Assembly (NCBI GenBank): GCA_029263395.1
Contig: JAJCXO010000004.1
Location: 1 to 64,000 of the forward strand
Direction: 5' to 3'
Length of the DNA: 64,000 bases
Source of the DNA: Acidobacteriota bacterium
Lineage (GTDB): Bacteria > Acidobacteriota > Thermoanaerobaculia > Multivoradales > J023
In this document: positions 1-64,000 of the stretch, in pieces
Layout: the number at the start of each line of letters is the position of its first letter
How positions within the stretch are numbered: position 1 is the first letter of the stretch
Made by a program: the position numbers and the translations under genes
The notes under the pieces: model-generated
Told to the model about the DNA's origin: nothing
Database searches by the model: none
What the model saw: the letters and a program-made list of their open reading frames with translations, nothing else

Positions 1-446
1 TCGTGCATCGACGGCAAGAAGAGAAACAACACGAACGATACCCATCCAGCCGGCAATCCTCCCATGGCCTGGGCTGCCAGGAAACAGGTCAGCCCACCCA
101 GGGCGAACACGACAATCGTCATCACCTTGCCCCACACCACATCGTGGCCGGTGCGGGACAGGGTGGTGTAGAGAGCGTTGCCGAAAGGCGACGTGTTGAA
201 TTTCGAATAAGCGAGCAGCAAGTCGTCTTCTTGGAATGCCTGCTTGTCTGGACTCAACCACTGAGGCGCTTGGCGCCAGTTGTCGTGGAATCGGTCAGCA
301 CGAACCAGGGCTGGCCACGACAGATAAACCGAAAGCGCAACGGCGAGGCATAACACCAGCGCGCAGTGGGCGGTGAGTTGGCGCCGGGTGGTCGTCGAAC
401 CCCAGTTCGTTGTCGGAGCCCTGCTCGTCGTCTGGACCCTGCTCAT
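1..446 (-). CDS. Multi-pass membrane protein, N-terminal part (runs off the window)
   Basis: The reverse strand is open from an ATG at 446 to the window edge, giving 148 codons. After about 25 polar residues comes a transmembrane helix ending in 'YLSWPALV', then a soluble loop with 'EDDLLLAYSKFNTSPFGNAL', then two more hydrophobic segments. This matches the start of the protein at 1138-2799 ('YLHWPALTQ', 'DDPILEYAHFNVSPLQN'), so the two are paralogs. The start codon overlaps the stop of the methyltransferase gene (ATGA), so this is the third gene of an operon. An acidic residue pair in the first extracytoplasmic loop recalls GT-C glycosyltransferases, but the family assignment is a guess. Confidence 0.8.
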   Translation of the reverse strand, partial: MSRVQTTSRAPTTNWGSTTTRRQLTAHCALVLCLAVALSVYLSWPALVRADRFHDNWRQAPQWLSPDKQAFQEDDLLLAYSKFNTSPFGNALYTTLSRTGHDVVWGKVMTIVVFALGGLTCFLAAQAMGGLPAGWVSFVLFLFLPSMH

Positions 447-1141
447 TGAAGCTGCCCCGTGCGAGCCATCACTAGCACCGCGATGGGCGACAGTGCGTGG
501 AGATAGAAGATCGGCCGAATGGTCAGCGGCTGGAAACCGTGCTCGGCAAAACGATCGAGGATCAATGGAATGTGGACCGCGTAGATGTCGACCATCCCCA
601 TGGCTCGATAGCCGGTGAGCAGCCGGTGGAGGACGTGAAACCGTTTGACCTCGAGAACGACCACTTGGTCCGCTACCCGGCAGAATTCATCAATGGCAAT
701 CAGCTGATCGGCTGGCAGCAAATGGTGGAAGACGTTGAGGCAACAGGTGAGGTCGAACTTGCGGTCGCCAAACGCCAGCCCCGTGGTGACGTCGCCGACC
801 GAGAACGTCAGTCCATCGTGGTCTGCGAACCGTGCCAGAGCCACGTCGATCACTGCGGGTGAGAAGTCGACACCAACCACTCGTTCGAAGGCGAACCGTT
901 GGCTGAGCTGGTGGCTGAAGTCGCCCATCCCGCAACCAAGGTCGAGGCAGGACCTGAGCCCTAGTTTGCGGACCAGCGGTGTCAGGAGTTTTTGGATGTG
1001 GAAGCGATTCAGCCGCTGCCATGGGGTGTGGCTGCGTTGCTGAGATCCGCTTGGAGCATCGTAGTACCCGTCGCGGGTGCGAGCGATGTCGTCGAAGATT
1101 CCTCTAACTCGCTGGTAGTAGGCGTTGCGGTCGGTCGTCAT
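443..1141 (-). CDS. Class I SAM-dependent methyltransferase
   Basis: This 232-residue protein has the Rossmann-type methyltransferase core. Motif I 'LDLGCGMGDF' is at residues 66-75, the acidic loop 'VVGVDFSP' at 88-95, then 'FSVGDVT', and a post-motif strand 'FDLTCCLNVFHHL'. It is cytoplasmic, with no signal peptide or membrane segment. The substrate cannot be read from the sequence. It lies between two paralogous membrane proteins with four-base ATGA overlaps on both sides, which implies translational coupling. That context suggests it modifies a lipid, glycan or isoprenoid-linked intermediate handled by the membrane proteins, but this is inference. Confidence 0.85.
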   Translation of the reverse strand: MTTDRNAYYQRVRGIFDDIARTRDGYYDAPSGSQQRSHTPWQRLNRFHIQKLLTPLVRKLGLRSCLDLGCGMGDFSHQLSQRFAFERVVGVDFSPAVIDVALARFADHDGLTFSVGDVTTGLAFGDRKFDLTCCLNVFHHLLPADQLIAIDEFCRVADQVVVLEVKRFHVLHRLLTGYRAMGMVDIYAVHIPLILDRFAEHGFQPLTIRPIFYLHALSPIAVLVMARTGQLQ

Positions 1142-2799
1142 TGTGAACCCTTGTCCGGCAAAGGCAGCTTGATGACCAAGTATCGGCTGCTGCGGAAGAC
1201 GATCGATTCCGGTGGCGGATCCGCGAGCACGAAGCTACGTTTGCCCGGGATGAGCTCGTCGAAGATGAAGTTGTTGTAAGGCTGGACGTAAATCTGCCGC
1301 CGTTGCAGGTTGCGGCGATAGTCGTTGTGCTGCGCTATCAGGTAGGTCACGCCATAGTTGGTATGTAGAGCGTTGATGGGCAACACGGTGTCGGCGAACA
1401 GGGCACGAAAGTTGTCCTTGGTCCGTTCTTCGATCAGCGCATAGTAGCCGGTGAACCAAGGATGAGCGAGCTTGTAGGTGGTCAAGACGGAGCGCTTCGA
1501 GCGCAGCATAATGTCGTCGAGTCGCCGCGGCGGCCCAGCAATGAGGGCCTTTTCGGGTAGGGTGGCGACGAACTCGCAGAGTTCGTCGTAACGGCTGCGG
1601 TTGCCGGTGTCTTTACCTTGGCGGAAGGTATCTTGGTAGGCGTAACCGCCGGCTGTGATGAGTCCACCCACCAGCGCAACTTGTGCGACTCGATTCAAGA
1701 AGGGGCGTCCAAGTGGACTTGCGGATCGCCTCGAAATTTTGGCCAGGATGAGATCCCAGTTGCGAGCGTTCCACAGCGCCAGCAGAACGGCTAGTGAGTA
1801 CCGGGTGTAGCGGTTGGGAATGTAGAGCCGCATGAAAAAATAGTCCGCAACCAGGTAGCCAATCACCGCTGCCAGAAACAGCGCTGTCCAGCTTCTTTCC
1901 CAAGCGATGCCTCGACGGCCGAGAACGAGCAGGTAGAACACGGCGCTGTAGACGACAAACGGGTGCCAGAGGTGGTCCTCCAACTCCTCGAACAGAGACG
2001 GCACCGGCACATAAGGTGACCGGTTCAGGCCGCCGTCCAACATTTCCGGCATTCTTAGGAGTTCGGCCCCAGACCGCATCGGGCCAACAAGGTCCGGCGG
2101 TGACACATACTTGATCGCCAGGATGCCGATGGCGATGGCGCTCCCGATTGCCAGGAAGCGAAAGAGTTGCACAGCCTGGTCTCGCTGTTCAAAAGCCAGC
2201 ATCACCATGTAGATGGCAGAAATCAGGCCGATGACAACCGCTGACACCGGATACGCGATAGCGGCGAAAGGCATCAGCGCTATCAGGCCGCGCCATGCGC
2301 CTCGCGACAGCAGAAACACCGCGATCAGGATCAACGGGATGATCCAGAATTTCGAATAGAAGCCCGCCGAGAAGTCGAATTGGTCGGGAAAGAAGGTGAT
2401 GAACAGGGCCAACAACGCCCCAAATCGTGCCCCGAACCACAGTCGGCCGACCACGAAGAAGGTGACGGACAGCAGACCGTAACTGAGCACGGCCATGACC
2501 TTGCTGACCCACAGCACTTCGCCGAACAGCGTGGCAACCCAATAGATGCTGTTCTGCAGCGGCGACACGTTGAAGTGTGCGTACTCCAGAATCGGATCGT
2601 CGGCACGAAACGAGGTCTCGTGAAAGGCCACCCAATGCGGCCCTTGCCGCATGTCCGATTTATAGGTGCTCGGTTGCGTCAGCGCCGGCCAGTGGAGATA
2701 CACCGCTGCGGCCAAACCCACCAGGAAAAAACCCAGCGCCAGCCATCCGTCTTCTCGCCAACGCCATGGCGTCGTCACCTGTGAGCTGTTTTCCGTCAT
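1138..2799 (-). CDS. Multi-pass membrane protein, possible GT-C glycosyltransferase
   Basis: The protein has about 553 residues and roughly ten hydrophobic helices, followed by a soluble C-terminal domain of about 150 residues. The reading frame is open up to 2868, but I choose the ATG at 2799 because its N-terminus then aligns in length with the paralog at 1-446. The first periplasmic loop carries 'RADDPILEY'; acidic residues there, many helices and a soluble tail are the usual plan of GT-C lipid-linked sugar transferases. No family motif is decisive. It is the first gene of the three-gene operon. Confidence 0.75.
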   Translation of the reverse strand: MTENSSQVTTPWRWREDGWLALGFFLVGLAAAVYLHWPALTQPSTYKSDMRQGPHWVAFHETSFRADDPILEYAHFNVSPLQNSIYWVATLFGEVLWVSKVMAVLSYGLLSVTFFVVGRLWFGARFGALLALFITFFPDQFDFSAGFYSKFWIIPLILIAVFLLSRGAWRGLIALMPFAAIAYPVSAVVIGLISAIYMVMLAFEQRDQAVQLFRFLAIGSAIAIGILAIKYVSPPDLVGPMRSGAELLRMPEMLDGGLNRSPYVPVPSLFEELEDHLWHPFVVYSAVFYLLVLGRRGIAWERSWTALFLAAVIGYLVADYFFMRLYIPNRYTRYSLAVLLALWNARNWDLILAKISRRSASPLGRPFLNRVAQVALVGGLITAGGYAYQDTFRQGKDTGNRSRYDELCEFVATLPEKALIAGPPRRLDDIMLRSKRSVLTTYKLAHPWFTGYYALIEERTKDNFRALFADTVLPINALHTNYGVTYLIAQHNDYRRNLQRRQIYVQPYNNFIFDELIPGKRSFVLADPPPESIVFRSSRYLVIKLPLPDKGSQ

Positions 2800-3000
2800 C
2801 GGCGCTCGTCTGAGTTCCTTGATCGCAGGGAAGTATATCGATGAGTCTTCTGTCCTCTGGGACCGCATGCATTTCGATCAGAGATCGCCCGATCATATTT
2901 TCGTTGTGGGTTGTGCGATCTGTAGCATTGGATCGCGATCATGGTAAACTTTTGAAAGTTGAGCACCCTAAAATTTGATGTAGTTCGGGAGGAGAAAGAC

Positions 3001-4098
3001 ATGTTGATTGGCTATTTTGGATTGCGCTGTTGGTTGAGGGAAGCACTTCGAAGCGTCGTCTTCATGACGATGGTTTGTACCGGTTTCTTGACCCTTGGCG
3101 TGTCGATTGTCTCGGCAGAAGAGCCACTGACCAATGCATCCGTCATCGCGCTCACCAAAGCCGGATTGGCCGAGAGCATCATTGTCGAGAAAGTGCGGCA
3201 AGCACCTGAAGAGCAGTTGGACATCTCCACGGAAGCCTTGATCCTCCTCGGGGAGGAGAAGGTTGGGCAGGCCACTGTCGAAGCCATCATGGCGCGCGTC
3301 TTGGCGCGGACGGCCGATCGTCCGGCCGCGGTCGGACCCAGGACGCTGCCCACAGAAACTCCACCACAGGTTGAGTCGGCGATAGGCGAATCAGGTGCAG
3401 CCTCGGCAGTGTCTCACGAAGCTACGGCGCCACACCAGCCCTCGGTGTCTCACGAGACCGAGGCCCCAAGCAAGAAATCGAAATGGAAAGTCTGGCAGCG
3501 TGGCTCCAAGTCTCAGCCATCGACAAACAGCTCCACGTCAGCTTCGGCTACCGGTGATTCTTTCCTTCGTAGTGATGACTTCAAAGAAGGAGAAGAGATT
3601 GTCAACGTCTACTTCAAGGAGTCGGAGTACGCCCTGATTCGGGAAGAATTCGAATTTCGCGGCGTCGACTTCGACTGGGCCTGGGTCAAGGGGGAATATT
3701 CCGGTCGCAAAGGCAAGCAGCTGGTCAAGACAAGTTTCAACATCTCAGACTATTCGACAGCGCGTGTTGTGAGTGCAGGCAACTTCTCGCCGTCCCTCGA
3801 GGATGGCTTGGAAGATGGCGTCAAGAAGTACTTCGGCACTGCCTTGAAGCGCCTCGGTTTGACGATCGTAGAAGGCGAGGACGCGGATCTCGAGTTGGGT
3901 GTGGCGATTGTCGACTACAAAGCCGACAAGACTTACGCTTTTGTCGCAATGATCGATCCGTTCATCGAACTCGAAGTGAGATTGCGAGACCTGCGTTCGG
4001 GGGAAGATCTGGTTCTCATTCGTAACCAGGATCACAACAACACCCCGCTCGAAGGTGCTGGGGATACAGCCGCCTCCCTGATGAGGATTCTGCAGTAG
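3001..4098 (+). CDS. Secreted protein with Acidobacteria-type N-terminal repeat domain
   Basis: A 365-residue exported protein. The ATG at 3001 is preceded by GGAGGAG at a good distance, so I prefer it to the earlier in-frame ATG at 2959. A signal peptide ends near residue 38 ('SIVSA'/'EEP'). It is followed by a helical domain 'LTNASVIALTKAGL... IIVEKVRQ... STEALILLGEEKV', a module often seen at the start of exported acidobacterial proteins. A Ser/Thr/Lys-rich linker follows. The C-terminal 170 residues form a mixed alpha/beta domain with no recognisable active site. It is transcribed divergently from the membrane-protein operon. Function unknown. Confidence 0.8.
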   Translation: MLIGYFGLRCWLREALRSVVFMTMVCTGFLTLGVSIVSAEEPLTNASVIALTKAGLAESIIVEKVRQAPEEQLDISTEALILLGEEKVGQATVEAIMARVLARTADRPAAVGPRTLPTETPPQVESAIGESGAASAVSHEATAPHQPSVSHETEAPSKKSKWKVWQRGSKSQPSTNSSTSASATGDSFLRSDDFKEGEEIVNVYFKESEYALIREEFEFRGVDFDWAWVKGEYSGRKGKQLVKTSFNISDYSTARVVSAGNFSPSLEDGLEDGVKKYFGTALKRLGLTIVEGEDADLELGVAIVDYKADKTYAFVAMIDPFIELEVRLRDLRSGEDLVLIRNQDHNNTPLEGAGDTAASLMRILQ

Positions 4099-4126
4099 GA
4101 AGCCTACCGGTCTCGAACTGCTAGCC

Positions 4127-4178
4127 AACTTTACAAGTCCAAGCCTGGAGTGAACTTTACAAGTCCAAGCTCGGACTG
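4127..4178. repeat. Two 26-bp direct repeats left of the three-Cys cassette
   Basis: Two copies of a 26-bp unit lie head to tail. The first 18 bases (AACTTTACAAGTCCAAGC) are identical in both, at 4127-4144 and 4153-4170. They sit 62 bp before the tcmP start. Multiple short terminal repeats of this kind occur at the ends of IS21-type elements, so this may be a transposase-binding end left behind. No transposase gene and no matching right end were seen. Confidence 0.6.
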
Positions 4179-4240
4179 AGAATATCTCGCGATAGCGGCT
4201 CAAAGAAGCATTTCACCAAATTTTTTGTTCAAACTGCGCA

Positions 4241-5149
4241 ATGGATATTCCTAATGAGAAGGCTCATAGATTCGGCGGCGATTGGACATCCGCCAAACTA
4301 AAGGTCCTTGCAGCCTATCTAGAGAGCTACACAACCGCATTAAAAGACAAACCATCGGCAAGTAGGCCCTTTGTGAAGGGCTACATTGATGCCTTTGCTG
4401 GCACCGGCTACCGAGAAACTCGGCCCGGAAAGTGTTTGGACCTTAGCCTTTTCCCTGATCTGGCTGATACGGAGCCCCAGGGATTACTCGATGGTTCTGC
4501 TCGGTTGGCGCTCAAGACTGAGCCTCGCTTCGACAAGTATGTGTTCATCGAGCAAGATTCGAGTCGCTGTGCAGCTCTGCGAGGCCTCAAGGACGAGTTC
4601 CAAGATCTTGCCCCTGACATGGTGATCCAACAGGGAGAAGCGAACCAAGAGATTAGAGAGATCTGCCGCAAGAACTGGTCAGGGCGTAGAGCTGTACTTT
4701 TTCTCGATCCTTACGGGATGCAAGTAGAGTGAGCTACGATTCAAGCGATTGCAGAGACCAAGGCGATCGACTTGTGGCTTCTTTTCCCCCTCGGTATCGG
4801 AGTCAATCGCCTGCTCACGAAGTCTGGAGACATCCCTGAGGGTTGGCGGCGACGACTCGATCTCCTACTTGGTACCGAAGATTGGTACGATGAGTTCTAC
4901 CGCGTTGAGAGAGAACCGACGTTGTTCGGCGGCGAACATGAGCACGTTGTCAAAGCGACAACAGCAACTATCGGTCGATATTTCGTCAACAGACTGAGGA
5001 CCGTGTTTGCAGGTGTTGCCCAGGAACCTGGTGTGCTGAGAAACTCATCCAACAGCCCTTTATACTTGCTGTGCTTTGCAGTGGGCAATGAGCGTGGCAA
5101 GAGTATCGCCCTTCGTATAGCCAATCATCTACTCAAGGAATTGCGCTGA
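4241..5149 (+). pseudogene. tcmP: Three-Cys-motif partner protein TcmP, interrupted by in-frame TGA
   Basis: The frame encodes 'GGDWTSAKL', 'YIDAFAGTGYRE', 'VFIEQDSSRC', 'VLFLDPYGMQVE', then TGA at 4730-4732, then continues in the same frame with 'ATIQAIAETKAIDLWLLFPLGIGVNRLL' to the stop at 5147-5149. Joined, this is a full-length TcmP of about 302 residues. The TGA falls where family members carry Trp after 'GMQVE', so a single TGG-to-TGA change explains it. The protein has a methyltransferase-like GxG segment, but its role is unknown. It partners by gene neighbourhood with Gp37/Gp68 three-Cys-motif proteins, and that partner follows directly. Base composition is more AT-rich than flanking genes, which suggests transfer. 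Read-through cannot be excluded. Confidence 0.8.
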
Positions 5150-5922
5150 TGGCAAAGAGCTCTGGAATCGAGTGGACGGAATCCACTTGGAACCCCGTGA
5201 CAGGTTGTACCAAGGTGAGTCCGGGCTGTAAGAACTGCTACGCAGAGCGCATGGCAAAACGGCTGCAGGCTATGGGACAAGCAAACTACGCAGATGGATT
5301 CAACCTGACACTACAACCCCATATGGTTGAGCTACCGCTGAGTTGGAAGAAGCCGCAGACAATCTTTGTCAACTCGATGAGTGACTTATTCCACCAAGAC
5401 GTGTCCGTGGACTTCATCAAAGAAGTATTCAGCGTTATGCGGAAGGCGCACTGGCATCGCTTTCAGGTGCTAACCAAAAGGTCCGAGCGCCTTGCTCAGT
5501 TGAATTCTAGATTGGAGTGGGCGCCAAATATCTGGATGGGTGTGAGCGTCGAAACCGGCAAGTATCGCTCTCGGATTGATGACCTTAGACGCACCGACGC
5601 TATGCTGAAATTCCTGTCTCTGGAACCGCTTTTGGGGCCATTGAATGGCCTTGACTACGAGGATATCGACTGGGTGATCGTTGGTGGCGAATCTGGCCCA
5701 AAAGCCCGAAAGATGGATCCGGCTTGGGTAGTTGATTTGCGTGAACAGTGCAGAGAAGCCTCTGTGCCGTTCTTCTTCAAGCAATGGGGGGGGACGAACA
5801 AGAAGAAAGCCGGCCGAGAGCTAGAGGGCAGAACCTGGGATGAGATGCCAGTTCAAGAAGCTCTTGCAGGAGTTCAGAGGGCCCATAGACAGCGAGTTGC
5901 AGGACTTGCTGTGGCTTGTTGA
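5149..5922 (+). CDS. Phage Gp37/Gp68-family three-Cys-motif protein (DUF5131)
   Basis: A 257-residue protein beginning '[17 protein letters not shown]', with the three cysteines C20, C27 and C30 (C-x6-C-x2-C). Further family hallmarks are '[10 protein letters not shown]', 'RFQVLTKR', 'WMGVSVE', 'LSLEPLLGP' and 'VIVGGESG', and the ending 'FFFKQWGG...GRTWDEMP'. The cysteines probably bind a metal or an iron-sulfur cluster, as in radical-SAM-like proteins. Its ATG shares one base with the tcmP stop (TGATG), so both form one cassette. The last 20 residues look unrelated to the family. The biochemical role is not established; phage and genomic-island occurrence is typical. Confidence 0.85.
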
Positions 5923-5956
5923 CGACGTCAGAGGGAGTTAGTTCAGAGTGCCCCCT

Positions 5957-6415
5957 CAGGGTGCCCGTTAGCCAGCCGCCGACAATTCGATCAGCTTCGC
6001 GAGCCGCTTGGTCATCGTCAGTTGTCGTTCGGCACTGCTTACGTCGCATGCGCCCTGCTGGGCTCGCCGCTTTTGCCGATTGACGATCGGACAGCCGATT
6101 ACCCCATCTTCCAGGGCCAAATCTAGGTACGTTTCTCGAAGTCTTGAGGGACCGCGGCGAGTGTCGAAGTCTTATTCCCAGACAGTAGGCGACTCGTAGG
6201 GGATTCGATCCGGGGGAATGAAGTTCTTGAGCCGGAGATCCGCTGGGTTTTGGCCGAGATCCTGAGCCATGATGTTGGTCAGCCACTCGATCATGTGGAC
6301 AGCTTGCGCGACCCGGAACGAACAGCGATAGGTGACGCCTCCCGGCAGCTTAGGTGTGTACACACCGTGGACTGCGATGCGTGCGGCCTGCACATCGTAG
6401 GATCCGGTGCTTGCG
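5957..6415 (-). pseudogene. Scrambled, decayed copy of YdeI-XdhC-coxL fragments
   Basis: Four blocks match the locus at 10-13.3 kb. Block 5957-6044 matches the 3' end of the YdeI-like gene (10010-10097). Block 6047-6079 matches an internal YdeI segment (about 10253-10285) in inverted orientation. Block about 6098-6170 matches the 3' end of the XdhC gene (about 10848-10920). Block 6173-6415 matches coxL (about 13075-13317) and still encodes 'YRCSFRVAQAVHMIEWLTNI', including the CO dehydrogenase loop. The order follows the intact locus with large internal deletions. No block can be expressed as a functional protein. Confidence 0.8.
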
Positions 6416-6697
6416 ACCCAACTCGCTGGCTGCCGGGCTTCTCCTCCAGTTGAGGGCCTGGAAAGAAGTTTCGGCTGGCTGTCGGAGATCGGGACGTTAT
6501 TCCGAGGACTGGATAGACGGCCTGCCTAAGCTGGCTCCGTGTTAACGTGCTGAGGAGGTGAGTTCCAGAAGTTTATAAAGCTTGTGGTGTGGCAAGTGGA
6601 GTGGTGGGTTGCGGTCCTCAGCAGTGAACGCTCTCTTCAACAGATATCGTCTTCTTCAACCGTGAACGCCAACTTCTTGAACAGGGGCCATTGATCC
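6416..6697. other. Gene-free stretch before the kinase gene
   Basis: I see no coding signal here. Just before the kinase start, a T/C-rich leader holds two related segments beginning GTGAACGC at 6624 and 6662 (38 bp apart), with repeated TTCAAC/TTGAAC words. This could be a regulatory leader or simple repeat decay. Confidence 0.35.
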
Positions 6698-9250
6698 GTG
6701 ATGCCTGACCGTATGGCTCAGGTCGAGGCTCTCTTCGACCAGGCATTCGACTTGCCTGAGAGCGAACGACCTGAGTTTCTCCGACGAGCGACGTCGGACT
6801 CGGAGCTGCGTCAAAAGGTTGAGCAGCTCCTTCGGCTGTCCGGTCCGAGGACGGGCGGGCAAGTTTCGCTCTCCGAGTTGGGCGCTCGGTTGCGCACCAT
6901 AGCAGGCGAGGTTGAGATGGTTGAGGCTCCAGCCATTGGCTCTCATGTCGGCGTCTACCAGCTGACCGAGAGAATAGGCAGTGGCGGCATGGGGCTGGTT
7001 TATCGCGCTGAGCGGATCGACGGCGTATTCCAGCAAGAGGTTGCGCTCAAGGTATTGCCGGCGGGTAGCCTTTCGCTAGCGGAAATTGAACGCTTCGAAG
7101 CGGAGCGACAGATTCAGGCTGACCTGAATCACGAGCATATTGCTCGGCTCTTGGATGGCGGGCTCGACGCTGCCGGTCGCCCTTTCCTGGCCATGGAGTT
7201 CGTGCAGGGTTTGCCCATTGACGACTATTGTGACCACCTCCGCTTGAACGTTCGTCAACGCTTGGAGTTGTTTCTCACCGTCTGCCGAACGGTTCAGTAC
7301 GCACACCAGAATTTGGTTGTGCATCGCGACCTCAAGCCTCACAACATCTTGGTGACCGACAACGGTGCGGTCAAGTTACTCGATTTTGGCATTGCGACGG
7401 TTCTGCATGCTGAGCCGGAGAGTGGGAGCTTGCAGCAGCCGACTCGACTTGGGCTGTCGCCTTCATTTGCCAGCCCGGAGCAGATCGAAGGTTTGCCGGT
7501 GACCACAGCTAGCGATGTCTACTCCCTCGGCGTGCTGCTGTTCCAGCTGTTGTGCGGTCGCCTACCGTTCGAGGGGCAAAAGGATATGGCAGCGCTGTTT
7601 GCCCAGGTGTTGCAGGGTGACGTCCCGAAGCCTTCAGCCATCATCGAGACGATAGACGATGACGTCAGTGGCACGACTTATCCGTCCGTAGCGGCTTTAC
7701 GGTCGACTCGGAAGCGAGCCTTGCGGCGCCAACTCGGTGGCGATCTCGACGCGATTGTCCTCAAGGCTTTGGCACGCGATCCGGCGGACCGTTACGCCAC
7801 GGCACAGCACTTGCGGGACGATCTACAGAGTCATCTGGCTGGATTTCCTGTCTCTGCCGTGGCTGACTCCGTCAGTTACCGGCTACGAAAATGGGCTACC
7901 CGCAATGCGCTAGTGGCGTCTTTGACGAGTTTTACGGTCCTGGCCGTCTCGTTGGCTCTGGTGATCGCGTTGCAGCAGGCCAGCCACGCCACGAAGGCGC
8001 AAGCCAAGGCTGAACACGAGGCCAGGGTTGCCAAGCAGATCAGCCAGGTTTTGAAAGATATCTTCGAGCAGGCGAAACCCGATCCCCAAGGCGAGGAGGC
8101 GATTGCCAGGATGTTGCTCGACCCTGCAGCGCGTCGCCTCGATAGCGAGCTCCAGGATTCACCCGAAGTACGCGCTGCTCTGATGAACGCCCTGGTCGCA
8201 GCATATTTTCGCCTTGGCCGCTACGAGTCAGCGGCTTCGCTGGCGGCGCAATCATTGGCCCTACATCGCCAGGTTTACACCGAACCCAACTTGTCACTGG
8301 CGGAGAGTCAACGGATGATGGGACGGCTGTTGGCCGCCCGGGGTCAGCCCAAACAAGCAGTCCAGGTCTTGCGGGCGAGTCTCGGTACGCTCGAAGCTGT
8401 GGCCGGTGACGACTGGTTGAGCATCGCTGAAGGGATGATGATCCTCAGCCATGCCTTGGGCTCGGCGGGGGACGACGCTGCTGCGGAGGATCTTCGCCGC
8501 CAGTGTTTGGAGATCTATCGTCAGCATTTGCCGGCTGACGACTGGCGAGTCGTCGATGCGATGAACAACCTCGGTAACATTCTGGTTCGACGTGGCCAGG
8601 CTGCTGAAGCGGAGCCATTGTTGCGGGCAGGGCTGGCAGTTCGACGCCGCGGCGGACCCGAAAGTGGCGAACTGGTGGCGTCGAGCCTGGCAAACCTGGC
8701 AGCTGGTTTGTTGCAATTGGATCGCCTGGCGGAGGCAGAGATCACTGCTCGCGAGGCGGTGGAGATTAGCCAAGCTGTTTTCGGCAACCGTCACCCGCGA
8801 CTTGCGGAACGCCTGGATTCTCTGGCCCAGGTTTTAGTCGCACAGGAAGAGGTGGACAACGCGGAGCCCCTGGCACGGCGTGCTCTCGAAATTTACGCGG
8901 TTGCCCATCCCGCGGGGCGAACCCGTACGGCCCAAATGTTCAGCAATCTTGCCGAGATCGAGCTCCAGCGCGGTGCGCTCGAAGCCGCTGAGTCTTTCCT
9001 CCGACAGGCCCAGGAGGTTGCGCAACGGGTGGCACCACCACGCCATGTGATTCACGCTCAGATCCGCGGTCTTGCAGGTCGGATTCTGGTCGCGCAAGGT
9101 TTTCGTCAGCAAGGCCTGGTCGAACTAACATCTGCACTGAAGGAGCTGCAACAGCAGGAGGCGCCAGCAAGCTTGGCCTTACGCCGGACTGCGGCTGCCT
9201 TGGCCCGTCTTCATCAGCAAGAACGGATCGCAGCTGTCCCTAGTGACTAG
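6698..9250 (+). CDS. Ser/Thr protein kinase with C-terminal TPR domain
   Basis: An 850-residue Hanks-type kinase; the start is GTG 6698 or the adjacent ATG 6701. A short helical N-terminus precedes the kinase domain. The glycine loop 'GSGGMG' is near residues 94-99, the ATP lysine in 'VALKVL' near 117, the catalytic loop 'HRDLKPHN' at 209-216, the DFG motif at 229-231 and 'SPSFASPEQI' as the activation segment. One transmembrane helix near residues 410-430 separates the cytoplasmic kinase from a C-terminal half of TPR helices ('ALMNALVAAYFRLGRYESA', 'NNLGNILVRRGQAAEAEPLL'). It faces the ECF sigma gene tail to tail, 55 bp away, a pairing common in Acidobacteriota. Confidence 0.93.
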   Translation: MMPDRMAQVEALFDQAFDLPESERPEFLRRATSDSELRQKVEQLLRLSGPRTGGQVSLSELGARLRTIAGEVEMVEAPAIGSHVGVYQLTERIGSGGMGLVYRAERIDGVFQQEVALKVLPAGSLSLAEIERFEAERQIQADLNHEHIARLLDGGLDAAGRPFLAMEFVQGLPIDDYCDHLRLNVRQRLELFLTVCRTVQYAHQNLVVHRDLKPHNILVTDNGAVKLLDFGIATVLHAEPESGSLQQPTRLGLSPSFASPEQIEGLPVTTASDVYSLGVLLFQLLCGRLPFEGQKDMAALFAQVLQGDVPKPSAIIETIDDDVSGTTYPSVAALRSTRKRALRRQLGGDLDAIVLKALARDPADRYATAQHLRDDLQSHLAGFPVSAVADSVSYRLRKWATRNALVASLTSFTVLAVSLALVIALQQASHATKAQAKAEHEARVAKQISQVLKDIFEQAKPDPQGEEAIARMLLDPAARRLDSELQDSPEVRAALMNALVAAYFRLGRYESAASLAAQSLALHRQVYTEPNLSLAESQRMMGRLLAARGQPKQAVQVLRASLGTLEAVAGDDWLSIAEGMMILSHALGSAGDDAAAEDLRRQCLEIYRQHLPADDWRVVDAMNNLGNILVRRGQAAEAEPLLRAGLAVRRRGGPESGELVASSLANLAAGLLQLDRLAEAEITAREAVEISQAVFGNRHPRLAERLDSLAQVLVAQEEVDNAEPLARRALEIYAVAHPAGRTRTAQMFSNLAEIELQRGALEAAESFLRQAQEVAQRVAPPRHVIHAQIRGLAGRILVAQGFRQQGLVELTSALKELQQQEAPASLALRRTAAALARLHQQERIAAVPSD

Positions 9251-9305
9251 AGCTCCCGCGCCAGAACGCCTCGAGAGGTTGGTCTTGTTGGCTTGGCCGC
9301 AGCGC

Positions 9306-9902
9306 CTATGGGGTCTGATCTTCTTCCGAGCTCGATGCCCTCGGGTGTTCCGCCAGAGCTTGCAACAGCCAGGCACGAGCCTTTCGCCAGTCTCGTTGAA
9401 CGGTCCGCTCCGAAATACCGAGTGCGGCGGCGATTTCGCCATCATTGAGCCCGACGAAGAACCGGCATTCCACGACCATGCCCAGCCGCGGATTGAGCGA
9501 GGACAGCTGATCGACGACTCGGCTCACCGTGAGGGCCGCGTCGAGTGGTTCGAGGTCGCCGACCAACTCGGCATTCAGTGACACTCTTTCGACGTCCCCG
9601 CCACGTTTCTGAGCCTGGCGCGAGCGCAACTGATCGATCACGATGAAGCGCATCGCGCGAGTCAGGATGGCGAAAAAGTGCTCTCGATCCTGGCATTGGA
9701 TATCCATGCCGTCGGTCATCCGCAGATAAGCCTCGTTGACCAGACCGACGGTATCGAGGGTGATCGATCCAACGCGACGTAACTGTGCCCGAGCCATCTT
9801 CTGAAGTCGCGGGTAGACCAGTGCCATCAGTTGATCGAGAGCTTCCGGTATGCCGGCTTCGTGATCCTGCAGCAAACGAGTGATATGCATCGTTTCGGTC
9901 AT
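9306..9902 (-). CDS. ECF-type RNA polymerase sigma factor (TIGR02999-like)
   Basis: A 198-residue sigma-70 family protein. Region 2 is seen in 'LDTVGLVNEAYLRM' and 'HFFAILTRAMRFIVIDQLRSR'. Region 4 is the helix-turn-helix 'FFVGLNDGEIAAALGISERTVQRDWRKARAWL'. This type of ECF factor is typically linked to TPR-containing Ser/Thr kinases, and here the kinase is its convergent neighbour. No anti-sigma gene is adjacent, so control by the kinase is plausible but inferred. The upstream region is filled by five 18-bp tandem repeats instead of an obvious ribosome-binding site. Confidence 0.92.
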   Translation of the reverse strand: MTETMHITRLLQDHEAGIPEALDQLMALVYPRLQKMARAQLRRVGSITLDTVGLVNEAYLRMTDGMDIQCQDREHFFAILTRAMRFIVIDQLRSRQAQKRGGDVERVSLNAELVGDLEPLDAALTVSRVVDQLSSLNPRLGMVVECRFFVGLNDGEIAAALGISERTVQRDWRKARAWLLQALAEHPRASSSEEDQTP

Positions 9903-9911
9903 CGTGACTCT

Positions 9912-10001
9912 GTTGGCAATGAGACTCGTGTTGGCAATGAGATTCGTGTTCGCCAGGAGATCCGTGCACGGAAGGAGATCCGGGTACGCGAGGAGATCCG
10001 A
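9912..10001. repeat. Five 18-bp tandem repeats upstream of the sigma factor gene
   Basis: Five consecutive 18-bp units occupy the whole gap between the sigma start (9902) and the YdeI-like stop (10009). The first two units differ by one base (GTTGGCAATGAGACTCGT and ..GAGATTCGT). The next three are more diverged but keep the GAGA(T/C)TCG-like core. The period is exact. The array lies where the sigma promoter or leader would be expected. Confidence 0.8.
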
Positions 10002-10008
10002 ATCGGAA

Positions 10009-10584
10009 TCAGGGTGCCCGTTCGCCTGCCGCCGATAGTTCGATCAGTTTCGCCAGTCGCTTGGCCATCGTCGGTTGCCGTTTAGCACTGATCACGTGCC
10101 AGATCATCTTCTTTTTGTACCACGGCGCTTGGGCTTGAAAGAACTTCCAGGCTCGTGGGTTGGAACGGAACTGACGCTCAGATTCCAAGTCCAGGGTGAC
10201 ATTGTCGCCCTGTTCGTAGGCGTAGGTTCGTGACTTCTTGGCTGAGCGTTTGGCAAAGGCGGCGAGTCCAGCAGGACACATGCGACCTTCGGCGGTCAAC
10301 TCCTCAACTCGCTGGATATTGACCGCACTCCAGATGCTGACTGCCTTTCTTGGCGTGAAGCGAATGCTGTAGCACGTGTCGTCGATCCGGCGTCGGACAC
10401 CGTCGATCCAGCCGACGCACAGCGCTTCGTCAACGGACTCCGGCCAGGTGATGCTCGGGAGGCCGGTTTTTTCTTTATAGAAGCCGACGAGTAGCTCGGT
10501 GGTAGTGGCGTGATGTTGCTGGAGCCAAGCGCGAAACTCCTGCGGAGTAGGGAAGAACCTGACCTGCTCACCGGAATCTGTCAT
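10009..10584 (-). CDS. YdeI/OmpD-associated family protein
   Basis: A 191-residue cytoplasmic protein with the family pattern 'FRAWLQQHHATTTELLVGFYKEKTG', 'SVDEALCVGWIDGVRR', 'YSIRFTPRKAVSIWSAVNI' and a C-terminal 'WHVISAKRQPTMAKRLAKLI'. Members are small proteins of uncertain function; some have been linked to bacteriocin or peptide resistance. It is a single gene on the minus strand, between an 18-bp repeat array downstream and a 42-bp palindromic array upstream. Pieces of a second copy lie at 5957-6079. Confidence 0.88.
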   Translation of the reverse strand: MTDSGEQVRFFPTPQEFRAWLQQHHATTTELLVGFYKEKTGLPSITWPESVDEALCVGWIDGVRRRIDDTCYSIRFTPRKAVSIWSAVNIQRVEELTAEGRMCPAGLAAFAKRSAKKSRTYAYEQGDNVTLDLESERQFRSNPRAWKFFQAQAPWYKKKMIWHVISAKRQPTMAKRLAKLIELSAAGERAP

Positions 10585-10624
10585 CGCTCAGCAGCCTGCC
10601 ATCGTCAAACTTGTCGAAATGCGC

Positions 10625-10834
10625 GATTGAGCGTCAATCGTACTCTCCTGACCGTTCCGAAACCACGATCGAACGTTGATCGCGGTGTCCTGACGTTCAG
10701 GATCGTAGGATTGAGCGTCGATCACGGTGTCTGGACGCTCAGGACCGTGTGATTGAGCGTTGATCGCGGTGTCCTGACGCTCAGGATCGTACGATTGAGC
10801 GTCAATTGCACGTTCTGAAGGCTCAGGAAACCCT
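10625..10834. repeat. Five 42-bp tandem repeats, each with an internal palindrome
   Basis: Units start at 10625, 10667, 10709, 10751 and 10793, always exactly 42 bp apart, each beginning GATTGAGCGT (GATCGAACGT in unit 2). Within a unit, TGAGCGTC and GACGCTCA form an inverted repeat (perfect in unit 3), so single strands would fold into a row of hairpins. Outer units are more diverged. The array fills the gap between the YdeI-like start and the XdhC stop. It has no spacers like CRISPR and no coding frame. Confidence 0.85.
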
Positions 10835-10873
10835 AGTTCACCCTCAGACGACCGATTTGTCGATTTTCCGGGG

Positions 10874-11905
10874 CTAAATCGAGGCACGTTGCACGAAGTC
10901 CTGTGGCGCCGAGGCGAACTTGGTTTGGCAACCAGCACAGCAGAACGTGTAGGTCGTGCCATCGTGTTCGTGGGTGTAGGCCGCGCCGTCCGTCTTGACG
11001 GTCATGCCGCAGATTGGGTCGATCGCCGTCGCCTCGCTGGCATCGCCACCAGCGCCACCACAGCAGCTCGACTCGCTCGCTGTTTCCGTCGCCTCGTCAT
11101 TGGCCTCGACCGGCCAGTCGACCCGTTCGGCGTTGCGGCGGTGTTGGATGATCTCGGCCATGATCGAGAGCGCGATCTCGTCGCCGCGGCGGGCTTGGAT
11201 GTCGAGACCAGCCGGAACCACAAGACGGGCCAGATCGCGGTCACCAAAGCCGTGCTGACGCAGGTAGTCGACGATCGGTTCCGAGCGTTTTCGACTCGAG
11301 ACCAGCCCGACGTAGGGTGCTGACGTCCGCAACGCATGTTCCAACGCAAGCTCGTCGTAGTGGCCATGGGTGGCGACAACCACATAGGTTAGCGGATTGA
11401 CCACTTCGGCGATGTTTGCAAGATCGGTCAGAACCCTGTCGGCATGGGCCATGGCGGCACCGTCGGTTTCGGTGTCGACCGCAATCACCTGATAACTCAT
11501 CGCTTTGCCGAGGTGAGCGAGGGATTGGGCGGTAGGGAGGTGGCCAACCACCAGCAGCCGCGGGCGCGGCTGTTGGGGCTCGATGTAGACGTCGAGGGTG
11601 CCACCGCTGAAACAGGTCATCTCCACCTCCTTGACACCCTGGGGTGGCACTTCGCGTCCAGGATTCGGCGTGATCCTTACCAGTCGTGCCGCATCCTCCG
11701 CAATTGCTGCCTGCGCTTCGGTGATCACGGTCGGTTGGGCACAGCTGCCACCGATCCAGCCGAACATGACGCCGTCCAGCGTCACAATCGCCTTATCACC
11801 GGGTTTGCCCGACGTCGGCTTTTCGGAGCGCACCACCACTGCCGTCGCGAAGGGTATCCCTTCTTCGATCAGCTGATGGGCTTTGGCGAAGAATTCGTCG
11901 TACAT
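10874..11905 (-). CDS. XdhC/CoxF-like maturation protein with C-terminal YHS domain
   Basis: A 343-residue protein. The N-terminal XdhC domain shows 'ATAVVVRSEKPTSGKPGDKA', 'GWIGGSCAQPTVI' and 'EMTCFSGGTLDVYIEP'. A Rossmann-like domain follows ('LLVVGHLPTAQSL', 'THGHYDELALEHAL', 'YVGLVSSRKR'). The last 50 residues are a YHS metal-binding domain ('DPICGMTV', 'YTFCCAGCQTKF'). XdhC proteins bind molybdenum cofactor and help load or sulfurate it into xanthine-dehydrogenase-family enzymes. It sits 70 bp downstream of coxL on the same strand, so it very likely serves CO dehydrogenase maturation. The YHS fusion may bind copper needed for the Mo-Cu centre; that is inference. Confidence 0.88.
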   Translation of the reverse strand: MYDEFFAKAHQLIEEGIPFATAVVVRSEKPTSGKPGDKAIVTLDGVMFGWIGGSCAQPTVITEAQAAIAEDAARLVRITPNPGREVPPQGVKEVEMTCFSGGTLDVYIEPQQPRPRLLVVGHLPTAQSLAHLGKAMSYQVIAVDTETDGAAMAHADRVLTDLANIAEVVNPLTYVVVATHGHYDELALEHALRTSAPYVGLVSSRKRSEPIVDYLRQHGFGDRDLARLVVPAGLDIQARRGDEIALSIMAEIIQHRRNAERVDWPVEANDEATETASESSCCGGAGGDASEATAIDPICGMTVKTDGAAYTHEHDGTTYTFCCAGCQTKFASAPQDFVQRASI

Positions 11906-11975
11906 AGTGCTGAAGGTCTGGAGTGGCTGGTGCTGGAGGCCTGACAGGCTGCCTGGCAGGCCGTGGCGCTGTCCG

Positions 11976-14411
11976 TTAGTCCGTCACCCCGGCATCCCGC
12001 AGCAGTTTCCACACCTTGGGAGGGGTAATCGGAATGTCGATGTGACGCACGCCGAGATGCCACAGCGCGTCGACGACGGCGTTGGCGATCGCCGGGGGCG
12101 CGCCGACGGTGGGGGACTCGCCGACACCCTTGGCACCAATTGGATGATGCGGCGACGGCGTGATGGTGTGACCGGTCTCCCATTTGGGTGACTCGACAGC
12201 GGTCGGCACCAGGTAGTCGGCGAAGGTACCGGAGAGGTTTTGACCGTCTTCGTTGTAGACGATCTCCTCGTACAGTGCCGGCGCCAGGCCCATGGTGAGG
12301 CCACCGTGGATCTGGCCTTCGACGATCAACGGGTTGATGATGTGACCGCAATCGTCCACCGCCACAAAACGCCGCACTTTGATCTCGCCGGTGCCCTTGT
12401 CGATATCGACCACACAGATGTAGCTACCAAAGGGGAAGGTGAGGTTTGGTGGGTCGTAGTAGTCGGTGGCTTCGAGCCCAGCTTCCATCCCTTGGGGATG
12501 GTTGGTGTAGGCCGCAAAGGCGATGTCCTGGATGGTTTTCGCTTGGTCCGGTGACCCCTTGACCTCAAAACGATCGACGTTCCATTCCAGGTCGTCCTCG
12601 CCAACCTCCAGCAGATAGGCCGCGATCTTCTTGGCTTTCGCCCGGATCTTGCGTGCCGCCATTGCTGCCGCCGCACCGGCGGTGGGCGTCGATCGACTGG
12701 CGTAGGTGCCGAGACCATAGGGTGCGGTGTCAGTGTCACCTTCTTCGACTTGGATATCCGACGCTGGCAACCCGAGTTCCTCGGCAATGATCTGGGCATA
12801 GGTGGTCTCGTGCCCCTGGCCTTGGGATTTGGTGCCGAAGCGGGCAATGGCCTTGCCGGTGGGGTGAATGCGGATTTCCGCAGAGTCGAACATCTTGATA
12901 CCCAGGATGTCGTAATCGGCGGAAGGCCCGGCGCCGACAACTTCGGTGAAGCTCGAAATGCCGATACCCATCAGCTCGCCGCGGGCGCGTTTCTCCGCCT
13001 GCTCGCGACGCAGACCGCGGTAATCGATCATCTCCATCGCCTTCTCGAGGGCAGCTTCGTAGTTGCCGCTGTCGTATTCCCAGCCGGTCGGCGACTTGTA
13101 GGGGAATTGATCCGGGCGAATGAAATTCTTCAGCCGGAGATCCGCGGGGTCCTGGCCGAGGTCATGTGCCAGGATGTCGGTCATCCGCTCGATCATGTGC
13201 ACCGCTTCGGTGACCCGGAACGAACAGCGATAGGCGACACCTCCCGGCGGCTTGGTGGTGTAGACACCGTCGACCGCAACGTGGGCGGCCTTCATATCGT
13301 ACGAGCCGGTGCAGATGCTGTACAAACCAGCCGGGAATTTCGACGGGTTGGCGGCGGCATCAGCGCAGCCGTTGTCGGCCAGGGTGTTGACCTTGAGTCC
13401 GGTGATGCGGCCCTCGGCGTCAGCTGCGAGCTCGGCATCGATGTGGTAATCGCGAGCAAAGCTGTCGGCTTGCAGGTTCTCGCTGCGATCCTCGATCCAC
13501 TTCACCGGTTTGCCGGTCACCAGCGAAGCGACAGCACAGACGACGTAACCCGGATACACCGGCACCTTGCCACCGAAGCCGCCACCGATGTCCGGCGAGA
13601 TCACCTGGATCTTGTGTTCGGGCAGGCCAGACACCAAGGCAAAAACCGTGCGGTGAGCATGGGGGGCCTGCGACGTCATGTAGATCTGCATCTGCTCGGT
13701 GATCTTGCTGTAGTTGGCCACCATGCCGCAGGTTTCGATCGACGACACATGAATACGCGGGATGTGCATCGACTGTTTGACGGTATGGGCCGCCTCTGCA
13801 AACACTTTGTCGGTGGCGTCCTTGTCACCGGCTTCCCAATGCCAGATGTGATTGGTCTTCTCGTCCTTGTCGTCGCGGACGATGACGTTGTCTTTCATCG
13901 CCTCGAAGGGATCCACTACCGGCTCGAGCGGCTCATAGTCGACGTAAACCTTCTCGATACCATCGGCGGCGATGTAGCGATCGGTGGCGATGACGGCGCA
14001 GACTTCTTGCGCCGCGTAAACCACCTTGTCGATCGGTAACACCATTTGGGTGTCTGACATCAAGGTCGGCATCCAATGCAGATCACCGGCTGCCTTGAGA
14101 TCCTCGCCGGTGATGACTGCCACTACACCCTCGGTGGCCAACGCCTCGGAGGCATCGATCGACAGGATCTTGGCGTGGGCATAGGGGCTGCGCACGATGT
14201 CCATGTAGAGCATGCCGGGAAGCTTGACGTCATCGACATACCTGCCGTGACCTTGGATGAAACGTGGGTCTTCCTTGCGCTTCATGCGGTGGCCCATACC
14301 GCAGACCTTTACGGGTGTCTTGATCTGGACCTCGTTGGTGGTCTCGACTTGGGCGGAAGCGCCTTCCGGTGTTGGGGAGTGATGCTCGACGCGGTCGTCC
14401 AGATGGGTCAT
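11976..14411 (-). CDS. coxL: Aerobic CO dehydrogenase, large (molybdenum) subunit, form I
   Basis: An 811-residue molybdopterin subunit, close to the roughly 809 residues known for CoxL. The active-site loop 'VAYRCSFR' (Cys near residue 391) is the signature of true form I CO dehydrogenases, whose Cys binds the copper of the Mo-S-Cu centre; form II enzymes carry AYRGAGR. Other cofactor segments are 'DIGGGFGGK', '[13 protein letters not shown]' and, near the C-terminus, '[10 protein letters not shown]', which holds the catalytic Glu of the family. It oxidises CO to CO2 with water and passes electrons to the FeS and FAD subunits. It overlaps coxS by ATGA. The gene order M-S-L is also typical of form I. 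Confidence 0.95.
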
Positions 14412-14893
14412 GCCGTGGCCTCCTCGCGCAGCTTTTCAGCCGCGTACAACACGGCCTCGACGATCTTGTTGTAGCCGGTGCAGCGGCACAGGTTGCCTGA
14501 GATGCCGGCGCGGATCTCGTCCTCAGTCGGATTGGGGTTTTTGTCCAGCAGATGTTTGGCGCTCAGGATCATGCCGGGAGTGCAGTAGCCACATTGCAGA
14601 CCGTGCTTTTCCCAGAAACCTTCCTGGAGCGGATGCAAGTCACCACCCGCCGCCATGCCCTCGATCGTTTCGACGTTACGGCCGTCAGCTTGCACCGCGA
14701 ACATCGTACAGCTTTTGATCGCCTGTCCGTCGACCAACACGGTGCAAGCACCGCAGCTGGTGGTGTCGCAGCCGATGTGGGTCCCGGTGAGGTCGAGGTT
14801 CTCGCGAATGTAGTGGACCAGGAGCGTGCGGGCGTCCACTTCGTGGGTGGTGGCTTCGCCGTTGACCGTTACCGTGATCTTGTGTTGGCTCAT
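14408..14893 (-). CDS. coxS: Aerobic CO dehydrogenase, small [2Fe-2S] subunit
   Basis: A 161-residue protein with a plant-ferredoxin-type cluster site '[16 protein letters not shown]...SCTMF' and the second, helical cluster site 'CGYCTPGM...NLCRCTGY'. All eight cysteines are present. It moves electrons from the molybdenum centre in CoxL to FAD in CoxM. Its start overlaps the coxM stop and its stop overlaps the coxL start, both as ATGA, so the three subunits are translationally coupled. Confidence 0.95.
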
Positions 14894-15765
14894 GATGCTA
14901 ATCCTGTGGCTCGTTGGACCGCATGGCGGACGGCGCGTTTGGTCAACACTCGGGTGAGGTCGCGTTTGTACTCGACCGAGCCGCGTAGGTCGGGCGAAGG
15001 GTCACAATCGGCCGCTGCGGCGCGGCCAGCGACCTGGAACACGTCCTCGTCGGGCACATGACCGATCAACGCTTGCTCGGCGCCTGCGGAGCGCATCGGC
15101 ACCGGATTGACGTTGGTGAGAGCAACCCGCGCCGAGGTGATCTTGCCACCGCCCATGATGATTTGGGCCGCCACCGCGGACACCGCGTAGTCACCCACTT
15201 TGCGCTCGACCTTGTGGTAAGCGCCACCAGCTCCCAGGCCAGGACTCGGAATTCGAATTTCGGTGAGCAGTTCATTGGGCTCGAGCGCGGTTTCGAAGAG
15301 ATCGACGAAGAAGTCGTCGATGGCGATCGAGCGTTGGCCGTTGGGGCCCTGGGCGATGATCGTCGCACCGTAGGCGAGCATCACCGCGGGATGATCGTTG
15401 GCCGGGTCGGCGTGGGCGACGTTGCCGCCCACCGTTGCCAAATTACGGACCAACGGATCAGCGATCACTCTAGCAGCATCAGCCAACATCGCGTAACGGC
15501 TCTGCACGACGCTCGACTCTTCGAGGGCCGATTCCCGGGTGAGGGCACCAATCGCCAAGTGACCGTCCTCTTCCCGCAAGTAGGCGAGATCGGTGAGTCG
15601 GTTGATATCGATCAGAGTCTCGGGCGCGGCGAGGCGGAAACGCATCGCCGGGATCAGGCTCTGTCCCCCAGCCAACACCTTGGCGTCGTCGCCATGCTCC
15701 GTCAGCAAGGCCATTGCCTCGGTGAGGGTGGTGGGGGAGTGGTAATCGAAAGCTCCTGGGATCAT
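14890..15765 (-). CDS. coxM: Aerobic CO dehydrogenase, medium (FAD) subunit
   Basis: A 291-residue FAD-binding protein with the flavin motifs '[15 protein letters not shown]' and '[12 protein letters not shown]' and the C-terminal CO dehydrogenase flavoprotein domain ('[20 protein letters not shown]'). It takes electrons from CoxS and hands them to the respiratory chain. The ATG is preceded by AGGAGG at ideal spacing, the best ribosome-binding site of the operon, which fits its place as first gene. A 142-bp gap to coxE probably holds the operon promoter. Confidence 0.94.
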
Positions 15766-15907
15766 TCGTCGCCTCCTGCCAGGTTCGCGGGTCTCAGCTT
15801 GATGTCTGCTTTAGATGCCTGAGTCTAGCGCATTGTCTGCAAGGCAGAACAACTCGAAAGGGATGACAGAGCAACTCGCCAAGACCAGTTTGTGCTGACC
15901 GTACGGA

Positions 15908-17086
15908 TCATCCAGACCGTCTTGACGGCAGCGACCGCAAGTGCTGGCTGAGCTGCTCAAAGCTGTGCAGGGTGTGCACCGGCAAAAAGTCGTCGATGAA
16001 GGGAAGGGCGGCGGCCATGCCCTCTGCGCGCGGCTGATAAGCGGCGTTGCCGAGCAGTGGGTTGAGCCAGATCAAGCGGTGGCAGCGATGATTGAGACTC
16101 CGCATCTCGGCCCGTAGTTGAGAGACGTCGCCACGTTCCCAGCCGTCAGAGACGATCAACACCACCGCGCCACGCCGCAGCACTCGGCGACTCCATTGAC
16201 GATTGAAGGTACGTAACGTCTCGCCGATGCGGGTCCCGCCAGCCCAGTCGACCACCTCATGACTTGCAGCGTCAACGGCACGGTCGACATTACGGATCTT
16301 GAGCTGCGGGGTGATCCGTGCCAGCCGGGTGCCGAAAGTGAAACACTCGACTTCAGGCAGGCTGTGGGAGATGCTGTAGAAGAACAACAACACCAGCCGC
16401 GAGACCTGCTCCATCGAGCCGCTGATGTCGGCGAGGAGCACAATCGGCCGCGGTTTGATCTTGCGCCGTCGCCATGCCGGACGCGGCGGTAGGCAGCCGG
16501 TTTTGGCGAGCTGGCGCAAGGCATGCCGCAAATCGAGAGTTTCGCCACGCGAGGCTGTGATGCGCCGGTGAGTCCGTCGCAGGCTGGCTTGCCAACGCAT
16601 ATCCTGGATCAGCCGTCGGACGCCAGCCAGCTCCTCCGGCTTCATCTCGGAGAACTTCTTGTGTTGCAAGATCTCTTGGGTGCTGAACGTTACCGCCCGA
16701 TCTTTGACCTCGATCTCGGGATCTTGCTGCCGTGCCTTGAACGCCATGTAAGTGGCGATAGTGAACGGCTCACGTTTGGAATCGTGACGTGGTGCCACCG
16801 GCGCCTTCCTGCCCTGGGGTCGTTCACCCTCACGGTTCAAACGCCAAAATTGCAGAAAGATGAGCTCGAATAAGCGGAGTGTCTCGGCCCGAGTCACCAG
16901 CAACGCACGAGCGGTGTGGAAAACCTGTTGGCGCTGGGTGATGTCTATCCAATCCAAGGCCCGAACGAAAGACAGCGTTTGATCGAGTGAGATCGTCAAT
17001 CCCGCCTGACGTAACATGCGGGGCAACAACAAAAGATTGGCCAGCAGAGGCTCCGAAGCGGTGGATCGAGGCGATGTCGAGGTCAC
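15908..17086 (-). CDS. coxE: CoxE-like von Willebrand factor A domain protein
   Basis: The protein is about 392 residues long from GTG 17086. The frame is open to 17179, but the extra N-terminus is atypical and would cover a promoter. An N-terminal helical part ('FVRALDWIDITQRQQVFHTARALL') is followed by a C-terminal VWA domain with the MIDAS motif 'DISGSM' and 'GTRIGETLR', 'SDGWERGD'. CoxE acts with the AAA+ protein CoxD in assembling the CO dehydrogenase active site; no coxD is in the window. It precedes coxM on the same strand. The chosen GTG sits 7 bases after TACAAT, so the transcript may be leaderless. The start remains uncertain. Confidence 0.85.
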   Translation of the reverse strand: MTSTSPRSTASEPLLANLLLLPRMLRQAGLTISLDQTLSFVRALDWIDITQRQQVFHTARALLVTRAETLRLFELIFLQFWRLNREGERPQGRKAPVAPRHDSKREPFTIATYMAFKARQQDPEIEVKDRAVTFSTQEILQHKKFSEMKPEELAGVRRLIQDMRWQASLRRTHRRITASRGETLDLRHALRQLAKTGCLPPRPAWRRRKIKPRPIVLLADISGSMEQVSRLVLLFFYSISHSLPEVECFTFGTRLARITPQLKIRNVDRAVDAASHEVVDWAGGTRIGETLRTFNRQWSRRVLRRGAVVLIVSDGWERGDVSQLRAEMRSLNHRCHRLIWLNPLLGNAAYQPRAEGMAAALPFIDDFLPVHTLHSFEQLSQHLRSLPSRRSG

Positions 17087-17093
17087 GGAGGGG

Positions 17094-17122
17094 ATTGTAG
17101 CTTCTCGTGAGTCGACTAAGAT
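17094..17122. promoter_or_regulatory. Overlapping divergent promoter elements, coxE and exporter operon
   Basis: On the plus strand TTGTAG (17095-17100) and TAAGAT (17117-17122) are 16 bp apart and could be -35/-10 boxes for the exporter operon. On the minus strand the same 17094-17099 bases read TACAAT, a good -10 box just before the coxE GTG. If both are used, polymerases would exclude each other. This rests on consensus matching only. Confidence 0.4.
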
Positions 17123-17147
17123 CGGGCTTAGAAGAAGGAGATCTAGA

Positions 17148-17264
17148 ATGTTATCGAAACAGTTCCAACTGTCGATCACTCACCGCTCGAAGGCTGGTCG
17201 CGTGCCTGATGGCTCGGCCTTCTTGCCCGTGCCGGTGAACTCACCTTCTACTATCCAGCGCTGA
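17148..17264 (+). CDS. Small ORF (38 residues) heading the exporter operon
   Basis: The ATG at 17148 follows AGAAGGAG with a seven-base spacer, one of the strongest ribosome-binding sites in the window. The product begins 'MLSKQFQLSITHRSKAGR' and ends 'VNSPSTIQR'. It has no cysteine and no double-glycine cleavage site. Its TGA is three bases before the GTG of the HlyD gene, which has no Shine-Dalgarno of its own, so the ORF could translationally couple the operon, act as a leader peptide, or be the exported peptide. The 5' part overlaps the open but implausible N-terminal extension of coxE on the other strand. Confidence 0.5.
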   Translation: MLSKQFQLSITHRSKAGRVPDGSAFLPVPVNSPSTIQR

Positions 17265-17267
17265 CCC

Positions 17268-18437
17268 GTGGCCGCTCCCTTCAGTCGCACCCTGCGTTCC
17301 CTGGCCAGCGAGCGTTCAGCGGGCTCCCTGGTGGCGATGGTGATCCTGAGCTTGTTGCTTGGCCTGTGGTTTTTTTGGTTGGTAGCCGCCGAATTGCCGG
17401 TGTATGTCACCAGCGAGCAGGCACGGCTGGAAGTCGATCGTGCGGTCTACACCGTGGCGGCTGACGCAGTTGGGCGACTGGTCGAGGTCCGGGGCGAGGT
17501 TGGCCAGGAGGTGGCGGAGGGTGACGTCCTATTTGCCCTCGACGCCGAGCTCGAACGTCGTCGGCTGGATGAGGAACAAACCAGGGGTAAAGCCGCCCAG
17601 CGCGAGATCGCTAGCCTCCACGTAGCTCTTCGCACCGAATCGCAGGGGTTGGCGGAGTCCAACAGCGCCAAAGCAGCCACCGAAGAAGCACGGTCGCGCT
17701 ACCGTGCAGAGTTGGCGGCGGCAGAGCTTGCGGAGGAAGAAGCGACCCGCAGTGAACAGCTACACCAACAAGGGTTGACCTCGGAAATGGAATTGCGTCG
17801 GGCGCAGGCCGAGGCCAGCGAGCGGCGAGCCCAAGCCCAGGCTATCGAGCAATCGGTTGCCCGACTGGAGAGCGAGCGTCAGCTGGAAGGCCGCGATCGC
17901 CAGGGCAGAGTTGACCAAATCGAACGTGAGATCGCCGAACTGCAAGGTGTTGCCGACACGTCCGCCGCCGCTGCTCGTCGGCTCGAAGAAGAGATCAGTC
18001 GACGCCAGATCCGAGCGCCAGTGACCGGTCGTTTAGGCGAGGTTGCTGAGGTAAGGCCGGGCTCGGTGGTGGCGGCCGGCGATCATCTCGCGACCGTCAT
18101 TCCCGCCTCCGAGTTGCAGGTTGTGGCTGGCTTCCCACCGTCCGATGCCTTGGCACGAGTGCGGGCTGGCCAGACTGCCCAACTGCGCCTCGACGGTTTT
18201 CCCTGGACCGAATTCGGCAGCCTGCCTGCAAGGGTGACTCGGGTCGCCAGAGAGGCTCGTGATGGCAAGCTTCGGGTCGACTGTGCAGTGGCCCTGGAGG
18301 CGGGGTCGACCATCCCGTTGCAGCACGGCATGCCCGGCACCCTGATTGTCGAGGTTGAACGCGTGTCACCGGCAGAGCTGGTGCTGCGGGCGGCGGGTCG
18401 TGCTGTGGGTGCGGTCCGCCCACGGGGCGCTGACTGA
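17268..18437 (+). CDS. HlyD-family membrane fusion protein of a peptide exporter
   Basis: A 389-residue adaptor. One transmembrane helix at about residues 20-42 is followed by a split lipoyl domain ('ADAVGRLVEVRGEVGQEVAEGDVLFALD' and, after the coil, 'IRAPVTGRLGEVAEVRPGSVV'). A long alanine/glutamate-rich coiled coil spans about residues 85-245. A beta-barrel end follows ('VRAGQTAQLRLDGFPW'). Together with the next two genes it forms the three-part arrangement known from NHLM-type bacteriocin export systems. It starts with GTG three bases after the small ORF, and its stop abuts the next start (TGAATG). Confidence 0.88.
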   Translation: MAAPFSRTLRSLASERSAGSLVAMVILSLLLGLWFFWLVAAELPVYVTSEQARLEVDRAVYTVAADAVGRLVEVRGEVGQEVAEGDVLFALDAELERRRLDEEQTRGKAAQREIASLHVALRTESQGLAESNSAKAATEEARSRYRAELAAAELAEEEATRSEQLHQQGLTSEMELRRAQAEASERRAQAQAIEQSVARLESERQLEGRDRQGRVDQIEREIAELQGVADTSAAAARRLEEEISRRQIRAPVTGRLGEVAEVRPGSVVAAGDHLATVIPASELQVVAGFPPSDALARVRAGQTAQLRLDGFPWTEFGSLPARVTRVAREARDGKLRVDCAVALEAGSTIPLQHGMPGTLIVEVERVSPAELVLRAAGRAVGAVRPRGAD

Positions 18438-21197
18438 ATGGGCAAGAGCCGGCAACTCTTGGCCCCCGAGGTTGTGCAGACCTCGTCGATGGATTGTGGC
18501 CCGGCGTCGCTCAAGAGCCTGCTCGGCGGGCATCGCATCGAGGTTGGTTACGACCGGCTGCGGGAAGCCTGCCAAACCGATGTCGACGGTACGTCGATCA
18601 GTACAATGGAAGAGGTGGCGGTGCAACTTGGCCTCGAGGCCGAGCAGATCATGCTGCCGCTGGATCATCTTTTCCTTCCTGAGGCCCACGCTCTGCCAGC
18701 CATTGTTGTGGTCACCAATCCGATTGGTGTGACCCATTTTGTGGTGGTGTGGCGGTGTAATGGCCCGTGGGTTCAGGTTATGGATCCGGCTGTTGGTCGC
18801 CATTGGGTGCGGCGCGACACGTTGCTGCGCGATGTCTACACGCACCGTCAGGCGGTGCCCGCCGCGGGTTGGCGAGAGTGGGCAGGGACTGAGGAAGCGC
18901 ATGAGACTCTGACGGCTCGCATGGCGGCGCTGAAGATCGCACTGAGGCAGCGTTCTCAGTTGGTGGGCGATGCGCTCGCAGATCCGGATTGGCGGCCCCT
19001 CGCCCGTCTCGACGCGGCGGTTCGGATGGTGGCCTCCATCGTCGACGCAGGTGGGGTTTCTAAAGGTGCCACCGCGACCGCCTTGCTGCACGGCATCCTG
19101 GAAGAAGCCGCGGCTGAAGACGCCAGAGCGGCATTGGCTGCTCGAGCCGGCCGCGAAGCCGGAAGCGGAGCCAGCGTCGAAGCCGAGAACAATGTTATTC
19201 CCGACGTCTACTGGGCTGTTCGACCGGTAGAGGACGATCCGGAGATGGGTCAGATGCTCGAGTTACGCGGCGGGGTGATGGTGCGGTCGAAAGGGCTTTC
19301 TGAACCCTCACCATCCGACTTGTCAGAAGCTGGCGGGTCCTCTGGCGGACTTTCCGCCGAGCTTTCGGCCGCCTTGACCGAACCCACCATGCGACCTGGC
19401 CGAGAGCTGTGGAAGACCTTGGCAGCCGACGGTCTGCAAGCGCCCATCGTGTTTGCGGTTGCGTTGGCGATCGCCACCGGTGCCACCATTGTGCAAGTCC
19501 TGTTCTTCCGAGGTCTTCTCGACCTTGGTGCCCGGCTGGTTTTACCCGAGCAGCGTTTGGTTGCGGCTTTGGCCCTGACCTTGTTCCTGGTACTCGGTGT
19601 GCTGCTGGAGATTCCAACCGCAGCCACCGTGTTGCGGTTTGGCCGTCGCCTCGAGGCACGTCTTCGGCGTCGTTTTTTGACCCAGACGGCCCGCCTCGCC
19701 GACCGCTATTTCCGCAGCCGATTGGCCTCTGACATGGCGGAGCGCAGCCACAACACCCACATGCTGCATGAAGTCCCGGAGCTTGGCGCCGCCACCCTGC
19801 GCCTGGTGTTCCAAGCTTTGATGACCACCGCCGGCATCATCTGGCTCGATCCGGGGATTGCGCCGGTGGCCCTGTTGGCACTAGCGGTGGCCTTGGCGGT
19901 GCCATTTGTCACCCAACCGCTACTTGCCGAGACCGACTTGCGGGTGCGCAATCATGCCGGTGCGCTGAGCCGATTTTACCTCGACGCGCTGTTGGGTTTG
20001 GTGCCGGCGCGCAACCATGGTGCCGAGCGACCGATGCGCCGTGAGCACGAAGGGCTCCTATTGGATTGGCAGCAGTCACTGCTGCGCAGCGAACGCGCCA
20101 AGTTGTGGATGAGCGCAACCCAAGCGTTGGCCGGGTATGGACTGGCGATTTGGCTGGTGTTCCGTCATCTGGCGAATAATGAAGGTGTAGGGCAGATCCT
20201 GCTGTTGGCCTATTGGGCGCTTTACCTGCAGACTATCGGTGAGAACCTCGGGGTTGTCGGCCGTCAGGTACCGCACGTTCGGAATGTGACGCGGCGGTTG
20301 CTGGAGCCCTTGGGGCTGGAGGTCACGGCTGAACCGGAAACGACCGATGCGCCGACGCACGACCCATCGGCGGCCGATGGTGGAGTGGCGATCGGGTTCC
20401 ACGGTACCCGAGTGGTGGCAGGCGGTCATACGATCCTCGACGGTATCAACCTCGAGATTGGCGCCGGCAGCCATGTTGCGGTGGTTGGAGCCTCCGGTGC
20501 AGGCAAGTCGTCCCTCGTGGGCCTGTTGCTGGGCTGGCACGAAGCGGCTGCCGGTCGAGTCACAGTCGACGGCCGTGAACTCGGTGCCGCTCAACTCAGT
20601 AAGCTTCGACACCAAATCGCCTGGGTCGATCCGGCGGTCCAATTATGGAATCGGCCGTTGATGGCTAATCTGCGTTATGGCTCCAGAGGCCGAGCTGACG
20701 AGTTGATTGCGGGTGCAATCGAGGTCGCACAGCTGCGTGGGTTGCTCGAGCGGCTGCCGGAAGGGTTGCAGACCTGGCTCGGCGAAGGCGGCGCGCTGGT
20801 CTCCGGCGGCGAAGGCCAGCGGGTCCGGTTAGCCCGGGCTCTGCTGCGTCAAGATGCCAGGCTAGTCATCCTCGACGAGCCGTTTCGAGGCCTCGATCGG
20901 ACCCAGCGTCAGGTGCTGACCCGTCAAGCTCGGGAATGGTGGCGAGACAGTACCGTGCTCTACATCTCCCACGATCTCGCCGAGACCCGGGATTTTGACC
21001 GGGTGTTGGTCTTGGAGTCCGGGCGAGTTACCGAGGACGGTCGGCCGGATCAGCTGGAGTCGGTGCCGGAGTCGCGGTATGGCACGCTGTTGGCTGCGGA
21101 GGCTGACTTGCGCCGAGAGTTGGCCGACGGTACCGGCTGGCGGCGTTGGCAAGTTGCAGGCGGAGCACTGGCTGAGCAGGTTCCAAACGATGCTTGA
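18438..21197 (+). CDS. Peptidase C39-containing ABC transporter (PCAT)
   Basis: A 919-residue fusion. The N-terminal C39 peptidase has Q14, catalytic C20 ('SMDCGPASL'), H100 ('THFVVVW') and D116 ('VMDPAVG'), so it should be active. A stretch of about 180 residues rich in Ala, Glu and Ser follows (roughly 150-330), unusual for PCATs. Then come six transmembrane helices and a nucleotide-binding domain with Walker A 'GASGAGKSS', signature 'VSGGEGQRVRLARAL', Walker B 'LVILDEPF' and H-loop 'ISHD'. Such proteins cleave a leader, usually after Gly-Gly, and export the peptide. Normal length is near 700, so the insert stands out. Its 3' end overlaps the next gene by eight bases. Confidence 0.9.
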   Translation: MGKSRQLLAPEVVQTSSMDCGPASLKSLLGGHRIEVGYDRLREACQTDVDGTSISTMEEVAVQLGLEAEQIMLPLDHLFLPEAHALPAIVVVTNPIGVTHFVVVWRCNGPWVQVMDPAVGRHWVRRDTLLRDVYTHRQAVPAAGWREWAGTEEAHETLTARMAALKIALRQRSQLVGDALADPDWRPLARLDAAVRMVASIVDAGGVSKGATATALLHGILEEAAAEDARAALAARAGREAGSGASVEAENNVIPDVYWAVRPVEDDPEMGQMLELRGGVMVRSKGLSEPSPSDLSEAGGSSGGLSAELSAALTEPTMRPGRELWKTLAADGLQAPIVFAVALAIATGATIVQVLFFRGLLDLGARLVLPEQRLVAALALTLFLVLGVLLEIPTAATVLRFGRRLEARLRRRFLTQTARLADRYFRSRLASDMAERSHNTHMLHEVPELGAATLRLVFQALMTTAGIIWLDPGIAPVALLALAVALAVPFVTQPLLAETDLRVRNHAGALSRFYLDALLGLVPARNHGAERPMRREHEGLLLDWQQSLLRSERAKLWMSATQALAGYGLAIWLVFRHLANNEGVGQILLLAYWALYLQTIGENLGVVGRQVPHVRNVTRRLLEPLGLEVTAEPETTDAPTHDPSAADGGVAIGFHGTRVVAGGHTILDGINLEIGAGSHVAVVGASGAGKSSLVGLLLGWHEAAAGRVTVDGRELGAAQLSKLRHQIAWVDPAVQLWNRPLMANLRYGSRGRADELIAGAIEVAQLRGLLERLPEGLQTWLGEGGALVSGGEGQRVRLARALLRQDARLVILDEPFRGLDRTQRQVLTRQAREWWRDSTVLYISHDLAETRDFDRVLVLESGRVTEDGRPDQLESVPESRYGTLLAAEADLRRELADGTGWRRWQVAGGALAEQVPNDA

Positions 21198-23409
21198 GGT
21201 CGGTAGGGGTGAGGGCTGGAACCTGGCTTGGCCGTTGGAGCGGGCCGAAGAAGCACTCGAGCTGTTGGCTCTCGAGAGTGGTTTGGTACGGCGTACGAGT
21301 CCAGCCGCTGACGAGTCTGATACGTCAGCCACTAGTCAGGCAGAAACACAGGATGAGGCTACTTCACTGCCAGATATCGAGCCGCGACTGACTGCCGTCG
21401 TCGACCGTCTTGGGCTGGAGATTGAGGCGGTCGACACGCCGCATGACGAGACCGAAGCGTTAATACAAAACTGTGGCCCAGCCCTGTTGCGGATCGTGGA
21501 CCCTGCAACCGGTTCGGAGAGCCCGCAAAGCGCCAACTATCGTTTGCTGGCGGTGCTTGGACCGCGCCGCCGCGGGGTGTCGATTCTGGCTCCCGATCTG
21601 ACGGTACATCGGGTGTCGGTATCCGACGTCAGGGATTGGTTGTGTCGTGAGATCGAAGCTCCGGTGCTGCCCAAGGTCGAGCGCCTGCTGACCCAACTGC
21701 AAGCCACGGTCAAGGTCACCCCACGGCGAGCGGATCGCGCCCGGCAGGCTTTGCTCAGGGAGCGGTTGCGTCGCGCACGGATCCGTCACTGCTGGTTGCT
21801 GCGTCGACAACCTGGCGCCAGTTTCTGGCAGCAAATGACGGCAGCCGGTACGGTGCGCCATGCGGCCCAGTTTTTGGGCCTCTACGTGATCGCTTATGGG
21901 CTGGTGCTGACGTCCTGGTGGGTCTTGGGCCAGGGCGCGCTCAGTGGTCATTTGTCCCGTGACTGGCTGCTGGCTTGGGCGTTGCTGTTGATTACCTCGG
22001 TGGTACCCCATCAAGGCTCCCTGTGGACCCAGGCGAAAATTGCTGCGAGTGTTGGCACGTTGCTCAAGCGTCGGCTGTTACAAGGCGCCCTGCGGCTCGA
22101 ACCCGACGAGATCCGGCGTCATGGAGCCGGCCAGTTACTCGGTCGGGTGATCGAATCCGAGGCGCTACAAACCCACGCCTTGCAGGGTGGCTTCCTGGCA
22201 ATTCTCGGTGGGCTCGAGGTCGCGATGTCGGGTTGGGTGTTGAGTCAAGGCGCCATGGGTGGGTTGCATCTGTTGCTGCTTGGCGTGTGGCTGTTGGTGG
22301 TCGGTGTGGTGGGTTGGCGTTATCTGGTTCGGCGCCAAGAGTGGACCGACGATCGACTCGCCATGACTCATGATTTGGTCGAGAGCCTGGTGGGTCACCG
22401 TACCCGGCTGGCCCAGGAACGGCGGGAAGATTGGCACCAGCGTGAAGATCGTCTATTGGAGACCTACCTGGGCTCGTCGCGACGGGTGGATTGGCAGCGT
22501 GCGTTGTTGGCGGTTTCGGCGTTTGCTTGGATCTTGATCGGTATCGTGGGGCTGCTACCAGCGTTTGTGTCCGGCAGCGCGTCGACGGCGGCGCTGGCGC
22601 TCAGCATTGGTGGAGTGTTGTTGGGCTTCCGTGCCTTCAGCAAACTCACCCGCGGGTTCTCTTACCTCGCTGGTGCCTGGATCAGTTGGCAGCAAGCGGG
22701 GCCAATTTTTCATGCGGCCGGCAAAGCCGATGCCGAGGGTGTCGGGGGAGTGGCGTTAAGCTTGGCACCGCGTCCAGAAGAAGGTGCTGGACGTGGAGGC
22801 AAAGTCCTCGAGGCGCAGGATTTGGTTTACCGTTACCCAGGGCGAGTTCGGGCAGTGCTCGACGGATGCCAGCTCGAGCTGTTTGCCGGCGACCGGGTGT
22901 TGATCGAAGGACCGTCAGGAGGCGGAAAAAGTACACTTGCCGGCTTGCTCACCCGGCTGCGGAGTCCAGACTCGGGCCTGTTGCTGCTCGGTGGCCTCGA
23001 TCCACACACCATACCTGCCGCAGTGTGGCGTCGGCATGTGGTTGCGGCCCCTCAATTTCACGAGAACCACGTGTTCACCGAGACCTTTGCCTTCAATCTG
23101 CTGATGGGCCGTGGTTGGCCTCCGCGCCGTCAGGACATGGCCGATGCCAGTGCGGTGTGTGAGGAGTTGGGTCTCGGCGAGCTCTTGCAACGGATGCCCG
23201 CCGGTCTGTTGCAAGTGGTAGGGGAGACGGGATGGCAGCTCTCCCACGGTGAGCGTGGGCGCCTGTTCATGGCGCGCGCTTTGTTGCAAGGCGCTGACAT
23301 CGTAATCTTGGACGAGAGCTTTGCGGCGCTAGACCCGGAGAACTTTCAACGCGCCCTGGCTTGTGCTCTGCGCCGAGCGCCAACCCTGTTGATCATCGCC
23401 CACCCCTGA
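21190..23409 (+). CDS. Second ABC transporter of the exporter operon (TIGR03797-like)
   Basis: The protein has 739 residues from ATG 21190 (the frame is open from 20995, but that part duplicates the upstream gene in another frame). About 270 N-terminal residues without clear motif precede the transmembrane domain ('AAQFLGLYVIAYGLVLTSWWVLG'). The ATPase domain has Walker A 'GPSGGGKST', signature 'LSHGERGRLFMARAL' and Walker B 'IVILDESFAALD'. The protein ends exactly at the H-loop ('LLIIAHP'), 30 or more residues shorter than usual ATPase domains. In NHLM-type systems this partner forms a heterodimer with the C39 transporter. Confidence 0.87.
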   Translation: MLEVGRGEGWNLAWPLERAEEALELLALESGLVRRTSPAADESDTSATSQAETQDEATSLPDIEPRLTAVVDRLGLEIEAVDTPHDETEALIQNCGPALLRIVDPATGSESPQSANYRLLAVLGPRRRGVSILAPDLTVHRVSVSDVRDWLCREIEAPVLPKVERLLTQLQATVKVTPRRADRARQALLRERLRRARIRHCWLLRRQPGASFWQQMTAAGTVRHAAQFLGLYVIAYGLVLTSWWVLGQGALSGHLSRDWLLAWALLLITSVVPHQGSLWTQAKIAASVGTLLKRRLLQGALRLEPDEIRRHGAGQLLGRVIESEALQTHALQGGFLAILGGLEVAMSGWVLSQGAMGGLHLLLLGVWLLVVGVVGWRYLVRRQEWTDDRLAMTHDLVESLVGHRTRLAQERREDWHQREDRLLETYLGSSRRVDWQRALLAVSAFAWILIGIVGLLPAFVSGSASTAALALSIGGVLLGFRAFSKLTRGFSYLAGAWISWQQAGPIFHAAGKADAEGVGGVALSLAPRPEEGAGRGGKVLEAQDLVYRYPGRVRAVLDGCQLELFAGDRVLIEGPSGGGKSTLAGLLTRLRSPDSGLLLLGGLDPHTIPAAVWRRHVVAAPQFHENHVFTETFAFNLLMGRGWPPRRQDMADASAVCEELGLGELLQRMPAGLLQVVGETGWQLSHGERGRLFMARALLQGADIVILDESFAALDPENFQRALACALRRAPTLLIIAHP

Positions 23410-23528
23410 GACCCTTGGCGTCTTGCTCGTGTATATTGAGCGATAGATCGACACCGTTCAAAAGAGCCGTTCGGCGCCGGGCGTGCCGTGCCCTGACGCT
23501 GACTGCCGCAACACGAGGAGGACTTGTG

Positions 23529-26500
23529 ATGGCGAAGCAGGGGAAAAGCGACGACGGAACCGCGATCGAACCGAGGGTTGACCGGCAGCCGGGAATGGAA
23601 CGGCGACAGTTCTTACAAGTTGGACTGTTGGGAGGTGCTGCCGCCGCAGCTGGCGTAATACCCACAGTCGCTGAGCCTGTGCCGACTGAACCTGCGCCCG
23701 AGCCTCACACTGACACGACAGCCCAAGCTTCCAAACAAGACGACTGCAAAGGGCGGCGTCCGCAGCCTGCGCCGCTCGAGTGCCAGGTCCCCAACGTCAA
23801 GGGGGCGCTCGAGAATTGGAACGAACCTTGGGTGTGGCGGCCTGGGGACTGGCCGGGCCAGCAGCTGGATCTCAATGTGGTGATCAACCAGAATCCTGGC
23901 ATCGAAGTAGGGCTCGGTAATCCCGGCTCGATCTTCTTCAGCTTCGGTGGCAATACCCCCGGCCCGACGATTCGGATGCGGGGTGACGAGACCCTATCGG
24001 TCAAGCTGCGCAATCTGCTCAGTGAAGACTTTGGTGAGAACTTTGTCGGTCCATTTCCGGATCTCGGCGACCTGCCGTTGGCGAAGGGTTCCAAACCGTC
24101 CAAGGTGGCTCGACCGCCGGTGAACGCTGGCTGTGATGGCCCGGTCAACGTCTGTGATCTGAAGCCGCTGCCGGTTTCGCCCTGTGAGTCCGACGGACCG
24201 TCGAAACCAAGTCCCCAAAAGGAACTCGAGCAGCTCGTGATCGAGAAGGGGAAGCAGCGTGGCCAGCACCGTTTCGATTTCTGTCTCGGTGAGCACACCA
24301 ACGGCCTACATTCGGCCCACGTCACCAACATGCACACCCATGGACTGCATGTGCGACCCGACAAGAATCCTGACGGCACCAACTCCGACAATGTCATTTT
24401 GCGGGTGCTCAGCCAGGGAGATTTCAAGCGCCGCGAGCGGGCGGTGATGGGGGAGCCTGGGGAGCGTTGTATCTGCAACACGCCGAGTTCAAGGCCGGTG
24501 TGTAAACAATGCGGCGGTTCGGTCGTCGAGCCGTCCGAATGTGCCACCGGCGAAGGGCCGGTCGATCCGACCTCGGCCTGTCGCTTCCTGCGTCGTCCTG
24601 AGCAGACCTTCTTCATTCGTGACGATGAGATTGTCGGCGAGGCCGACTACGAGTTCCGCCTCGGCAACGTGATGGGTGATCCCAATCAACCTCACCCGCC
24701 GGGCACATTCTGGTACCACCCCCACGCCCACGGCGCCACCGACATTCAGGTGTCGAGTGGCATGGCTGGTTATTTGATCATCGAGGGCGCCGAGGACGAC
24801 AACATCAACTGTCGGCTGACCGGCATCCCGAATCCCAACCCGTCACTCAAAACCGGCCCGTGGGACTATCGCGAGCGTTTGATGTTCATGCAGCGGGTGT
24901 TCCCAACCAACACCGAGGGAGATCCAGACGCCGCGCCCAAGTCACGACTCAAGAAAGTCCCGACGCCAACCGCCAACGGCAGCGAAAAGGCGGGAGTCAT
25001 CAACATGCGGCGGGGTGCCGTCGAACGGTGGCGGGTCCTCAACGGCAGCGTTGACGGCCGTGGTTACAAACGGTTCATGGTGGTCAAAGGGCACTACGAC
25101 ATCGTCACCACCGGTTTTGCGCCAACCGTTGCCGAAGCGGATGTGCCACGTCCTCAGCAGGCGGTGCCGATCAACATGTTGGTCAAGATCGGCCCCGACA
25201 ATCAGCCGATTCTGAAGCCGGTGACACCTCCCGAACTAGAGGCCGCCAAGTGCCATCTCTTCCAGTTGTCAATCGACGGCATCACCTTGGTGCGGACGGT
25301 GGAGAAGGGCGGCAAGCAGGTGCCGGAGTACTACATCAAGGATCTCGCCAAGCAGATCTATCAATGCCCGGCTCCGGGCCCCGGAGGCCCGTCACCCAAG
25401 ATCCCTGCTGATCTCTTGGGCGGTAAGGTCCAACCCATGTGCCGCAACGCAGAAGGTGAGGAGGTGCCGGTCAACACCCCCAACGCCCGCAAGCTGCGGA
25501 CGGTCGAAAACGTCTTCAAGAACGCCGACACCATTCGCAATGCCTGGGTGCGTCCCAACGAGTTCTACATGGGGCCGGCCAACCGTACCGACGTGTTCTT
25601 CCAGCTGCCACCGGACGCCAAGTGTGGCGACATCTACACCGTGTTGGCCAAGGCGGTCGCGATTCACGCCGACACGCCGGTGTTCAGCTTGCAAGAGTCG
25701 GTCAACTGTCCCAATCCCAGCCCGGGGCCGAGTGACATCATCGTGGCCCACATCGTGGTGGTGAGCGACGACCTGGTTGACGGTGTGAAAGATCGGCCCA
25801 AGAGTGTGCCGATCGATCAGACCTTTGATCATCTGATGATGGACGTCCAAAAGTGTTTGCCGGAGGAGGTATTGCCCTACCTGCATCCGATCACCGACGA
25901 GGAGTTGGCGATCCGAGGGAGTGGGACCGGCAGCGATGGCAAATACCGCACCCGCGTCTCCTACTATTCGGGTTGGGGCAATGAGGGTTTACCCTTGGTC
26001 ACCACCGATCCGGCAGATCCTTCTTGTAAAGCCTTTTCAGAGTTTATCGAAGGCAAGAACCGCAAAACACCCAACGGCCCAGAGCTGCGAGATCTGCGCT
26101 ACATGTGGGTCGACGAAAATGGCAACGCCGTGCCGGCACCGAAGCAGCCATCGAAGTCCGATATCGCCGTGCTGCTATCGCCACGGACCCGCACCATGGG
26201 GATCAACCACGGCACCCAGCCGTCGGCCGACGACAAGGACTACGATCACCATCTGCGCGGTCGTAAGTTCAATCCGGGCGACTCCGAACGCCCCTTTGTG
26301 CTGGTCAACACCTGTGAGGAATGGGCGGTTTACAACACCTCGCAGACGTTGTGGGGTTATACCGACACCTCGGAGGCGGGCGAAGCCAAACATCCGCAGC
26401 CCGGGCAGTTCCGGGGCCACTACGTGTCTTATCCGATCACGCGACGGGAAGGGCAAGACGAGTTCTGGCGGTGCGAGAACCTCGACACCGAAAGCGGTAT

Positions 26501-27101
26501 TCCCGACTTTCGGGTGGTGTCACGGGCCATCGATCATCCCTTCCACATCCACCAGAATCCGTTCTGGGTGTTGCGGATCGAAATCCCGGACGAAAATGGC
26601 AAATTGGTCAATATTCTGCCCGAGCCGCGCTGGATGGATACGTCGTGGATTCCGCGTAATAACGGCCGTATCGTCTTTCGTTCACGGTTCCCGGACTACG
26701 TCGGCATTGCGGTCCATCATTGCCATATCTTGCAGCACGAGGACAACGGCATGATGACGGCGATGCAGCTGACACCGTTTCCCGAACTCGCCAACCCAGA
26801 GCAGCGACAACACGTTGCCGACGGGACGCAGCCTTGTGAACAAAGTCCAGAGGACGTCGACAAGATCTACCCGCGTCCGACGTTGGAGGAGTCTTACATC
26901 CGGAACTTCACCTTCCTCGACTCCAATATTCCAGCGGCCAAGGATCCGAGTTTGCCGCCGGTTTACATCGCGCCCAAGCCGGGTGCGCCGACGCGGGTGC
27001 CGAATACGGGGCAGAACTACCCCGGCTTCAAGGTTGAGCCACCGTCCTGGCCGCCAGCCAAGAGAAAGTCCGGCGAGAAGAAGTCAGGCAAGAAGAAGTA
27101 G
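23529..27101 (+). CDS. Very large Tat-exported multicopper oxidase
   Basis: The protein has 1190 residues from the ATG at 23529, which follows GAGGAGGA; an upstream in-frame start is not needed. A twin-arginine signal 'ERRQFLQVGLLGGAAAAAG' is near residue 20. All four copper-site motifs are present but far apart: 'NMHTHGLHV' near 268, 'WYHPHAHG' near 396, 'HPFHIHQNPFW' near 1004 and 'HHCHILQHEDNGMM' near 1065, which contains the type 1 His-Cys-His-Met pattern. Ordinary laccases have about 500 residues; the 600-residue middle contains extra domains, and the N-terminal part is Cys-rich. The C-terminus is Lys-rich. Substrate is unknown; phenolics, metals such as Mn or Cu, or a secreted polymer are possible. 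Confidence 0.9.
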   Translation: MAKQGKSDDGTAIEPRVDRQPGMERRQFLQVGLLGGAAAAAGVIPTVAEPVPTEPAPEPHTDTTAQASKQDDCKGRRPQPAPLECQVPNVKGALENWNEPWVWRPGDWPGQQLDLNVVINQNPGIEVGLGNPGSIFFSFGGNTPGPTIRMRGDETLSVKLRNLLSEDFGENFVGPFPDLGDLPLAKGSKPSKVARPPVNAGCDGPVNVCDLKPLPVSPCESDGPSKPSPQKELEQLVIEKGKQRGQHRFDFCLGEHTNGLHSAHVTNMHTHGLHVRPDKNPDGTNSDNVILRVLSQGDFKRRERAVMGEPGERCICNTPSSRPVCKQCGGSVVEPSECATGEGPVDPTSACRFLRRPEQTFFIRDDEIVGEADYEFRLGNVMGDPNQPHPPGTFWYHPHAHGATDIQVSSGMAGYLIIEGAEDDNINCRLTGIPNPNPSLKTGPWDYRERLMFMQRVFPTNTEGDPDAAPKSRLKKVPTPTANGSEKAGVINMRRGAVERWRVLNGSVDGRGYKRFMVVKGHYDIVTTGFAPTVAEADVPRPQQAVPINMLVKIGPDNQPILKPVTPPELEAAKCHLFQLSIDGITLVRTVEKGGKQVPEYYIKDLAKQIYQCPAPGPGGPSPKIPADLLGGKVQPMCRNAEGEEVPVNTPNARKLRTVENVFKNADTIRNAWVRPNEFYMGPANRTDVFFQLPPDAKCGDIYTVLAKAVAIHADTPVFSLQESVNCPNPSPGPSDIIVAHIVVVSDDLVDGVKDRPKSVPIDQTFDHLMMDVQKCLPEEVLPYLHPITDEELAIRGSGTGSDGKYRTRVSYYSGWGNEGLPLVTTDPADPSCKAFSEFIEGKNRKTPNGPELRDLRYMWVDENGNAVPAPKQPSKSDIAVLLSPRTRTMGINHGTQPSADDKDYDHHLRGRKFNPGDSERPFVLVNTCEEWAVYNTSQTLWGYTDTSEAGEAKHPQPGQFRGHYVSYPITRREGQDEFWRCENLDTESGIPDFRVVSRAIDHPFHIHQNPFWVLRIEIPDENGKLVNILPEPRWMDTSWIPRNNGRIVFRSRFPDYVGIAVHHCHILQHEDNGMMTAMQLTPFPELANPEQRQHVADGTQPCEQSPEDVDKIYPRPTLEESYIRNFTFLDSNIPAAKDPSLPPVYIAPKPGAPTRVPNTGQNYPGFKVEPPSWPPAKRKSGEKKSGKKK

Positions 27102-27120
27102 ATCCTAGAGACCCAGACGA

Positions 27121-28035
27121 ATGAACCTCAAGCTCCAAGTTGGTCTCACGCTAGGTCTCATTTTGGTGGTGTGGCTCGCTTATGCCGCCTTATTGCAGAC
27201 GACGCTGGGTTGGGGCTTGGGTGCGTTTGCCGGTTTCTTCTGCGCCATCATCCTGCTGGTTCTGGTGGCGATTGTGCTGGCGTTCCTGCGTCAGCGTCGT
27301 GCAGCACGGTTGGTGGCAGCCTCGCGCCTCGCCTGGCCACGGGAGAGCGGTTATGCCATGTTCGAAGGCCGACTCGAGCCGGTGGTCGAGTCGGTCGCGT
27401 CACCGATGTCTGGCAAGCCCTGTGTGGCTTGGGAGTACGAGTTTGAAACCTCGGCCCTCGACGAGGCGGGGAAGGTTGATCCACGGCGCAACTTCGAGTG
27501 GTTCGGTATCGGGCAAGTGGCCCTCCAGATCGTGATGCCTTACGGCAACATCCCGATTCGCGCCGGGGCGATGTTCGAGACGCAGAACAAACAGCGAGTC
27601 AAAAGGGCCGAGGGTGCGGAGGGTGCGGAGCGATTACGCAGCCTACCCACACTCCAAGTCGTCGAAGGTGCTTCGAGTTTCGGTTCGATGTTGACGCACT
27701 TGGATGGACTCTTTGGTGACGAGGACGGCGACGTCCGGCTCGATTACGTGAAGGGGCCGTGGGAGTCGTCCGTTCGCACCGGTAAACCGAAGATGATGTA
27801 CGAGAAGAGGGGCGAGGCCGGCGACAACGTGGTGGTGGCGGGAGTGTTCGACACGTCGCAACGGGCTATCGTCCGCAGCCGTCACGGGGTGTTGATCGCC
27901 TCCGGGAAACCTGGAACGTCCGACGGGTCGATCACGTCACCGGCGGAGTATGGGCTGATGCTCTTCATACTCGGACTCAACATCGTGACGCATGCACTGG
28001 TTGTGTTTGTGCTCGTCAGGCCGCCCGATTTTTGA
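27121..28035 (+). CDS. Membrane protein with GIDE-like domain
   Basis: A 304-residue protein with two N-terminal transmembrane helices (about 5-28 and 32-58) and one at the C-terminus. Between them lies a soluble domain with 'EGRLEPVVESVASPMSGKPCVAWEYEFE' and 'GVFDTSQRAIVRSRHGVLIASG'. The 'SP.SG.PCV' pattern resembles the GIDE/MULAN intermembrane domain shared by mitochondrial E3 ligases and bacterial membrane proteins; no RING is present. It starts 19 bp after the multicopper oxidase, so the two probably share a transcript. Function unknown. Confidence 0.7.
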   Translation: MNLKLQVGLTLGLILVVWLAYAALLQTTLGWGLGAFAGFFCAIILLVLVAIVLAFLRQRRAARLVAASRLAWPRESGYAMFEGRLEPVVESVASPMSGKPCVAWEYEFETSALDEAGKVDPRRNFEWFGIGQVALQIVMPYGNIPIRAGAMFETQNKQRVKRAEGAEGAERLRSLPTLQVVEGASSFGSMLTHLDGLFGDEDGDVRLDYVKGPWESSVRTGKPKMMYEKRGEAGDNVVVAGVFDTSQRAIVRSRHGVLIASGKPGTSDGSITSPAEYGLMLFILGLNIVTHALVVFVLVRPPDF

Positions 28036-28142
28036 CGCGACAGTTATCTATCCCTAGCCCCGTACCCGGTGGCTGATAGCTGCGATTGATGAGTTCTAAG
28101 TTCACCCTTTCGGCAGGCATGACGAGCCAGCTTGGTGCGGCT

Positions 28143-29732
28143 TCAGCTGTTTGCTCGCCGCCGCAGTGCCGGCAGCGCAGCGGCGGTGAGCAGAAGGCCG
28201 AAGATCACTAGGTTCAGCTCGCCGAGGGTTGGTACTTCGACCGGAGGAAGTGCCTCCACCACCAGGGCTTCGTCTGCGATTGCCTGGCTCGGGCCGTACG
28301 ACCCGTCACCAGAATAGGTGGCAGTGAGGGTGAACCGGCCAGGCGAGTAGGCGACGAAGCTACATTCTGCCGTTGTGGTCGAAGCCGAGCAGCCGTTGCC
28401 TGCACCGTCATCCACAGTGACGGTGCCAGTCGGAATACCCTCTCCCGGCGGTAGGGCGTCAACCGTGAAGGTCACCGTCACCTCGGTATCCAAGGCAGCC
28501 GGATTTGGCTCGAGCGACAGAATGGTGGTTGCGGTCGGCACCTCTTGCACGGTGTGCTCGACGGTGTCGCTGCTACCGTCGAAGACATTGTTGCCACTGT
28601 AGGTCGCGGTCAATGAGCGTAAACCGACGGTGGTGAGTGCGATAGCACAGGATCCTGCCGCGACGGTCGCTGTGCAGGAGTCGACGCCATCTGAAACAGT
28701 GACGTCTCCCCCCGGGATGCCGGAAGACATCGAGGTGACGGAATAGTCAATCGTGACGATCTGGCCGAAGACGCTCGGGTCTGGGCTGTGAGAGATGATG
28801 GCGGTTGTGGTGGGTACGAGGCCAACCTGATGGGACTCAACGATCGAAACACTGCCTCCAAAGGAGGTGTCGCCAGCGTAAGTCGCGACAAGTGATCCAA
28901 TACCAACGGTGGTGAGGGTAACGGTACAAGATCCGTCAGCGACAGTTGCGGTACACGAGTCGACGCCGTCTGTGACGGTGACGTTGCCGGTCGGCGTGCC
29001 CGTGCCGGGCGCCGAGACGGCGACATCAAAGGCTACGGTGACCGACTGGCCGACGGCACTCGGGTCTGGGCTGTCCGAGGTGATCGTGGTTGTGGTTGTG
29101 GCGGCGTTGACCTGGTGAGATTCGGCGGCCGAGCCGCTGCCACTGAAGGAGGCGTCGCCAGCGTAGGTGGCGGTCAAGGAGCGAGGTCCGACGGTTTTGA
29201 GGGTGAGGGTACAGGATCCGTCGGCGACCGTTGCGGTACACGAGTCGACGCCGTCGGTGACGGTGACGTTGCCGGTGGGTGTGCCCGTGCCGGGTGCCGT
29301 GATGGCTACTGCGAAGGCTACGGTGACCGTCTGGCCGACGGCGCTCGGGTCCGGGCTGTCGGAGGTGATCGTGGTTGTGGTTTCAGCGGCGTTGACCTGG
29401 TGAGACTCGACGGCTGAGACGCTGCCACTGAAGGAGGCATCGCCAGCGTACGTAGCGGTCAAGGAGCGAGGTCCGACGGTATTGAGGGTGAGGGTACAGG
29501 ATCCGTCGGCGACCGTTGCGGTACACGAATCAACGCCGTCGGTGACGGTGACGTTGCCGGTGGGTGTGCCCGTACCGGGCGCCGTGACGGCGACATCGAA
29601 GGTTACCGGGACCGACTGGCCGAAGGCGCTCGGGTCCGGGCTGTCCGAGGTGATCGTGGTTGTGGTTTCAGCGTCGTTGACCTGATGGGACTCGGCGGTC
29701 GAGAGGCTGCCGCCGAAGGAGGCAACACCGGC
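28143..29732 (-). pseudogene. C-terminal part of the Ig-repeat surface protein, beyond an in-frame TAG
   Basis: This frame continues the gene at 29733-32990 without shift after the amber codon. It encodes five more Ig-like repeats ('TTTITSDSPDPSAVGQ... VTVTDGVDSCTATVADGSC') and a C-terminal sorting-type end: 'VEVPTLGELNLVIFGLLL' followed by a helix and 'RRRANS', as in IPTL-CTERM anchors. Without read-through or an internal start, this part and the anchor are lost. An internal start at 29462 would give 439 residues but no signal peptide. Confidence 0.8.
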
Positions 29733-31140
29733 CTAGGAAGCGGTCAGGGAGTGAGGTCCGACGGTATTGAGGGTGAGGGTACAGGATCCGTCGGCGACCG
29801 TTGCGGCACACGAATCAACACCGTCGGTGACGGTGACGTTGCCGGTCGGCGTGCCCGTGCCGGGTGCCGTGATGGCTACCGCGAAGGCTACGGTGACCGG
29901 CTGGCCGACAGCGCTCGGGTCTGGGTTGTCCGAGGTAATGGTGGTTGTGGTTTCAGCGGCGTTGACCTGATGGGGCTCGGCAGCCGAGGCGCTGCCACTG
30001 AAGGAAGAGTTGCCAGCGTACGTAGCGGTCAATGATCGAGGTCCGACGGTGGTGAGGGTGACAGTGCAGGATCCGTCGGCGACCGTTTCGGTACACGAGT
30101 CGACGCCGTCCGTGACGGTGACATCGCCGGTCGGCGTTCCCGTACCGGGCGCCGTGACGGCAACATTGAAGGCTACGGTGACCGGCTGGCCGACAACGCT
30201 CGGGTCTGGGCTGTCCGAGGTGATGGTGGTTGAGGTTTCGGCGGCGTTGACCTGATGCGGCTCGGTCGTCGAGGCGCTGCCATTGAAGGAAGCGTCGCCA
30301 GCGTAGGTTGCAGTCAACGATCGAGTCCCTACGGTGGAGAGGGTGAGGTTACAGGATCCGTCGGCGACGGTTGTGGTACACGAGTCGACGCCGTCGGTGA
30401 CGGTGACATCGCCGGTCGGTGTTCCCGTACCGGGCGCCGTGACGGCTACATTGAAGGCAACGGTGACGGTCTGGCCTACGGCGCTCGGGTCTGGGCTGTC
30501 CGAGGTGATGGTGGTTGAGGTTTCGGCGGCGTTGACCTGATGGGCTTCGGCGGCCGAGACGCTGCCATTGAAGGAGGCATTACCAGCATAGGTGGCGGTT
30601 AATAATCGAGGGCCGACGGTGGTGAGGGTGAGGTTACAGGATCCGTCGGCGACGGTTGCGGTACACGAGTCGACGCCGTCGGTGACGGTGACGTTGCCGG
30701 TCGGCGTGCCCATGCCGGGCGCGGTCACGTCGACAGCGAAGGTTACGGCGACGGTCTGGCCGACGGCGCTCGGGTCTGGGCTGTCCGAGGTGATGGTGGT
30801 TGTGGTTTCGGCGGCGTTGACCTGATGGGGCTCGGCGGCCGAGGCGCTGCCATTGAAGGAGGCGTCGCCGGTGTAGTTAGCGGTCAAGGAACGGGGTCCA
30901 ACGGTGGTGAGGATGACGGTGCAGGATCGGCCGGCGACGGTTGCGGTACACGAATCGATACCGTCGGTGACGGTGACGTTGCCGGTCGGCGTTCCCGTGC
31001 CGGGCGCCGTGATGGCGACATCGAAGGCTACCGTGATGGGCTGGCCGACGACACTCGGGTCTGGGGTGTCCGAGATGATCGTGGTGGTGGTGCTGGCGGC
31101 GTTGACCTGGTGAGGCTCCAAGACCGAGCTGCTGCCGGCG
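28861..31140. repeat. Eight 285-bp tandem repeats (95-codon Ig modules)
   Basis: Equivalent points recur at 28861, 29146, 29431, 29716, 30001, 30286, 30571, 30856 and 31141, always exactly 285 bp apart. Copies are highly similar at the DNA level, which implies recent duplication or gene conversion. More diverged modules flank the array on both sides. On the plus strand the same repeats generate many spurious open frames. Confidence 0.9.
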
Positions 31141-32990
31141 AACGTCGCGTCGCCGCTGTAGGTGGCCTCCAGGAGCCGAGCGCCGGCCGTGGTGAATACC
31201 AGGGTGCAAGATCCTGCTGCCACCGTGTCAACGCAGGAGTCGATACCGTCTGTGACGGTGACATTGCCGCTGGGAGATCCTGGCGCCGACGAAGCCACTG
31301 AGTAGCTGATCGTCACCGCCTGTCCAATCACCGATGGGTCCGGTGTGTCTCCGATGATCGACGTCGTGGTCGCCGTTGGTGTCACCAGGTGGGGTTCTGT
31401 ATCGCTGCTGCCGCAGAACGAGACATCACCCTGGTAGCTGGCGGTCAGGGTCCGGTTGCCAACCGTGGACAACGAGAGAGCGCACGAGCCGGACGCGGTG
31501 GCGCCGCGGTCCGGTGTCAGACCGAGCGAACAAGCGTCGACGCCGTCTCCCACAGCCACGGTTCCGGTGGGTGGTAAGACGCCGCTGTTCGCAGTCACCA
31601 AGACGCTGACGCTGACACTTACCCCTGGCGCCGACGGGTCTGGGAGGTCGCTGGTCACGGTGGTTACTGTCGTGTTGTCGGTGGAGCCGTCGTTGAGGTA
31701 GCGGGCCAAGATCCGGCTACCGCCGGTGTTTTGGCCGGCGATGATCAGGCGCTGATCCGGCTGTAGGATCGCCGCATGGGCCACCTTCTCCAAACCGATC
31801 GTCGTGGTCACGACACCAGTGGTTCCCCAACTGGTGTCGAGGTCGCCGCTGGTGGTAAACCGCATGGACGCATAGTGGAAGGGACCACCGACCCTCGGAA
31901 AGCCGATGACCAGAGGCTTGTCGTCGGCCTGCACCAGAATACGCGCGACTTGGTCCTGGCCGGCGAGAAAACTCTGCTGCGCCAAGCCGTCTCCCGAGAA
32001 CGTCGTATCGAGAACACCGCTTTCGGTCAGTCTCGCCACCAACGGATCGGCGCCTAGGCTCAGCGCCAGGATCCGCCCCGTGCTATCAAAATCCAAATCG
32101 ATTCCGCGGTCGCCGCCGCCGATGCCCGACGAGTCGAGGATCAGAATACCGTCGCCGTCGAACACGGTGTCGAGCATGCCATCGCTAGTCCAACGTGCCA
32201 GCATCGTTTCGATAGGGTTTGAGACCTGGAAGGGATAGGCAGTCCCGCCAATGGCAACAATACGGCCCGCGCTGTCGATCTGGAGGGTGGACAAGGCATC
32301 GTCGTGGCCGCCCGGCGAGCTCGCCAGGGCAATCCCACCGCTGCCGAAAGTCGGGTCGAGAGCTCCGTCGATGGTCAGCCGAGCCACTGCCATATTGCGA
32401 TCGCTGGGATTGATGCTTGCCCCGTTGGCGTCTGTCGAACCACCGACCACAGGGCGGTCACTGGAGTCCACGGCGATCGCGTCGCCGCTGTCGAGACCAG
32501 CAGTTGCCGTCGCGGCAGTCCAGTCGAAGCTGGTCCAGCCGTCGCCGCCACCAAAGCTGGTGTCCACCGCACCGGTCGAGGTGAAGCGAGCCACCAGCAC
32601 CTCGCTGTCGCCACCGTTGAGGATCCCTCCAGCCACCACGAAACGGCCCAGGCTGTCGATGGTCAGTTCCCGCGCAAGTGAATCGTCCAGTGCGAAGGTC
32701 GTGGTGCCGCCAGTGCCGAAGGTGGGGTCGAAATCGCCGCCGGCAAGGATGCGGCTGAGGCGAATCGAGCCGGAGGTGCTGCTCATCGTCACGATCTTGC
32801 CGTCGGTCTGCAGCTCGGCGTCGGAGGTCGCCACAGCGCCGAGGTCGAGGGTGGCGATGCCTCCGGATCCGAACGTGCAGTCAAGGTCTCCGGCGTCGGC
32901 GAGGAGCGATATCGGAGTGGAAAGGCCCACCGTCATGACGGCCAATCGAGCGAGCCAATACGGTTTCGAAGAGGTGGCGAATGATGGCAT
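29733..32990 (-). CDS. Secreted delta-60 repeat and Ig-like repeat protein, truncated by TAG
   Basis: The ATG at 32990 gives a signal peptide ('YWLARLAVMTVGLSTPISLLADA'); upstream TTG codons are ignored. Residues of roughly 35-420 form delta-60 (TIGR02608) repeats such as 'LDTTFSGDGLAQQ' and 'LDPTFGSGG', a beta-propeller-like unit. Then come Ig-like modules of about 95 residues, each with a conserved Cys pair ('DGVDSCTATVADGSC'). The frame stops at TAG 29733-29735, where every other repeat has Tyr ('LTATYAGDASF' becomes 'LTAS' stop 'AGVASF'). The intact gene would encode about 1615 residues with twelve Ig modules and a membrane-anchor tail. It is probably a surface or secreted adhesin-like protein. 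Confidence 0.85.
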   Translation of the reverse strand: MPSFATSSKPYWLARLAVMTVGLSTPISLLADAGDLDCTFGSGGIATLDLGAVATSDAELQTDGKIVTMSSTSGSIRLSRILAGGDFDPTFGTGGTTTFALDDSLARELTIDSLGRFVVAGGILNGGDSEVLVARFTSTGAVDTSFGGGDGWTSFDWTAATATAGLDSGDAIAVDSSDRPVVGGSTDANGASINPSDRNMAVARLTIDGALDPTFGSGGIALASSPGGHDDALSTLQIDSAGRIVAIGGTAYPFQVSNPIETMLARWTSDGMLDTVFDGDGILILDSSGIGGGDRGIDLDFDSTGRILALSLGADPLVARLTESGVLDTTFSGDGLAQQSFLAGQDQVARILVQADDKPLVIGFPRVGGPFHYASMRFTTSGDLDTSWGTTGVVTTTIGLEKVAHAAILQPDQRLIIAGQNTGGSRILARYLNDGSTDNTTVTTVTSDLPDPSAPGVSVSVSVLVTANSGVLPPTGTVAVGDGVDACSLGLTPDRGATASGSCALSLSTVGNRTLTASYQGDVSFCGSSDTEPHLVTPTATTTSIIGDTPDPSVIGQAVTISYSVASSAPGSPSGNVTVTDGIDSCVDTVAAGSCTLVFTTAGARLLEATYSGDATFAGSSSVLEPHQVNAASTTTTIISDTPDPSVVGQPITVAFDVAITAPGTGTPTGNVTVTDGIDSCTATVAGRSCTVILTTVGPRSLTANYTGDASFNGSASAAEPHQVNAAETTTTITSDSPDPSAVGQTVAVTFAVDVTAPGMGTPTGNVTVTDGVDSCTATVADGSCNLTLTTVGPRLLTATYAGNASFNGSVSAAEAHQVNAAETSTTITSDSPDPSAVGQTVTVAFNVAVTAPGTGTPTGDVTVTDGVDSCTTTVADGSCNLTLSTVGTRSLTATYAGDASFNGSASTTEPHQVNAAETSTTITSDSPDPSVVGQPVTVAFNVAVTAPGTGTPTGDVTVTDGVDSCTETVADGSCTVTLTTVGPRSLTATYAGNSSFSGSASAAEPHQVNAAETTTTITSDNPDPSAVGQPVTVAFAVAITAPGTGTPTGNVTVTDGVDSCAATVADGSCTLTLNTVGPHSLTAS

Positions 32991-33212
32991 GAGAGTCAGT
33001 TCTCCGGTTTGGTTCAGCAACTCGTAGGTGATTCCTACACCCGAAGCGCCAAATCAGCCCTGAAAGTCTCATGCCGACCAATATCGGGCGTAAATGCCTT
33101 GGGAATTACACTTCCACAGACGCACGGATGCCCACCATGCGTCGTGTCCTCTCCCCGACGAGAGTCTGCCCAGACACCTTGACCTATCCTTCCAGCATTT
33201 GAGATAGCCTGT

Positions 33213-33237
33213 GATGGCTCTTGCTGACGGAGCCATC
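33213..33237. promoter_or_regulatory. Perfect 8-bp inverted repeat upstream of the small secreted protein
   Basis: GATGGCTC (33213-33220) and GAGCCATC (33230-33237) are perfect complements around a nine-base loop. They lie about 50 bp before the start at 33286 and between divergent genes. There is no following T-run, so an operator or 5'-leader hairpin fits better than a terminator. Confidence 0.4.
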
Positions 33238-33285
33238 GTCCGTCACTCCCTTTTTCTATGAAACCGTGTTTTCAAGGAGACCGCC

Positions 33286-33720
33286 ATGCGTCAGGTTCTA
33301 ATCGCCGTGTTGGTTCTCTCGATGTTGGCCGCGCCCGCTGCGCTGGGCGGCGAACTCGTCGACTGTGAAATGGAGTTCAACCTCAAGGGCTGGTCAGCGT
33401 TTGTGAAGAAGGCCCGAGGAACGGGCAAGGTCACCTGTGACAATGGCGAATCCGCGAGGGTCAAGATTCGCGTACGCGGTGGCGGCCTGACGTTCGGCAA
33501 GTCCGAGATTTTGGAAGGCAAAGCCAAGGTCTCGGGAGTCAAAGACATCCGCGAAGTCTTCGGCAGCTACGCCTCGGCTTCGGCCCATGCCGGTGTCGGG
33601 CCGTCAGCCGAGGCGACGGTGATGACCAAAGGTGAAGTGTCGCTGGCGCTTGCCGGTACGGGTCGCGGCATTGATCTCGGCGTTGCATTCAGCAAATTCA
33701 AGATCTCGCGCAGCAAGTAG
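33286..33720 (+). CDS. Small secreted protein of unknown function
   Basis: A 144-residue protein with a clear signal peptide ('MRQVLIAVLVLSMLAAPAALG') and an AAGGAG ribosome-binding site. The mature part is a compact beta-rich domain with 'LVDCEMEFNLKGWSAFVKKARG' and two cysteines (near residues 26 and 50), then 'VKIRVRGGGLTFGKSEI' and 'SAHAGVGPSAEATVMTKGEVSLAL'. I recognise it as the kind of conserved hypothetical protein found in several Gram-negative phyla but know no function. It is a single gene, divergent from the Ig-repeat gene. Confidence 0.8.
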   Translation: MRQVLIAVLVLSMLAAPAALGGELVDCEMEFNLKGWSAFVKKARGTGKVTCDNGESARVKIRVRGGGLTFGKSEILEGKAKVSGVKDIREVFGSYASASAHAGVGPSAEATVMTKGEVSLALAGTGRGIDLGVAFSKFKISRSK

Positions 33721-33893
33721 GGGGCCATGGGAGCCTTGGGCCAGTAGTTGGTCGAATTGCATGGTGTCCAAAGGTATCGCGACCTGGGCCGTCTTGGGCT
33801 GCCCAATTGCCGCCGAACATCGATGCTGCGCAAAACAGGGAGGGGTGGTCCTTGCCCGATACCAGCCCATGTCAACCATCCGACCCGGGATTA

Positions 33894-34124
33894 CCGGGTC
33901 ATGCAGGCCTTGGTCTTGGACAGAAACTCTGGCGACCCGGTAATATCGCTTTTGTCGGCCGACAAATCCGTTATTACCCCGGTGATATCGCTTTTGTCGA
34001 CCGACAAATTGGATATTACCCGGGTAAATCGGCTTCTGTCGGTCGACGGTTGGCGTTATCACCGGGTGAGATCAGTCGTGGATTCGGGCAGCGAGGCCTC
34101 CAACCGGGTGATTCTGGCTGGTGT
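33894..34124. repeat. 42-bp palindromic tandem array downstream of the DJ-1 gene
   Basis: Units begin at 33894, 33936, 33978, 34020, 34062 and 34104, exactly 42 bp apart, each with CCGG(G)T near the start. The central units contain TTGTCGGCCGACAA or TTGTCGACCGACAA, and an outer inverted repeat GGTAATA/TATTACC around it, so a 40-bp cruciform is possible. Outer units are diverged. The array sits between two genes that end toward each other (33720 and 34125), and the last unit runs up to the DJ-1 stop. The rest of the gap (33721-33893) shows nothing. Confidence 0.82.
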
Positions 34125-34976
34125 TCAGCGCTCGACGACCACTGCCGGCATAGTTTCAGCCGTCGGCGGCCACGCGATCACCATCCCACGTCCGATCCCT
34201 TGGGCAGCTTTCTCGCCGTAGAGGTGGTCCGCCAGGTACATCGCGACATCGAAGCTGCGGGCGCCACCTTGGGAGGTGAGGGCTTTGCCGTCGTGGACGA
34301 AGGAAACGCCGCGGCGCAGGTCGAGGTGTGGGAACTTCTCGGCGTAACGGTCTTGATCGCCAGGGAACGTGGTGGAGGCGACATCGTCGAGTAAGCCGGC
34401 ATGGGCGAGCACAAAGGCGCCATCGCAGAGGGATACCAGGAAGCTCGCTTGCTCTCCAACCTCACGCACCCAGGTCATCATCGCTTCGTTGTCGAGATCG
34501 GTATCCATGCTGTGCTCGGCACTCGGCACCACCAGGATGTCGATGGCAGGGGCGTTGGTAAAGCTGTAGTCAGCGTGAATAGTGAGGCCTTCAAAGGTCT
34601 TGACCGGTGCTCCCATCGGGGAGACAGTGAAAACCTCCATGCCGGGTTTGGTATGGAACTGCACATGTTGAAAGATGTCGAAGGGTGCAGTGAGCTCGGT
34701 GTTGTAGACGCCGTCGACAATCAGGAAGCCGATTGCCAAGGAGCGTTCCGCCAGACCGGGTGGGGGAGTCAGCCTGGGCCAGGGCGGGCCGGGATCTGGT
34801 GTCGCCTGAGCGACCGTTGTGTGGGCGGCCGTCTCAGCGGGGCTTCCGCTGGCTGCCCCGTCTGGATCGAGCGCCTCGTCCTTGCCGGAGCAGGCGGCTA
34901 GACCACACAATCCGCCACCGAGGAGTAGGCAGAAAAACAGGTTGCCGATACGAGCGTGGGGGAATCGATTCGCCAT
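34125..34976 (-). CDS. DJ-1/PfpI family lipoprotein
   Basis: The protein has 283 residues from ATG 34976. A lipoprotein signal ends at the lipobox 'LAAC' (Cys near residue 29), followed by a flexible linker. The rest is a DJ-1/PfpI (class I glutamine-amidotransferase-like) domain: 'AIGFLIVDGVYNTELTAPFDIF', 'DILVVPSAEHS' and the nucleophile elbow 'FLVSLCDGAFVLAHAGLLD' with the reactive Cys. Members include proteases, deglycases and sensor domains; being a lipoprotein outside the cytoplasm is unusual. It is divergent from the acyltransferase gene, 92 bp apart. Confidence 0.83.
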   Translation of the reverse strand: MANRFPHARIGNLFFCLLLGGGLCGLAACSGKDEALDPDGAASGSPAETAAHTTVAQATPDPGPPWPRLTPPPGLAERSLAIGFLIVDGVYNTELTAPFDIFQHVQFHTKPGMEVFTVSPMGAPVKTFEGLTIHADYSFTNAPAIDILVVPSAEHSMDTDLDNEAMMTWVREVGEQASFLVSLCDGAFVLAHAGLLDDVASTTFPGDQDRYAEKFPHLDLRRGVSFVHDGKALTSQGGARSFDVAMYLADHLYGEKAAQGIGRGMVIAWPPTAETMPAVVVER

Positions 34977-35068
34977 GATAGAAGCCTCGGATGGATTGAT
35001 TGGATCGGGGGTTGGCCACCGCATTCTATGCGCCGCCGCTGTTATGATCACGTTTTCTAGGTGACCCG

Positions 35069-36427
35069 ATGCCCGCAAGCACTCCAGAATCTGCCAATGC
35101 CTTCACAGCCGCTCAACCGCGGCGTTGGATGATGCGTCCCCAGGACGGCATGTGGCTACAGGACACCGCCCAGAATTTGATGGTTGTCAACTCGGTGACC
35201 ACCCTCGACCGGATTGATCTGGAGACACTTCAGCGCATCTGGGACGAGCGGATCATGCAACTCGAGGGCGGTCGGCGATTTCCCCGCTTCCGCTGGCGGG
35301 TGGCACAAGACAACCGGGGCGTGTTCTGGCAGGAGCACCTGGACTTTGATCTCACCCAACACGTAGTGAAGTCGCCGCAGGCTGATGCGATCGACAGCAA
35401 GGAGAAGCTCCAGGACTATATCGGCGACCTCGCGTCCAAACCGTTAGCAAGGGAGTTACCGCTTTGGCGGTTGGAGCTGATTCCCGAGTTCGTGGAAGGC
35501 ATCAGCGCGATTATCTTCCGTATTCACCACTGTATGGGCGACGGGATCGCCCTGATTCCATTGTTGTTTTCATTGATGGACCCCGACAACCCGGCGATTG
35601 AGGCATTTGCCAATCCGTCGGTCGAGGTCGGGGCGGGTAAGGGCGACCGCAGCAAACTGGCGGTGCACGCGATGGCGTCTCTGGCCGGTGGCCCCGTGCT
35701 GCTCGGCAAGGCGTTGGCGCTCCGGGACAACAGTTCGTTGCACGGCCCTGAATGCGGCGGTGTGAAGAAGGTAGCGTGGACCGAGCCGATCGATCTCAGC
35801 TTGATCAAGGAAGCCAAGGCCACGTTCGGCGCAACCGTCAACGATGTCCTCATGGCCTGCGTCACTGGCGCCTTTCAACGGTATGCCGTGACCCATGACG
35901 GCGCAGCCCTAGAGCGGCTGCGGGTCTCGATGCCAGTCAACGTGCGGTGGCCGACCGAACCCTTGACGATGGAAAATCGTTTCGCGACCGTACTATTGAA
36001 GCTACCAGCTCGCGAGTCGAATTTGCGGCATAGGGTGCTGGCGACCAAGGAGCGAATGGATCGTTTGAAACGCTCGGTGGAGCCGATTGTCATGTTCGGC
36101 GCCCAGAATCTTTTGCTCTACACCTTGCCGTCGAAAATCGGTCGCCGCCTGGTCGATTTTTTTGGCAACAAGACCACCTGTGTACTAACCAACGTCCCAG
36201 GGCCGCAATATCCTCTCCACGTTGAGGGGCGCCGGGTGCGTGCGATGGTGTTCTGGGTACCTCAACGTGGCAAAATTGGCATCGGTATTTCGGTGCTGAG
36301 TTTTGACGGCATGGTGCGCGTCGGGCTGATTGCGGATACCGCACTACTGCCGAATCCGTCGGCTTGGATCGCGGCTTTCGACGAAGAAATACAGGATCTG
36401 CGTCGGCATCTGGCGGAAAAAGCCTAG
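35069..36427 (+). CDS. WS/DGAT-type O-acyltransferase
   Basis: A 452-residue protein of the wax ester synthase / diacylglycerol acyltransferase family. The catalytic motif HHxxxDG is seen as 'HHCMGDG' near residue 153. Other family segments are 'ELPLWRLELIP', 'NDVLMACVTGAFQRY', 'MPVNVRWP' and 'TNVPGPQYPL'. These enzymes join acyl-CoA to long-chain alcohols or diacylglycerol to form storage lipids, usually at the inner membrane face. The N-terminal sequence diverges from the usual LDxxxLxxE pattern ('RPQDGMWLQ'), so substrate may differ. Confidence 0.86.
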   Translation: MPASTPESANAFTAAQPRRWMMRPQDGMWLQDTAQNLMVVNSVTTLDRIDLETLQRIWDERIMQLEGGRRFPRFRWRVAQDNRGVFWQEHLDFDLTQHVVKSPQADAIDSKEKLQDYIGDLASKPLARELPLWRLELIPEFVEGISAIIFRIHHCMGDGIALIPLLFSLMDPDNPAIEAFANPSVEVGAGKGDRSKLAVHAMASLAGGPVLLGKALALRDNSSLHGPECGGVKKVAWTEPIDLSLIKEAKATFGATVNDVLMACVTGAFQRYAVTHDGAALERLRVSMPVNVRWPTEPLTMENRFATVLLKLPARESNLRHRVLATKERMDRLKRSVEPIVMFGAQNLLLYTLPSKIGRRLVDFFGNKTTCVLTNVPGPQYPLHVEGRRVRAMVFWVPQRGKIGIGISVLSFDGMVRVGLIADTALLPNPSAWIAAFDEEIQDLRRHLAEKA

Positions 36428-36713
36428 GCCGCTGGTGGCCCAAAGCGGAGGATTCCCAGTACTTCTCCGCCGCCCAGTACTGCGGAGTCTCGCCTCGGCA
36501 GGGAATTATTCCCGCGTCTGAAACGCTCGAGTCTCCTAGATTAGGGTTTTTGGCTGTGGCATGAGACTTGCTAAATTTCTTAGCAGGGTGGGTTGTTGCG
36601 TCTCTCGGCAATGACCTTGCATCGGCAACAGCTTCACCTCGGCCACGGGGGTGTGCTGGTCGACATCTATCTGCTCCGTCCACTGAATTTTCTCTGCGAC
36701 AGCTCGAACACGT
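36428..36713. other. Gap before the sensor kinase gene
   Basis: No gene is seen. Two copies of an 18-bp unit starting CCCAGTACT lie at 36455-36472 and 36473-36490, and short CGGAG/CTCCG inverted segments surround them. It may act as a weak terminator for the acyltransferase gene, but there is no T-run. Confidence 0.3.
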
Positions 36714-39149
36714 ATGAATACTAGTTTGCTCCAGGCCGGTCTCCTGGTGGGGGAATCGTTGTTTCTCGCTGCAGCGATCCTGCTGCTGTTCAAGTGGCGT
36801 GAACGCTTCGGCCTGCTGCCGCTGGCGGCGTTAGTGGGCTGCACGCAATACCTGCAGACGATTCTGGCATCAACTCTCTACGTTCGTTTCGGCGACGGTT
36901 ATCTCATCACTCCTGGCTCATCGGTTCTGTTTCCGGCATCACTGATGGCGGTGTTGCTGCTCTACCATCAAGATGGCGTACCACGGGCACGCTCGTTGAT
37001 CCTGGGCATCGTCCTTTCGAACATCACGTTGACCGCGTTTGCGTTGTTCACAACGGCCCAGATTCGATTGGGAAATGTGGTCAATCTGCTCGGTGTTCCG
37101 GAAGAGATCTTCCACGTCAATCCTAGAATGTTCTTGGCCGGGACCGCGGTCTTGCTGCTCGACATGGTGGCGGTTGTTGTGGTCTTCGAGATTCTCAACG
37201 AACGCCTCAAGACCCTACCCAGTGTCGTCCGTCTGCCTTTGGGGCTGATCCTTGTGCTGGCGTTCGACTCGCTGATGTTCTCGCTCTTGGCGTTTAGCGG
37301 CCATCCAGCCTTGGCGGGCGTACTCACCAGCCAATTGGTTTCAAAGTCAGTGGCCGGGGTGGTTTATGGGTTGGCTTTATTCGCTTTTGTTCATCGCCAG
37401 AATCCGACCGTGCAGGAACTCGGAGCCGGGGCCGGCAGCGGTACCTGGGCGATCCTCACCTACCGTGAGCGGTTCGAGCTTCTGCAGCGACAGAAGCGAG
37501 CCCAGGAGGAAGCGTTTGTCGAAGAGCGCAGTCGCAATCTCCAGGCCTTGGATGTTGCGGAATCTCGTTTCCAGGCGCTCTTCCGGTCGATCAGTGACAG
37601 CTTGATAGTGATCGATGCCAGCACCGGCAAGATCATCGAGGTCAATCCAGCTCTGGTACAGCTCAGCGGCTTCGAGGCCGCAGCCCTGATCGGTAAGTCG
37701 TTGGCAGAAGTTGAACTGCTGGAGGCCGACGCGGTTGGTGGAATCGATCCACAAATGTCCGCTGAATGGGAATCCAAGTTGCGCCGTCACGATGAGCGAT
37801 TGCTCGATATCGAGGTTCGACTGGTACGTTTTGTGACCGGGTCCGATCCAATTGTGGCCTTGGTGATTCGAGACATCACGCAGCGCAAGGCCGCCGAGCT
37901 GGCATTGCGGAGATCTCGCGACGGCTTACAGCAGCGGGTTGTCGAACGCACCGAGGAGTTACGCGAAAGTGAAGCGCGTTATCGTGACCTGTTCGAGAAC
38001 AGTCACGACCTGATTCAAGCCGTGGATGGGGCTGGGCGGTTCCTATTCGTCAACGATTCGTGGAAACGTACGCTGGGGTACTCCGATGATGAGACGGCAA
38101 CCCTTCGGTTGATGGACGTTGTGGCTCCAGGCAGTCGGGAGAGCTTCAGACAGTTCATCCAGCGCCTGATTGGCGGCGAAGAACGCGGCTTGGTCGAAAC
38201 CGAGTTCATCGCCAAGGACAACAGCACAATTCTGGTGGAAGGTAACGTCGAATGTGCGCACGGCACCGACGACTCCAGTGTCATCCGCGGCATCTTTCGC
38301 GACGTCACCGAGCGCAAAGCGGTTGAGCTACTGAAGGATCGGTTTGTCCAGACCGTTAGTCACGAGCTGCGAACTCCATTGGCTTCGATCGTCGGATCCC
38401 TCGACTTGGTGGCGAGCGGAAAAATGGGGCAGTTACCCCCGGCGGTAGCGCGCTTCATTGCGGTCGCGTCGAGGAATTCCCAGCGGCTGTCTTGGCTGAT
38501 CAACGAGATTCTCGAGTTCCAAAAGGTTGAAGCCGGACGGCTGGAGCTCGAAATCGAGAGTTGTGAGCTGGACGCGGTGATCGCCCAAGCGATCGAAGAC
38601 AATCAAGCGTATGCCGATCGCTACAACGTACATCTGGTGCGATCCGCGGGTGGTGAGACGGGCCGGGTAGCGGCCGATCGCGGCTGGCTGCTGCAAGTCA
38701 TGACCAATCTGTTGTCTAACGCCGTGAAGCATTCACCGACAGAGGCGGAGGTTGCGATTTCGGTCGCGGTCCACGAGGAGACGGCCAGAGTCTCGGTGAC
38801 CGATTGTGGCCGTGGTATCCCCGAAACCTTCAGGGATCAGGTGTTTCAGCCGTTCTCGCAAGCCGAACCCGGCAACAAGACCGAGGAAGGCAGTTCCGGC
38901 CTCGGCCTGAGTATTGCGAAGATGCTGATCGAAAGCATGCAGGGTGAGCTCGGCTTTGTGTGTCGGGAGGGGCAGGGCACAACGTTCTACTTTGATCTGC
39001 CGCGTTGGTTGGACCCCGAGTCGAATCGACCGACAACCAAACCGTCTGTTGACGGCCCTGTCACCAACAGACCTGTCAGCGACAGACCTGTCAGCAACAG
39101 ACCTGTCACCAACCGGCCGCAGGCGCAACTTCGAGGAGTCGTTGGATGA
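36714..39149 (+). CDS. Membrane sensor histidine kinase with two PAS domains
   Basis: An 811-residue protein. About 230 N-terminal residues form six or seven transmembrane helices. A short coiled segment leads to PAS domain 1 (about 285-390, 'FRSISDSLIVIDASTGKIIEVNPAL') and PAS domain 2 (about 420-540, 'YRDLFENSHDLIQAVDGAGRFLF'). The phosphoacceptor is in 'QTVSHELRTPLASIVGSLD', and the ATPase domain has 'NLLSNAVKHSP', 'DCGRGIP' and 'GSSGLGLSIAKMLIES'. The C-terminal tail is a 15-bp repeat region. Its stop overlaps the start of the receiver-kinase gene by ATGA, so that protein is its obvious partner. Confidence 0.93.
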   Translation: MNTSLLQAGLLVGESLFLAAAILLLFKWRERFGLLPLAALVGCTQYLQTILASTLYVRFGDGYLITPGSSVLFPASLMAVLLLYHQDGVPRARSLILGIVLSNITLTAFALFTTAQIRLGNVVNLLGVPEEIFHVNPRMFLAGTAVLLLDMVAVVVVFEILNERLKTLPSVVRLPLGLILVLAFDSLMFSLLAFSGHPALAGVLTSQLVSKSVAGVVYGLALFAFVHRQNPTVQELGAGAGSGTWAILTYRERFELLQRQKRAQEEAFVEERSRNLQALDVAESRFQALFRSISDSLIVIDASTGKIIEVNPALVQLSGFEAAALIGKSLAEVELLEADAVGGIDPQMSAEWESKLRRHDERLLDIEVRLVRFVTGSDPIVALVIRDITQRKAAELALRRSRDGLQQRVVERTEELRESEARYRDLFENSHDLIQAVDGAGRFLFVNDSWKRTLGYSDDETATLRLMDVVAPGSRESFRQFIQRLIGGEERGLVETEFIAKDNSTILVEGNVECAHGTDDSSVIRGIFRDVTERKAVELLKDRFVQTVSHELRTPLASIVGSLDLVASGKMGQLPPAVARFIAVASRNSQRLSWLINEILEFQKVEAGRLELEIESCELDAVIAQAIEDNQAYADRYNVHLVRSAGGETGRVAADRGWLLQVMTNLLSNAVKHSPTEAEVAISVAVHEETARVSVTDCGRGIPETFRDQVFQPFSQAEPGNKTEEGSSGLGLSIAKMLIESMQGELGFVCREGQGTTFYFDLPRWLDPESNRPTTKPSVDGPVTNRPVSDRPVSNRPVTNRPQAQLRGVVG
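39051..39110. repeat. Four 15-bp tandem repeats in the histidine kinase tail
   Basis: Units at 39051, 39066, 39081 and 39096 follow the pattern GACAGACCTGTCAGC and encode five-residue repeats such as NRPVS and DRPVS. Each unit contains the short palindrome GACAG/CTGTC. The repeat keeps the frame and only lengthens the tail beyond the ATPase domain. Confidence 0.85.
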
Positions 39150-40495
39150 GTCGCGTTTTGGTAATCGACGACGAGCCTGACATTCTGGCGATCGTAGAGG
39201 CGGTGCTTGCCGTCCATGGACACGAGCCGTGTATCACCACCGATCCTGGCTTGGCGGTGTCTCTGGCGATCGAGCACGCAGTGGATGCAGTGGTATTGGA
39301 CGTCAATATGCCGAAGCACTCGGGTTTCGAAACCTTGGATGCGCTGCGGGCAGATCCGCTCACTGCCGATCTGCCGATCCTCTTTCTGTCGGCGCAAGGG
39401 AATAGCGAACACAAGATCCGTGGGTTGCGCCACGGCGCCGATGACTATCTCGCGAAGCCTTTTGTTGGCGATGAGCTGCTGCTGCGTGTTGAGCGTTTGT
39501 GCCAGCGGACGCGGCGTGGAGAGTCGGTGATCGGCTTTCAGCAAGAGCGTTTGGAGCACGCGCTCTACACCGGAGACTTCGAGTCGAAGCAAGTCCATTT
39601 TGGTCGCTACCGGGCGCTCGAAGTCATCGGGCGTGGGGGTATGGGAATAGTCTTGCGTGCCTGGGATCCCACCCTACAGCGGCCGGTTGCCCTCAAGACG
39701 GTTGGCCTGGACAGATTTGGTGTCGGTCCAGAGTCCGGCCTCGAATTTGTGTCTCAGCTCATCCGAGAAGGGGCAGCGTTGGCGCGGTTCAACCATCCCA
39801 ACATCGTTGGGGTTTACGATGCCGGCGTCGACAGTCAGGTCGGTTTTGTGGTGATGGAATTGGTTGAAGGAGTCAGCTTGATGGACTTGGTCCGTGATCG
39901 ACAACTCGAAGCCGACCAGGTGGTCCATCTTGGGCTTGCGATCGCGAGGGCGTTGGCTACAGCACACGAAAACGGCATCACTCACCGTGACGTTAAACCA
40001 GGGAATGTGTTGCTGAGTTATCAAGGGGCCATCAAAGTCACGGACTTTGGTCTGGCCGAGACTGTCGAGTCGCTAGCACAGGATTTTCAGTTGTTTGGCA
40101 CGCCAGGTTTTGTGCCGCCCGAATGCCTTCTTGGGGAGCGCCACGAACCGCCAGGGGATGTGTTTGGCCTCGGCGCGGTGCTCTATCGCTGTGCAACCGG
40201 CAAACCGGCCTTCGTTGGTGGGGCACTTCCCGAGCTGTTGGCCAGCAACTTGGCTGCGCAGCCCGTGCCACCGAAGGAGATTCGTCCCAATTTGCCGACC
40301 GAGCTCAGTGACTTGATTGTCTCGATGATGGACGCTAACCCTACTGCTCGACCGTCCGCCGTCGAGGTCGAGCAGGCTCTATCGCAGCCGGCTGCAACAG
40401 CCCTGGAATGGGATCCGACCGTACTTAGAGAATGCCGGCCTGCCGAGGATTCGGGGCAGGCCTACTCGGCAAAGTTGATCGACACCAGACAGTGA
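39146..40495 (+). CDS. Response regulator receiver fused to a Ser/Thr protein kinase
   Basis: A 449-residue protein. Residues 1-120 are a receiver domain with the acidic pair in 'VIDDEPD', the phosphoacceptor Asp in 'VVLDVNMP' near residue 51, the Thr/Ser position in 'LFLSAQG' and Lys in 'AKPF'. After a linker comes a Hanks kinase: 'GRGGMGIVLRAWD', 'VALKTV', 'HRDVKPGNV' and 'DFGLAE'. It lacks a membrane segment. The design converts a histidine-kinase phosphate signal into Ser/Thr phosphorylation, with the upstream sensor kinase as likely donor. The C-terminus has no sensor domain. Confidence 0.93.
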   Translation: MSRVLVIDDEPDILAIVEAVLAVHGHEPCITTDPGLAVSLAIEHAVDAVVLDVNMPKHSGFETLDALRADPLTADLPILFLSAQGNSEHKIRGLRHGADDYLAKPFVGDELLLRVERLCQRTRRGESVIGFQQERLEHALYTGDFESKQVHFGRYRALEVIGRGGMGIVLRAWDPTLQRPVALKTVGLDRFGVGPESGLEFVSQLIREGAALARFNHPNIVGVYDAGVDSQVGFVVMELVEGVSLMDLVRDRQLEADQVVHLGLAIARALATAHENGITHRDVKPGNVLLSYQGAIKVTDFGLAETVESLAQDFQLFGTPGFVPPECLLGERHEPPGDVFGLGAVLYRCATGKPAFVGGALPELLASNLAAQPVPPKEIRPNLPTELSDLIVSMMDANPTARPSAVEVEQALSQPAATALEWDPTVLRECRPAEDSGQAYSAKLIDTRQ

Positions 40496-40753
40496 CTCTG
40501 GTGGTCCTTCTAAGGAAACTCCAGAAGCTAGAGGTCGCGCTCACCTCACTCTAGGTAGTTCCTGACCGCTGGTAGCGTCACGATATAGCTGATCGGGCTG
40601 AGGTTGAAACCCTCTCTCAGTTGATCGCACTGCCCGGCGTCGCCGTTACTCTTGGGCCGCGCTCCTGCTAGTATGGCGCCTGGGTGCCGTGGCCTCACCT
40701 CGCTCCACACGTGGCAGCCGGCTGTCAGCGCAAGATGGGCTCTATCCACCCGA

Positions 40754-40930
40754 CGCTCAGTGGCCGTCCTCGGCTACAAAAATCTCTCCGGTCGACCGGG
40801 CGTCGATTGGTTGGCGACAGCCTTGGGAGGGCTCTTGACCATCGAACTTTCTATCAAAGCGCGTTTGCGCAGGGTGCCCAGCGAGATTGGGGCCGATAGC
40901 GCAGGCTCCGTTCGCACGACGCTCTCCTAA
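40754..40930 (+). pseudogene. Fragment of a TolB-like/kinase-associated sensor protein
   Basis: The translated segment 'SVAVLGYKNLSGRPGVDWLA' followed by 'TALGGLLTIEL' matches the junction found in acidobacterial kinases and winged-helix/TPR sensors ('AVLGFKNLSGRPDAAWLSTALSEMLTTEL'). No kinase or DNA-binding domain precedes it and the frame stops after 177 bp. The flanking bases 40496-40753 and 40931-41130 show no coding signal. Confidence 0.6.
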
Positions 40931-41130
40931 TAAGTTAGGTAGCAGGCCTACCATGCTGCGCCCGGTGCTCTGAATGCAGAAACACGGTTCGTTTCTCGGA
41001 CCGCTTATGAGAACGGAAGGGATTAGAAGATTTCGCAGCAAGCTACGTAGGAGCTTCGCAGGAACGAACAGAACGTCTTGTCGGTGTCGCCAGGGAAAAC
41101 ACCACGAAGATCGATCGAGCGAGGAAAAAT

Positions 41131-41523
41131 ATGATGGCCGAGAACACAAACAAGATCTACTTTTGTCCAGTGGAAGTCGCCCTCGATTTGATCGGTGGCA
41201 AATGGAAGCCTTTCCTGCTTACTCTGATTCATGAAAACAGTCTCGAACTTGATGAGATTTGCCGCCGCATGCCGTTCGCCACCGGCGAGAATCTCGCCAG
41301 ACGACTCCGGGAGCTCGAGCGCGATGGACTCGTCGAGCGTCAAGATCCGGCTGAGTCCCCTAGGTACTCGTTGACTCTTTCCGGCCGCCGCTTGATGCCG
41401 GCCCTCGGTCAACTGCGGTTGATCGGGCGTATCTTCGCTGGTCATTCCGGCATCCGGATCGACGACGCTCTCGAACTCTTCCAACCACCCGCTAATCCTT
41501 CATCAAGCGAAGCGGGCCACTGA
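41131..41523 (+). CDS. HxlR-family transcriptional regulator
   Basis: A 130-residue winged-helix protein. The family opening 'YFCPVEVALDLIGGKWKPFLL' contains the usual Cys, which in some members senses electrophiles or redox state. It continues with 'ENLARRLRELERDGLVERQ' as recognition helix and wing and 'YSLTLSGRRLMPAL'. The ATG at 41131 follows GAGG. No target gene is adjacent in the usual divergent position; the neighbour on the other strand is a broken TPR gene whose 3' end overlaps it by 32 bp. Confidence 0.9.
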   Translation: MMAENTNKIYFCPVEVALDLIGGKWKPFLLTLIHENSLELDEICRRMPFATGENLARRLRELERDGLVERQDPAESPRYSLTLSGRRLMPALGQLRLIGRIFAGHSGIRIDDALELFQPPANPSSSEAGH

Positions 41524-41958
41524 GGCGTCTAGCCCTCTTCCACTGCTTCATCGATGGTTCCGCCAGCCCGGTGATTGCCGCCCCTTTGGGGCTCGAGACA
41601 CCAAACGCCGCCAAGCCTAGTTGGTAATGCGCGTTGATACGTTGGTCGTCAGTTGCCGCGAGATCAACTGCTCGCTGTGCGTGTTGGAGGGTTTCGTCGA
41701 GCCTTCCGAGGCGATTGTTAGCAACAGCGAGGCCGAAGTGAGGGTCGAACCGGCCTGCGTCGGAGCTGGCAATCACCCCTCGAACACCTTGGCCGCTGCC
41801 GCATAGTCTTGCCTCCCAAGCAGCTCGAAACCTTCGTCGAGAGCAGCCGCGCTAGGGTCTTGTGCCAGCGCCATCGACGACATCTCGAGGGTCATCAGAA
41901 TGATGCCTGCCGCGACCAGCGAGCCGCGGCCTAGATACGTCCAGATTGAGTCCAACAT
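41492..41958 (-). pseudogene. Secreted TPR protein gene with a frameshift
   Basis: The first frame starts at ATG 41958 with a signal-type segment ('LVAAGIILMTLEMSSMALA') and reaches 'QDYAAAAKVFEG' before TGA at 41773. One frame back, the sequence continues without loss: 'VIASSDAGRFDPHFGLAVANNRLGRLDETLQHAQRAVDL', a clear TPR, to 41492. Loss of one G from a G-run (GAGGGGTGA) explains this. The restored protein would have about 155 residues, short for the family, so the 3' end may be lost too. A homopolymer sequencing error is the main alternative. Confidence 0.65.
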
Positions 41959-42408
41959 TCAATCATTATTGTCTCGGACGACCGATTCGACAAGCTGGAA
42001 GGAGTGTCTTTCTATGACGAGGCCTGGGCTGGATGTCATGTAGCTCGGTTGGGGGGGCGACGCCACATAGCTCAGAGTTCTACCCATAGGGCGTAGTAAT
42101 GGTCCTTGAGACATTCTTTACTTGATGAACGATAAACATGGTGCTAATGTAATTGAGCAATAACACTTGTCGCGCGCCTGAGCACTCTGTCTCTGCTCGA
42201 GACTCTGCCTCATTTGAGAGCCTTCTCTTACGAGACCCTGTCTCTCGCTTGAACGGGATGATTTGAGCTTGCCTTGAAGGCTCCCAACGTTGTTTGGCCT
42301 GCAGGTCAATGATGCGTTAGCTCCAGCTTGGTTAGCTCTCGCTCTGAGAGGCACCGCTGTTATGCCGTCGCGACCATCCGCCAAACCAACCGATAGGAGT
42401 TCTTCACG
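41959..42408. promoter_or_regulatory. Long leader of the large secreted protein; candidate promoter
   Basis: No gene is seen in these 450 bp. TTGATG (42122-42127) and TAATGT (42145-42150) are 17 bp apart in an AT-rich patch and may be a promoter. The following 250 bases contain many GAGAC/GTCTC and GAGAG/CTCTC words that could pair in alternative ways. A good ribosome-binding site AGGAG precedes the ATG at 42409. Confidence 0.35.
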
Positions 42409-45222
42409 ATGCGTAGGACGGTCTCTACTAAGCCTGTATTGGTCTTGATGGTAATAGCCAGCCTGATCTTGGCGCCGGGAGTTTGGGCCCAAGAGGGTAA
42501 TAGCAAAGAGATGGTGAATCCGGACGGCGCGACCGTCGTGGTGCGCGAAGCACTGCGTGGAACGGCGCCGATGATCGATGAAATCATGGTGAACTATCCG
42601 GCTCCGAAGGCTTTTGGCCTGCCGGATCGTGCCGTGATGAATCCTTCGATCTCCGAACCCCTGATGAGCGAAGGTCGGGTCGAAGACACCGTTCCAGACA
42701 AGGCGATGAGGCCGTTCCTGCCGCTCAAGACACCTGCTGCCACGCTGAGCTTCGGCGGTTACGACAGCTCAGACAACGTCGCTCAGGGGCTTGGATCGCT
42801 GTTCCCGCCAGATACCAACGGTGACGTTGGCATCGACTTCTACGTGCAATACAACAACATCGGTTGGAAATATTTCAACAAGGCTACCGGCTCCCTGGCT
42901 GGTGGTCCGTTTCCTGGCAACAGCTTCTGGCAGGGTTCGACATTGCCGCCTACTAGCCCCTGTGTGACCGATAACGCGGGTGATCCGATCATACTGTTCG
43001 ATCACGTGGCAGAACGCTGGGTCTTCAGTCAATTCGTGAGTCCGACAACGAACAATGAGGGCCATCAGTGTTTTGCGATCACCACCGGCACGAATCCGGC
43101 AGGGCCGTACTTCGTTTACGACTTCCAGATCGGGCCGAATGCTCCGAATGCTGAGTTCAACGACTACGAGAAGATCGGTGTCTGGACTGACGGTGGCAGC
43201 CAGAGCGCTTACCACATGAGCTCGAATCAGTTCCCATTGCCGGCATTGAGTGGTTTCCTCGGCGTGCGGGTCACCGCCTTCGAGCGTGACGCGATGTTGA
43301 CGGGTGGAGCTGCCCAGTCGGTGGAGTTCTTCAAGGGACTGTTCACCGATCCGAGTGCCACAGGTCATGTACCGTTCTCGTTTCAGCCGGCCCATCTCGA
43401 GGGACCGATTCCAGCCGCCGGTACGTGTAACTACTACACCCAGCTCAATGATGGTGCCTTTACTGGTCTGACTGGCACCGAGCCCGACGGTTTCCAGTTC
43501 TGGGCTTTCTGTGTCGACTGGTCTAATCCAGTTAACTCGACGTTCACCGAAGGACCCTTCGTGGCCACGGCAAGCTTCGTGGTGCCGAGCACAAACGTAC
43601 CGCAGCCGGGAACCGCCGTCGGACTCGACGTGTTGGCTGGCCGTGCGATGTATCGCTTCAGCACGCGGGTGATCGGCGGCATGTTGCGCGGTGTGTCATC
43701 TCATGATGTCGATATCGCGGGCACGCATAGTGTTCGTTACGCCGAATTCAATATGCCGAGTTTGGCCGGTATCTCTCTGACTGACCAAGGTAGCCTGGCA
43801 CCGCCAGACTCTCAGAGCCGTTGGATGCCGGCCGCCGGTATCGACTCCTCAGGAAACATTGCGATCGTCTACTCGCGGTCGGGTAGTGGTGCCGGACAGT
43901 TCCCGTCGGTGTATTTCACCGGTCGTGAAACGATCGATCCTCCAGGTACCTTGCAGACGGAGGCGGTTTGTGTCGACGGTAGTGGCATCCAAACCGGTAC
44001 CCAAAACGGCGTCGGACGCTGGGGTGACTATGCCTCGGTGAGCGTCGACCCGGTTGACGACTGCACGTTCTGGGTCACTAATGAGTATGTCGAGACCACC
44101 GGTTCGACGGACTGGGACACGCAGATTTGTGCGTTCCGCTTTCCGACTTGCGGTGGCTGCACCACCAACGGCGATTGTGACGACGGTCTGTTTTGCAACG
44201 GCAGTGAGACTTGCGATGTCGGCACTGGCCTGTGCCAGGCTGGGACCGCGGTTGACTGTAACGACGGCGTAAGTTGCACCGACGATTCCTGCAACGAGGG
44301 CACCAACAGCTGCGACAACGTGGCTGACGACTCGAATTGCGACGACGGTCTATTCTGCAACGGTGCCGAGACCTGCGACGCGATCAACGACTGCCAAGCT
44401 GGGACCGATCCGTGCCCCGGCCAGACCTGCAACGAGGCCACCAACACCTGTGGTGGTGGTGGAGTGCAGCCGCAACTCTGGATGTCGTTCCGTAGCAATA
44501 CGGTGGTTCCGGGTGTCGGGACGGTGCGCGATGAAGACATCGTGTCCTACAACGAAGTCACTGGTGTGTGGGCGCTCGAGTTCGACGGCTCGGACGTTGG
44601 CCTCAGCCCGTTGGAGATTGACGGTATGGCGATTGTGCCCGGCACCAAGAACTTGCTGTTGTCCTTCACTCAGCCAGGGACGGTTGGCGGCATCGCCGTC
44701 GACGATTCCGACATCGTGCTGTTCACTTCAACGTCGTTGGGTGCTACCACCACGGGTACTTTCAGTCTCCACTTCGACGGTAGCGATGTTGGCTTGACCG
44801 GCAATGGTGAGGATGTTGATGCCATCGCCGTCCGCGGCTCCAGCATCATGGTGTCCACCAACGGTAACTTCGGCGGCACAGGTGCTACCGGTCGAGACGA
44901 AGACCTCTTCTTGTTCACCGGTACCTTGGGTCCCACGACAACTGGGTCGTTCAGCCAGGTCTTCGACGGCAGCGACGTCGGTCTCAACAACAATGGTGGC
45001 GAAGATGTGGATGCAGCTGCATTCACCGCGAGCTCCGAGCTGTTGTTCTCGACCGTCGGCAATTTCGTCGTACCCGGTCTCTCCGGGCCGGACGAGGATA
45101 TTGCCCAATTCACTGGTTCCTTCGGCACTACGACGTTCGGGACCTTCTCGCTGCGGCAGGATCTTACCGCTCTCGGTATCGATCCAACCGAGGATGTCGG
45201 TTCGCTGCACATCTTGGAGTAG
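42409..45222 (+). CDS. Large secreted protein with Dickkopf-type Cys-rich region
   Basis: The protein has 937 residues with a signal peptide ('[19 protein letters not shown]'). Residues of about 100-570 form a globular domain with '[24 protein letters not shown]' and aromatic-rich beta strands. Residues of about 580-690 are a cysteine-rich region with tandem '[20 protein letters not shown]' units, resembling the Dickkopf N-terminal fold seen in many myxobacterial and acidobacterial exported proteins. The C-terminal 250 residues carry three or four repeats of the type '[15 protein letters not shown]... EDVDAIA'. No catalytic motif is visible. A strong terminator follows. Confidence 0.85.
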
Positions 45223-45241
45223 TGAGCCTCGCCTCGAGTCT

Positions 45242-45318
45242 CCAGATGCTCACGGGCTGCCCGCCAGCATCTGGGACAGCGTAGACTTGGCCGGTGAGAT
45301 CGTTCTCACCGGCCTTTT
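45242..45318 (+). terminator. Tandem hairpins ending in a rho-independent terminator
   Basis: GGCCGGTGAGA (45289-45299) and TCTCACCGGCC (45304-45314) form a perfect 11-bp stem with a four-base loop followed by TTTT. Twenty bases earlier, CCAGATGCT (45242-45250) and AGCATCTGG (45266-45274) form a second perfect 9-bp stem with a nested GGGC/GCCC. Both lie just after the stop at 45222. Confidence 0.88.
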
Positions 45319-45353
45319 CGTATGTTTGAACCACGATCTTCCGGAGCTCATCT

Positions 45354-46415
45354 ATGTATCCGACCTCGCAGGTTCCCTTCGGTTCGATAAGTGACCGTAT
45401 CTTGTCCCTTCAATCCAGTGTCGGTCGATTCAGTGCCCGTCGATTCAGTGCCTGGCACGTCTTGATCGGCTTGATGGTTCTTGTGCTGACGCTGTTGACA
45501 AGCGGCTCTGCTCAGGCAGCTACCAACCTCGAAGCCCCGGTCAAGATGTTGATGAAAGGGCACAAGCACATCGCAGTGTTGAAGGCCGTCAGCAAAGCTG
45601 ACGATTCACGCATCACCTTCGAAGTGCAGCATCAGTTTTATGGCGAGATCGAACCAGAAGTGGTGGTCCGTCTTGACCCTGAGACTTACACCGACGTCCG
45701 TGAAGGGCAGACGTATGTGGTTGGGTTCTCCAACGTCCGCCGCAATTTTCGCTTTCGTGAGCTGCGGGAAATTGATCCCGAAGGCTACCGGGTGGTGACG
45801 ATTCTCGGTGGCGGTCCGGCACTGTTGGACGACAGCCCAGAAGTACGCTTGTTGTTTGATGCTCCAACTGCGAAGGAACCTCCAACCGAGTCCACGCGGA
45901 TGATGGCTGCGTTGACGGTTGCTGGCAGTGAGAATGTGCGAACTCAGTCGTTTGGCGTGCTCGAGCTGAGCCTGCGATCCGAGTGGCTCAGTCTGTTCGA
46001 TACCAAGAGCAGTAAGCGCCTGCGCGACTACCTTGGCAGTCGTGTTTTAGCACCGGACTCGCGGGGTCGTTTGTTCGAGTTGGCGGAAAAATTGCCGGCA
46101 AGTCTGACCGATCCGTGGCTTGCCAAAGAAGCTCGCCGAACGCTCGGCACGCTCGAGCCTCAGTTTGATCTCACGACATTTTTTCCGCGGCTGGCGCAGA
46201 CCGTGCTGGGAATCCTCGAAGCGTCAGGCTCCGAAGCTGACAAGGCCCTGGTTGCCAAATTCCTCGAGGCCAACAATCCAGGGGTCGTCGAGGCTGCGCT
46301 CGGTGCCCTCGACCATGTCGACCCGGCCTTGGCGCTAGAGCGCGCCAAGGTTTTGCTCGAGCGCAACGATTTGCATGCCGAGAGTCGGCGGTTGTTGAAG
46401 GAATACGTCGGCTAA
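45354..46415 (+). CDS. Secreted protein of unknown function
   Basis: A 353-residue protein. A long N-terminal stretch precedes the signal segment 'HVLIGLMVLVLTLLTSGSAQA'; GGAG lies eight bases before the ATG at 45354. The first 100 mature residues look like a beta-barrel domain ('HIAVLKAVSKADDSRITFEV', 'GQTYVVGFSNVRRNF'). The C-terminal half is helical and HEAT-like ('TVLGILEASGSEADKALVAKFLEANN'). The extended N-terminus contains three 15-bp repeats. No known family was recognised. It ends 15 bp from the convergent M16 gene. Confidence 0.75.
   Translation: MYPTSQVPFGSISDRILSLQSSVGRFSARRFSAWHVLIGLMVLVLTLLTSGSAQAATNLEAPVKMLMKGHKHIAVLKAVSKADDSRITFEVQHQFYGEIEPEVVVRLDPETYTDVREGQTYVVGFSNVRRNFRFRELREIDPEGYRVVTILGGGPALLDDSPEVRLLFDAPTAKEPPTESTRMMAALTVAGSENVRTQSFGVLELSLRSEWLSLFDTKSSKRLRDYLGSRVLAPDSRGRLFELAEKLPASLTDPWLAKEARRTLGTLEPQFDLTTFFPRLAQTVLGILEASGSEADKALVAKFLEANNPGVVEAALGALDHVDPALALERAKVLLERNDLHAESRRLLKEYVG
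45411..45455. repeat. Three 15-bp tandem repeats in the N-terminus of the secreted protein
   Basis: Units at 45411, 45426 and 45441 follow CGATTCAGTGCCCGT (the first is diverged) and encode 'QSSVG', 'RFSAR' and 'RFSAW'. They add basic residues just before the signal-peptide core. Confidence 0.75.
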
Positions 46416-46430
46416 CGGTCCAGACTGAGC

Positions 46431-49403
46431 TTACTGGCCACCGGAAGCGTCGCCTGACGCTTTCGTGGCCATCTCGGGTGACGGTTTGAGCACCCCGAGT
46501 ACGTAGCGTTCCGGATTTAGATAACGCTGAGCCGTCTGCCTTAGACTTTCGGGAGTAATGCTTTCCACCAAGTCGTCGAACTCCAGTAGTTGACGAGGGT
46601 CCTGATTCCTGGAGTAGTAGGACTGGAGTCCGCCGAGCCAAAAACCATTTTCTTTGAGGCTGGTCTCCCGTTGCCGACGTTGATTCTCTTGAATGCGGTC
46701 GATGTAACTCTGTTCGACGCCGTTCGCCTTGAACGACTCGATCTCATCGAAGACCGTCTGTACCAGCTTGTCCACCTCGTCAGGGGAGCAGCCGAAACGG
46801 ATCGACATGCTGTACTGCTCACGCGGCCGCCAAGAAATGCCACCGCCCACCGACGCGCCATAAGTGGCCCCGAGATCTTCACGCAAGATTTCGCGCAGAC
46901 GAATTTGAAGGGCGCGAGCAAGGCTGGAAAGCAAGTGCTGCTGCTCACGGTTCCATTCGGACTCACCTGAAAAGATCAGGCTGACCGAGGCCTTCGGCTC
47001 CATCCCTTGTTCGACTTCGAACTCGACGACTTTTGTGGGTCGTTGGACTCCAATGTCACGCCAGGTCTCATGGCGTTTGCTCGAGGGCAGGCTGGCGACG
47101 TACTGCTCGACCAATGGCTTGATCGCTTCAGGCTCGAAGTTGCCGACGATGATGAAGGTGAAGTCAGAGGTGTCCGCGAAGCGCTCACGATAGACCGCCA
47201 GGGCGGCCTCGGGATCGATCTGCTCGAGCGTGTCTTCGGTCAACGGCTGACGCCTGGGATGGCCTTGGGACAAGGCCTCGTTGAGTTTGTCGCCAAACAC
47301 TGCACCGGGGCGGCTGAGTCGATTCTGCACCACAATGCGCAGTTTCGACATCAGCGATTCGAACGCTTGTTGCTCGAGTCGAGGCGCAGTCAGCCGGAGG
47401 TGGAGAAGCTGGAACATGGTTTCCAGGTCCTGCGGCGAGGCGAAGCCATTGACGCCTTCTTCGAGCTCGTTGATGTAGGCCTGGGCGGATGCCACGGTGC
47501 CAGTTAGAGCCTTGCTGAGCTCAATTTGGCTGAACTCGCCGAGACCACTTTCACCGAGGATCGATGTGGCGAAGGAGGCAGAGTCGTAGTGCTCATCATC
47601 CACTACCGAATGGCCACCCGGACTGAAGCCGCTGACCGCAACCTGATCGTTCTGAAAGTCGGTCGGTTTGAGCACGACCCGGATACCGTTGGAGAGCTTC
47701 CATTCTGTGACGCCGAGTTCGTCGATTGTGGATTCCGCGGTGACTTTGCCAGCAGTCGGTAGCTCGGCGAGGAGTGGAGCATCGAGCACGCGGTCGACGA
47801 ACGGTTCAATCTCGGCGGTGGCCATGGTGTCGAACACCGTCAGCAGCTGTTGCTCGTCCGGCAACGTTGCCTTGTCCTTGTCCGGCGCGCTAACCACAAT
47901 CACGCGGTTCTCGTCGGTGATCCACTGGCGAGCGCGCTGGTTGATCTCTTCGAGCTCGATCTCCGGCAGAAAGCGTCGGACCATTTCGAGCTCAACTTCG
48001 ATACCAGGTGTGGATTCGCCTTCCAAATACGCCCGCACCAGCTCAGAGGCCAGCGGGCCCGAACGTACCTTGTCGCGTTCGCGGTAGGCTTGCTCGTAAC
48101 CGCGCTCGATATTGGTTTTGCTGCGGTCGAGTTCAGTTTGGGTGAAGCCGTGGCGATCGACCCGCTCAACTTCGGTCAGCAAGGCTTCGAGACCGGAAAG
48201 TACTTCTCCTTCTCGCACTCGAGCCTGCTGCGAAAAGATGCTCGCCGAGCGGGCGAAGGGACTCATGTTAGAAACGCCGTAGAGAAAGGGAGGCTCCGCT
48301 TCTTGGGTCAGTTCGTTCAGGCGGTCATTGAGCATGCCATGGTAAAGCGATTCCACGAGTGAGGCACGATAGTTTCCGAAGTCGCCCTGGGGAGTGGCTG
48401 AGTGTTTGTAATGGACCGAGACCGTGGTGCCGGAGAGCTCGGTATCGGTGGTGATCGAGAATAACGTCTCGGAATGTCCCGGGACTTCGAAGACCTCCCG
48501 CGGGCGTGGCTTCTTGGCCGCCGGGATGTGCGAAAAGTGCTTGCGGATCAGACTCTCGATCCGATCGCCGTCGAAATCTCCGACCGCTACGACCGCCATC
48601 AGTTCGGGGCGATACCAATCGCGATAGAAGCGTCGCAAGGCGTCGTGGGTGGCGTCGCTGATGCTCTCGGGAGTTCCGATTGGCAAGCGTTCGGCATATC
48701 GGGCATCCTTGAGGATAACCGGGAACTGCGCATCGCGTAAGCGGGCGCCTGCGCCACGACCCTGGCGCCACTCTTCGATGACGACGCCACGCTCTTTGTC
48801 GATTTCCTCGCCGTCGAACGAGATGCCATGGGCCCAATCTTCGAGGATCTGAAACGCGGTATCGACGATGGCGGGATCGTCGGTGGGGATCTTGAGCATG
48901 TACACCGTCTCATCGAAGCTGGTGTAGGCGTTGAGATCCGGACCGAACGACAAGCCGATCGATTCGAGGTAATCGACGAGCTCCTGTTTCTCGAAGTTGC
49001 GGGTGCCGTTGAACGCCATATGCTCGACGAAGTGAGCCAATCCCAGCTGGTCTTCGTCTTCTAGAATCGAGCCAGCGTTGACCACCAGGCGCAACTCGGC
49101 GCGTTCTTCGGGGCGGTGATTGGTTCGAATGTAGTAGGTGAAACCGTTGTCGAATTTGCCGGTACGGATGGCAGGAGTTGGTGGGATGGCAGCGTCGAGC
49201 GCACCGGCTGCGATGCGGCGTGCCTGCTCGAGAGGTATCTCTTCAGCAGTGTGCAGAGGCGCTGAACTGGCTGAGACAGCCGGGGTGTCCGGGGCCAGGC
49301 TCGGCGTGGGAGCGCCGGTGCAGGCAGCAAACGTGAGGAGGAGGGCGGGGAGCAAGCAGGAAGCGAATATGCGGAGGGCGGCAAGACGGTTCAGAATGTT
49401 CAT
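46431..49403 (-). CDS. M16-family zinc metallopeptidase lipoprotein (two M16 units)
   Basis: A 990-residue lipoprotein with the lipobox 'FAAC' (Cys 28). The N-terminal M16 unit has the inverted zinc motif HxxEH as 'HFVEH' at residues 124-128 and the distal Glu in 'ERGVVIEEW'. A second, inactive M16 unit fills the C-terminal half ('FTFIIVGNFEPEAIKPLVEQYVASLP'). The layout matches PqqL/pitrilysin-like peptidases of about 930 residues. It probably degrades peptides in the periplasm or at the outer membrane. It is a single gene; a long hairpin lies 40 bp upstream of its start. Confidence 0.93.
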   Translation of the reverse strand: MNILNRLAALRIFASCLLPALLLTFAACTGAPTPSLAPDTPAVSASSAPLHTAEEIPLEQARRIAAGALDAAIPPTPAIRTGKFDNGFTYYIRTNHRPEERAELRLVVNAGSILEDEDQLGLAHFVEHMAFNGTRNFEKQELVDYLESIGLSFGPDLNAYTSFDETVYMLKIPTDDPAIVDTAFQILEDWAHGISFDGEEIDKERGVVIEEWRQGRGAGARLRDAQFPVILKDARYAERLPIGTPESISDATHDALRRFYRDWYRPELMAVVAVGDFDGDRIESLIRKHFSHIPAAKKPRPREVFEVPGHSETLFSITTDTELSGTTVSVHYKHSATPQGDFGNYRASLVESLYHGMLNDRLNELTQEAEPPFLYGVSNMSPFARSASIFSQQARVREGEVLSGLEALLTEVERVDRHGFTQTELDRSKTNIERGYEQAYRERDKVRSGPLASELVRAYLEGESTPGIEVELEMVRRFLPEIELEEINQRARQWITDENRVIVVSAPDKDKATLPDEQQLLTVFDTMATAEIEPFVDRVLDAPLLAELPTAGKVTAESTIDELGVTEWKLSNGIRVVLKPTDFQNDQVAVSGFSPGGHSVVDDEHYDSASFATSILGESGLGEFSQIELSKALTGTVASAQAYINELEEGVNGFASPQDLETMFQLLHLRLTAPRLEQQAFESLMSKLRIVVQNRLSRPGAVFGDKLNEALSQGHPRRQPLTEDTLEQIDPEAALAVYRERFADTSDFTFIIVGNFEPEAIKPLVEQYVASLPSSKRHETWRDIGVQRPTKVVEFEVEQGMEPKASVSLIFSGESEWNREQQHLLSSLARALQIRLREILREDLGATYGASVGGGISWRPREQYSMSIRFGCSPDEVDKLVQTVFDEIESFKANGVEQSYIDRIQENQRRQRETSLKENGFWLGGLQSYYSRNQDPRQLLEFDDLVESITPESLRQTAQRYLNPERYVLGVLKPSPEMATKASGDASGGQ

Positions 49404-49440
49404 AAACCCATTTTAGCTATCGTTTGCTGCTCTGGGCGGA

Positions 49441-49481
49441 AGCTCGAATGCAACGAGGGGCGATTCGCCCCTCGTCGAGCT
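49441..49481. promoter_or_regulatory. Long imperfect palindrome upstream of the M16 gene
   Basis: The core reads ACGAGGGGCGA-T-TCGCCCCTCGT, an 11-bp perfect arm pair centred near 49464. It is flanked by AGCTCG (49441-49446) and CGAGCT (49476-49481) with an unpaired AATGCA on one side only. With no T-run on either strand it could be an operator, a cruciform or a leader hairpin. Confidence 0.45.
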
Positions 49482-49527
49482 GGCAGAACACTGGCCAACC
49501 CGTACCTGATCAGTCTTGTCGAGCTGC

Positions 49528-49862
49528 TCAGTCTTGTCTACCACGCTGGCTAGAAACCCACGGCTCCCAGACACCGAATGTTCGCATAGCCTGCTCCAGG
49601 TTGGTCGCTTCGATCAGCGCTTGGATTTCAGCACGACTCTGGCGGTGCCAGTCGACATCCATCTCAATGAAATCGTCGGTGAAGGCGTTGATGAGGCTTG
49701 GATTGTTTGGACAGCATGTAGGATATCGAAAAAGTCGGCTGGATAGATGGTGTGTCCAGCGTACGGCCACCTTGATGGAACGGAGTCGGGCTTCAGTGGA
49801 AACGCGGCAATGAGAAACTGGTGGGCACGGCGGGGGCGCTGGCTAGTCTTGGTGTTGGTCAC
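49528..49862 (-). pseudogene. Possible frameshifted gene remnant
   Basis: One minus-strand frame (49614-49862) contains 'WPYAGHTIYPADFFDILHAV'. A second (49528-49770) contains 'LINAFTDDFIEMDVDWHRQS' and 'AEIQALIEATNLEQAMRTFG'. Both look protein-like and join near 49715, as if one gene had lost frame. I do not recognise the family. The region overlaps the likely start of the TatT-like gene, so this may be chance. Confidence 0.3.
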
Positions 49863-50694
49863 CGTGCTTACTGCCGGGACGAGTCTGGGCGAGTCGCTGG
49901 AGCACCGTGGCGATCGAGCGTTTAGTCAGCGCTCTGATGGCTTCCTGGAGACTGATCTTCCGAACGCCGAGGCAGTCGAGCGTGCGATCGCAGCGTATGA
50001 GGAGGCTTTGGCGAACGAACCCAAGAACGTTGATCTCCATGTCAAGCTGATGGACGCGCTGTATTTCCAAGGTTATTACGTGCTCGAAGATCGTCGGCTT
50101 CAGCGAGAGATCTTCGATCGTGTTGTTGCGCTGGCGACGCAGGCCGTCGAATTGGTTGGCGAGGAAGCTGGAGCTGGAAGCAGATTGGCCGAGCAGACTC
50201 CAGAGCAGCAGGCTGCCGCACTGCAGGAGATTCCTGGTGCTGCTGCTGCGCACTTTTGGAGTGCCAAGGGCTGGGGTTTGTGGGGGGTTACGCACCATCC
50301 ATTGAGTGCGGTGCGCAAAGGCGTGGCCGGCAGGGTCCGGAAGCATTCCGAGATCGCCAGGCTGCTCAACGAGGAATACGAGGATGCTGGAGGCTTGCGG
50401 TTCTTGGGACAGCTACACGCCGCGGCGCCCAGGGTGCCTCTGATTACTGGTTGGGTTGATCGTCCACTCGGTTTACGTTTGTTACGTCGGGCAGTGGATC
50501 TGTCGCGCAATGATCCAAGAAATCTATGGTTCCTTGCCGAGGCGATTCTCGAGCACGATGAGGAGCACCGCAATGAGGCGTTGGCTCTGCTGCGTGAGCT
50601 CGACCGTGAGTGTCCCCATGCCGAAGAACTGGTCGAGCACACTGAAACACTCGTGCTTGCCCGTCAACGGCTTGTCGAGCTTGGGGAAGACTGA
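49810..50694 (+). CDS. TRAP transporter TatT-like component protein
   Basis: The protein has 294 residues from ATG 49810. A basic N-terminus and signal helix ('WLVLVLVTVLTAGTSLG') precede an all-helical TPR-like domain. Family-type segments are 'AHFWSAKGWGLWGVTHHPLSAVRKGVAGRV', 'GGLRFLGQLHAAAPRVPLITGWVD' and 'ECPHAEELVEHTETL'. TatT proteins are periplasmic trimers associated with TRAP uptake systems in spirochaetes. No TRAP permease or binding protein is nearby, so the role here is open. An earlier GTG at 49747 is possible but less likely. Confidence 0.72.
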   Translation: MRNWWARRGRWLVLVLVTVLTAGTSLGESLEHRGDRAFSQRSDGFLETDLPNAEAVERAIAAYEEALANEPKNVDLHVKLMDALYFQGYYVLEDRRLQREIFDRVVALATQAVELVGEEAGAGSRLAEQTPEQQAAALQEIPGAAAAHFWSAKGWGLWGVTHHPLSAVRKGVAGRVRKHSEIARLLNEEYEDAGGLRFLGQLHAAAPRVPLITGWVDRPLGLRLLRRAVDLSRNDPRNLWFLAEAILEHDEEHRNEALALLRELDRECPHAEELVEHTETLVLARQRLVELGED

Positions 50695-50704
50695 GCCGTG
50701 AAGC

Positions 50705-51730
50705 TCAGAAGATAGACAGACCGGTTTGGGTCGTCAGGAACTCGAGGGCTTTGGTGCCGGCTAGCGAGTTGCCGCTGGCGTTGAGTCTTGGAGACCAGAC
50801 CGCAGTGCTGAAGGCGCCGGGCATGACTGCCACGATACCGCCACCCACCCCACTCTTGCCCGGCAAACCGACGCGGTACGCAAAGTCGCCCACGGCGTCG
50901 TAGGTGCCACAGGTCAAGAGCAGAGAGTTGATGTACTTGGCCTGATTGGAGGTTGTGATCTGCTCGCGGAGGATCGGCGAAATTCCACCATTGGCCAGAA
51001 AGCCGACGGCCCGTGCCAGGTCAAGACAGCTCATCGACAGTGAACAATGATGGAAGTAGGCTTCGAGGACGGCCTCCGGAGCATTGTCCAGGTTGCCGAA
51101 ATCTTTCAAGAAGTGGGCCATTGCCGCATTGCGGTGGCCCGTTGCTTGTTCTGATGCTGCGACCGCGGTATCGAAGTTTATTGTGGGATTTCCTGCCAGT
51201 GAGCGCACGAATTCGAGCACGGTCTGGCGAGCGTCGCCAAGATAGTTGAGGATTACGTCAGTGACCACCAGGGCGCCAGCGTTGATGAAGGGGTTGCGCG
51301 GTATTCCACACTCATGTTCGAGCTGCACCAATGAGTTGAATGGGTTGCCAGAGGGCTCTCGGCCAACGCGTTTCCACAAACTATCGCCTGCCAACTGCAT
51401 CGCTAGGGTCAAGGTAAAAACCTTGGAGATACTCTGGACCGAGAAGCACTGTTCGGCGGCTCCAACCGTGGCCCACGCGCTCGTCTTCTGATCAGCCTGG
51501 TCCAGGCCAGGACTGTTGGGACAAGTACTGTGGGGACTAGTACTGTGCGGACTAGTACTGTGCGGACCCGTCTTTGGCCCGCTGCGTAAGCCGCTCATCG
51601 GGACAATCGCCATGCCGAATTGATCGGGCGGAATCCTTGCTAGCTCTGGGATATAGCTCGCGACCGTCCCTTGGCCGATTTCAGTGTCGACCTCTCGACG
51701 GATGGACTCGAGGATGGGTTGGAAGTCCAT
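50705..51730 (-). CDS. glsA: Glutaminase A
   Basis: A 341-residue glutaminase of the serine beta-lactamase-like fold, converting glutamine to glutamate and ammonia. The catalytic Ser-x-x-Lys is in 'FSVQSISKVFTL'. Further family blocks are 'RNPFINAGALVVTDVI', 'GHRNAAMAHFLKDFGN', 'SCLDLARAVGFLANGG' and 'GDFAYRVGLPGKSGVGGGIVAVMPG'. I start at ATG 51730; the frame extends to a TTG at 51751. The usual length is near 305; the extra residues are an insertion before the catalytic motif, built partly from a PHSTS repeat and probably an exposed loop. Confidence 0.93.
   Translation of the reverse strand: MDFQPILESIRREVDTEIGQGTVASYIPELARIPPDQFGMAIVPMSGLRSGPKTGPHSTSPHSTSPHSTCPNSPGLDQADQKTSAWATVGAAEQCFSVQSISKVFTLTLAMQLAGDSLWKRVGREPSGNPFNSLVQLEHECGIPRNPFINAGALVVTDVILNYLGDARQTVLEFVRSLAGNPTINFDTAVAASEQATGHRNAAMAHFLKDFGNLDNAPEAVLEAYFHHCSLSMSCLDLARAVGFLANGGISPILREQITTSNQAKYINSLLLTCGTYDAVGDFAYRVGLPGKSGVGGGIVAVMPGAFSTAVWSPRLNASGNSLAGTKALEFLTTQTGLSIF
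51518..51562. repeat. Three 15-bp tandem repeats inside the glutaminase gene
   Basis: Units at 51518, 51533 and 51548 follow GGACTAGTACTGTGC and encode repeated HSTSP/HSTCP on the minus strand. They lie in a loop insertion between the N-terminal helices and the catalytic Ser-x-x-Lys, and keep the frame. Confidence 0.85.
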
Positions 51731-51941
51731 AGTCTTGTGACATCCTAACAAGGCTGCGTTTCAGACAGCGACACTTTGGCCGGCGTCTTCTAGGGGTTGG
51801 GCAGCCTTCGCTCCAGTGATGTCTCAACCCGGTTGGTGATGCCATCGATTCTCGGCGACATTGTTGACATCCAATAGGCTGATACGGTCCGTACCGAGCC
51901 TAGAAGCTATTTTGCGTTTGCAACCCAATTGGAGACTGATC

Positions 51942-52601
51942 ATGTCGAGATTGTCTGCTTGTCTAGCCGTTGCGCTTTTTGTGGTCCTGCCAGCTCCGGT
52001 CTCGTTGGCTGCACAAATCCTAGCGGACGGAGAGTTCGAATTACTGTTTTCGAATGGCCCCGGGACACCAAACTTCAACTCTGCTATTACGTTGTCTCAC
52101 ATCGTGCCGGCGGATCTTGGACCGACGACCGGGCGTCACCTGATCCTCAGCTTGCGCGACTCGAGTCGCCCCGATCAATTCTGTGATCCAGACGATCCGT
52201 CTGGTGGCCTTTTCGATGGTTGTGCGACTGTGGACTGGCCGTTTCCCGGCCGTCGAGGGATCAATCTCCTCGGACTGACCTTGGATTCCGGTAATCAGAC
52301 GTTGCATCTTCGGATGTCTGATGAGTTGGCCGATGAGCCCGAACCTGACGGGCCTTGAGATCACTCTGGAGTGGGCGGGTCCGCCCACCTGTGGAGTGGC
52401 ATACTTCCAGCAGACATCGTCGCGGGTAGCATGCTGCTCATCGACTTGACGATGACCAAGTTCGAAGGCCCCGATGTGATGATTGCTTACGAAGTGCGTG
52501 TGGAAGAGGTCGCGCTGTTCGAGGATAGCTTCGAGAGTGGTGACACGCTGGCTTGGTCTAGCACCGTGCCTGAAGTTTTTGGTCAAACTCAAGAGAATTG
52601 A
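51942..52601 (+). pseudogene. Secreted protein with C-terminal FESGDT-type tail, interrupted by TGA
   Basis: From ATG 51942 a signal peptide ('LSACLAVALFVVLPAPVSLA') leads to 'ILADGEFELLFSN', a Cys-pair loop 'FCDPDDPSGGLFDGC' and 'LHLRMSDELADEPEPDGP', then TGA at 52356-52358. The same frame continues with 'DHSGVGGSAHLWSGILPADI', 'MLLIDLTMTKFEGPDVMIAY' and ends 'FEDSFESGDTLAWSSTVPEV', a tail common in exported acidobacterial proteins. The +1 frame around 52345-52380 also reads plausibly ('NLTGLEITLEWAG'), so two compensating frameshifts are an alternative. Either way the gene looks broken. Function unknown. Confidence 0.6.
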
Positions 52602-52697
52602 CCGTGTGCTGCTGGGTGCAAGTCCAGACGCATGATCGAAGAGATTGTCGACAGGGGAGCTGCGGATCTACCTTAGCTGACTGTAGCCTCGGCAGGC

Positions 52698-53299
52698 ATG
52701 GGCGTTATCGACAGTTCGGCAGGCGTTTTCCTCCGCGAGATCCAGCGTGAGTTTCTCGACGGTCTGCCGCAGCGTGTGCGTGAGATGGAGACGTTGTGAT
52801 CTCTGCTGGTGTCAAGTAAGGCCACGGGCGACGTACTTGTGACGCTACATCGTCATGCCCACACGATGTCGGGCGAAGGTGCCACCTTTGGTTTTCACTG
52901 GGTCAGCCAAGCCGCGCAGGTGATGGAGGAGGCACTCAAGGAACTGATCGACCATCAAGAAGCGTCTGCGTGAAACTGATGTGTTGAGTCGCTATGGTTG
53001 TGACGAGTTCGCGGTTAGTGTTGCCGGGGACCACGGCTGCCGACGCTATGCGCTTAATGGAGGATGTGGCATCGAGCTTCGCTCAACTGAGTCACATCAC
53101 CGGCAATCAACGACTCTCGACCACGATCAGTTGCGGCATCTCGAGTTTCCCCGAATACCCTGAAGCTGAGCTGCTGACCGAGGCGGCGGACCAGACACTT
53201 TATCGCGCCAAATGCCAAGGCAAGGGGCGAGTTGAAGTGAGTGGCGAGGGTGACGATCAAAGCGATGGATCGCGGTCGTCTGCGCCTGTAGGTCGATAG
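52698..53299 (+). pseudogene. Remnant of an Hpt-GGDEF signalling protein
   Basis: One frame gives 'FLREIQREFLDGLPQRVREMETL', TGA (52797-52799), then 'SLLVSSKATGDVLVTLHRHA', 'HTMSGEGATFGFHWVSQAAQ', a histidine phosphotransfer domain with the phospho-His in 'HAHTMSG'. It is followed by the second half of a diguanylate cyclase: 'RETDVLSRYGCDEFA' (GGDEF degraded to GCDEF), a one-base insertion, then 'LVLPGTTAADAMRLMEDVAS' and 'TTISCGISSFPEYPEAEL'. The expected middle (receiver and first half of GGDEF) is missing. The parent would have been a response regulator making cyclic di-GMP. Confidence 0.75.
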
Positions 53300-53346
53300 C
53301 CTATCGGGTTGGCACTGTCTTGCGGTCAGTCATAGAGAGCGTTCCT

Positions 53347-54798
53347 TCAGACGATCGACCGCGCGACATCGGGTGGGCCTTCGAGCATCTCTGACAGGAT
53401 CTCTACGCCTTGCGCCACCAACTGGCGAGTTCTAGGCGTGCCGAGACAAATTCGGATGGCATGTGGTGCCGCTGCGCGACCGACGACGAACGCTTCTGCA
53501 GCGGTGACTGCAACTCCTCGGCGCCGGGCCTGGGTGACAAAGTCGTCGCTACGCCATGGCCGAGGCAGAGGCAGCCAAACATGTGAAGACGCTGCGTGCG
53601 AATCGGTGGGGAAGGCTCCAACTCGTGAATGAAAGAGCTGTCTGCGAGCGGCCGCCTCCCGTCTTTTCCAGGCCAAGGCTGCCTCGGCCTGGCCGTTCAC
53701 AATCCAGCGGCTTGCAATCTCTGCCATCAGCGGCGCGGCCATCCAGGTGAGGGCCGCGACATTGCCTTCGAGTCGCGCCATCAACGCCCTGGAGGCGCTA
53801 GGGTCCCTAGGAGCCAGCAGGTAACCAATGCGCAAGCCCGCCGTTAGATTTTTGGATGTACCGGTAAGGAAATAGCTGATTTCCGGCGCCAGGCTGCTGA
53901 TCGGTGGCGGCGCGTCTTCACTCAAGTAGGCATACGTATCGTCCTCGACGATCGCTACCCCGTGGAGTCTGGCGATCTCCGCGATCTCTTGTCGCCGTGC
54001 CTGGCCCATCACGACGCCGGTTGGGTTCTGGATCGTCGGCATACAATAAAGAGCCTTAGGGTTGCCACGCCGACACGCGGTCTCAAAGGCATCAGGCAAG
54101 AGACCGTCAGCGTCCATTGCAACGCCCTGCAGCCGCAACCCGAGGACGCCGGCCAAGGCTTTGATCCCGGGATAGGTGAGGTCTTCAGTCAGCACCAAAT
54201 CACCCTGCCCGGCGAGGCTGGCAAAGGTGATGGTCATGGCGTGTTGCGCTCCACCGCAGACAAGGATTCGATCGGGGTCTGCTGAGAGGCCACTGCGAGC
54301 AACCCATGTGGCGCCAGCGGCGCGGTGTTCGAGGGCTCCGGTCGTCGTGTACCCAGTGTGGATCAACCGACCATGATCACTCTCCGAAAGTTCTCGCAGT
54401 ACAACCGAAGCGTCAAGAATCGATGGGTCACCAACCGGTAGATTGAAATGGAAATCGACCGGTTGGGGCTGTCCAAGCGATTCTTGTTCGAACCGAGTCG
54501 TGTTTAGCTCGCGTCGCCGGACAAAGGTTCCACGACCAACCTCGCCTTCGGTCAAGCCCCGTCGATGGGCTTCGGCGTAGGCCCGCGAAATCGTCATCAC
54601 ATTGACGCTTAGGGACCGCGCAAGGTCGCGATGTGTGGGTAAGCGTTCACCGGGTCGGAGGCGCCCCGTCGCAATATCGTGGCCCAACAAATCTGCGATA
54701 GCCAGATATATCGGCCCTTGGGTCGCGAGTCGGTCCGGAAGCCAACGGTCTTCAGTTATCTCGGGTCGACGCTCGCTCAAGGGTGTGTTCCAGGTCAT
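53347..54798 (-). CDS. pdxR: MocR/PdxR-type GntR regulator with aminotransferase domain
   Basis: The protein has 483 residues from ATG 54798; the frame is open to 54996, but that part covers the promoter region. The N-terminal winged helix ('IYLAIADLLGHDIATGRLRPGERLPTHRDLARSL... TISRAYAEAHRRGL') is followed by a fold-type I aminotransferase domain with 'VCGGAQHAMTITFASL', 'TIQNPTGVV', 'EDDTYAYLS' and the PLP lysine in 'GTSKNLTAGLRIGY'. MocR proteins bind PLP and often control vitamin B6 genes. It is divergent from pdxST, 196 bp away, so it is very probably their regulator. Confidence 0.9.
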   Translation of the reverse strand: MTWNTPLSERRPEITEDRWLPDRLATQGPIYLAIADLLGHDIATGRLRPGERLPTHRDLARSLSVNVMTISRAYAEAHRRGLTEGEVGRGTFVRRRELNTTRFEQESLGQPQPVDFHFNLPVGDPSILDASVVLRELSESDHGRLIHTGYTTTGALEHRAAGATWVARSGLSADPDRILVCGGAQHAMTITFASLAGQGDLVLTEDLTYPGIKALAGVLGLRLQGVAMDADGLLPDAFETACRRGNPKALYCMPTIQNPTGVVMGQARRQEIAEIARLHGVAIVEDDTYAYLSEDAPPPISSLAPEISYFLTGTSKNLTAGLRIGYLLAPRDPSASRALMARLEGNVAALTWMAAPLMAEIASRWIVNGQAEAALAWKRREAAARRQLFHSRVGAFPTDSHAASSHVWLPLPRPWRSDDFVTQARRRGVAVTAAEAFVVGRAAAPHAIRICLGTPRTRQLVAQGVEILSEMLEGPPDVARSIV

Positions 54799-54855
54799 GA
54801 CGTTGAGATTCGGCGCAGCCGAATGGCTTTGGGCGGTGCGCGAAGGTCGAATTAC

Positions 54856-54971
54856 ATGCATGCAATATAACGGTTGATTCAACCAGAGGTCTATCTTATG
54901 CTCAAATATGCGAACAATTGGCGAAGTGACGAGCTGGTAGCTACCTTCCAGATCGTTTGAATGCATACAAT
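54856..54971. promoter_or_regulatory. Candidate PdxR operator region between pdxR and pdxS
   Basis: ATGCATGCAAT (54856-54866) and ATGCATACAAT (54961-54971) are direct repeats whose starts are exactly 105 bp apart, ten turns of B-DNA. Between them GGTTGA-T-TCAACC (54872-54884) is a perfect palindrome. MocR regulators bind direct repeats as head-to-tail dimers, so both kinds of site are candidates. The second repeat lies 24 bp before the pdxS ATG. Confidence 0.55.
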
Positions 54972-54994
54972 TCAGATCTAGAGACGAGGCGAAC

Positions 54995-55954
54995 ATGAGT
55001 CACGAGGACGCGGTGAAAGTCAACGGTGGAGGGGGTGAGGGTAAGGGATCGGCGAGCTTCTCCAATGCATTGACGCCAGATGCTGACTTCGAGATCAAAG
55101 TTGGGCTTTCGCGCATGCTGCAAGGTGGTGTCATCATGGATGTGACCAGCGCTGACGAGGCGCGCATCGCCGAAGATGCAGGGGCGGTTGCGGTCATGGC
55201 CCTCGAGAGAGTGCCGGCTGATATTCGCAAAGAAGGTGGCGTGGCGCGGATGGCTTCGGTTGAGCGGATCGTGTCGATTCAGGAGGCAGTGACGATTCCG
55301 ACGATGGCCAAAGCGCGGATCGGACACTTCCAGGAGGCACGGGTTCTGGAAGAGTTGGGGGTCGACTTCATCGACGAGAGCGAAGTCTTGACACCGGCTG
55401 ACAATGAACACCACATCGACAAAACGATGTTTCGAGTTCCGTTCGTTTGTGGTGCGCGATCTCTAGGCGAAGTCTTGCGGCGTATCGCCGAGGGCGCTGC
55501 TTTGATTCGGACCAAGGGCGAAGCTGGTACCGGAGATGTCTCCGAAGCGGTGCGGCACCTGAGACTCATTCACCGGGAGCTCGGAGCCCTGAAGGCCGCC
55601 GGACGTGAAGAGTTGCTTGCCCAGGCCAAACATCTTGCGGCGCCGTTCGATTTGGTGCGGCAGGTTTGGGAGCAAGGGAAGTTGCCGGTCCCCAATTTTG
55701 CGGCCGGCGGTGTCGCAACCCCTGCCGACGCCGCGTTGGTCATGTCTTTGGGAGCTGAGTCAGTTTTTGTTGGTTCCGGAATCTTTAAGTCTGAGGAGCC
55801 TGCTCGAACTGCTGCAGCCATCGTCAAAGCAACAGCCAGGTATCAGGAGGCACCGATCGTCGTCGAGGCCTGCCGCGAAGCCGGTGACGCGATGCGTGGT
55901 ATTGCGGTGGATCAGGTCGCTCCGGAAGCGCAGCTACAGACGAGAGGTTGGTAG
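54995..55954 (+). CDS. pdxS: Pyridoxal 5'-phosphate synthase, synthase subunit
   Basis: A 319-residue (beta/alpha)8-barrel enzyme of the DXP-independent vitamin B6 pathway. It makes PLP from ribose 5-phosphate, glyceraldehyde 3-phosphate and ammonia. Signature segments include '[21 protein letters not shown]', '[12 protein letters not shown]', the first catalytic Lys in '[10 protein letters not shown]', and the second in '[18 protein letters not shown]'. It is about 25 residues longer than usual at the N-terminus, with a Gly-rich stretch. GAGG precedes the ATG. It works as a 12+12 complex with PdxT, encoded next. Confidence 0.96.
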
Positions 55955-55957
55955 TTG

Positions 55958-56620
55958 ATGCCCGAGGACCGGGCTCTCGCAGTGGGCGTGCTGGCGTTGC
56001 AGGGCGCCAGCGCTGCTCATATTGCGGCATTTGATGAGCTCGGTGTTCGGGCGCGGCCGGTCCGGTCCCGGCCTGAGCTAGAAGGACTCAGTCATTTGGT
56101 TATTCCTGGAGGGGAATCGACGACCATACATCACCTGCTCGAGCTATTCGATCTCCGGCAGGCCATCATCGATCGTTACAATGATGGCCAGTTGGCACTA
56201 TTCGGAACCTGCGCCGGCGCTATTCTGCTAGGCATTGATGCTGGCGAGGCGCCGCCGCGTTTTGGGTTGCTCGACGCGATTCTCAACCGTAATGCGTACG
56301 GTCGGCAGATCGATTCGTTCAGCAAGATTTTGCCGTTGCCTGCCCTCGGAACCGAGCTCCGCTGTGTTTTTATTCGAGCTCCCAAGGTACGCCGAGTCGG
56401 ATCGGGCGCGCAAGTTTTGGCTTGGGATGGTGACGATCCGATTCTACTTCGAGGGTCCGGTCTGCTGGCGGCCACCTTTCACCCCGAACTGTCCGGGGAT
56501 CCGTCGATCCATGCCTATTTTCTCGAACCGGCGCTTTGGAATAGTGTGAGAAGTTGCCCAGCACGAGGTGTGTCCATCGAGACTGAGGCTCCTAACCGTC
56601 ACGTAATAGCGGGGCAGTAG
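55958..56620 (+). CDS. pdxT: Pyridoxal 5'-phosphate synthase, glutaminase subunit
   Basis: The protein has 220 residues from ATG 55958, three bases after the pdxS stop. It is a class I glutamine amidotransferase with 'VGVLALQGASAAHIAAFDELG', 'LVIPGGESTTIHHL', the nucleophile Cys in 'LFGTCAGAILL' and the His-Glu pair in 'ATFHPELSGD'. It releases ammonia from glutamine and channels it to PdxS. The C-terminus is about 20 residues longer than typical. pdxS and pdxT form one operon. Confidence 0.95.
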   Translation: MPEDRALAVGVLALQGASAAHIAAFDELGVRARPVRSRPELEGLSHLVIPGGESTTIHHLLELFDLRQAIIDRYNDGQLALFGTCAGAILLGIDAGEAPPRFGLLDAILNRNAYGRQIDSFSKILPLPALGTELRCVFIRAPKVRRVGSGAQVLAWDGDDPILLRGSGLLAATFHPELSGDPSIHAYFLEPALWNSVRSCPARGVSIETEAPNRHVIAGQ

Positions 56621-56738
56621 TAGCAGGGCTGAACGGTCCTTCTATCGCCGAGCCGCTGGAAGTGGGGTGTCCAGGTTCTGTTGGTAGACTCTTGTCGTTG
56701 TGTTTTGCAGACCTTCGTTCTTGCCTGGGAGTTCAACC

Positions 56739-57626
56739 ATGCCGCGATACTCAGTTTTGCTTGCCTTGATTCTATTGTCCGCTTGCCGTTCAACACCTGA
56801 GTCGACGACGGATACCATCTCCCTGGAGCAAGCTTCCCCCTTGGTGCGAGAAGGTAGGACTCCGTCTTCAGATGGTGTCCAAATTGCCTATTCGGTAGAA
56901 GGGGACAGCTCGATTGCCGTGTTGTTGATCCATGGTTGGTCTTGTGATCGCACCTATTGGCGGGCCCAAGTAGAACCTTTGGTTGCCTCGTATCGCGTCG
57001 TGACCATTGACTTGGCTGGCCACGGCGATTCGGGGAGGGACCGCACCCAATGGACACTACCGTCTTTCGGCGAAGATATTCGGGCGGTCGCTGATGAGCT
57101 TGGCATCGATCGGGCTATTTTGGTGGGGCATTCGATGGGTGCGCCTGCGGCCTTAGAGGCGGCAGTCTTGATGGGTGATCGTATCCTCGGTGTCATTGCA
57201 GTCGACGCACTTCACGATGTCACTGCGCAGAGAGATCCTGAACAGTTCCAGTCGATTATCGAGAGTTATGAAACCGACTTCGTCGGAACGTGTCATCAGT
57301 TCGTACGCTCGCTATTTCTTGATACTGCGGATCCCGAATTGGTCGAGGCCACTTCGCAAGGTATGTGCAGTGCGCCAGCTGATATCGGTACCGCGTTGAT
57401 GCGCCAGTTTGGCGACTACGACCAAGCCGCGGTGATGGCGAAAGTGGTTGCGCCGATTCGGGCGATCAACTCGGGAGCCTATTCGACCAACATCGCTGGC
57501 AATCGCGAGATAGCTGCTGATTTCGATGCTGACATCATAGAAGGGGTAGGCCATTTCCCGATGCTGGTCGCCCCGCAAGAGCTGAATCGGAGGCTCTTGG
57601 ACACCTTGGCTGCATTGGCAGACTGA
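56739..57626 (+). CDS. Alpha/beta hydrolase lipoprotein
   Basis: The protein has 295 residues from ATG 56739. The lipobox 'LLSAC' predicts a lipoprotein of the outer or inner membrane. The alpha/beta hydrolase fold shows the oxyanion segment 'LLIHGWSCDRTYW', 'VVTIDLAGHGDSG', the nucleophile elbow 'VGHSMGAPAA' and the catalytic His in 'GVGHFPMLVAP'. An ester or lactone substrate is likely, but specificity cannot be read. It is followed 36 bp later by the MFS gene on the same strand. Confidence 0.87.
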   Translation: MPRYSVLLALILLSACRSTPESTTDTISLEQASPLVREGRTPSSDGVQIAYSVEGDSSIAVLLIHGWSCDRTYWRAQVEPLVASYRVVTIDLAGHGDSGRDRTQWTLPSFGEDIRAVADELGIDRAILVGHSMGAPAALEAAVLMGDRILGVIAVDALHDVTAQRDPEQFQSIIESYETDFVGTCHQFVRSLFLDTADPELVEATSQGMCSAPADIGTALMRQFGDYDQAAVMAKVVAPIRAINSGAYSTNIAGNREIAADFDADIIEGVGHFPMLVAPQELNRRLLDTLAALAD

Positions 57627-57662
57627 ATCTCCGAGTTCGAATTGCGGCAGAATCGGAGCCTG

Positions 57663-58886
57663 ATGCTAACGCGCTTCTGCCTGTACGGTTTTCTCAAAAA
57701 CCAAAGGTATTTCGAACCGTTTCTGGTCCTGGTGTTTCTGGAGAAGGGACTGTCCTTCTTCGAGATTGGCGTGTTGATTGCGTTTCGCGAGGTCGCGATC
57801 AATCTGTTCGAGCTACCCAGCGGTGCCATCGCAGACCTCTATGGTCGCCGCCGTTCTATGCTCTTCTCGTTCACCGCCTACCTCGCCTCGTTCGCCGTTT
57901 TCGCCACCAGTACCGCGATCTGGACGCTGTTCGCGGCGATGTGGTGTTTTGCCCTTGGCGAAGCGTTTCGCTCCGGGACTCACAAGGCGATGATTCTCGA
58001 TTGGCTAGAGCTGCAGGGGCGATCTGACGAGAAGACCAAAGTTTACGGGACCACTCGCTCTTGGTCGCAGCTCGGTTCTGCAGTTTCGGTGTTGATCGCT
58101 GCAGTGATCGTTTTTGTCGAAGCTAGTTATAGCTGGGTCTTCTGGTACACGATGATTCCCTATACCTTGGGCTGGATCAACTTCCTGGGGTACCCTTCAG
58201 AACTCGACGGCAAGAACAAACGAGAGGGTTCGATAGGAGCCGTCGCACGCCATCTCATCACGGCCTTGCGCCAATGCTGGCGGCGTCCCGAGCTACGTCG
58301 ATTGTTGCTCGAGTCCAGCTTGCAGAAGGGGACCTACAGGACCGTCAAGGACTACCTACAACCCATTCTTCAGCAGGCGGCTTTGTTGGTGCCCTTCTTC
58401 GCTAGTCTCGAAGTCACCCGTCGTGCTGCCATACTCGTTGGCCTGGTCTACTTTGGGCTGTATTTCTTGTCGGCTATTTCGTCTCGGCAAGCCTACCGTA
58501 TTCGAGATGCGTGGGGTGGTGCACACCGAGCATCCATCCGTGTTTGGGTTGTGACCCTGGTTGCCTATGTGCTGCTCGCTGTTGCGTTCATCGTGACCGC
58601 CAACAGCTTGGCGATCGCGATGTTCGTGGTGCTGGCAGTGCTTCAGAACCTCTGGCTTCCGATCTACCTTGCTCGGATCGATGATGCCTCCGATCGCGAA
58701 AGCGGTGCGACCGTGTTGTCGATCGATACTCAGCTACGGTCACTCCTTGTAGCGGTGGTGGCGCCACTGCTGGGATGGGCCGCCGATCGTTGGGGAGTCG
58801 GGATGATCGCTGTGATGGGGATTATCACCGCCGTCGCAGCGCTCGGGGTGGTGTGTTCTTGGAAACTCGACTCGACCAAAATCTAG
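57663..58886 (+). CDS. Major facilitator superfamily transporter
   Basis: The protein has 407 residues from ATG 57663, preceded by GGAG; the frame opens at a TTG 21 bases earlier. About twelve transmembrane helices are visible. The loop between helices 2 and 3 has the MFS-type pattern 'PSGAIADLYGRRRSMLFS', and a central cytoplasmic loop is rich in Lys and Arg. It starts with 'FEPFLVLVFLEKGLSFFEIGVLIAFREVAINLFELPSG', a pattern of small-molecule effluxers. Substrate unknown. It ends overlapping by four bases with the convergent peptidase gene. Confidence 0.87.
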   Translation: MLTRFCLYGFLKNQRYFEPFLVLVFLEKGLSFFEIGVLIAFREVAINLFELPSGAIADLYGRRRSMLFSFTAYLASFAVFATSTAIWTLFAAMWCFALGEAFRSGTHKAMILDWLELQGRSDEKTKVYGTTRSWSQLGSAVSVLIAAVIVFVEASYSWVFWYTMIPYTLGWINFLGYPSELDGKNKREGSIGAVARHLITALRQCWRRPELRRLLLESSLQKGTYRTVKDYLQPILQQAALLVPFFASLEVTRRAAILVGLVYFGLYFLSAISSRQAYRIRDAWGGAHRASIRVWVVTLVAYVLLAVAFIVTANSLAIAMFVVLAVLQNLWLPIYLARIDDASDRESGATVLSIDTQLRSLLVAVVAPLLGWAADRWGVGMIAVMGIITAVAALGVVCSWKLDSTKI

Positions 58887-60418
58887 TGAGGCATTGTCAA
58901 GACAGCGCCCAGTAGATCGATACCGTACCAGAGGTTCGCTAGCCGAAGGTTCTCATCGGGAGCATGTTGGTTGTTGTCATGGTTGGCGATTGGGACGATG
59001 ACAACCGGGCTGGCTAGGACTTCCGTGAACAGATAGAGCGGCAGCGACCCGCCGAGCGTCGGCATCAGAATCAGGGATTCTTCGGTGACAGTGTCTGCTG
59101 CGCTGATCAATTGGCGAACTATGGGTAACTCGATGGATGTTCGGGCGGCCGGGTAGCCCGTCTCTCGCCGGATCTTGACGAGTTTGGGATGCGCTAGGCG
59201 AGTCGCCGCGTCGGGGTCTTCACGAACGATGTGATATTCCAGCTTTCGGATGTGCGCTTCGACCAGGTCAAGCATCATCGCAGGATCGTTGCCTTTAGCG
59301 AGGCGTATGTCGAGACTGGCTGTTGCGACGTTGGGGATCACATTTCGACTCTTGTCACCAACCGCGCCACTTTCGAAGCCTCGGATGTTGAGAGACGGCA
59401 ACAGCATACGCTCAGCGAGCGAGGCATTATTGCCTTCACTGGCAGCTAAACCAAGCTCGCGACGCAATGCGGGGTCGACCTCAGGCAAGGCCTGGATCGC
59501 AGCTCGTTCGGTCTCGCTGATCGGAGCCGTCGAGTCATAAAAGTCCGCGACAAGTACGTTGCCCTGGTCGTCCTTCATGGATGCCAACAGACGGGCGAGA
59601 TCCAACGCTGGATTGGGTGCCCAATTACCGTAGTGACCGCTGTGCAAGTTGCGTGTTGCCCCATAGAGGGTGATTTCGAAGCCGGTGATGCCGCGTACGC
59701 CGAACACTAGCTGAGGGCGACGGCTTTGATGTGAGGGCCCATCACAAATAAGCCAAAGATCGACATCCAGGAGATCGCGATGCGTCTCGAAGTAGGCACC
59801 AAGATGCGGAGAACCAGTTTCTTCCTCGCCCTCGAAGAGGAACTTGAGATTTGATGTACGGGCGATTCCTGCTGCATCGAGGGCATCGAGAGCAGCAAAA
59901 AGGGCGGGCAACGGAGCCTTGTCATCGCCAGCTGAACGAGCGTACAAACGCCATTCTGGATCGATAGTCTCACCCGGTTCAGGGAAAGGCCTTGGGTGGC
60001 CACCGTCCTCGATCGATGCAGTGTAGAGCGTTGGCTCAAAAGGAGGGTGCGTCCATTCAGCCTCGTCGACGGGCTGGCCGTCGTAGTGCACGTAAATACC
60101 CAGAGTTCGCTCGGCGCCTTTCGCCGCGAGGGTACCGAAGACCACGGGCGGAGCGCCCTCCAACTCCCAGAGCTCAACATTCGCCCCGCGAGTCTCGAGC
60201 TGACGGCGAAGGTACTCCGCGTTACGCCGAATGTTTTTGCCATCGCTCGCTACGTTCGGGATGCCGAGTAGCTCGACGAAGCCCTGCAGAATCGACACTT
60301 CATTGGCTCGGCGATAGGACGCCACCGCCTCTGCGCTTTCTTCTGAAGCTGCGGGTACGGGAGAGGACATGGTCGCGGTGAGGAGAAAGAGGAAGCAGTG
60401 TCGTATTGCTGGAGTCAT
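58883..60418 (-). CDS. Secreted M20-family metallopeptidase
   Basis: The protein has 511 residues from ATG 60418, five bases after GGAG. A signal peptide ('HCFLFLLTATMSSPVPA') leads to the M20 catalytic domain. The metal ligands are seen in 'YVHYDGQP' (His, Asp), 'SAGDDKAPL' (bridging Asp), 'FEGEEETGS' (catalytic Glu-Glu), 'LICDGPS' (Asp) and 'NNQHAPDENL' (His). The dimerisation domain lies between, with 'RNLHSGHYGNW'. It resembles CNDP-type dipeptidases that act on short peptides. The next gene upstream, 29 bp away, is on the same strand. Confidence 0.93.
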   Translation of the reverse strand: MTPAIRHCFLFLLTATMSSPVPAASEESAEAVASYRRANEVSILQGFVELLGIPNVASDGKNIRRNAEYLRRQLETRGANVELWELEGAPPVVFGTLAAKGAERTLGIYVHYDGQPVDEAEWTHPPFEPTLYTASIEDGGHPRPFPEPGETIDPEWRLYARSAGDDKAPLPALFAALDALDAAGIARTSNLKFLFEGEEETGSPHLGAYFETHRDLLDVDLWLICDGPSHQSRRPQLVFGVRGITGFEITLYGATRNLHSGHYGNWAPNPALDLARLLASMKDDQGNVLVADFYDSTAPISETERAAIQALPEVDPALRRELGLAASEGNNASLAERMLLPSLNIRGFESGAVGDKSRNVIPNVATASLDIRLAKGNDPAMMLDLVEAHIRKLEYHIVREDPDAATRLAHPKLVKIRRETGYPAARTSIELPIVRQLISAADTVTEESLILMPTLGGSLPLYLFTEVLASPVVIVPIANHDNNQHAPDENLRLANLWYGIDLLGAVLTMPH

Positions 60419-60447
60419 CAAATCTCCGTGGGCTCAGTGGGTCGACG

Positions 60448-62958
60448 TCAAGGCATTGAGCCGGCCGGGATCTCGAGCACCAAGTCTTCGGGCCGTAGGC
60501 ACACGCGGTCATTACACGCCTGAAGTCGCAAGTGAATTGGGATCATGAGTAGATCGTCTTCGGGATCGGTACGAGCAACGGTTCCCGAGAGTTGAACCTT
60601 GCCCTGGTACACCGCGAGGGGTTCATCCTGAAAACCGAGTCTTACGGTCTCGGCCGTAGGGTAGGCAACGTTGCTCAACACTAGCCCTGCACGTTCCTGA
60701 TCGATAGTGACTTCGGTTGGGATGAGATTGTCCGAGAGAGGTTGATTGGCATTGATGTGCCAACCGTCACGTATCTCGAGGTCGATTTCGACGTGGGACG
60801 CGACTCCCCTCGTCTCTAGGCGATCAGCTGTCACGAGGCGAGCAGTAGCCTTGACGTGCCCTGAAGCACCGTACTGACGTGGTCCTGGTTCCCCATGGAG
60901 CAGGCCATCCGCTGCCATCAGCATATAACCGAAGCCCGCCGGGTACTGCTGAATCTTTTCAGCGAAGGCGCTCAGGGTTTGGTTCGCCCGGTCGCCGTAG
61001 CTAGCGTCCTCCGTTCGCGTTGCCAACATCCCCAGTGCGCGAACGCCAACCGAGTTGCCTGAAGGGATGGCATTGTCGCTAGGGCTCTTGGGACGGGCCC
61101 GGAGATTGGGATCGACGCCGGCCGCTGTCATGAAGAAACCACCATATCCCTCATCCCAGAATTTTTGCAACATGCTATCGGCCAACTCTCGTGCTCGCTC
61201 CAGCCACACCTCTTCGCCACTGAGATCGTAAAGAGTTATCAATGCCTCAGCAAAGTAGGCATAGTCATTTTGAAGACCCACGCCGGAGGAGTTTCCAGCA
61301 AGGTGAACCCGCAGCAACTCACCGTTTTCGCGGCGATTGTGATCCCAAAGGAAGTTTGCAGCCCGTCGCGCCGCCTCGAGATAGCGAGGTTCCCCGAGAA
61401 CTTCGCTGGCTTCTGCCAGCGAGGTGATCATCATTCCATTCCAGGCGGTGACAATCTTGTCGTCCCGCAGCGGGTGCTCGCGTTCCTCACGAGCCTTCCA
61501 AAGAAGGTCTCGGATACCATCGATCCTTTGTAGCAGGTGATCGACACTGATGGATTTGGACCGTGCATAGTCTTCGTAGGACTTGGCCAAGTGCAAGATG
61601 TTCTTGCCTTCAAAGTTGCCGTCTTGGGTCACACTCCATAAATCGATCGCGAGCGCTGCGTCATCTTCAGACAAGAGGTGCCGAAGCTCGTCTGGTGTCC
61701 AGACGAAGAACTCGCCCTCCGCCCCCGCGCTATCGGCATCGGTAGCAGAATAGAAGGCGCCCGCAGGGGAGGTCATCTCACGGAGAAAATAGTCTAGTGT
61801 CTGGCGTACGATCCGCGCATAATAAGTTTTGCCTGCCAGCTGATGTGCCGCGAGGTATGCGCGGGTGAGATGTGCTTGGTTGTAGAGCATCTTCTCGAAA
61901 TGGGGGACCAGCCACTGAGCATCGACCGAATAGCGGTGAAAGCCACCGCCAACCTGGTCGTAGATTCCCCCACGGGCCATCGCGTCGAGGCTGACATCAG
62001 CGGCATGCAACGCCTGTTGGTTGCCCGTTCGAAGTGCTTGCGACAGCAGTAACAATAGACCTGGTTCGTGAGGGAACTTTGGGGCGCTACCAAAGCCACC
62101 GAATTCGGTATCGAGGTTACCAGTGATTTGATCGACAGCTTTTTGAACTGCTTCTTGTCCGACAGCTGCTGCTTGGCCGCGGGCCGTCGTCGCGAGTTGG
62201 ACGCGTTCTGAGATCTTGGCAGCCTGTTCGAGCAATTGAGGCCGCTGACCTTCCCAGGCAGCATGAACCTGCTGCAGCAGAGTTGCAAATCGTTGGGGGG
62301 GGAAGTAAGTACCTCCGAAAAAAGGATCACCCTCGGGGGTCAAGAAACTCGACATCGGCCAGCCGCCTCGGCCGGTCAACATCTGCACTGCGGTCATATA
62401 AAACGCATCGATATCAGGCCGTCGCTCACGGTCGATCTTGATGCAGATGAAATATTGGTTCATCAGCCGCGCTATCTCGAGATCCTCAAAACTCTCGCGC
62501 TCCATCACATGGCACCAATGACACGTCGAATACCCGATCGATAGAAAGATCGGTTTGTTCTCCGTTTTCGCGAGCTCGAAAGGCTCGGTACCCCACGGGT
62601 ACCAATTCACTGGATTGTGGGCGTGCTGGATCAAGTAGGGCGAGTCTTCCAAAATGAGGCGATTGGTGAAATTAGGCCGCCCATCATCGTCTAGATGATG
62701 CGTGCGGGGAACGTAGGAAGAGCCCTTGGCTTGCAGGGCGCTCAGGAGCTCGGATTGAAGCTCTGGGGAATACGCTGCGGCACCAGGATGATTTGTTGGC
62801 ATCTCACCGTCCGTGTTGGCAGGTTCGGTGGTGCTGGCGGCTCCGCACGATGCCAGAAACCACGGTAGCAGGAGGCATAAATTGGCCAGCGAGAGCCCGG
62901 AGGACTTCCGTGACACTCGGTGGAGTGAGGTTTGGCGTAAGTAGGCTAGTTCAGTCAT
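60448..62958 (-). CDS. DUF255/YyaL-type thioredoxin-domain lipoprotein with DsbD-N-like tail
   Basis: The protein has 836 residues from ATG 62958; the open frame to 63201 is non-coding. The lipobox 'FLASC' predicts a lipoprotein. The N-terminal thioredoxin-like domain has '[38 protein letters not shown]' with a CHWC redox pair. An (alpha/alpha)6-barrel domain follows ('[17 protein letters not shown]', '[13 protein letters not shown]'). The last 110 residues ('[20 protein letters not shown]... [14 protein letters not shown]') resemble the DsbD N-terminal domain with its two cysteines. Family members are usually about 680 residues and cytoplasmic, so this is a periplasmic variant possibly fed with electrons through its own tail. 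Confidence 0.88.
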
Positions 62959-63024
62959 CGGACGATCATACAAGCAGGACGGCGATACCTGCAGCACGGT
63001 GCACGTTACAGATAGACTTCGCCC

Positions 63025-63726
63025 ATGTTGAGAGATTCGTACACCCGTTATCCGCGGCCCATTCTCTGGTTGGTTCCAGGCGGAGAGATCACTCTCACGG
63101 TTGCCAATCGGGATGAAGTTGCCAACCGCGATGAAGAGACGCGCACCATCGTGCCCGTGGAGCCGTTCTACATCAGCAAGCTCCCGATAACCAACGAACA
63201 ATATGGTGCCTTCGATGAGGGTTTCGAACGATCCCAGTGTTCACGCGGGGATCGTGATCCAGCCACTGGAGTCAGCTTTGAGATGGCGGCGGCGTACTGT
63301 GATTGGTACGCACTGGTATCCCGGAAACCGATACGGCTGCCGACAGAGACCGAGTGGGAATATGCCTGTCGTTCCGGCGCGAGTGGCCAGTGGTTTTTCG
63401 GCGACGATCCTGAGGTAGCCGAAGACTTCCTGTGGCACGCCGGTAACGCTGGCCAGGAAGTGCCGAAACTCGACGACAAACGGGCCAATAACTTTGGGCT
63501 GTTTGGGATGCTCGGAGGAGTCTGGGAGTGGACAAGTCCGCCCTATCAGGTCTCGGCGGTGGGGCAGGAGGACGGCTCTGTCGACATTCCTGACGGTTTG
63601 CGAGTTGCCAGAGGCGGTTCGTTCAGAGAGACAAAGGAAGAGATCTCGACCTCTGCTCGCCTTATCGAAAACTCTACTTCCAGGCGCGATACGGTGGGTT
63701 TTAGGATCGTCAAGAGTTTCCGGTGA
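63025..63726 (+). CDS. Formylglycine-generating-enzyme-like (SUMF1) protein
   Basis: A 233-residue protein of the SUMF1/EgtB fold: '[11 protein letters not shown]', '[19 protein letters not shown]', '[39 protein letters not shown]', '[20 protein letters not shown]', '[15 protein letters not shown]' and 'VGFRIVKS'. The copper-binding cysteine pair of true formylglycine-generating enzymes is not evident, so it is probably a ligand-binding or other modifying member. It is shorter than usual. It is divergent from the DUF255 gene and 72 bp before the M2 peptidase gene. Confidence 0.85.
63100..63135. repeat. Two 18-bp tandem repeats inside the SUMF1-like gene
   Basis: GTTGCCAATCGGGATGAA (63100-63117) and GTTGCCAACCGCGATGAA (63118-63135) encode VANRDE twice, in a loop near the N-terminus. 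Confidence 0.85.
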
Positions 63727-63798
63727 ATCCCTCGGCTTCTCGGTTGAGGGTATGATTTTGTGGCCCGCTTTGTCTTGCAAAAACCGATAGGAGCCATC

Positions 63799-64000
63799 AT
63801 GCAGCGTTTCTTGATTCCGCATTTGATTCTCATCCTTGTGTGTGTCTCGGCGTGTACTTCACCCCAAGAGGACTCTAGTGATGGGCAAGCTGATTCTGCT
63901 CTGCAAGCAGAAGTCCAAAGCTTTCTCGATACCTACACCCAAGAGTTTCTGCAGCTTGTGACCGTTGCGCGAGAAGCTGAATGGGCCTCCAACACCCACA
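63799..64000 (+). CDS. M2-family (ACE-like) peptidase lipoprotein, N-terminal part
   Basis: The ATG at 63799 follows TAGGAG. The product begins with a lipoprotein signal ending 'LVCVSAC' and continues 'LQAEVQSFLDTYTQEFLQLV' and 'AREAEWASNTH' to the window edge. The 'AEWASNT' helix at this position is typical of M2 peptidyl-dipeptidases, whose HExxH zinc site would lie beyond the window. It would cleave dipeptides from oligopeptides in the periplasm. Confidence 0.8.
   Translation, partial: MQRFLIPHLILILVCVSACTSPQEDSSDGQADSALQAEVQSFLDTYTQEFLQLVTVAREAEWASNTH

Follow-up and report, generated by a model that had tools for sequence, protein, structure and literature searches.

The 38-codon open reading frame (ORF) that heads a C39 exporter operon in this Acidobacteriota genome raises two questions, namely what role the ORF plays and, if it does not encode the exported peptide, what the exporter carries. 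The first-pass annotation of the window (the whole 64,000-nucleotide stretch of DNA that was analyzed) had offered three roles for the ORF: an exported peptide, a regulatory leader peptide or a coupling device. The joint explanation that best accommodates the results, and which is tentatively put forward here, is that the ORF acts as a ribosome-loading leader, while the cargo of the exporter consists of small peptides with a K-A-G motif (KAG peptides) encoded at dispersed sites in the genome.

Table 1. Features of the exporter operon and its upstream region, in window coordinates.
Feature	Coordinates	Strand	Basis and remarks
Divergent CoxE-like VWA protein, predicted start	15908..17086	-	Pfam VWA_CoxE 8e-60; delimits the upstream region of the operon
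Shine-Dalgarno (SD) site AGAAGGAG of the 38-codon ORF	17133..17140	+	Sequence; anti-SD duplex energy
38-codon ORF, putative leader	17148..17264	+	Stops 3 bases 5' of HlyD; sequence, codon score, KAG-profile score
Possible -10-like hexamer TACTAT within the 38-codon ORF	17249..17254	+	Sequence; 13 bases 5' of the HlyD start
HlyD-type membrane fusion protein, GTG start without SD	17268..18437	+	Pfam HlyD_3 2e-14; homologs
ABC exporter 1 (ABC1), N-terminal C39 peptidase (about 18471-18824)	18438..21197	+	Pfam Peptidase_C39 2e-21, ABC_tran 8e-22; alignment
ABC exporter 2 (ABC2), without peptidase match	21190..23409	+	Pfam ABC_tran 1e-18; start assigned from sequence

The description of the ORF as having a strong ribosome-binding site and ending three bases before the HlyD gene was confirmed. 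The SD AGAAGGAG stands at a 7 nt spacing from the ATG at 17148, and the encoded peptide, MLSKQFQLSITHRSKAGRVPDGSAFLPVPVNSPSTIQR, ends at a TGA codon (17262-17264) that is followed by CCC and then by the HlyD GTG at 17268. This GTG start is backed by an N-terminus common to most homologs (V/M-x-x-[FP]-F-S-R-T-L-R). The strongest SD of the operon belongs to the 38-codon ORF, with an anti-SD duplex energy of -9.9 kcal/mol compared to -0.7 for HlyD, -6.7 for ABC1 and about -6.4 for ABC2 (the last computed one base off its start); the mean for random 20-mers is -5.1 kcal/mol. The ABC1 start directly abuts the HlyD stop, and the ABC2 ATG overlaps the ABC1 stop. Downstream of the exporter in both same-genus genomes lies a gene for a multicopper oxidase with a TAT-like signal (1190 residues, 23529-27101 in the window; 87% identity between the two genomes over the stretch available).

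From this layout, translational coupling of the exporter operon by the 38-codon ORF may be proposed. The ORF would form a translated 5' leader of the exporter mRNA, its strong SD capturing ribosomes that would terminate 3 bases upstream of the HlyD GTG, which has no SD, and would start again at this codon; coupling would then continue from HlyD to ABC1 and ABC2 via their abutting or overlapping stop and start codons. The sequence of the peptide itself is probably under no selection, and the peptide is probably not cargo. The layout is similar to that of translationally coupled leader ORFs of bacterial operons, where an SD-bearing short ORF also ends just before an SD-less start, although the case described here is known from sequence and its arrangement is conserved in one genus only. 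A leader role is supported by the presence, both in the window and in a same-genus relative (locus L043), of an SD-bearing ORF that ends 3 or 9 bases, respectively, before HlyD. As a counterpoint, SD-less starts are common in the window, being seen for several genes, and the missing SD may mean no more than that HlyD is leaderless; the TACTAT hexamer lies a short distance upstream of it.

The main rival to the leader reading, considered somewhat unlikely, builds on this counterpoint: the combination of SD and ORF would be accidental, with HlyD starting independently, for instance from a near-leaderless transcript with TACTAT as the -10 element. Hexamers resembling a -10 element at about the same distance from HlyD in L044 and L053 agree with a chance origin, as do the window genes without an SD; however, a consensus promoter scan found no plus-strand promoter at the TACTAT site, and the same-genus relative has no TACTAT-like hexamer. 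The probability of an accidental layout was estimated with dinucleotide-preserving shuffles of the upstream region, counting strong-SD ORFs of at least 20 codons that end between -20 and +10 of the HlyD start. The chance frequency of such an ORF was 0.3% under the strict SD definition and 1.8% under the relaxed one for the window, and 0.2% and 1.4%, respectively, for the same-genus relative; the relaxed-SD figures are the fair ones because the strict SD list was drawn up after both ORFs were known. Since the window ORF was chosen among about 60 genes, the window alone is weak evidence, whereas the relative provides an independent test, and the recurrence of the layout in this sister species argues against chance.

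The same-genus comparison comprises one genome, in which HlyD is 87% and ABC1 78% identical to the window proteins. Its small ORF, MFDCSRFVRSYGRTDSSLVTTLLPSPANPT, has 30 codons and the SD TAGGAG and stops 9 bases before HlyD; the anti-SD energy of the region upstream of HlyD is average there (-5.8 kcal/mol). The small ORFs of the window and L043 were alignable neither as peptides (P = 0.083) nor as DNA (P = 0.17), and it appears that the SD-ORF arrangement has been kept within the genus while the peptide sequence has not. The first-pass annotation had suggested examining the same position in homologous operons and had named the lack of an ORF there as refuting its proposal. The SD-bearing ORF is present in the same-genus locus and is largely missing outside the genus: none of 13 other homologous operons in which the HlyD start could be read has a comparable strong-SD ORF, and the small ORFs 5' of HlyD in L051 and L053 have a weak SD. 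This absence of conservation beyond the genus favors chance, as does the codon score of the 38-codon ORF (0.02 bits/codon, with a gene mean of 0.25 and a value of -0.25 for the L043 ORF), which falls at the 7th percentile of real gene pieces and is reached by 34% of antisense ORFs, placing it in the range of spurious ORFs. The codon usage of the 38-codon ORF does not look coding-like, and taken by itself the ORF is an ordinary one.

The position of the ORF, first in the operon and behind a strong SD, would also suit a regulatory leader peptide, acting as an attenuator or ribosome-stalling sensor that controls the exporter. This role is nevertheless very improbable: the RNA fold is ordinary (z = -0.47), on which ground an RNA attenuator was rejected, the sole terminator-like match, a weak one with 0.3 expected in shuffles, falls within the HlyD gene at 17346-17362, and no peptide sequence is conserved between the same-genus ORFs.

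The search for the cargo led beyond the window. Tiny ORFs that have an SD and share a motif (e.g., MTVKTQLKAGQSTTGILE, MKITTSLKAGQSLSVIVE and MKVKTNVKAGLAPTCGCGATGRKGHKTSYQGRHTG) lie 5' of HlyD in related operons. These belong to what is termed here the KAG family: peptides of 15-60 residues, preceded by SD sites, in which the segment [VI]-x-T-x-[VLIM]-K-A-G, with the core V-x-T-x-V-K-A-G, is followed by a variable tail. An exception in length is a four-repeat member of 93 residues in L050. The exporter is adjoined by KAG genes in L045, L048, L050, L054, L056, L149 and L151, where they lie 5' of HlyD, and also in L055 and L057. The genome of the window has at least five KAG ORFs, all outside the window (MQVKTQVKAGFDLEDY, MKVKTQLKAGPLVHTGSDGGNQG, MKIQTRLKAGAVDGVVITDM, ...RVNTGMKAGFILNP and ...RVKTGMKAGFILSK). 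One KAG gene that this genome shares with the sister species has changed little between its SD and its stop codon (three synonymous changes and one other) despite diverged flanks, which indicates that at least this one is a real gene.

ORFs of 15-25 codons are usually missed by gene finders, and the KAG family was previously unmodelled: Pfam and NCBIfam gave no convincing match for the KAG and other small peptides tested, and nothing relevant to the KAG motif was found in the literature searched. Plasmid records also gave no convincing match to KAG peptides. Unannotated peptides of the KAGG...NHNE type may occur in other bacteria, which is a lead rather than evidence. Modification enzymes were considered as neighbors of the KAG genes and none was recurrent; kinases and duplicated permeases do recur, probably as background. 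Among further KAG-type peptides, those of L070 and L071 (contigs C195 and C228 of the genome of the window; ...TGMKAGFIL..) lie just 5' of homologous genes, with the L071 peptide matching DUF6895, and L110 (G006 contig C15) has a tandem array of three KAG genes, whose products have CPxCP in their tails and are Gly-rich at their ends.

The distribution of the KAG peptides follows that of the exporter. Two sets, one of 99 relatives and one of 396 genomes from the phylum, were scanned with the DNA pattern M-x-[VI]-x-T-x-[VLIM]-K-A-G and searched for the exporter, and every pattern match was read. The first sample takes in the 72 available genomes of the order, and the co-occurrence set comprises 450 distinct genomes, of which 21 have the exporter and 429 do not. 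Small free-standing SD-bearing KAG ORFs were present in 15 of the 21 genomes with the exporter and in none of the 429 without it (Fisher 1.4e-23, a statistic that ignores shared ancestry). Pattern matches in exporter-free genomes were rejected as pieces of other genes (e.g., M16 peptidases) or as lacking an SD. Within genera g4 and g16, KAG peptides occur only in the species owning the exporter. Genomes of the order, and none outside it, served to define the motif; in the phylum sample outside the order and beyond the first set, only four genomes have the exporter, two of which have the motif by the pattern, and a third encodes two tandem 42-residue KAG versions directly 5' of HlyD. No KAG peptide was found by any scan in five exporter-bearing genomes (G010, G029, G031, G040 and G242); KAG peptides therefore cannot be the sole cargo, and other cargo classes probably exist. 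Other small ORFs were seen 5' of HlyD in L044, L045 and L048. By eye, L045 and L048 have a second class of small ORF (IWL.EYEGL ... FFE) ahead of the KAG gene and a hairpin with a T-rich tail between the KAG gene and HlyD.

The 38-codon ORF could itself be a fast-evolving exported peptide, possibly a degenerate KAG precursor read as LSITHRSKAG|RVPDGSAFLPVPVNSPSTIQR, given that KAG precursors lie 5' of HlyD in the related loci named above and that the ORF has K-A-G at residues 15-17. This possibility is improbable. The ORF scores 1.1 bits on the KAG profile compared to 22-36 bits for 31 members, and its score is equalled by 7% of its shuffled versions and by 3.4% of random ORFs; its Thr and hydrophobic residue are out of register with the motif, so on present evidence the ORF is not a KAG member. 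In addition, the sister-species ORF has neither K-A-G nor an alignable leader, and the codon usage is weak. The ORF also lacks a Gly-Gly leader, as had been noted: no GG, GA or GS site with hydrophobic residues at -4 and -7 was found in it, and relative to its K-A-G these positions are Ser and Thr. Of the three roles first offered, the coupling device is the best remaining reading, and the other two are disfavored, the exported peptide by a sequence that is not conserved in the genus, is not coding-like and fails the KAG profile, and the regulatory leader by the lack of any unusual RNA structure.

The exporter itself, together with the KAG system, belongs to the C39 peptide exporters, and the genome of the window has one exporter of the HlyD/C39-ABC/ABC type. 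The catalytic residues of the C39 domain (Gln14, Cys20, His100 and Asp116) are conserved in the alignment of ABC1, where they are joined to an ABC ATPase, as in the peptidase-containing ABC transporters (PCATs) that act on double-glycine leaders. The KAG peptides are also PCAT-like in being small, SD-bearing and hydrophobic at -4 from the presumed cut. They differ in a leader of about 10 residues that has K-A-G rather than Gly-Gly and leaves no room for the usual Leu at -12; the substrate genes are scattered over the genome, and the exporter has a second ABC subunit. The earlier designation of the exporter as NHLM-type held for gene order and not for the proteins. The NHLM/NHLP bacteriocin export system (TIGR03794, TIGR03796, TIGR03797) has the same order of HlyD, C39-ABC and second ABC and is the best named match of the C39-ABC in the window, but the ABC protein scores 202 bits and HlyD 52, far under the respective NCBIfam equivalog cut-offs of 853 and 156 bits. 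No NHLP or Nif11 leader peptide was found nearby in the small-ORF lists of the window and loci, and KAG peptides would take the place of the nitrile-hydratase or Nif11 leader. The exporter resembles the NHLM system in gene order only.

Combined, the genomic comparisons point to the dispersed KAG peptides as the most likely cargo of the C39 exporter. The [VI]xTx[VLIM]KAG segment would be the leader that is recognized, taking over the role of a Gly-Gly leader, and cleavage would probably occur after KAG or KAGG. The alternative raised at the outset for the missing Gly-Gly leader, that the substrate is elsewhere or that the peptidase specificity differs, is well supported by KAG peptides that are encoded elsewhere and track the exporter. 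It is rather likely that these peptides form an exported class not described before, in which dispersed ORFs of 15-60 residues bear the KAG segment as a short non-Gly-Gly leader and are secreted by a dedicated HlyD/C39-ABC/ABC exporter in several Acidobacteriota families, yielding very short signalling or antagonistic peptides. To our knowledge, peptide secretion and signalling have been little studied in this phylum. In place of a guess on one small ORF there is now a substrate assignment that can be tested for an entire exporter family; if true, it would give C39 peptidases a leader that is both short and simple and would supply a set of candidates for secreted peptides.

Some KAG/exporter loci adjoin genes for XRE/TPR regulators. 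In L047 and L055, the exporter is flanked by genes for an XRE-type regulator, a TPR protein (about 300 aa) and a secreted protein (about 345-480 aa) that has no Pfam match, and TPR and secreted genes lie beside the KAG peptide of L120; this module is reminiscent of peptide-sensing regulators. A 33% identical exporter on a Piscinibacter gummiphilus plasmid (L169, NZ_CP136338.1) is accompanied by DUF692/MNIO, carbamoyltransferase and TfuA-like genes and by a 57-residue peptide ending ...KAKVNVKLGPIPFIAGLSNKARQKPW, and the locus looks like a modified-peptide cluster. Lastly, short tandem-repeat-like intergenic sequence was seen at 10600-10950 in the window, at about 9500-9870 in L070 and at about 6600-7150 in L055, and these stretches translate as repeats of SVDRGVLTLRI or HPDFLDAHPGFL.
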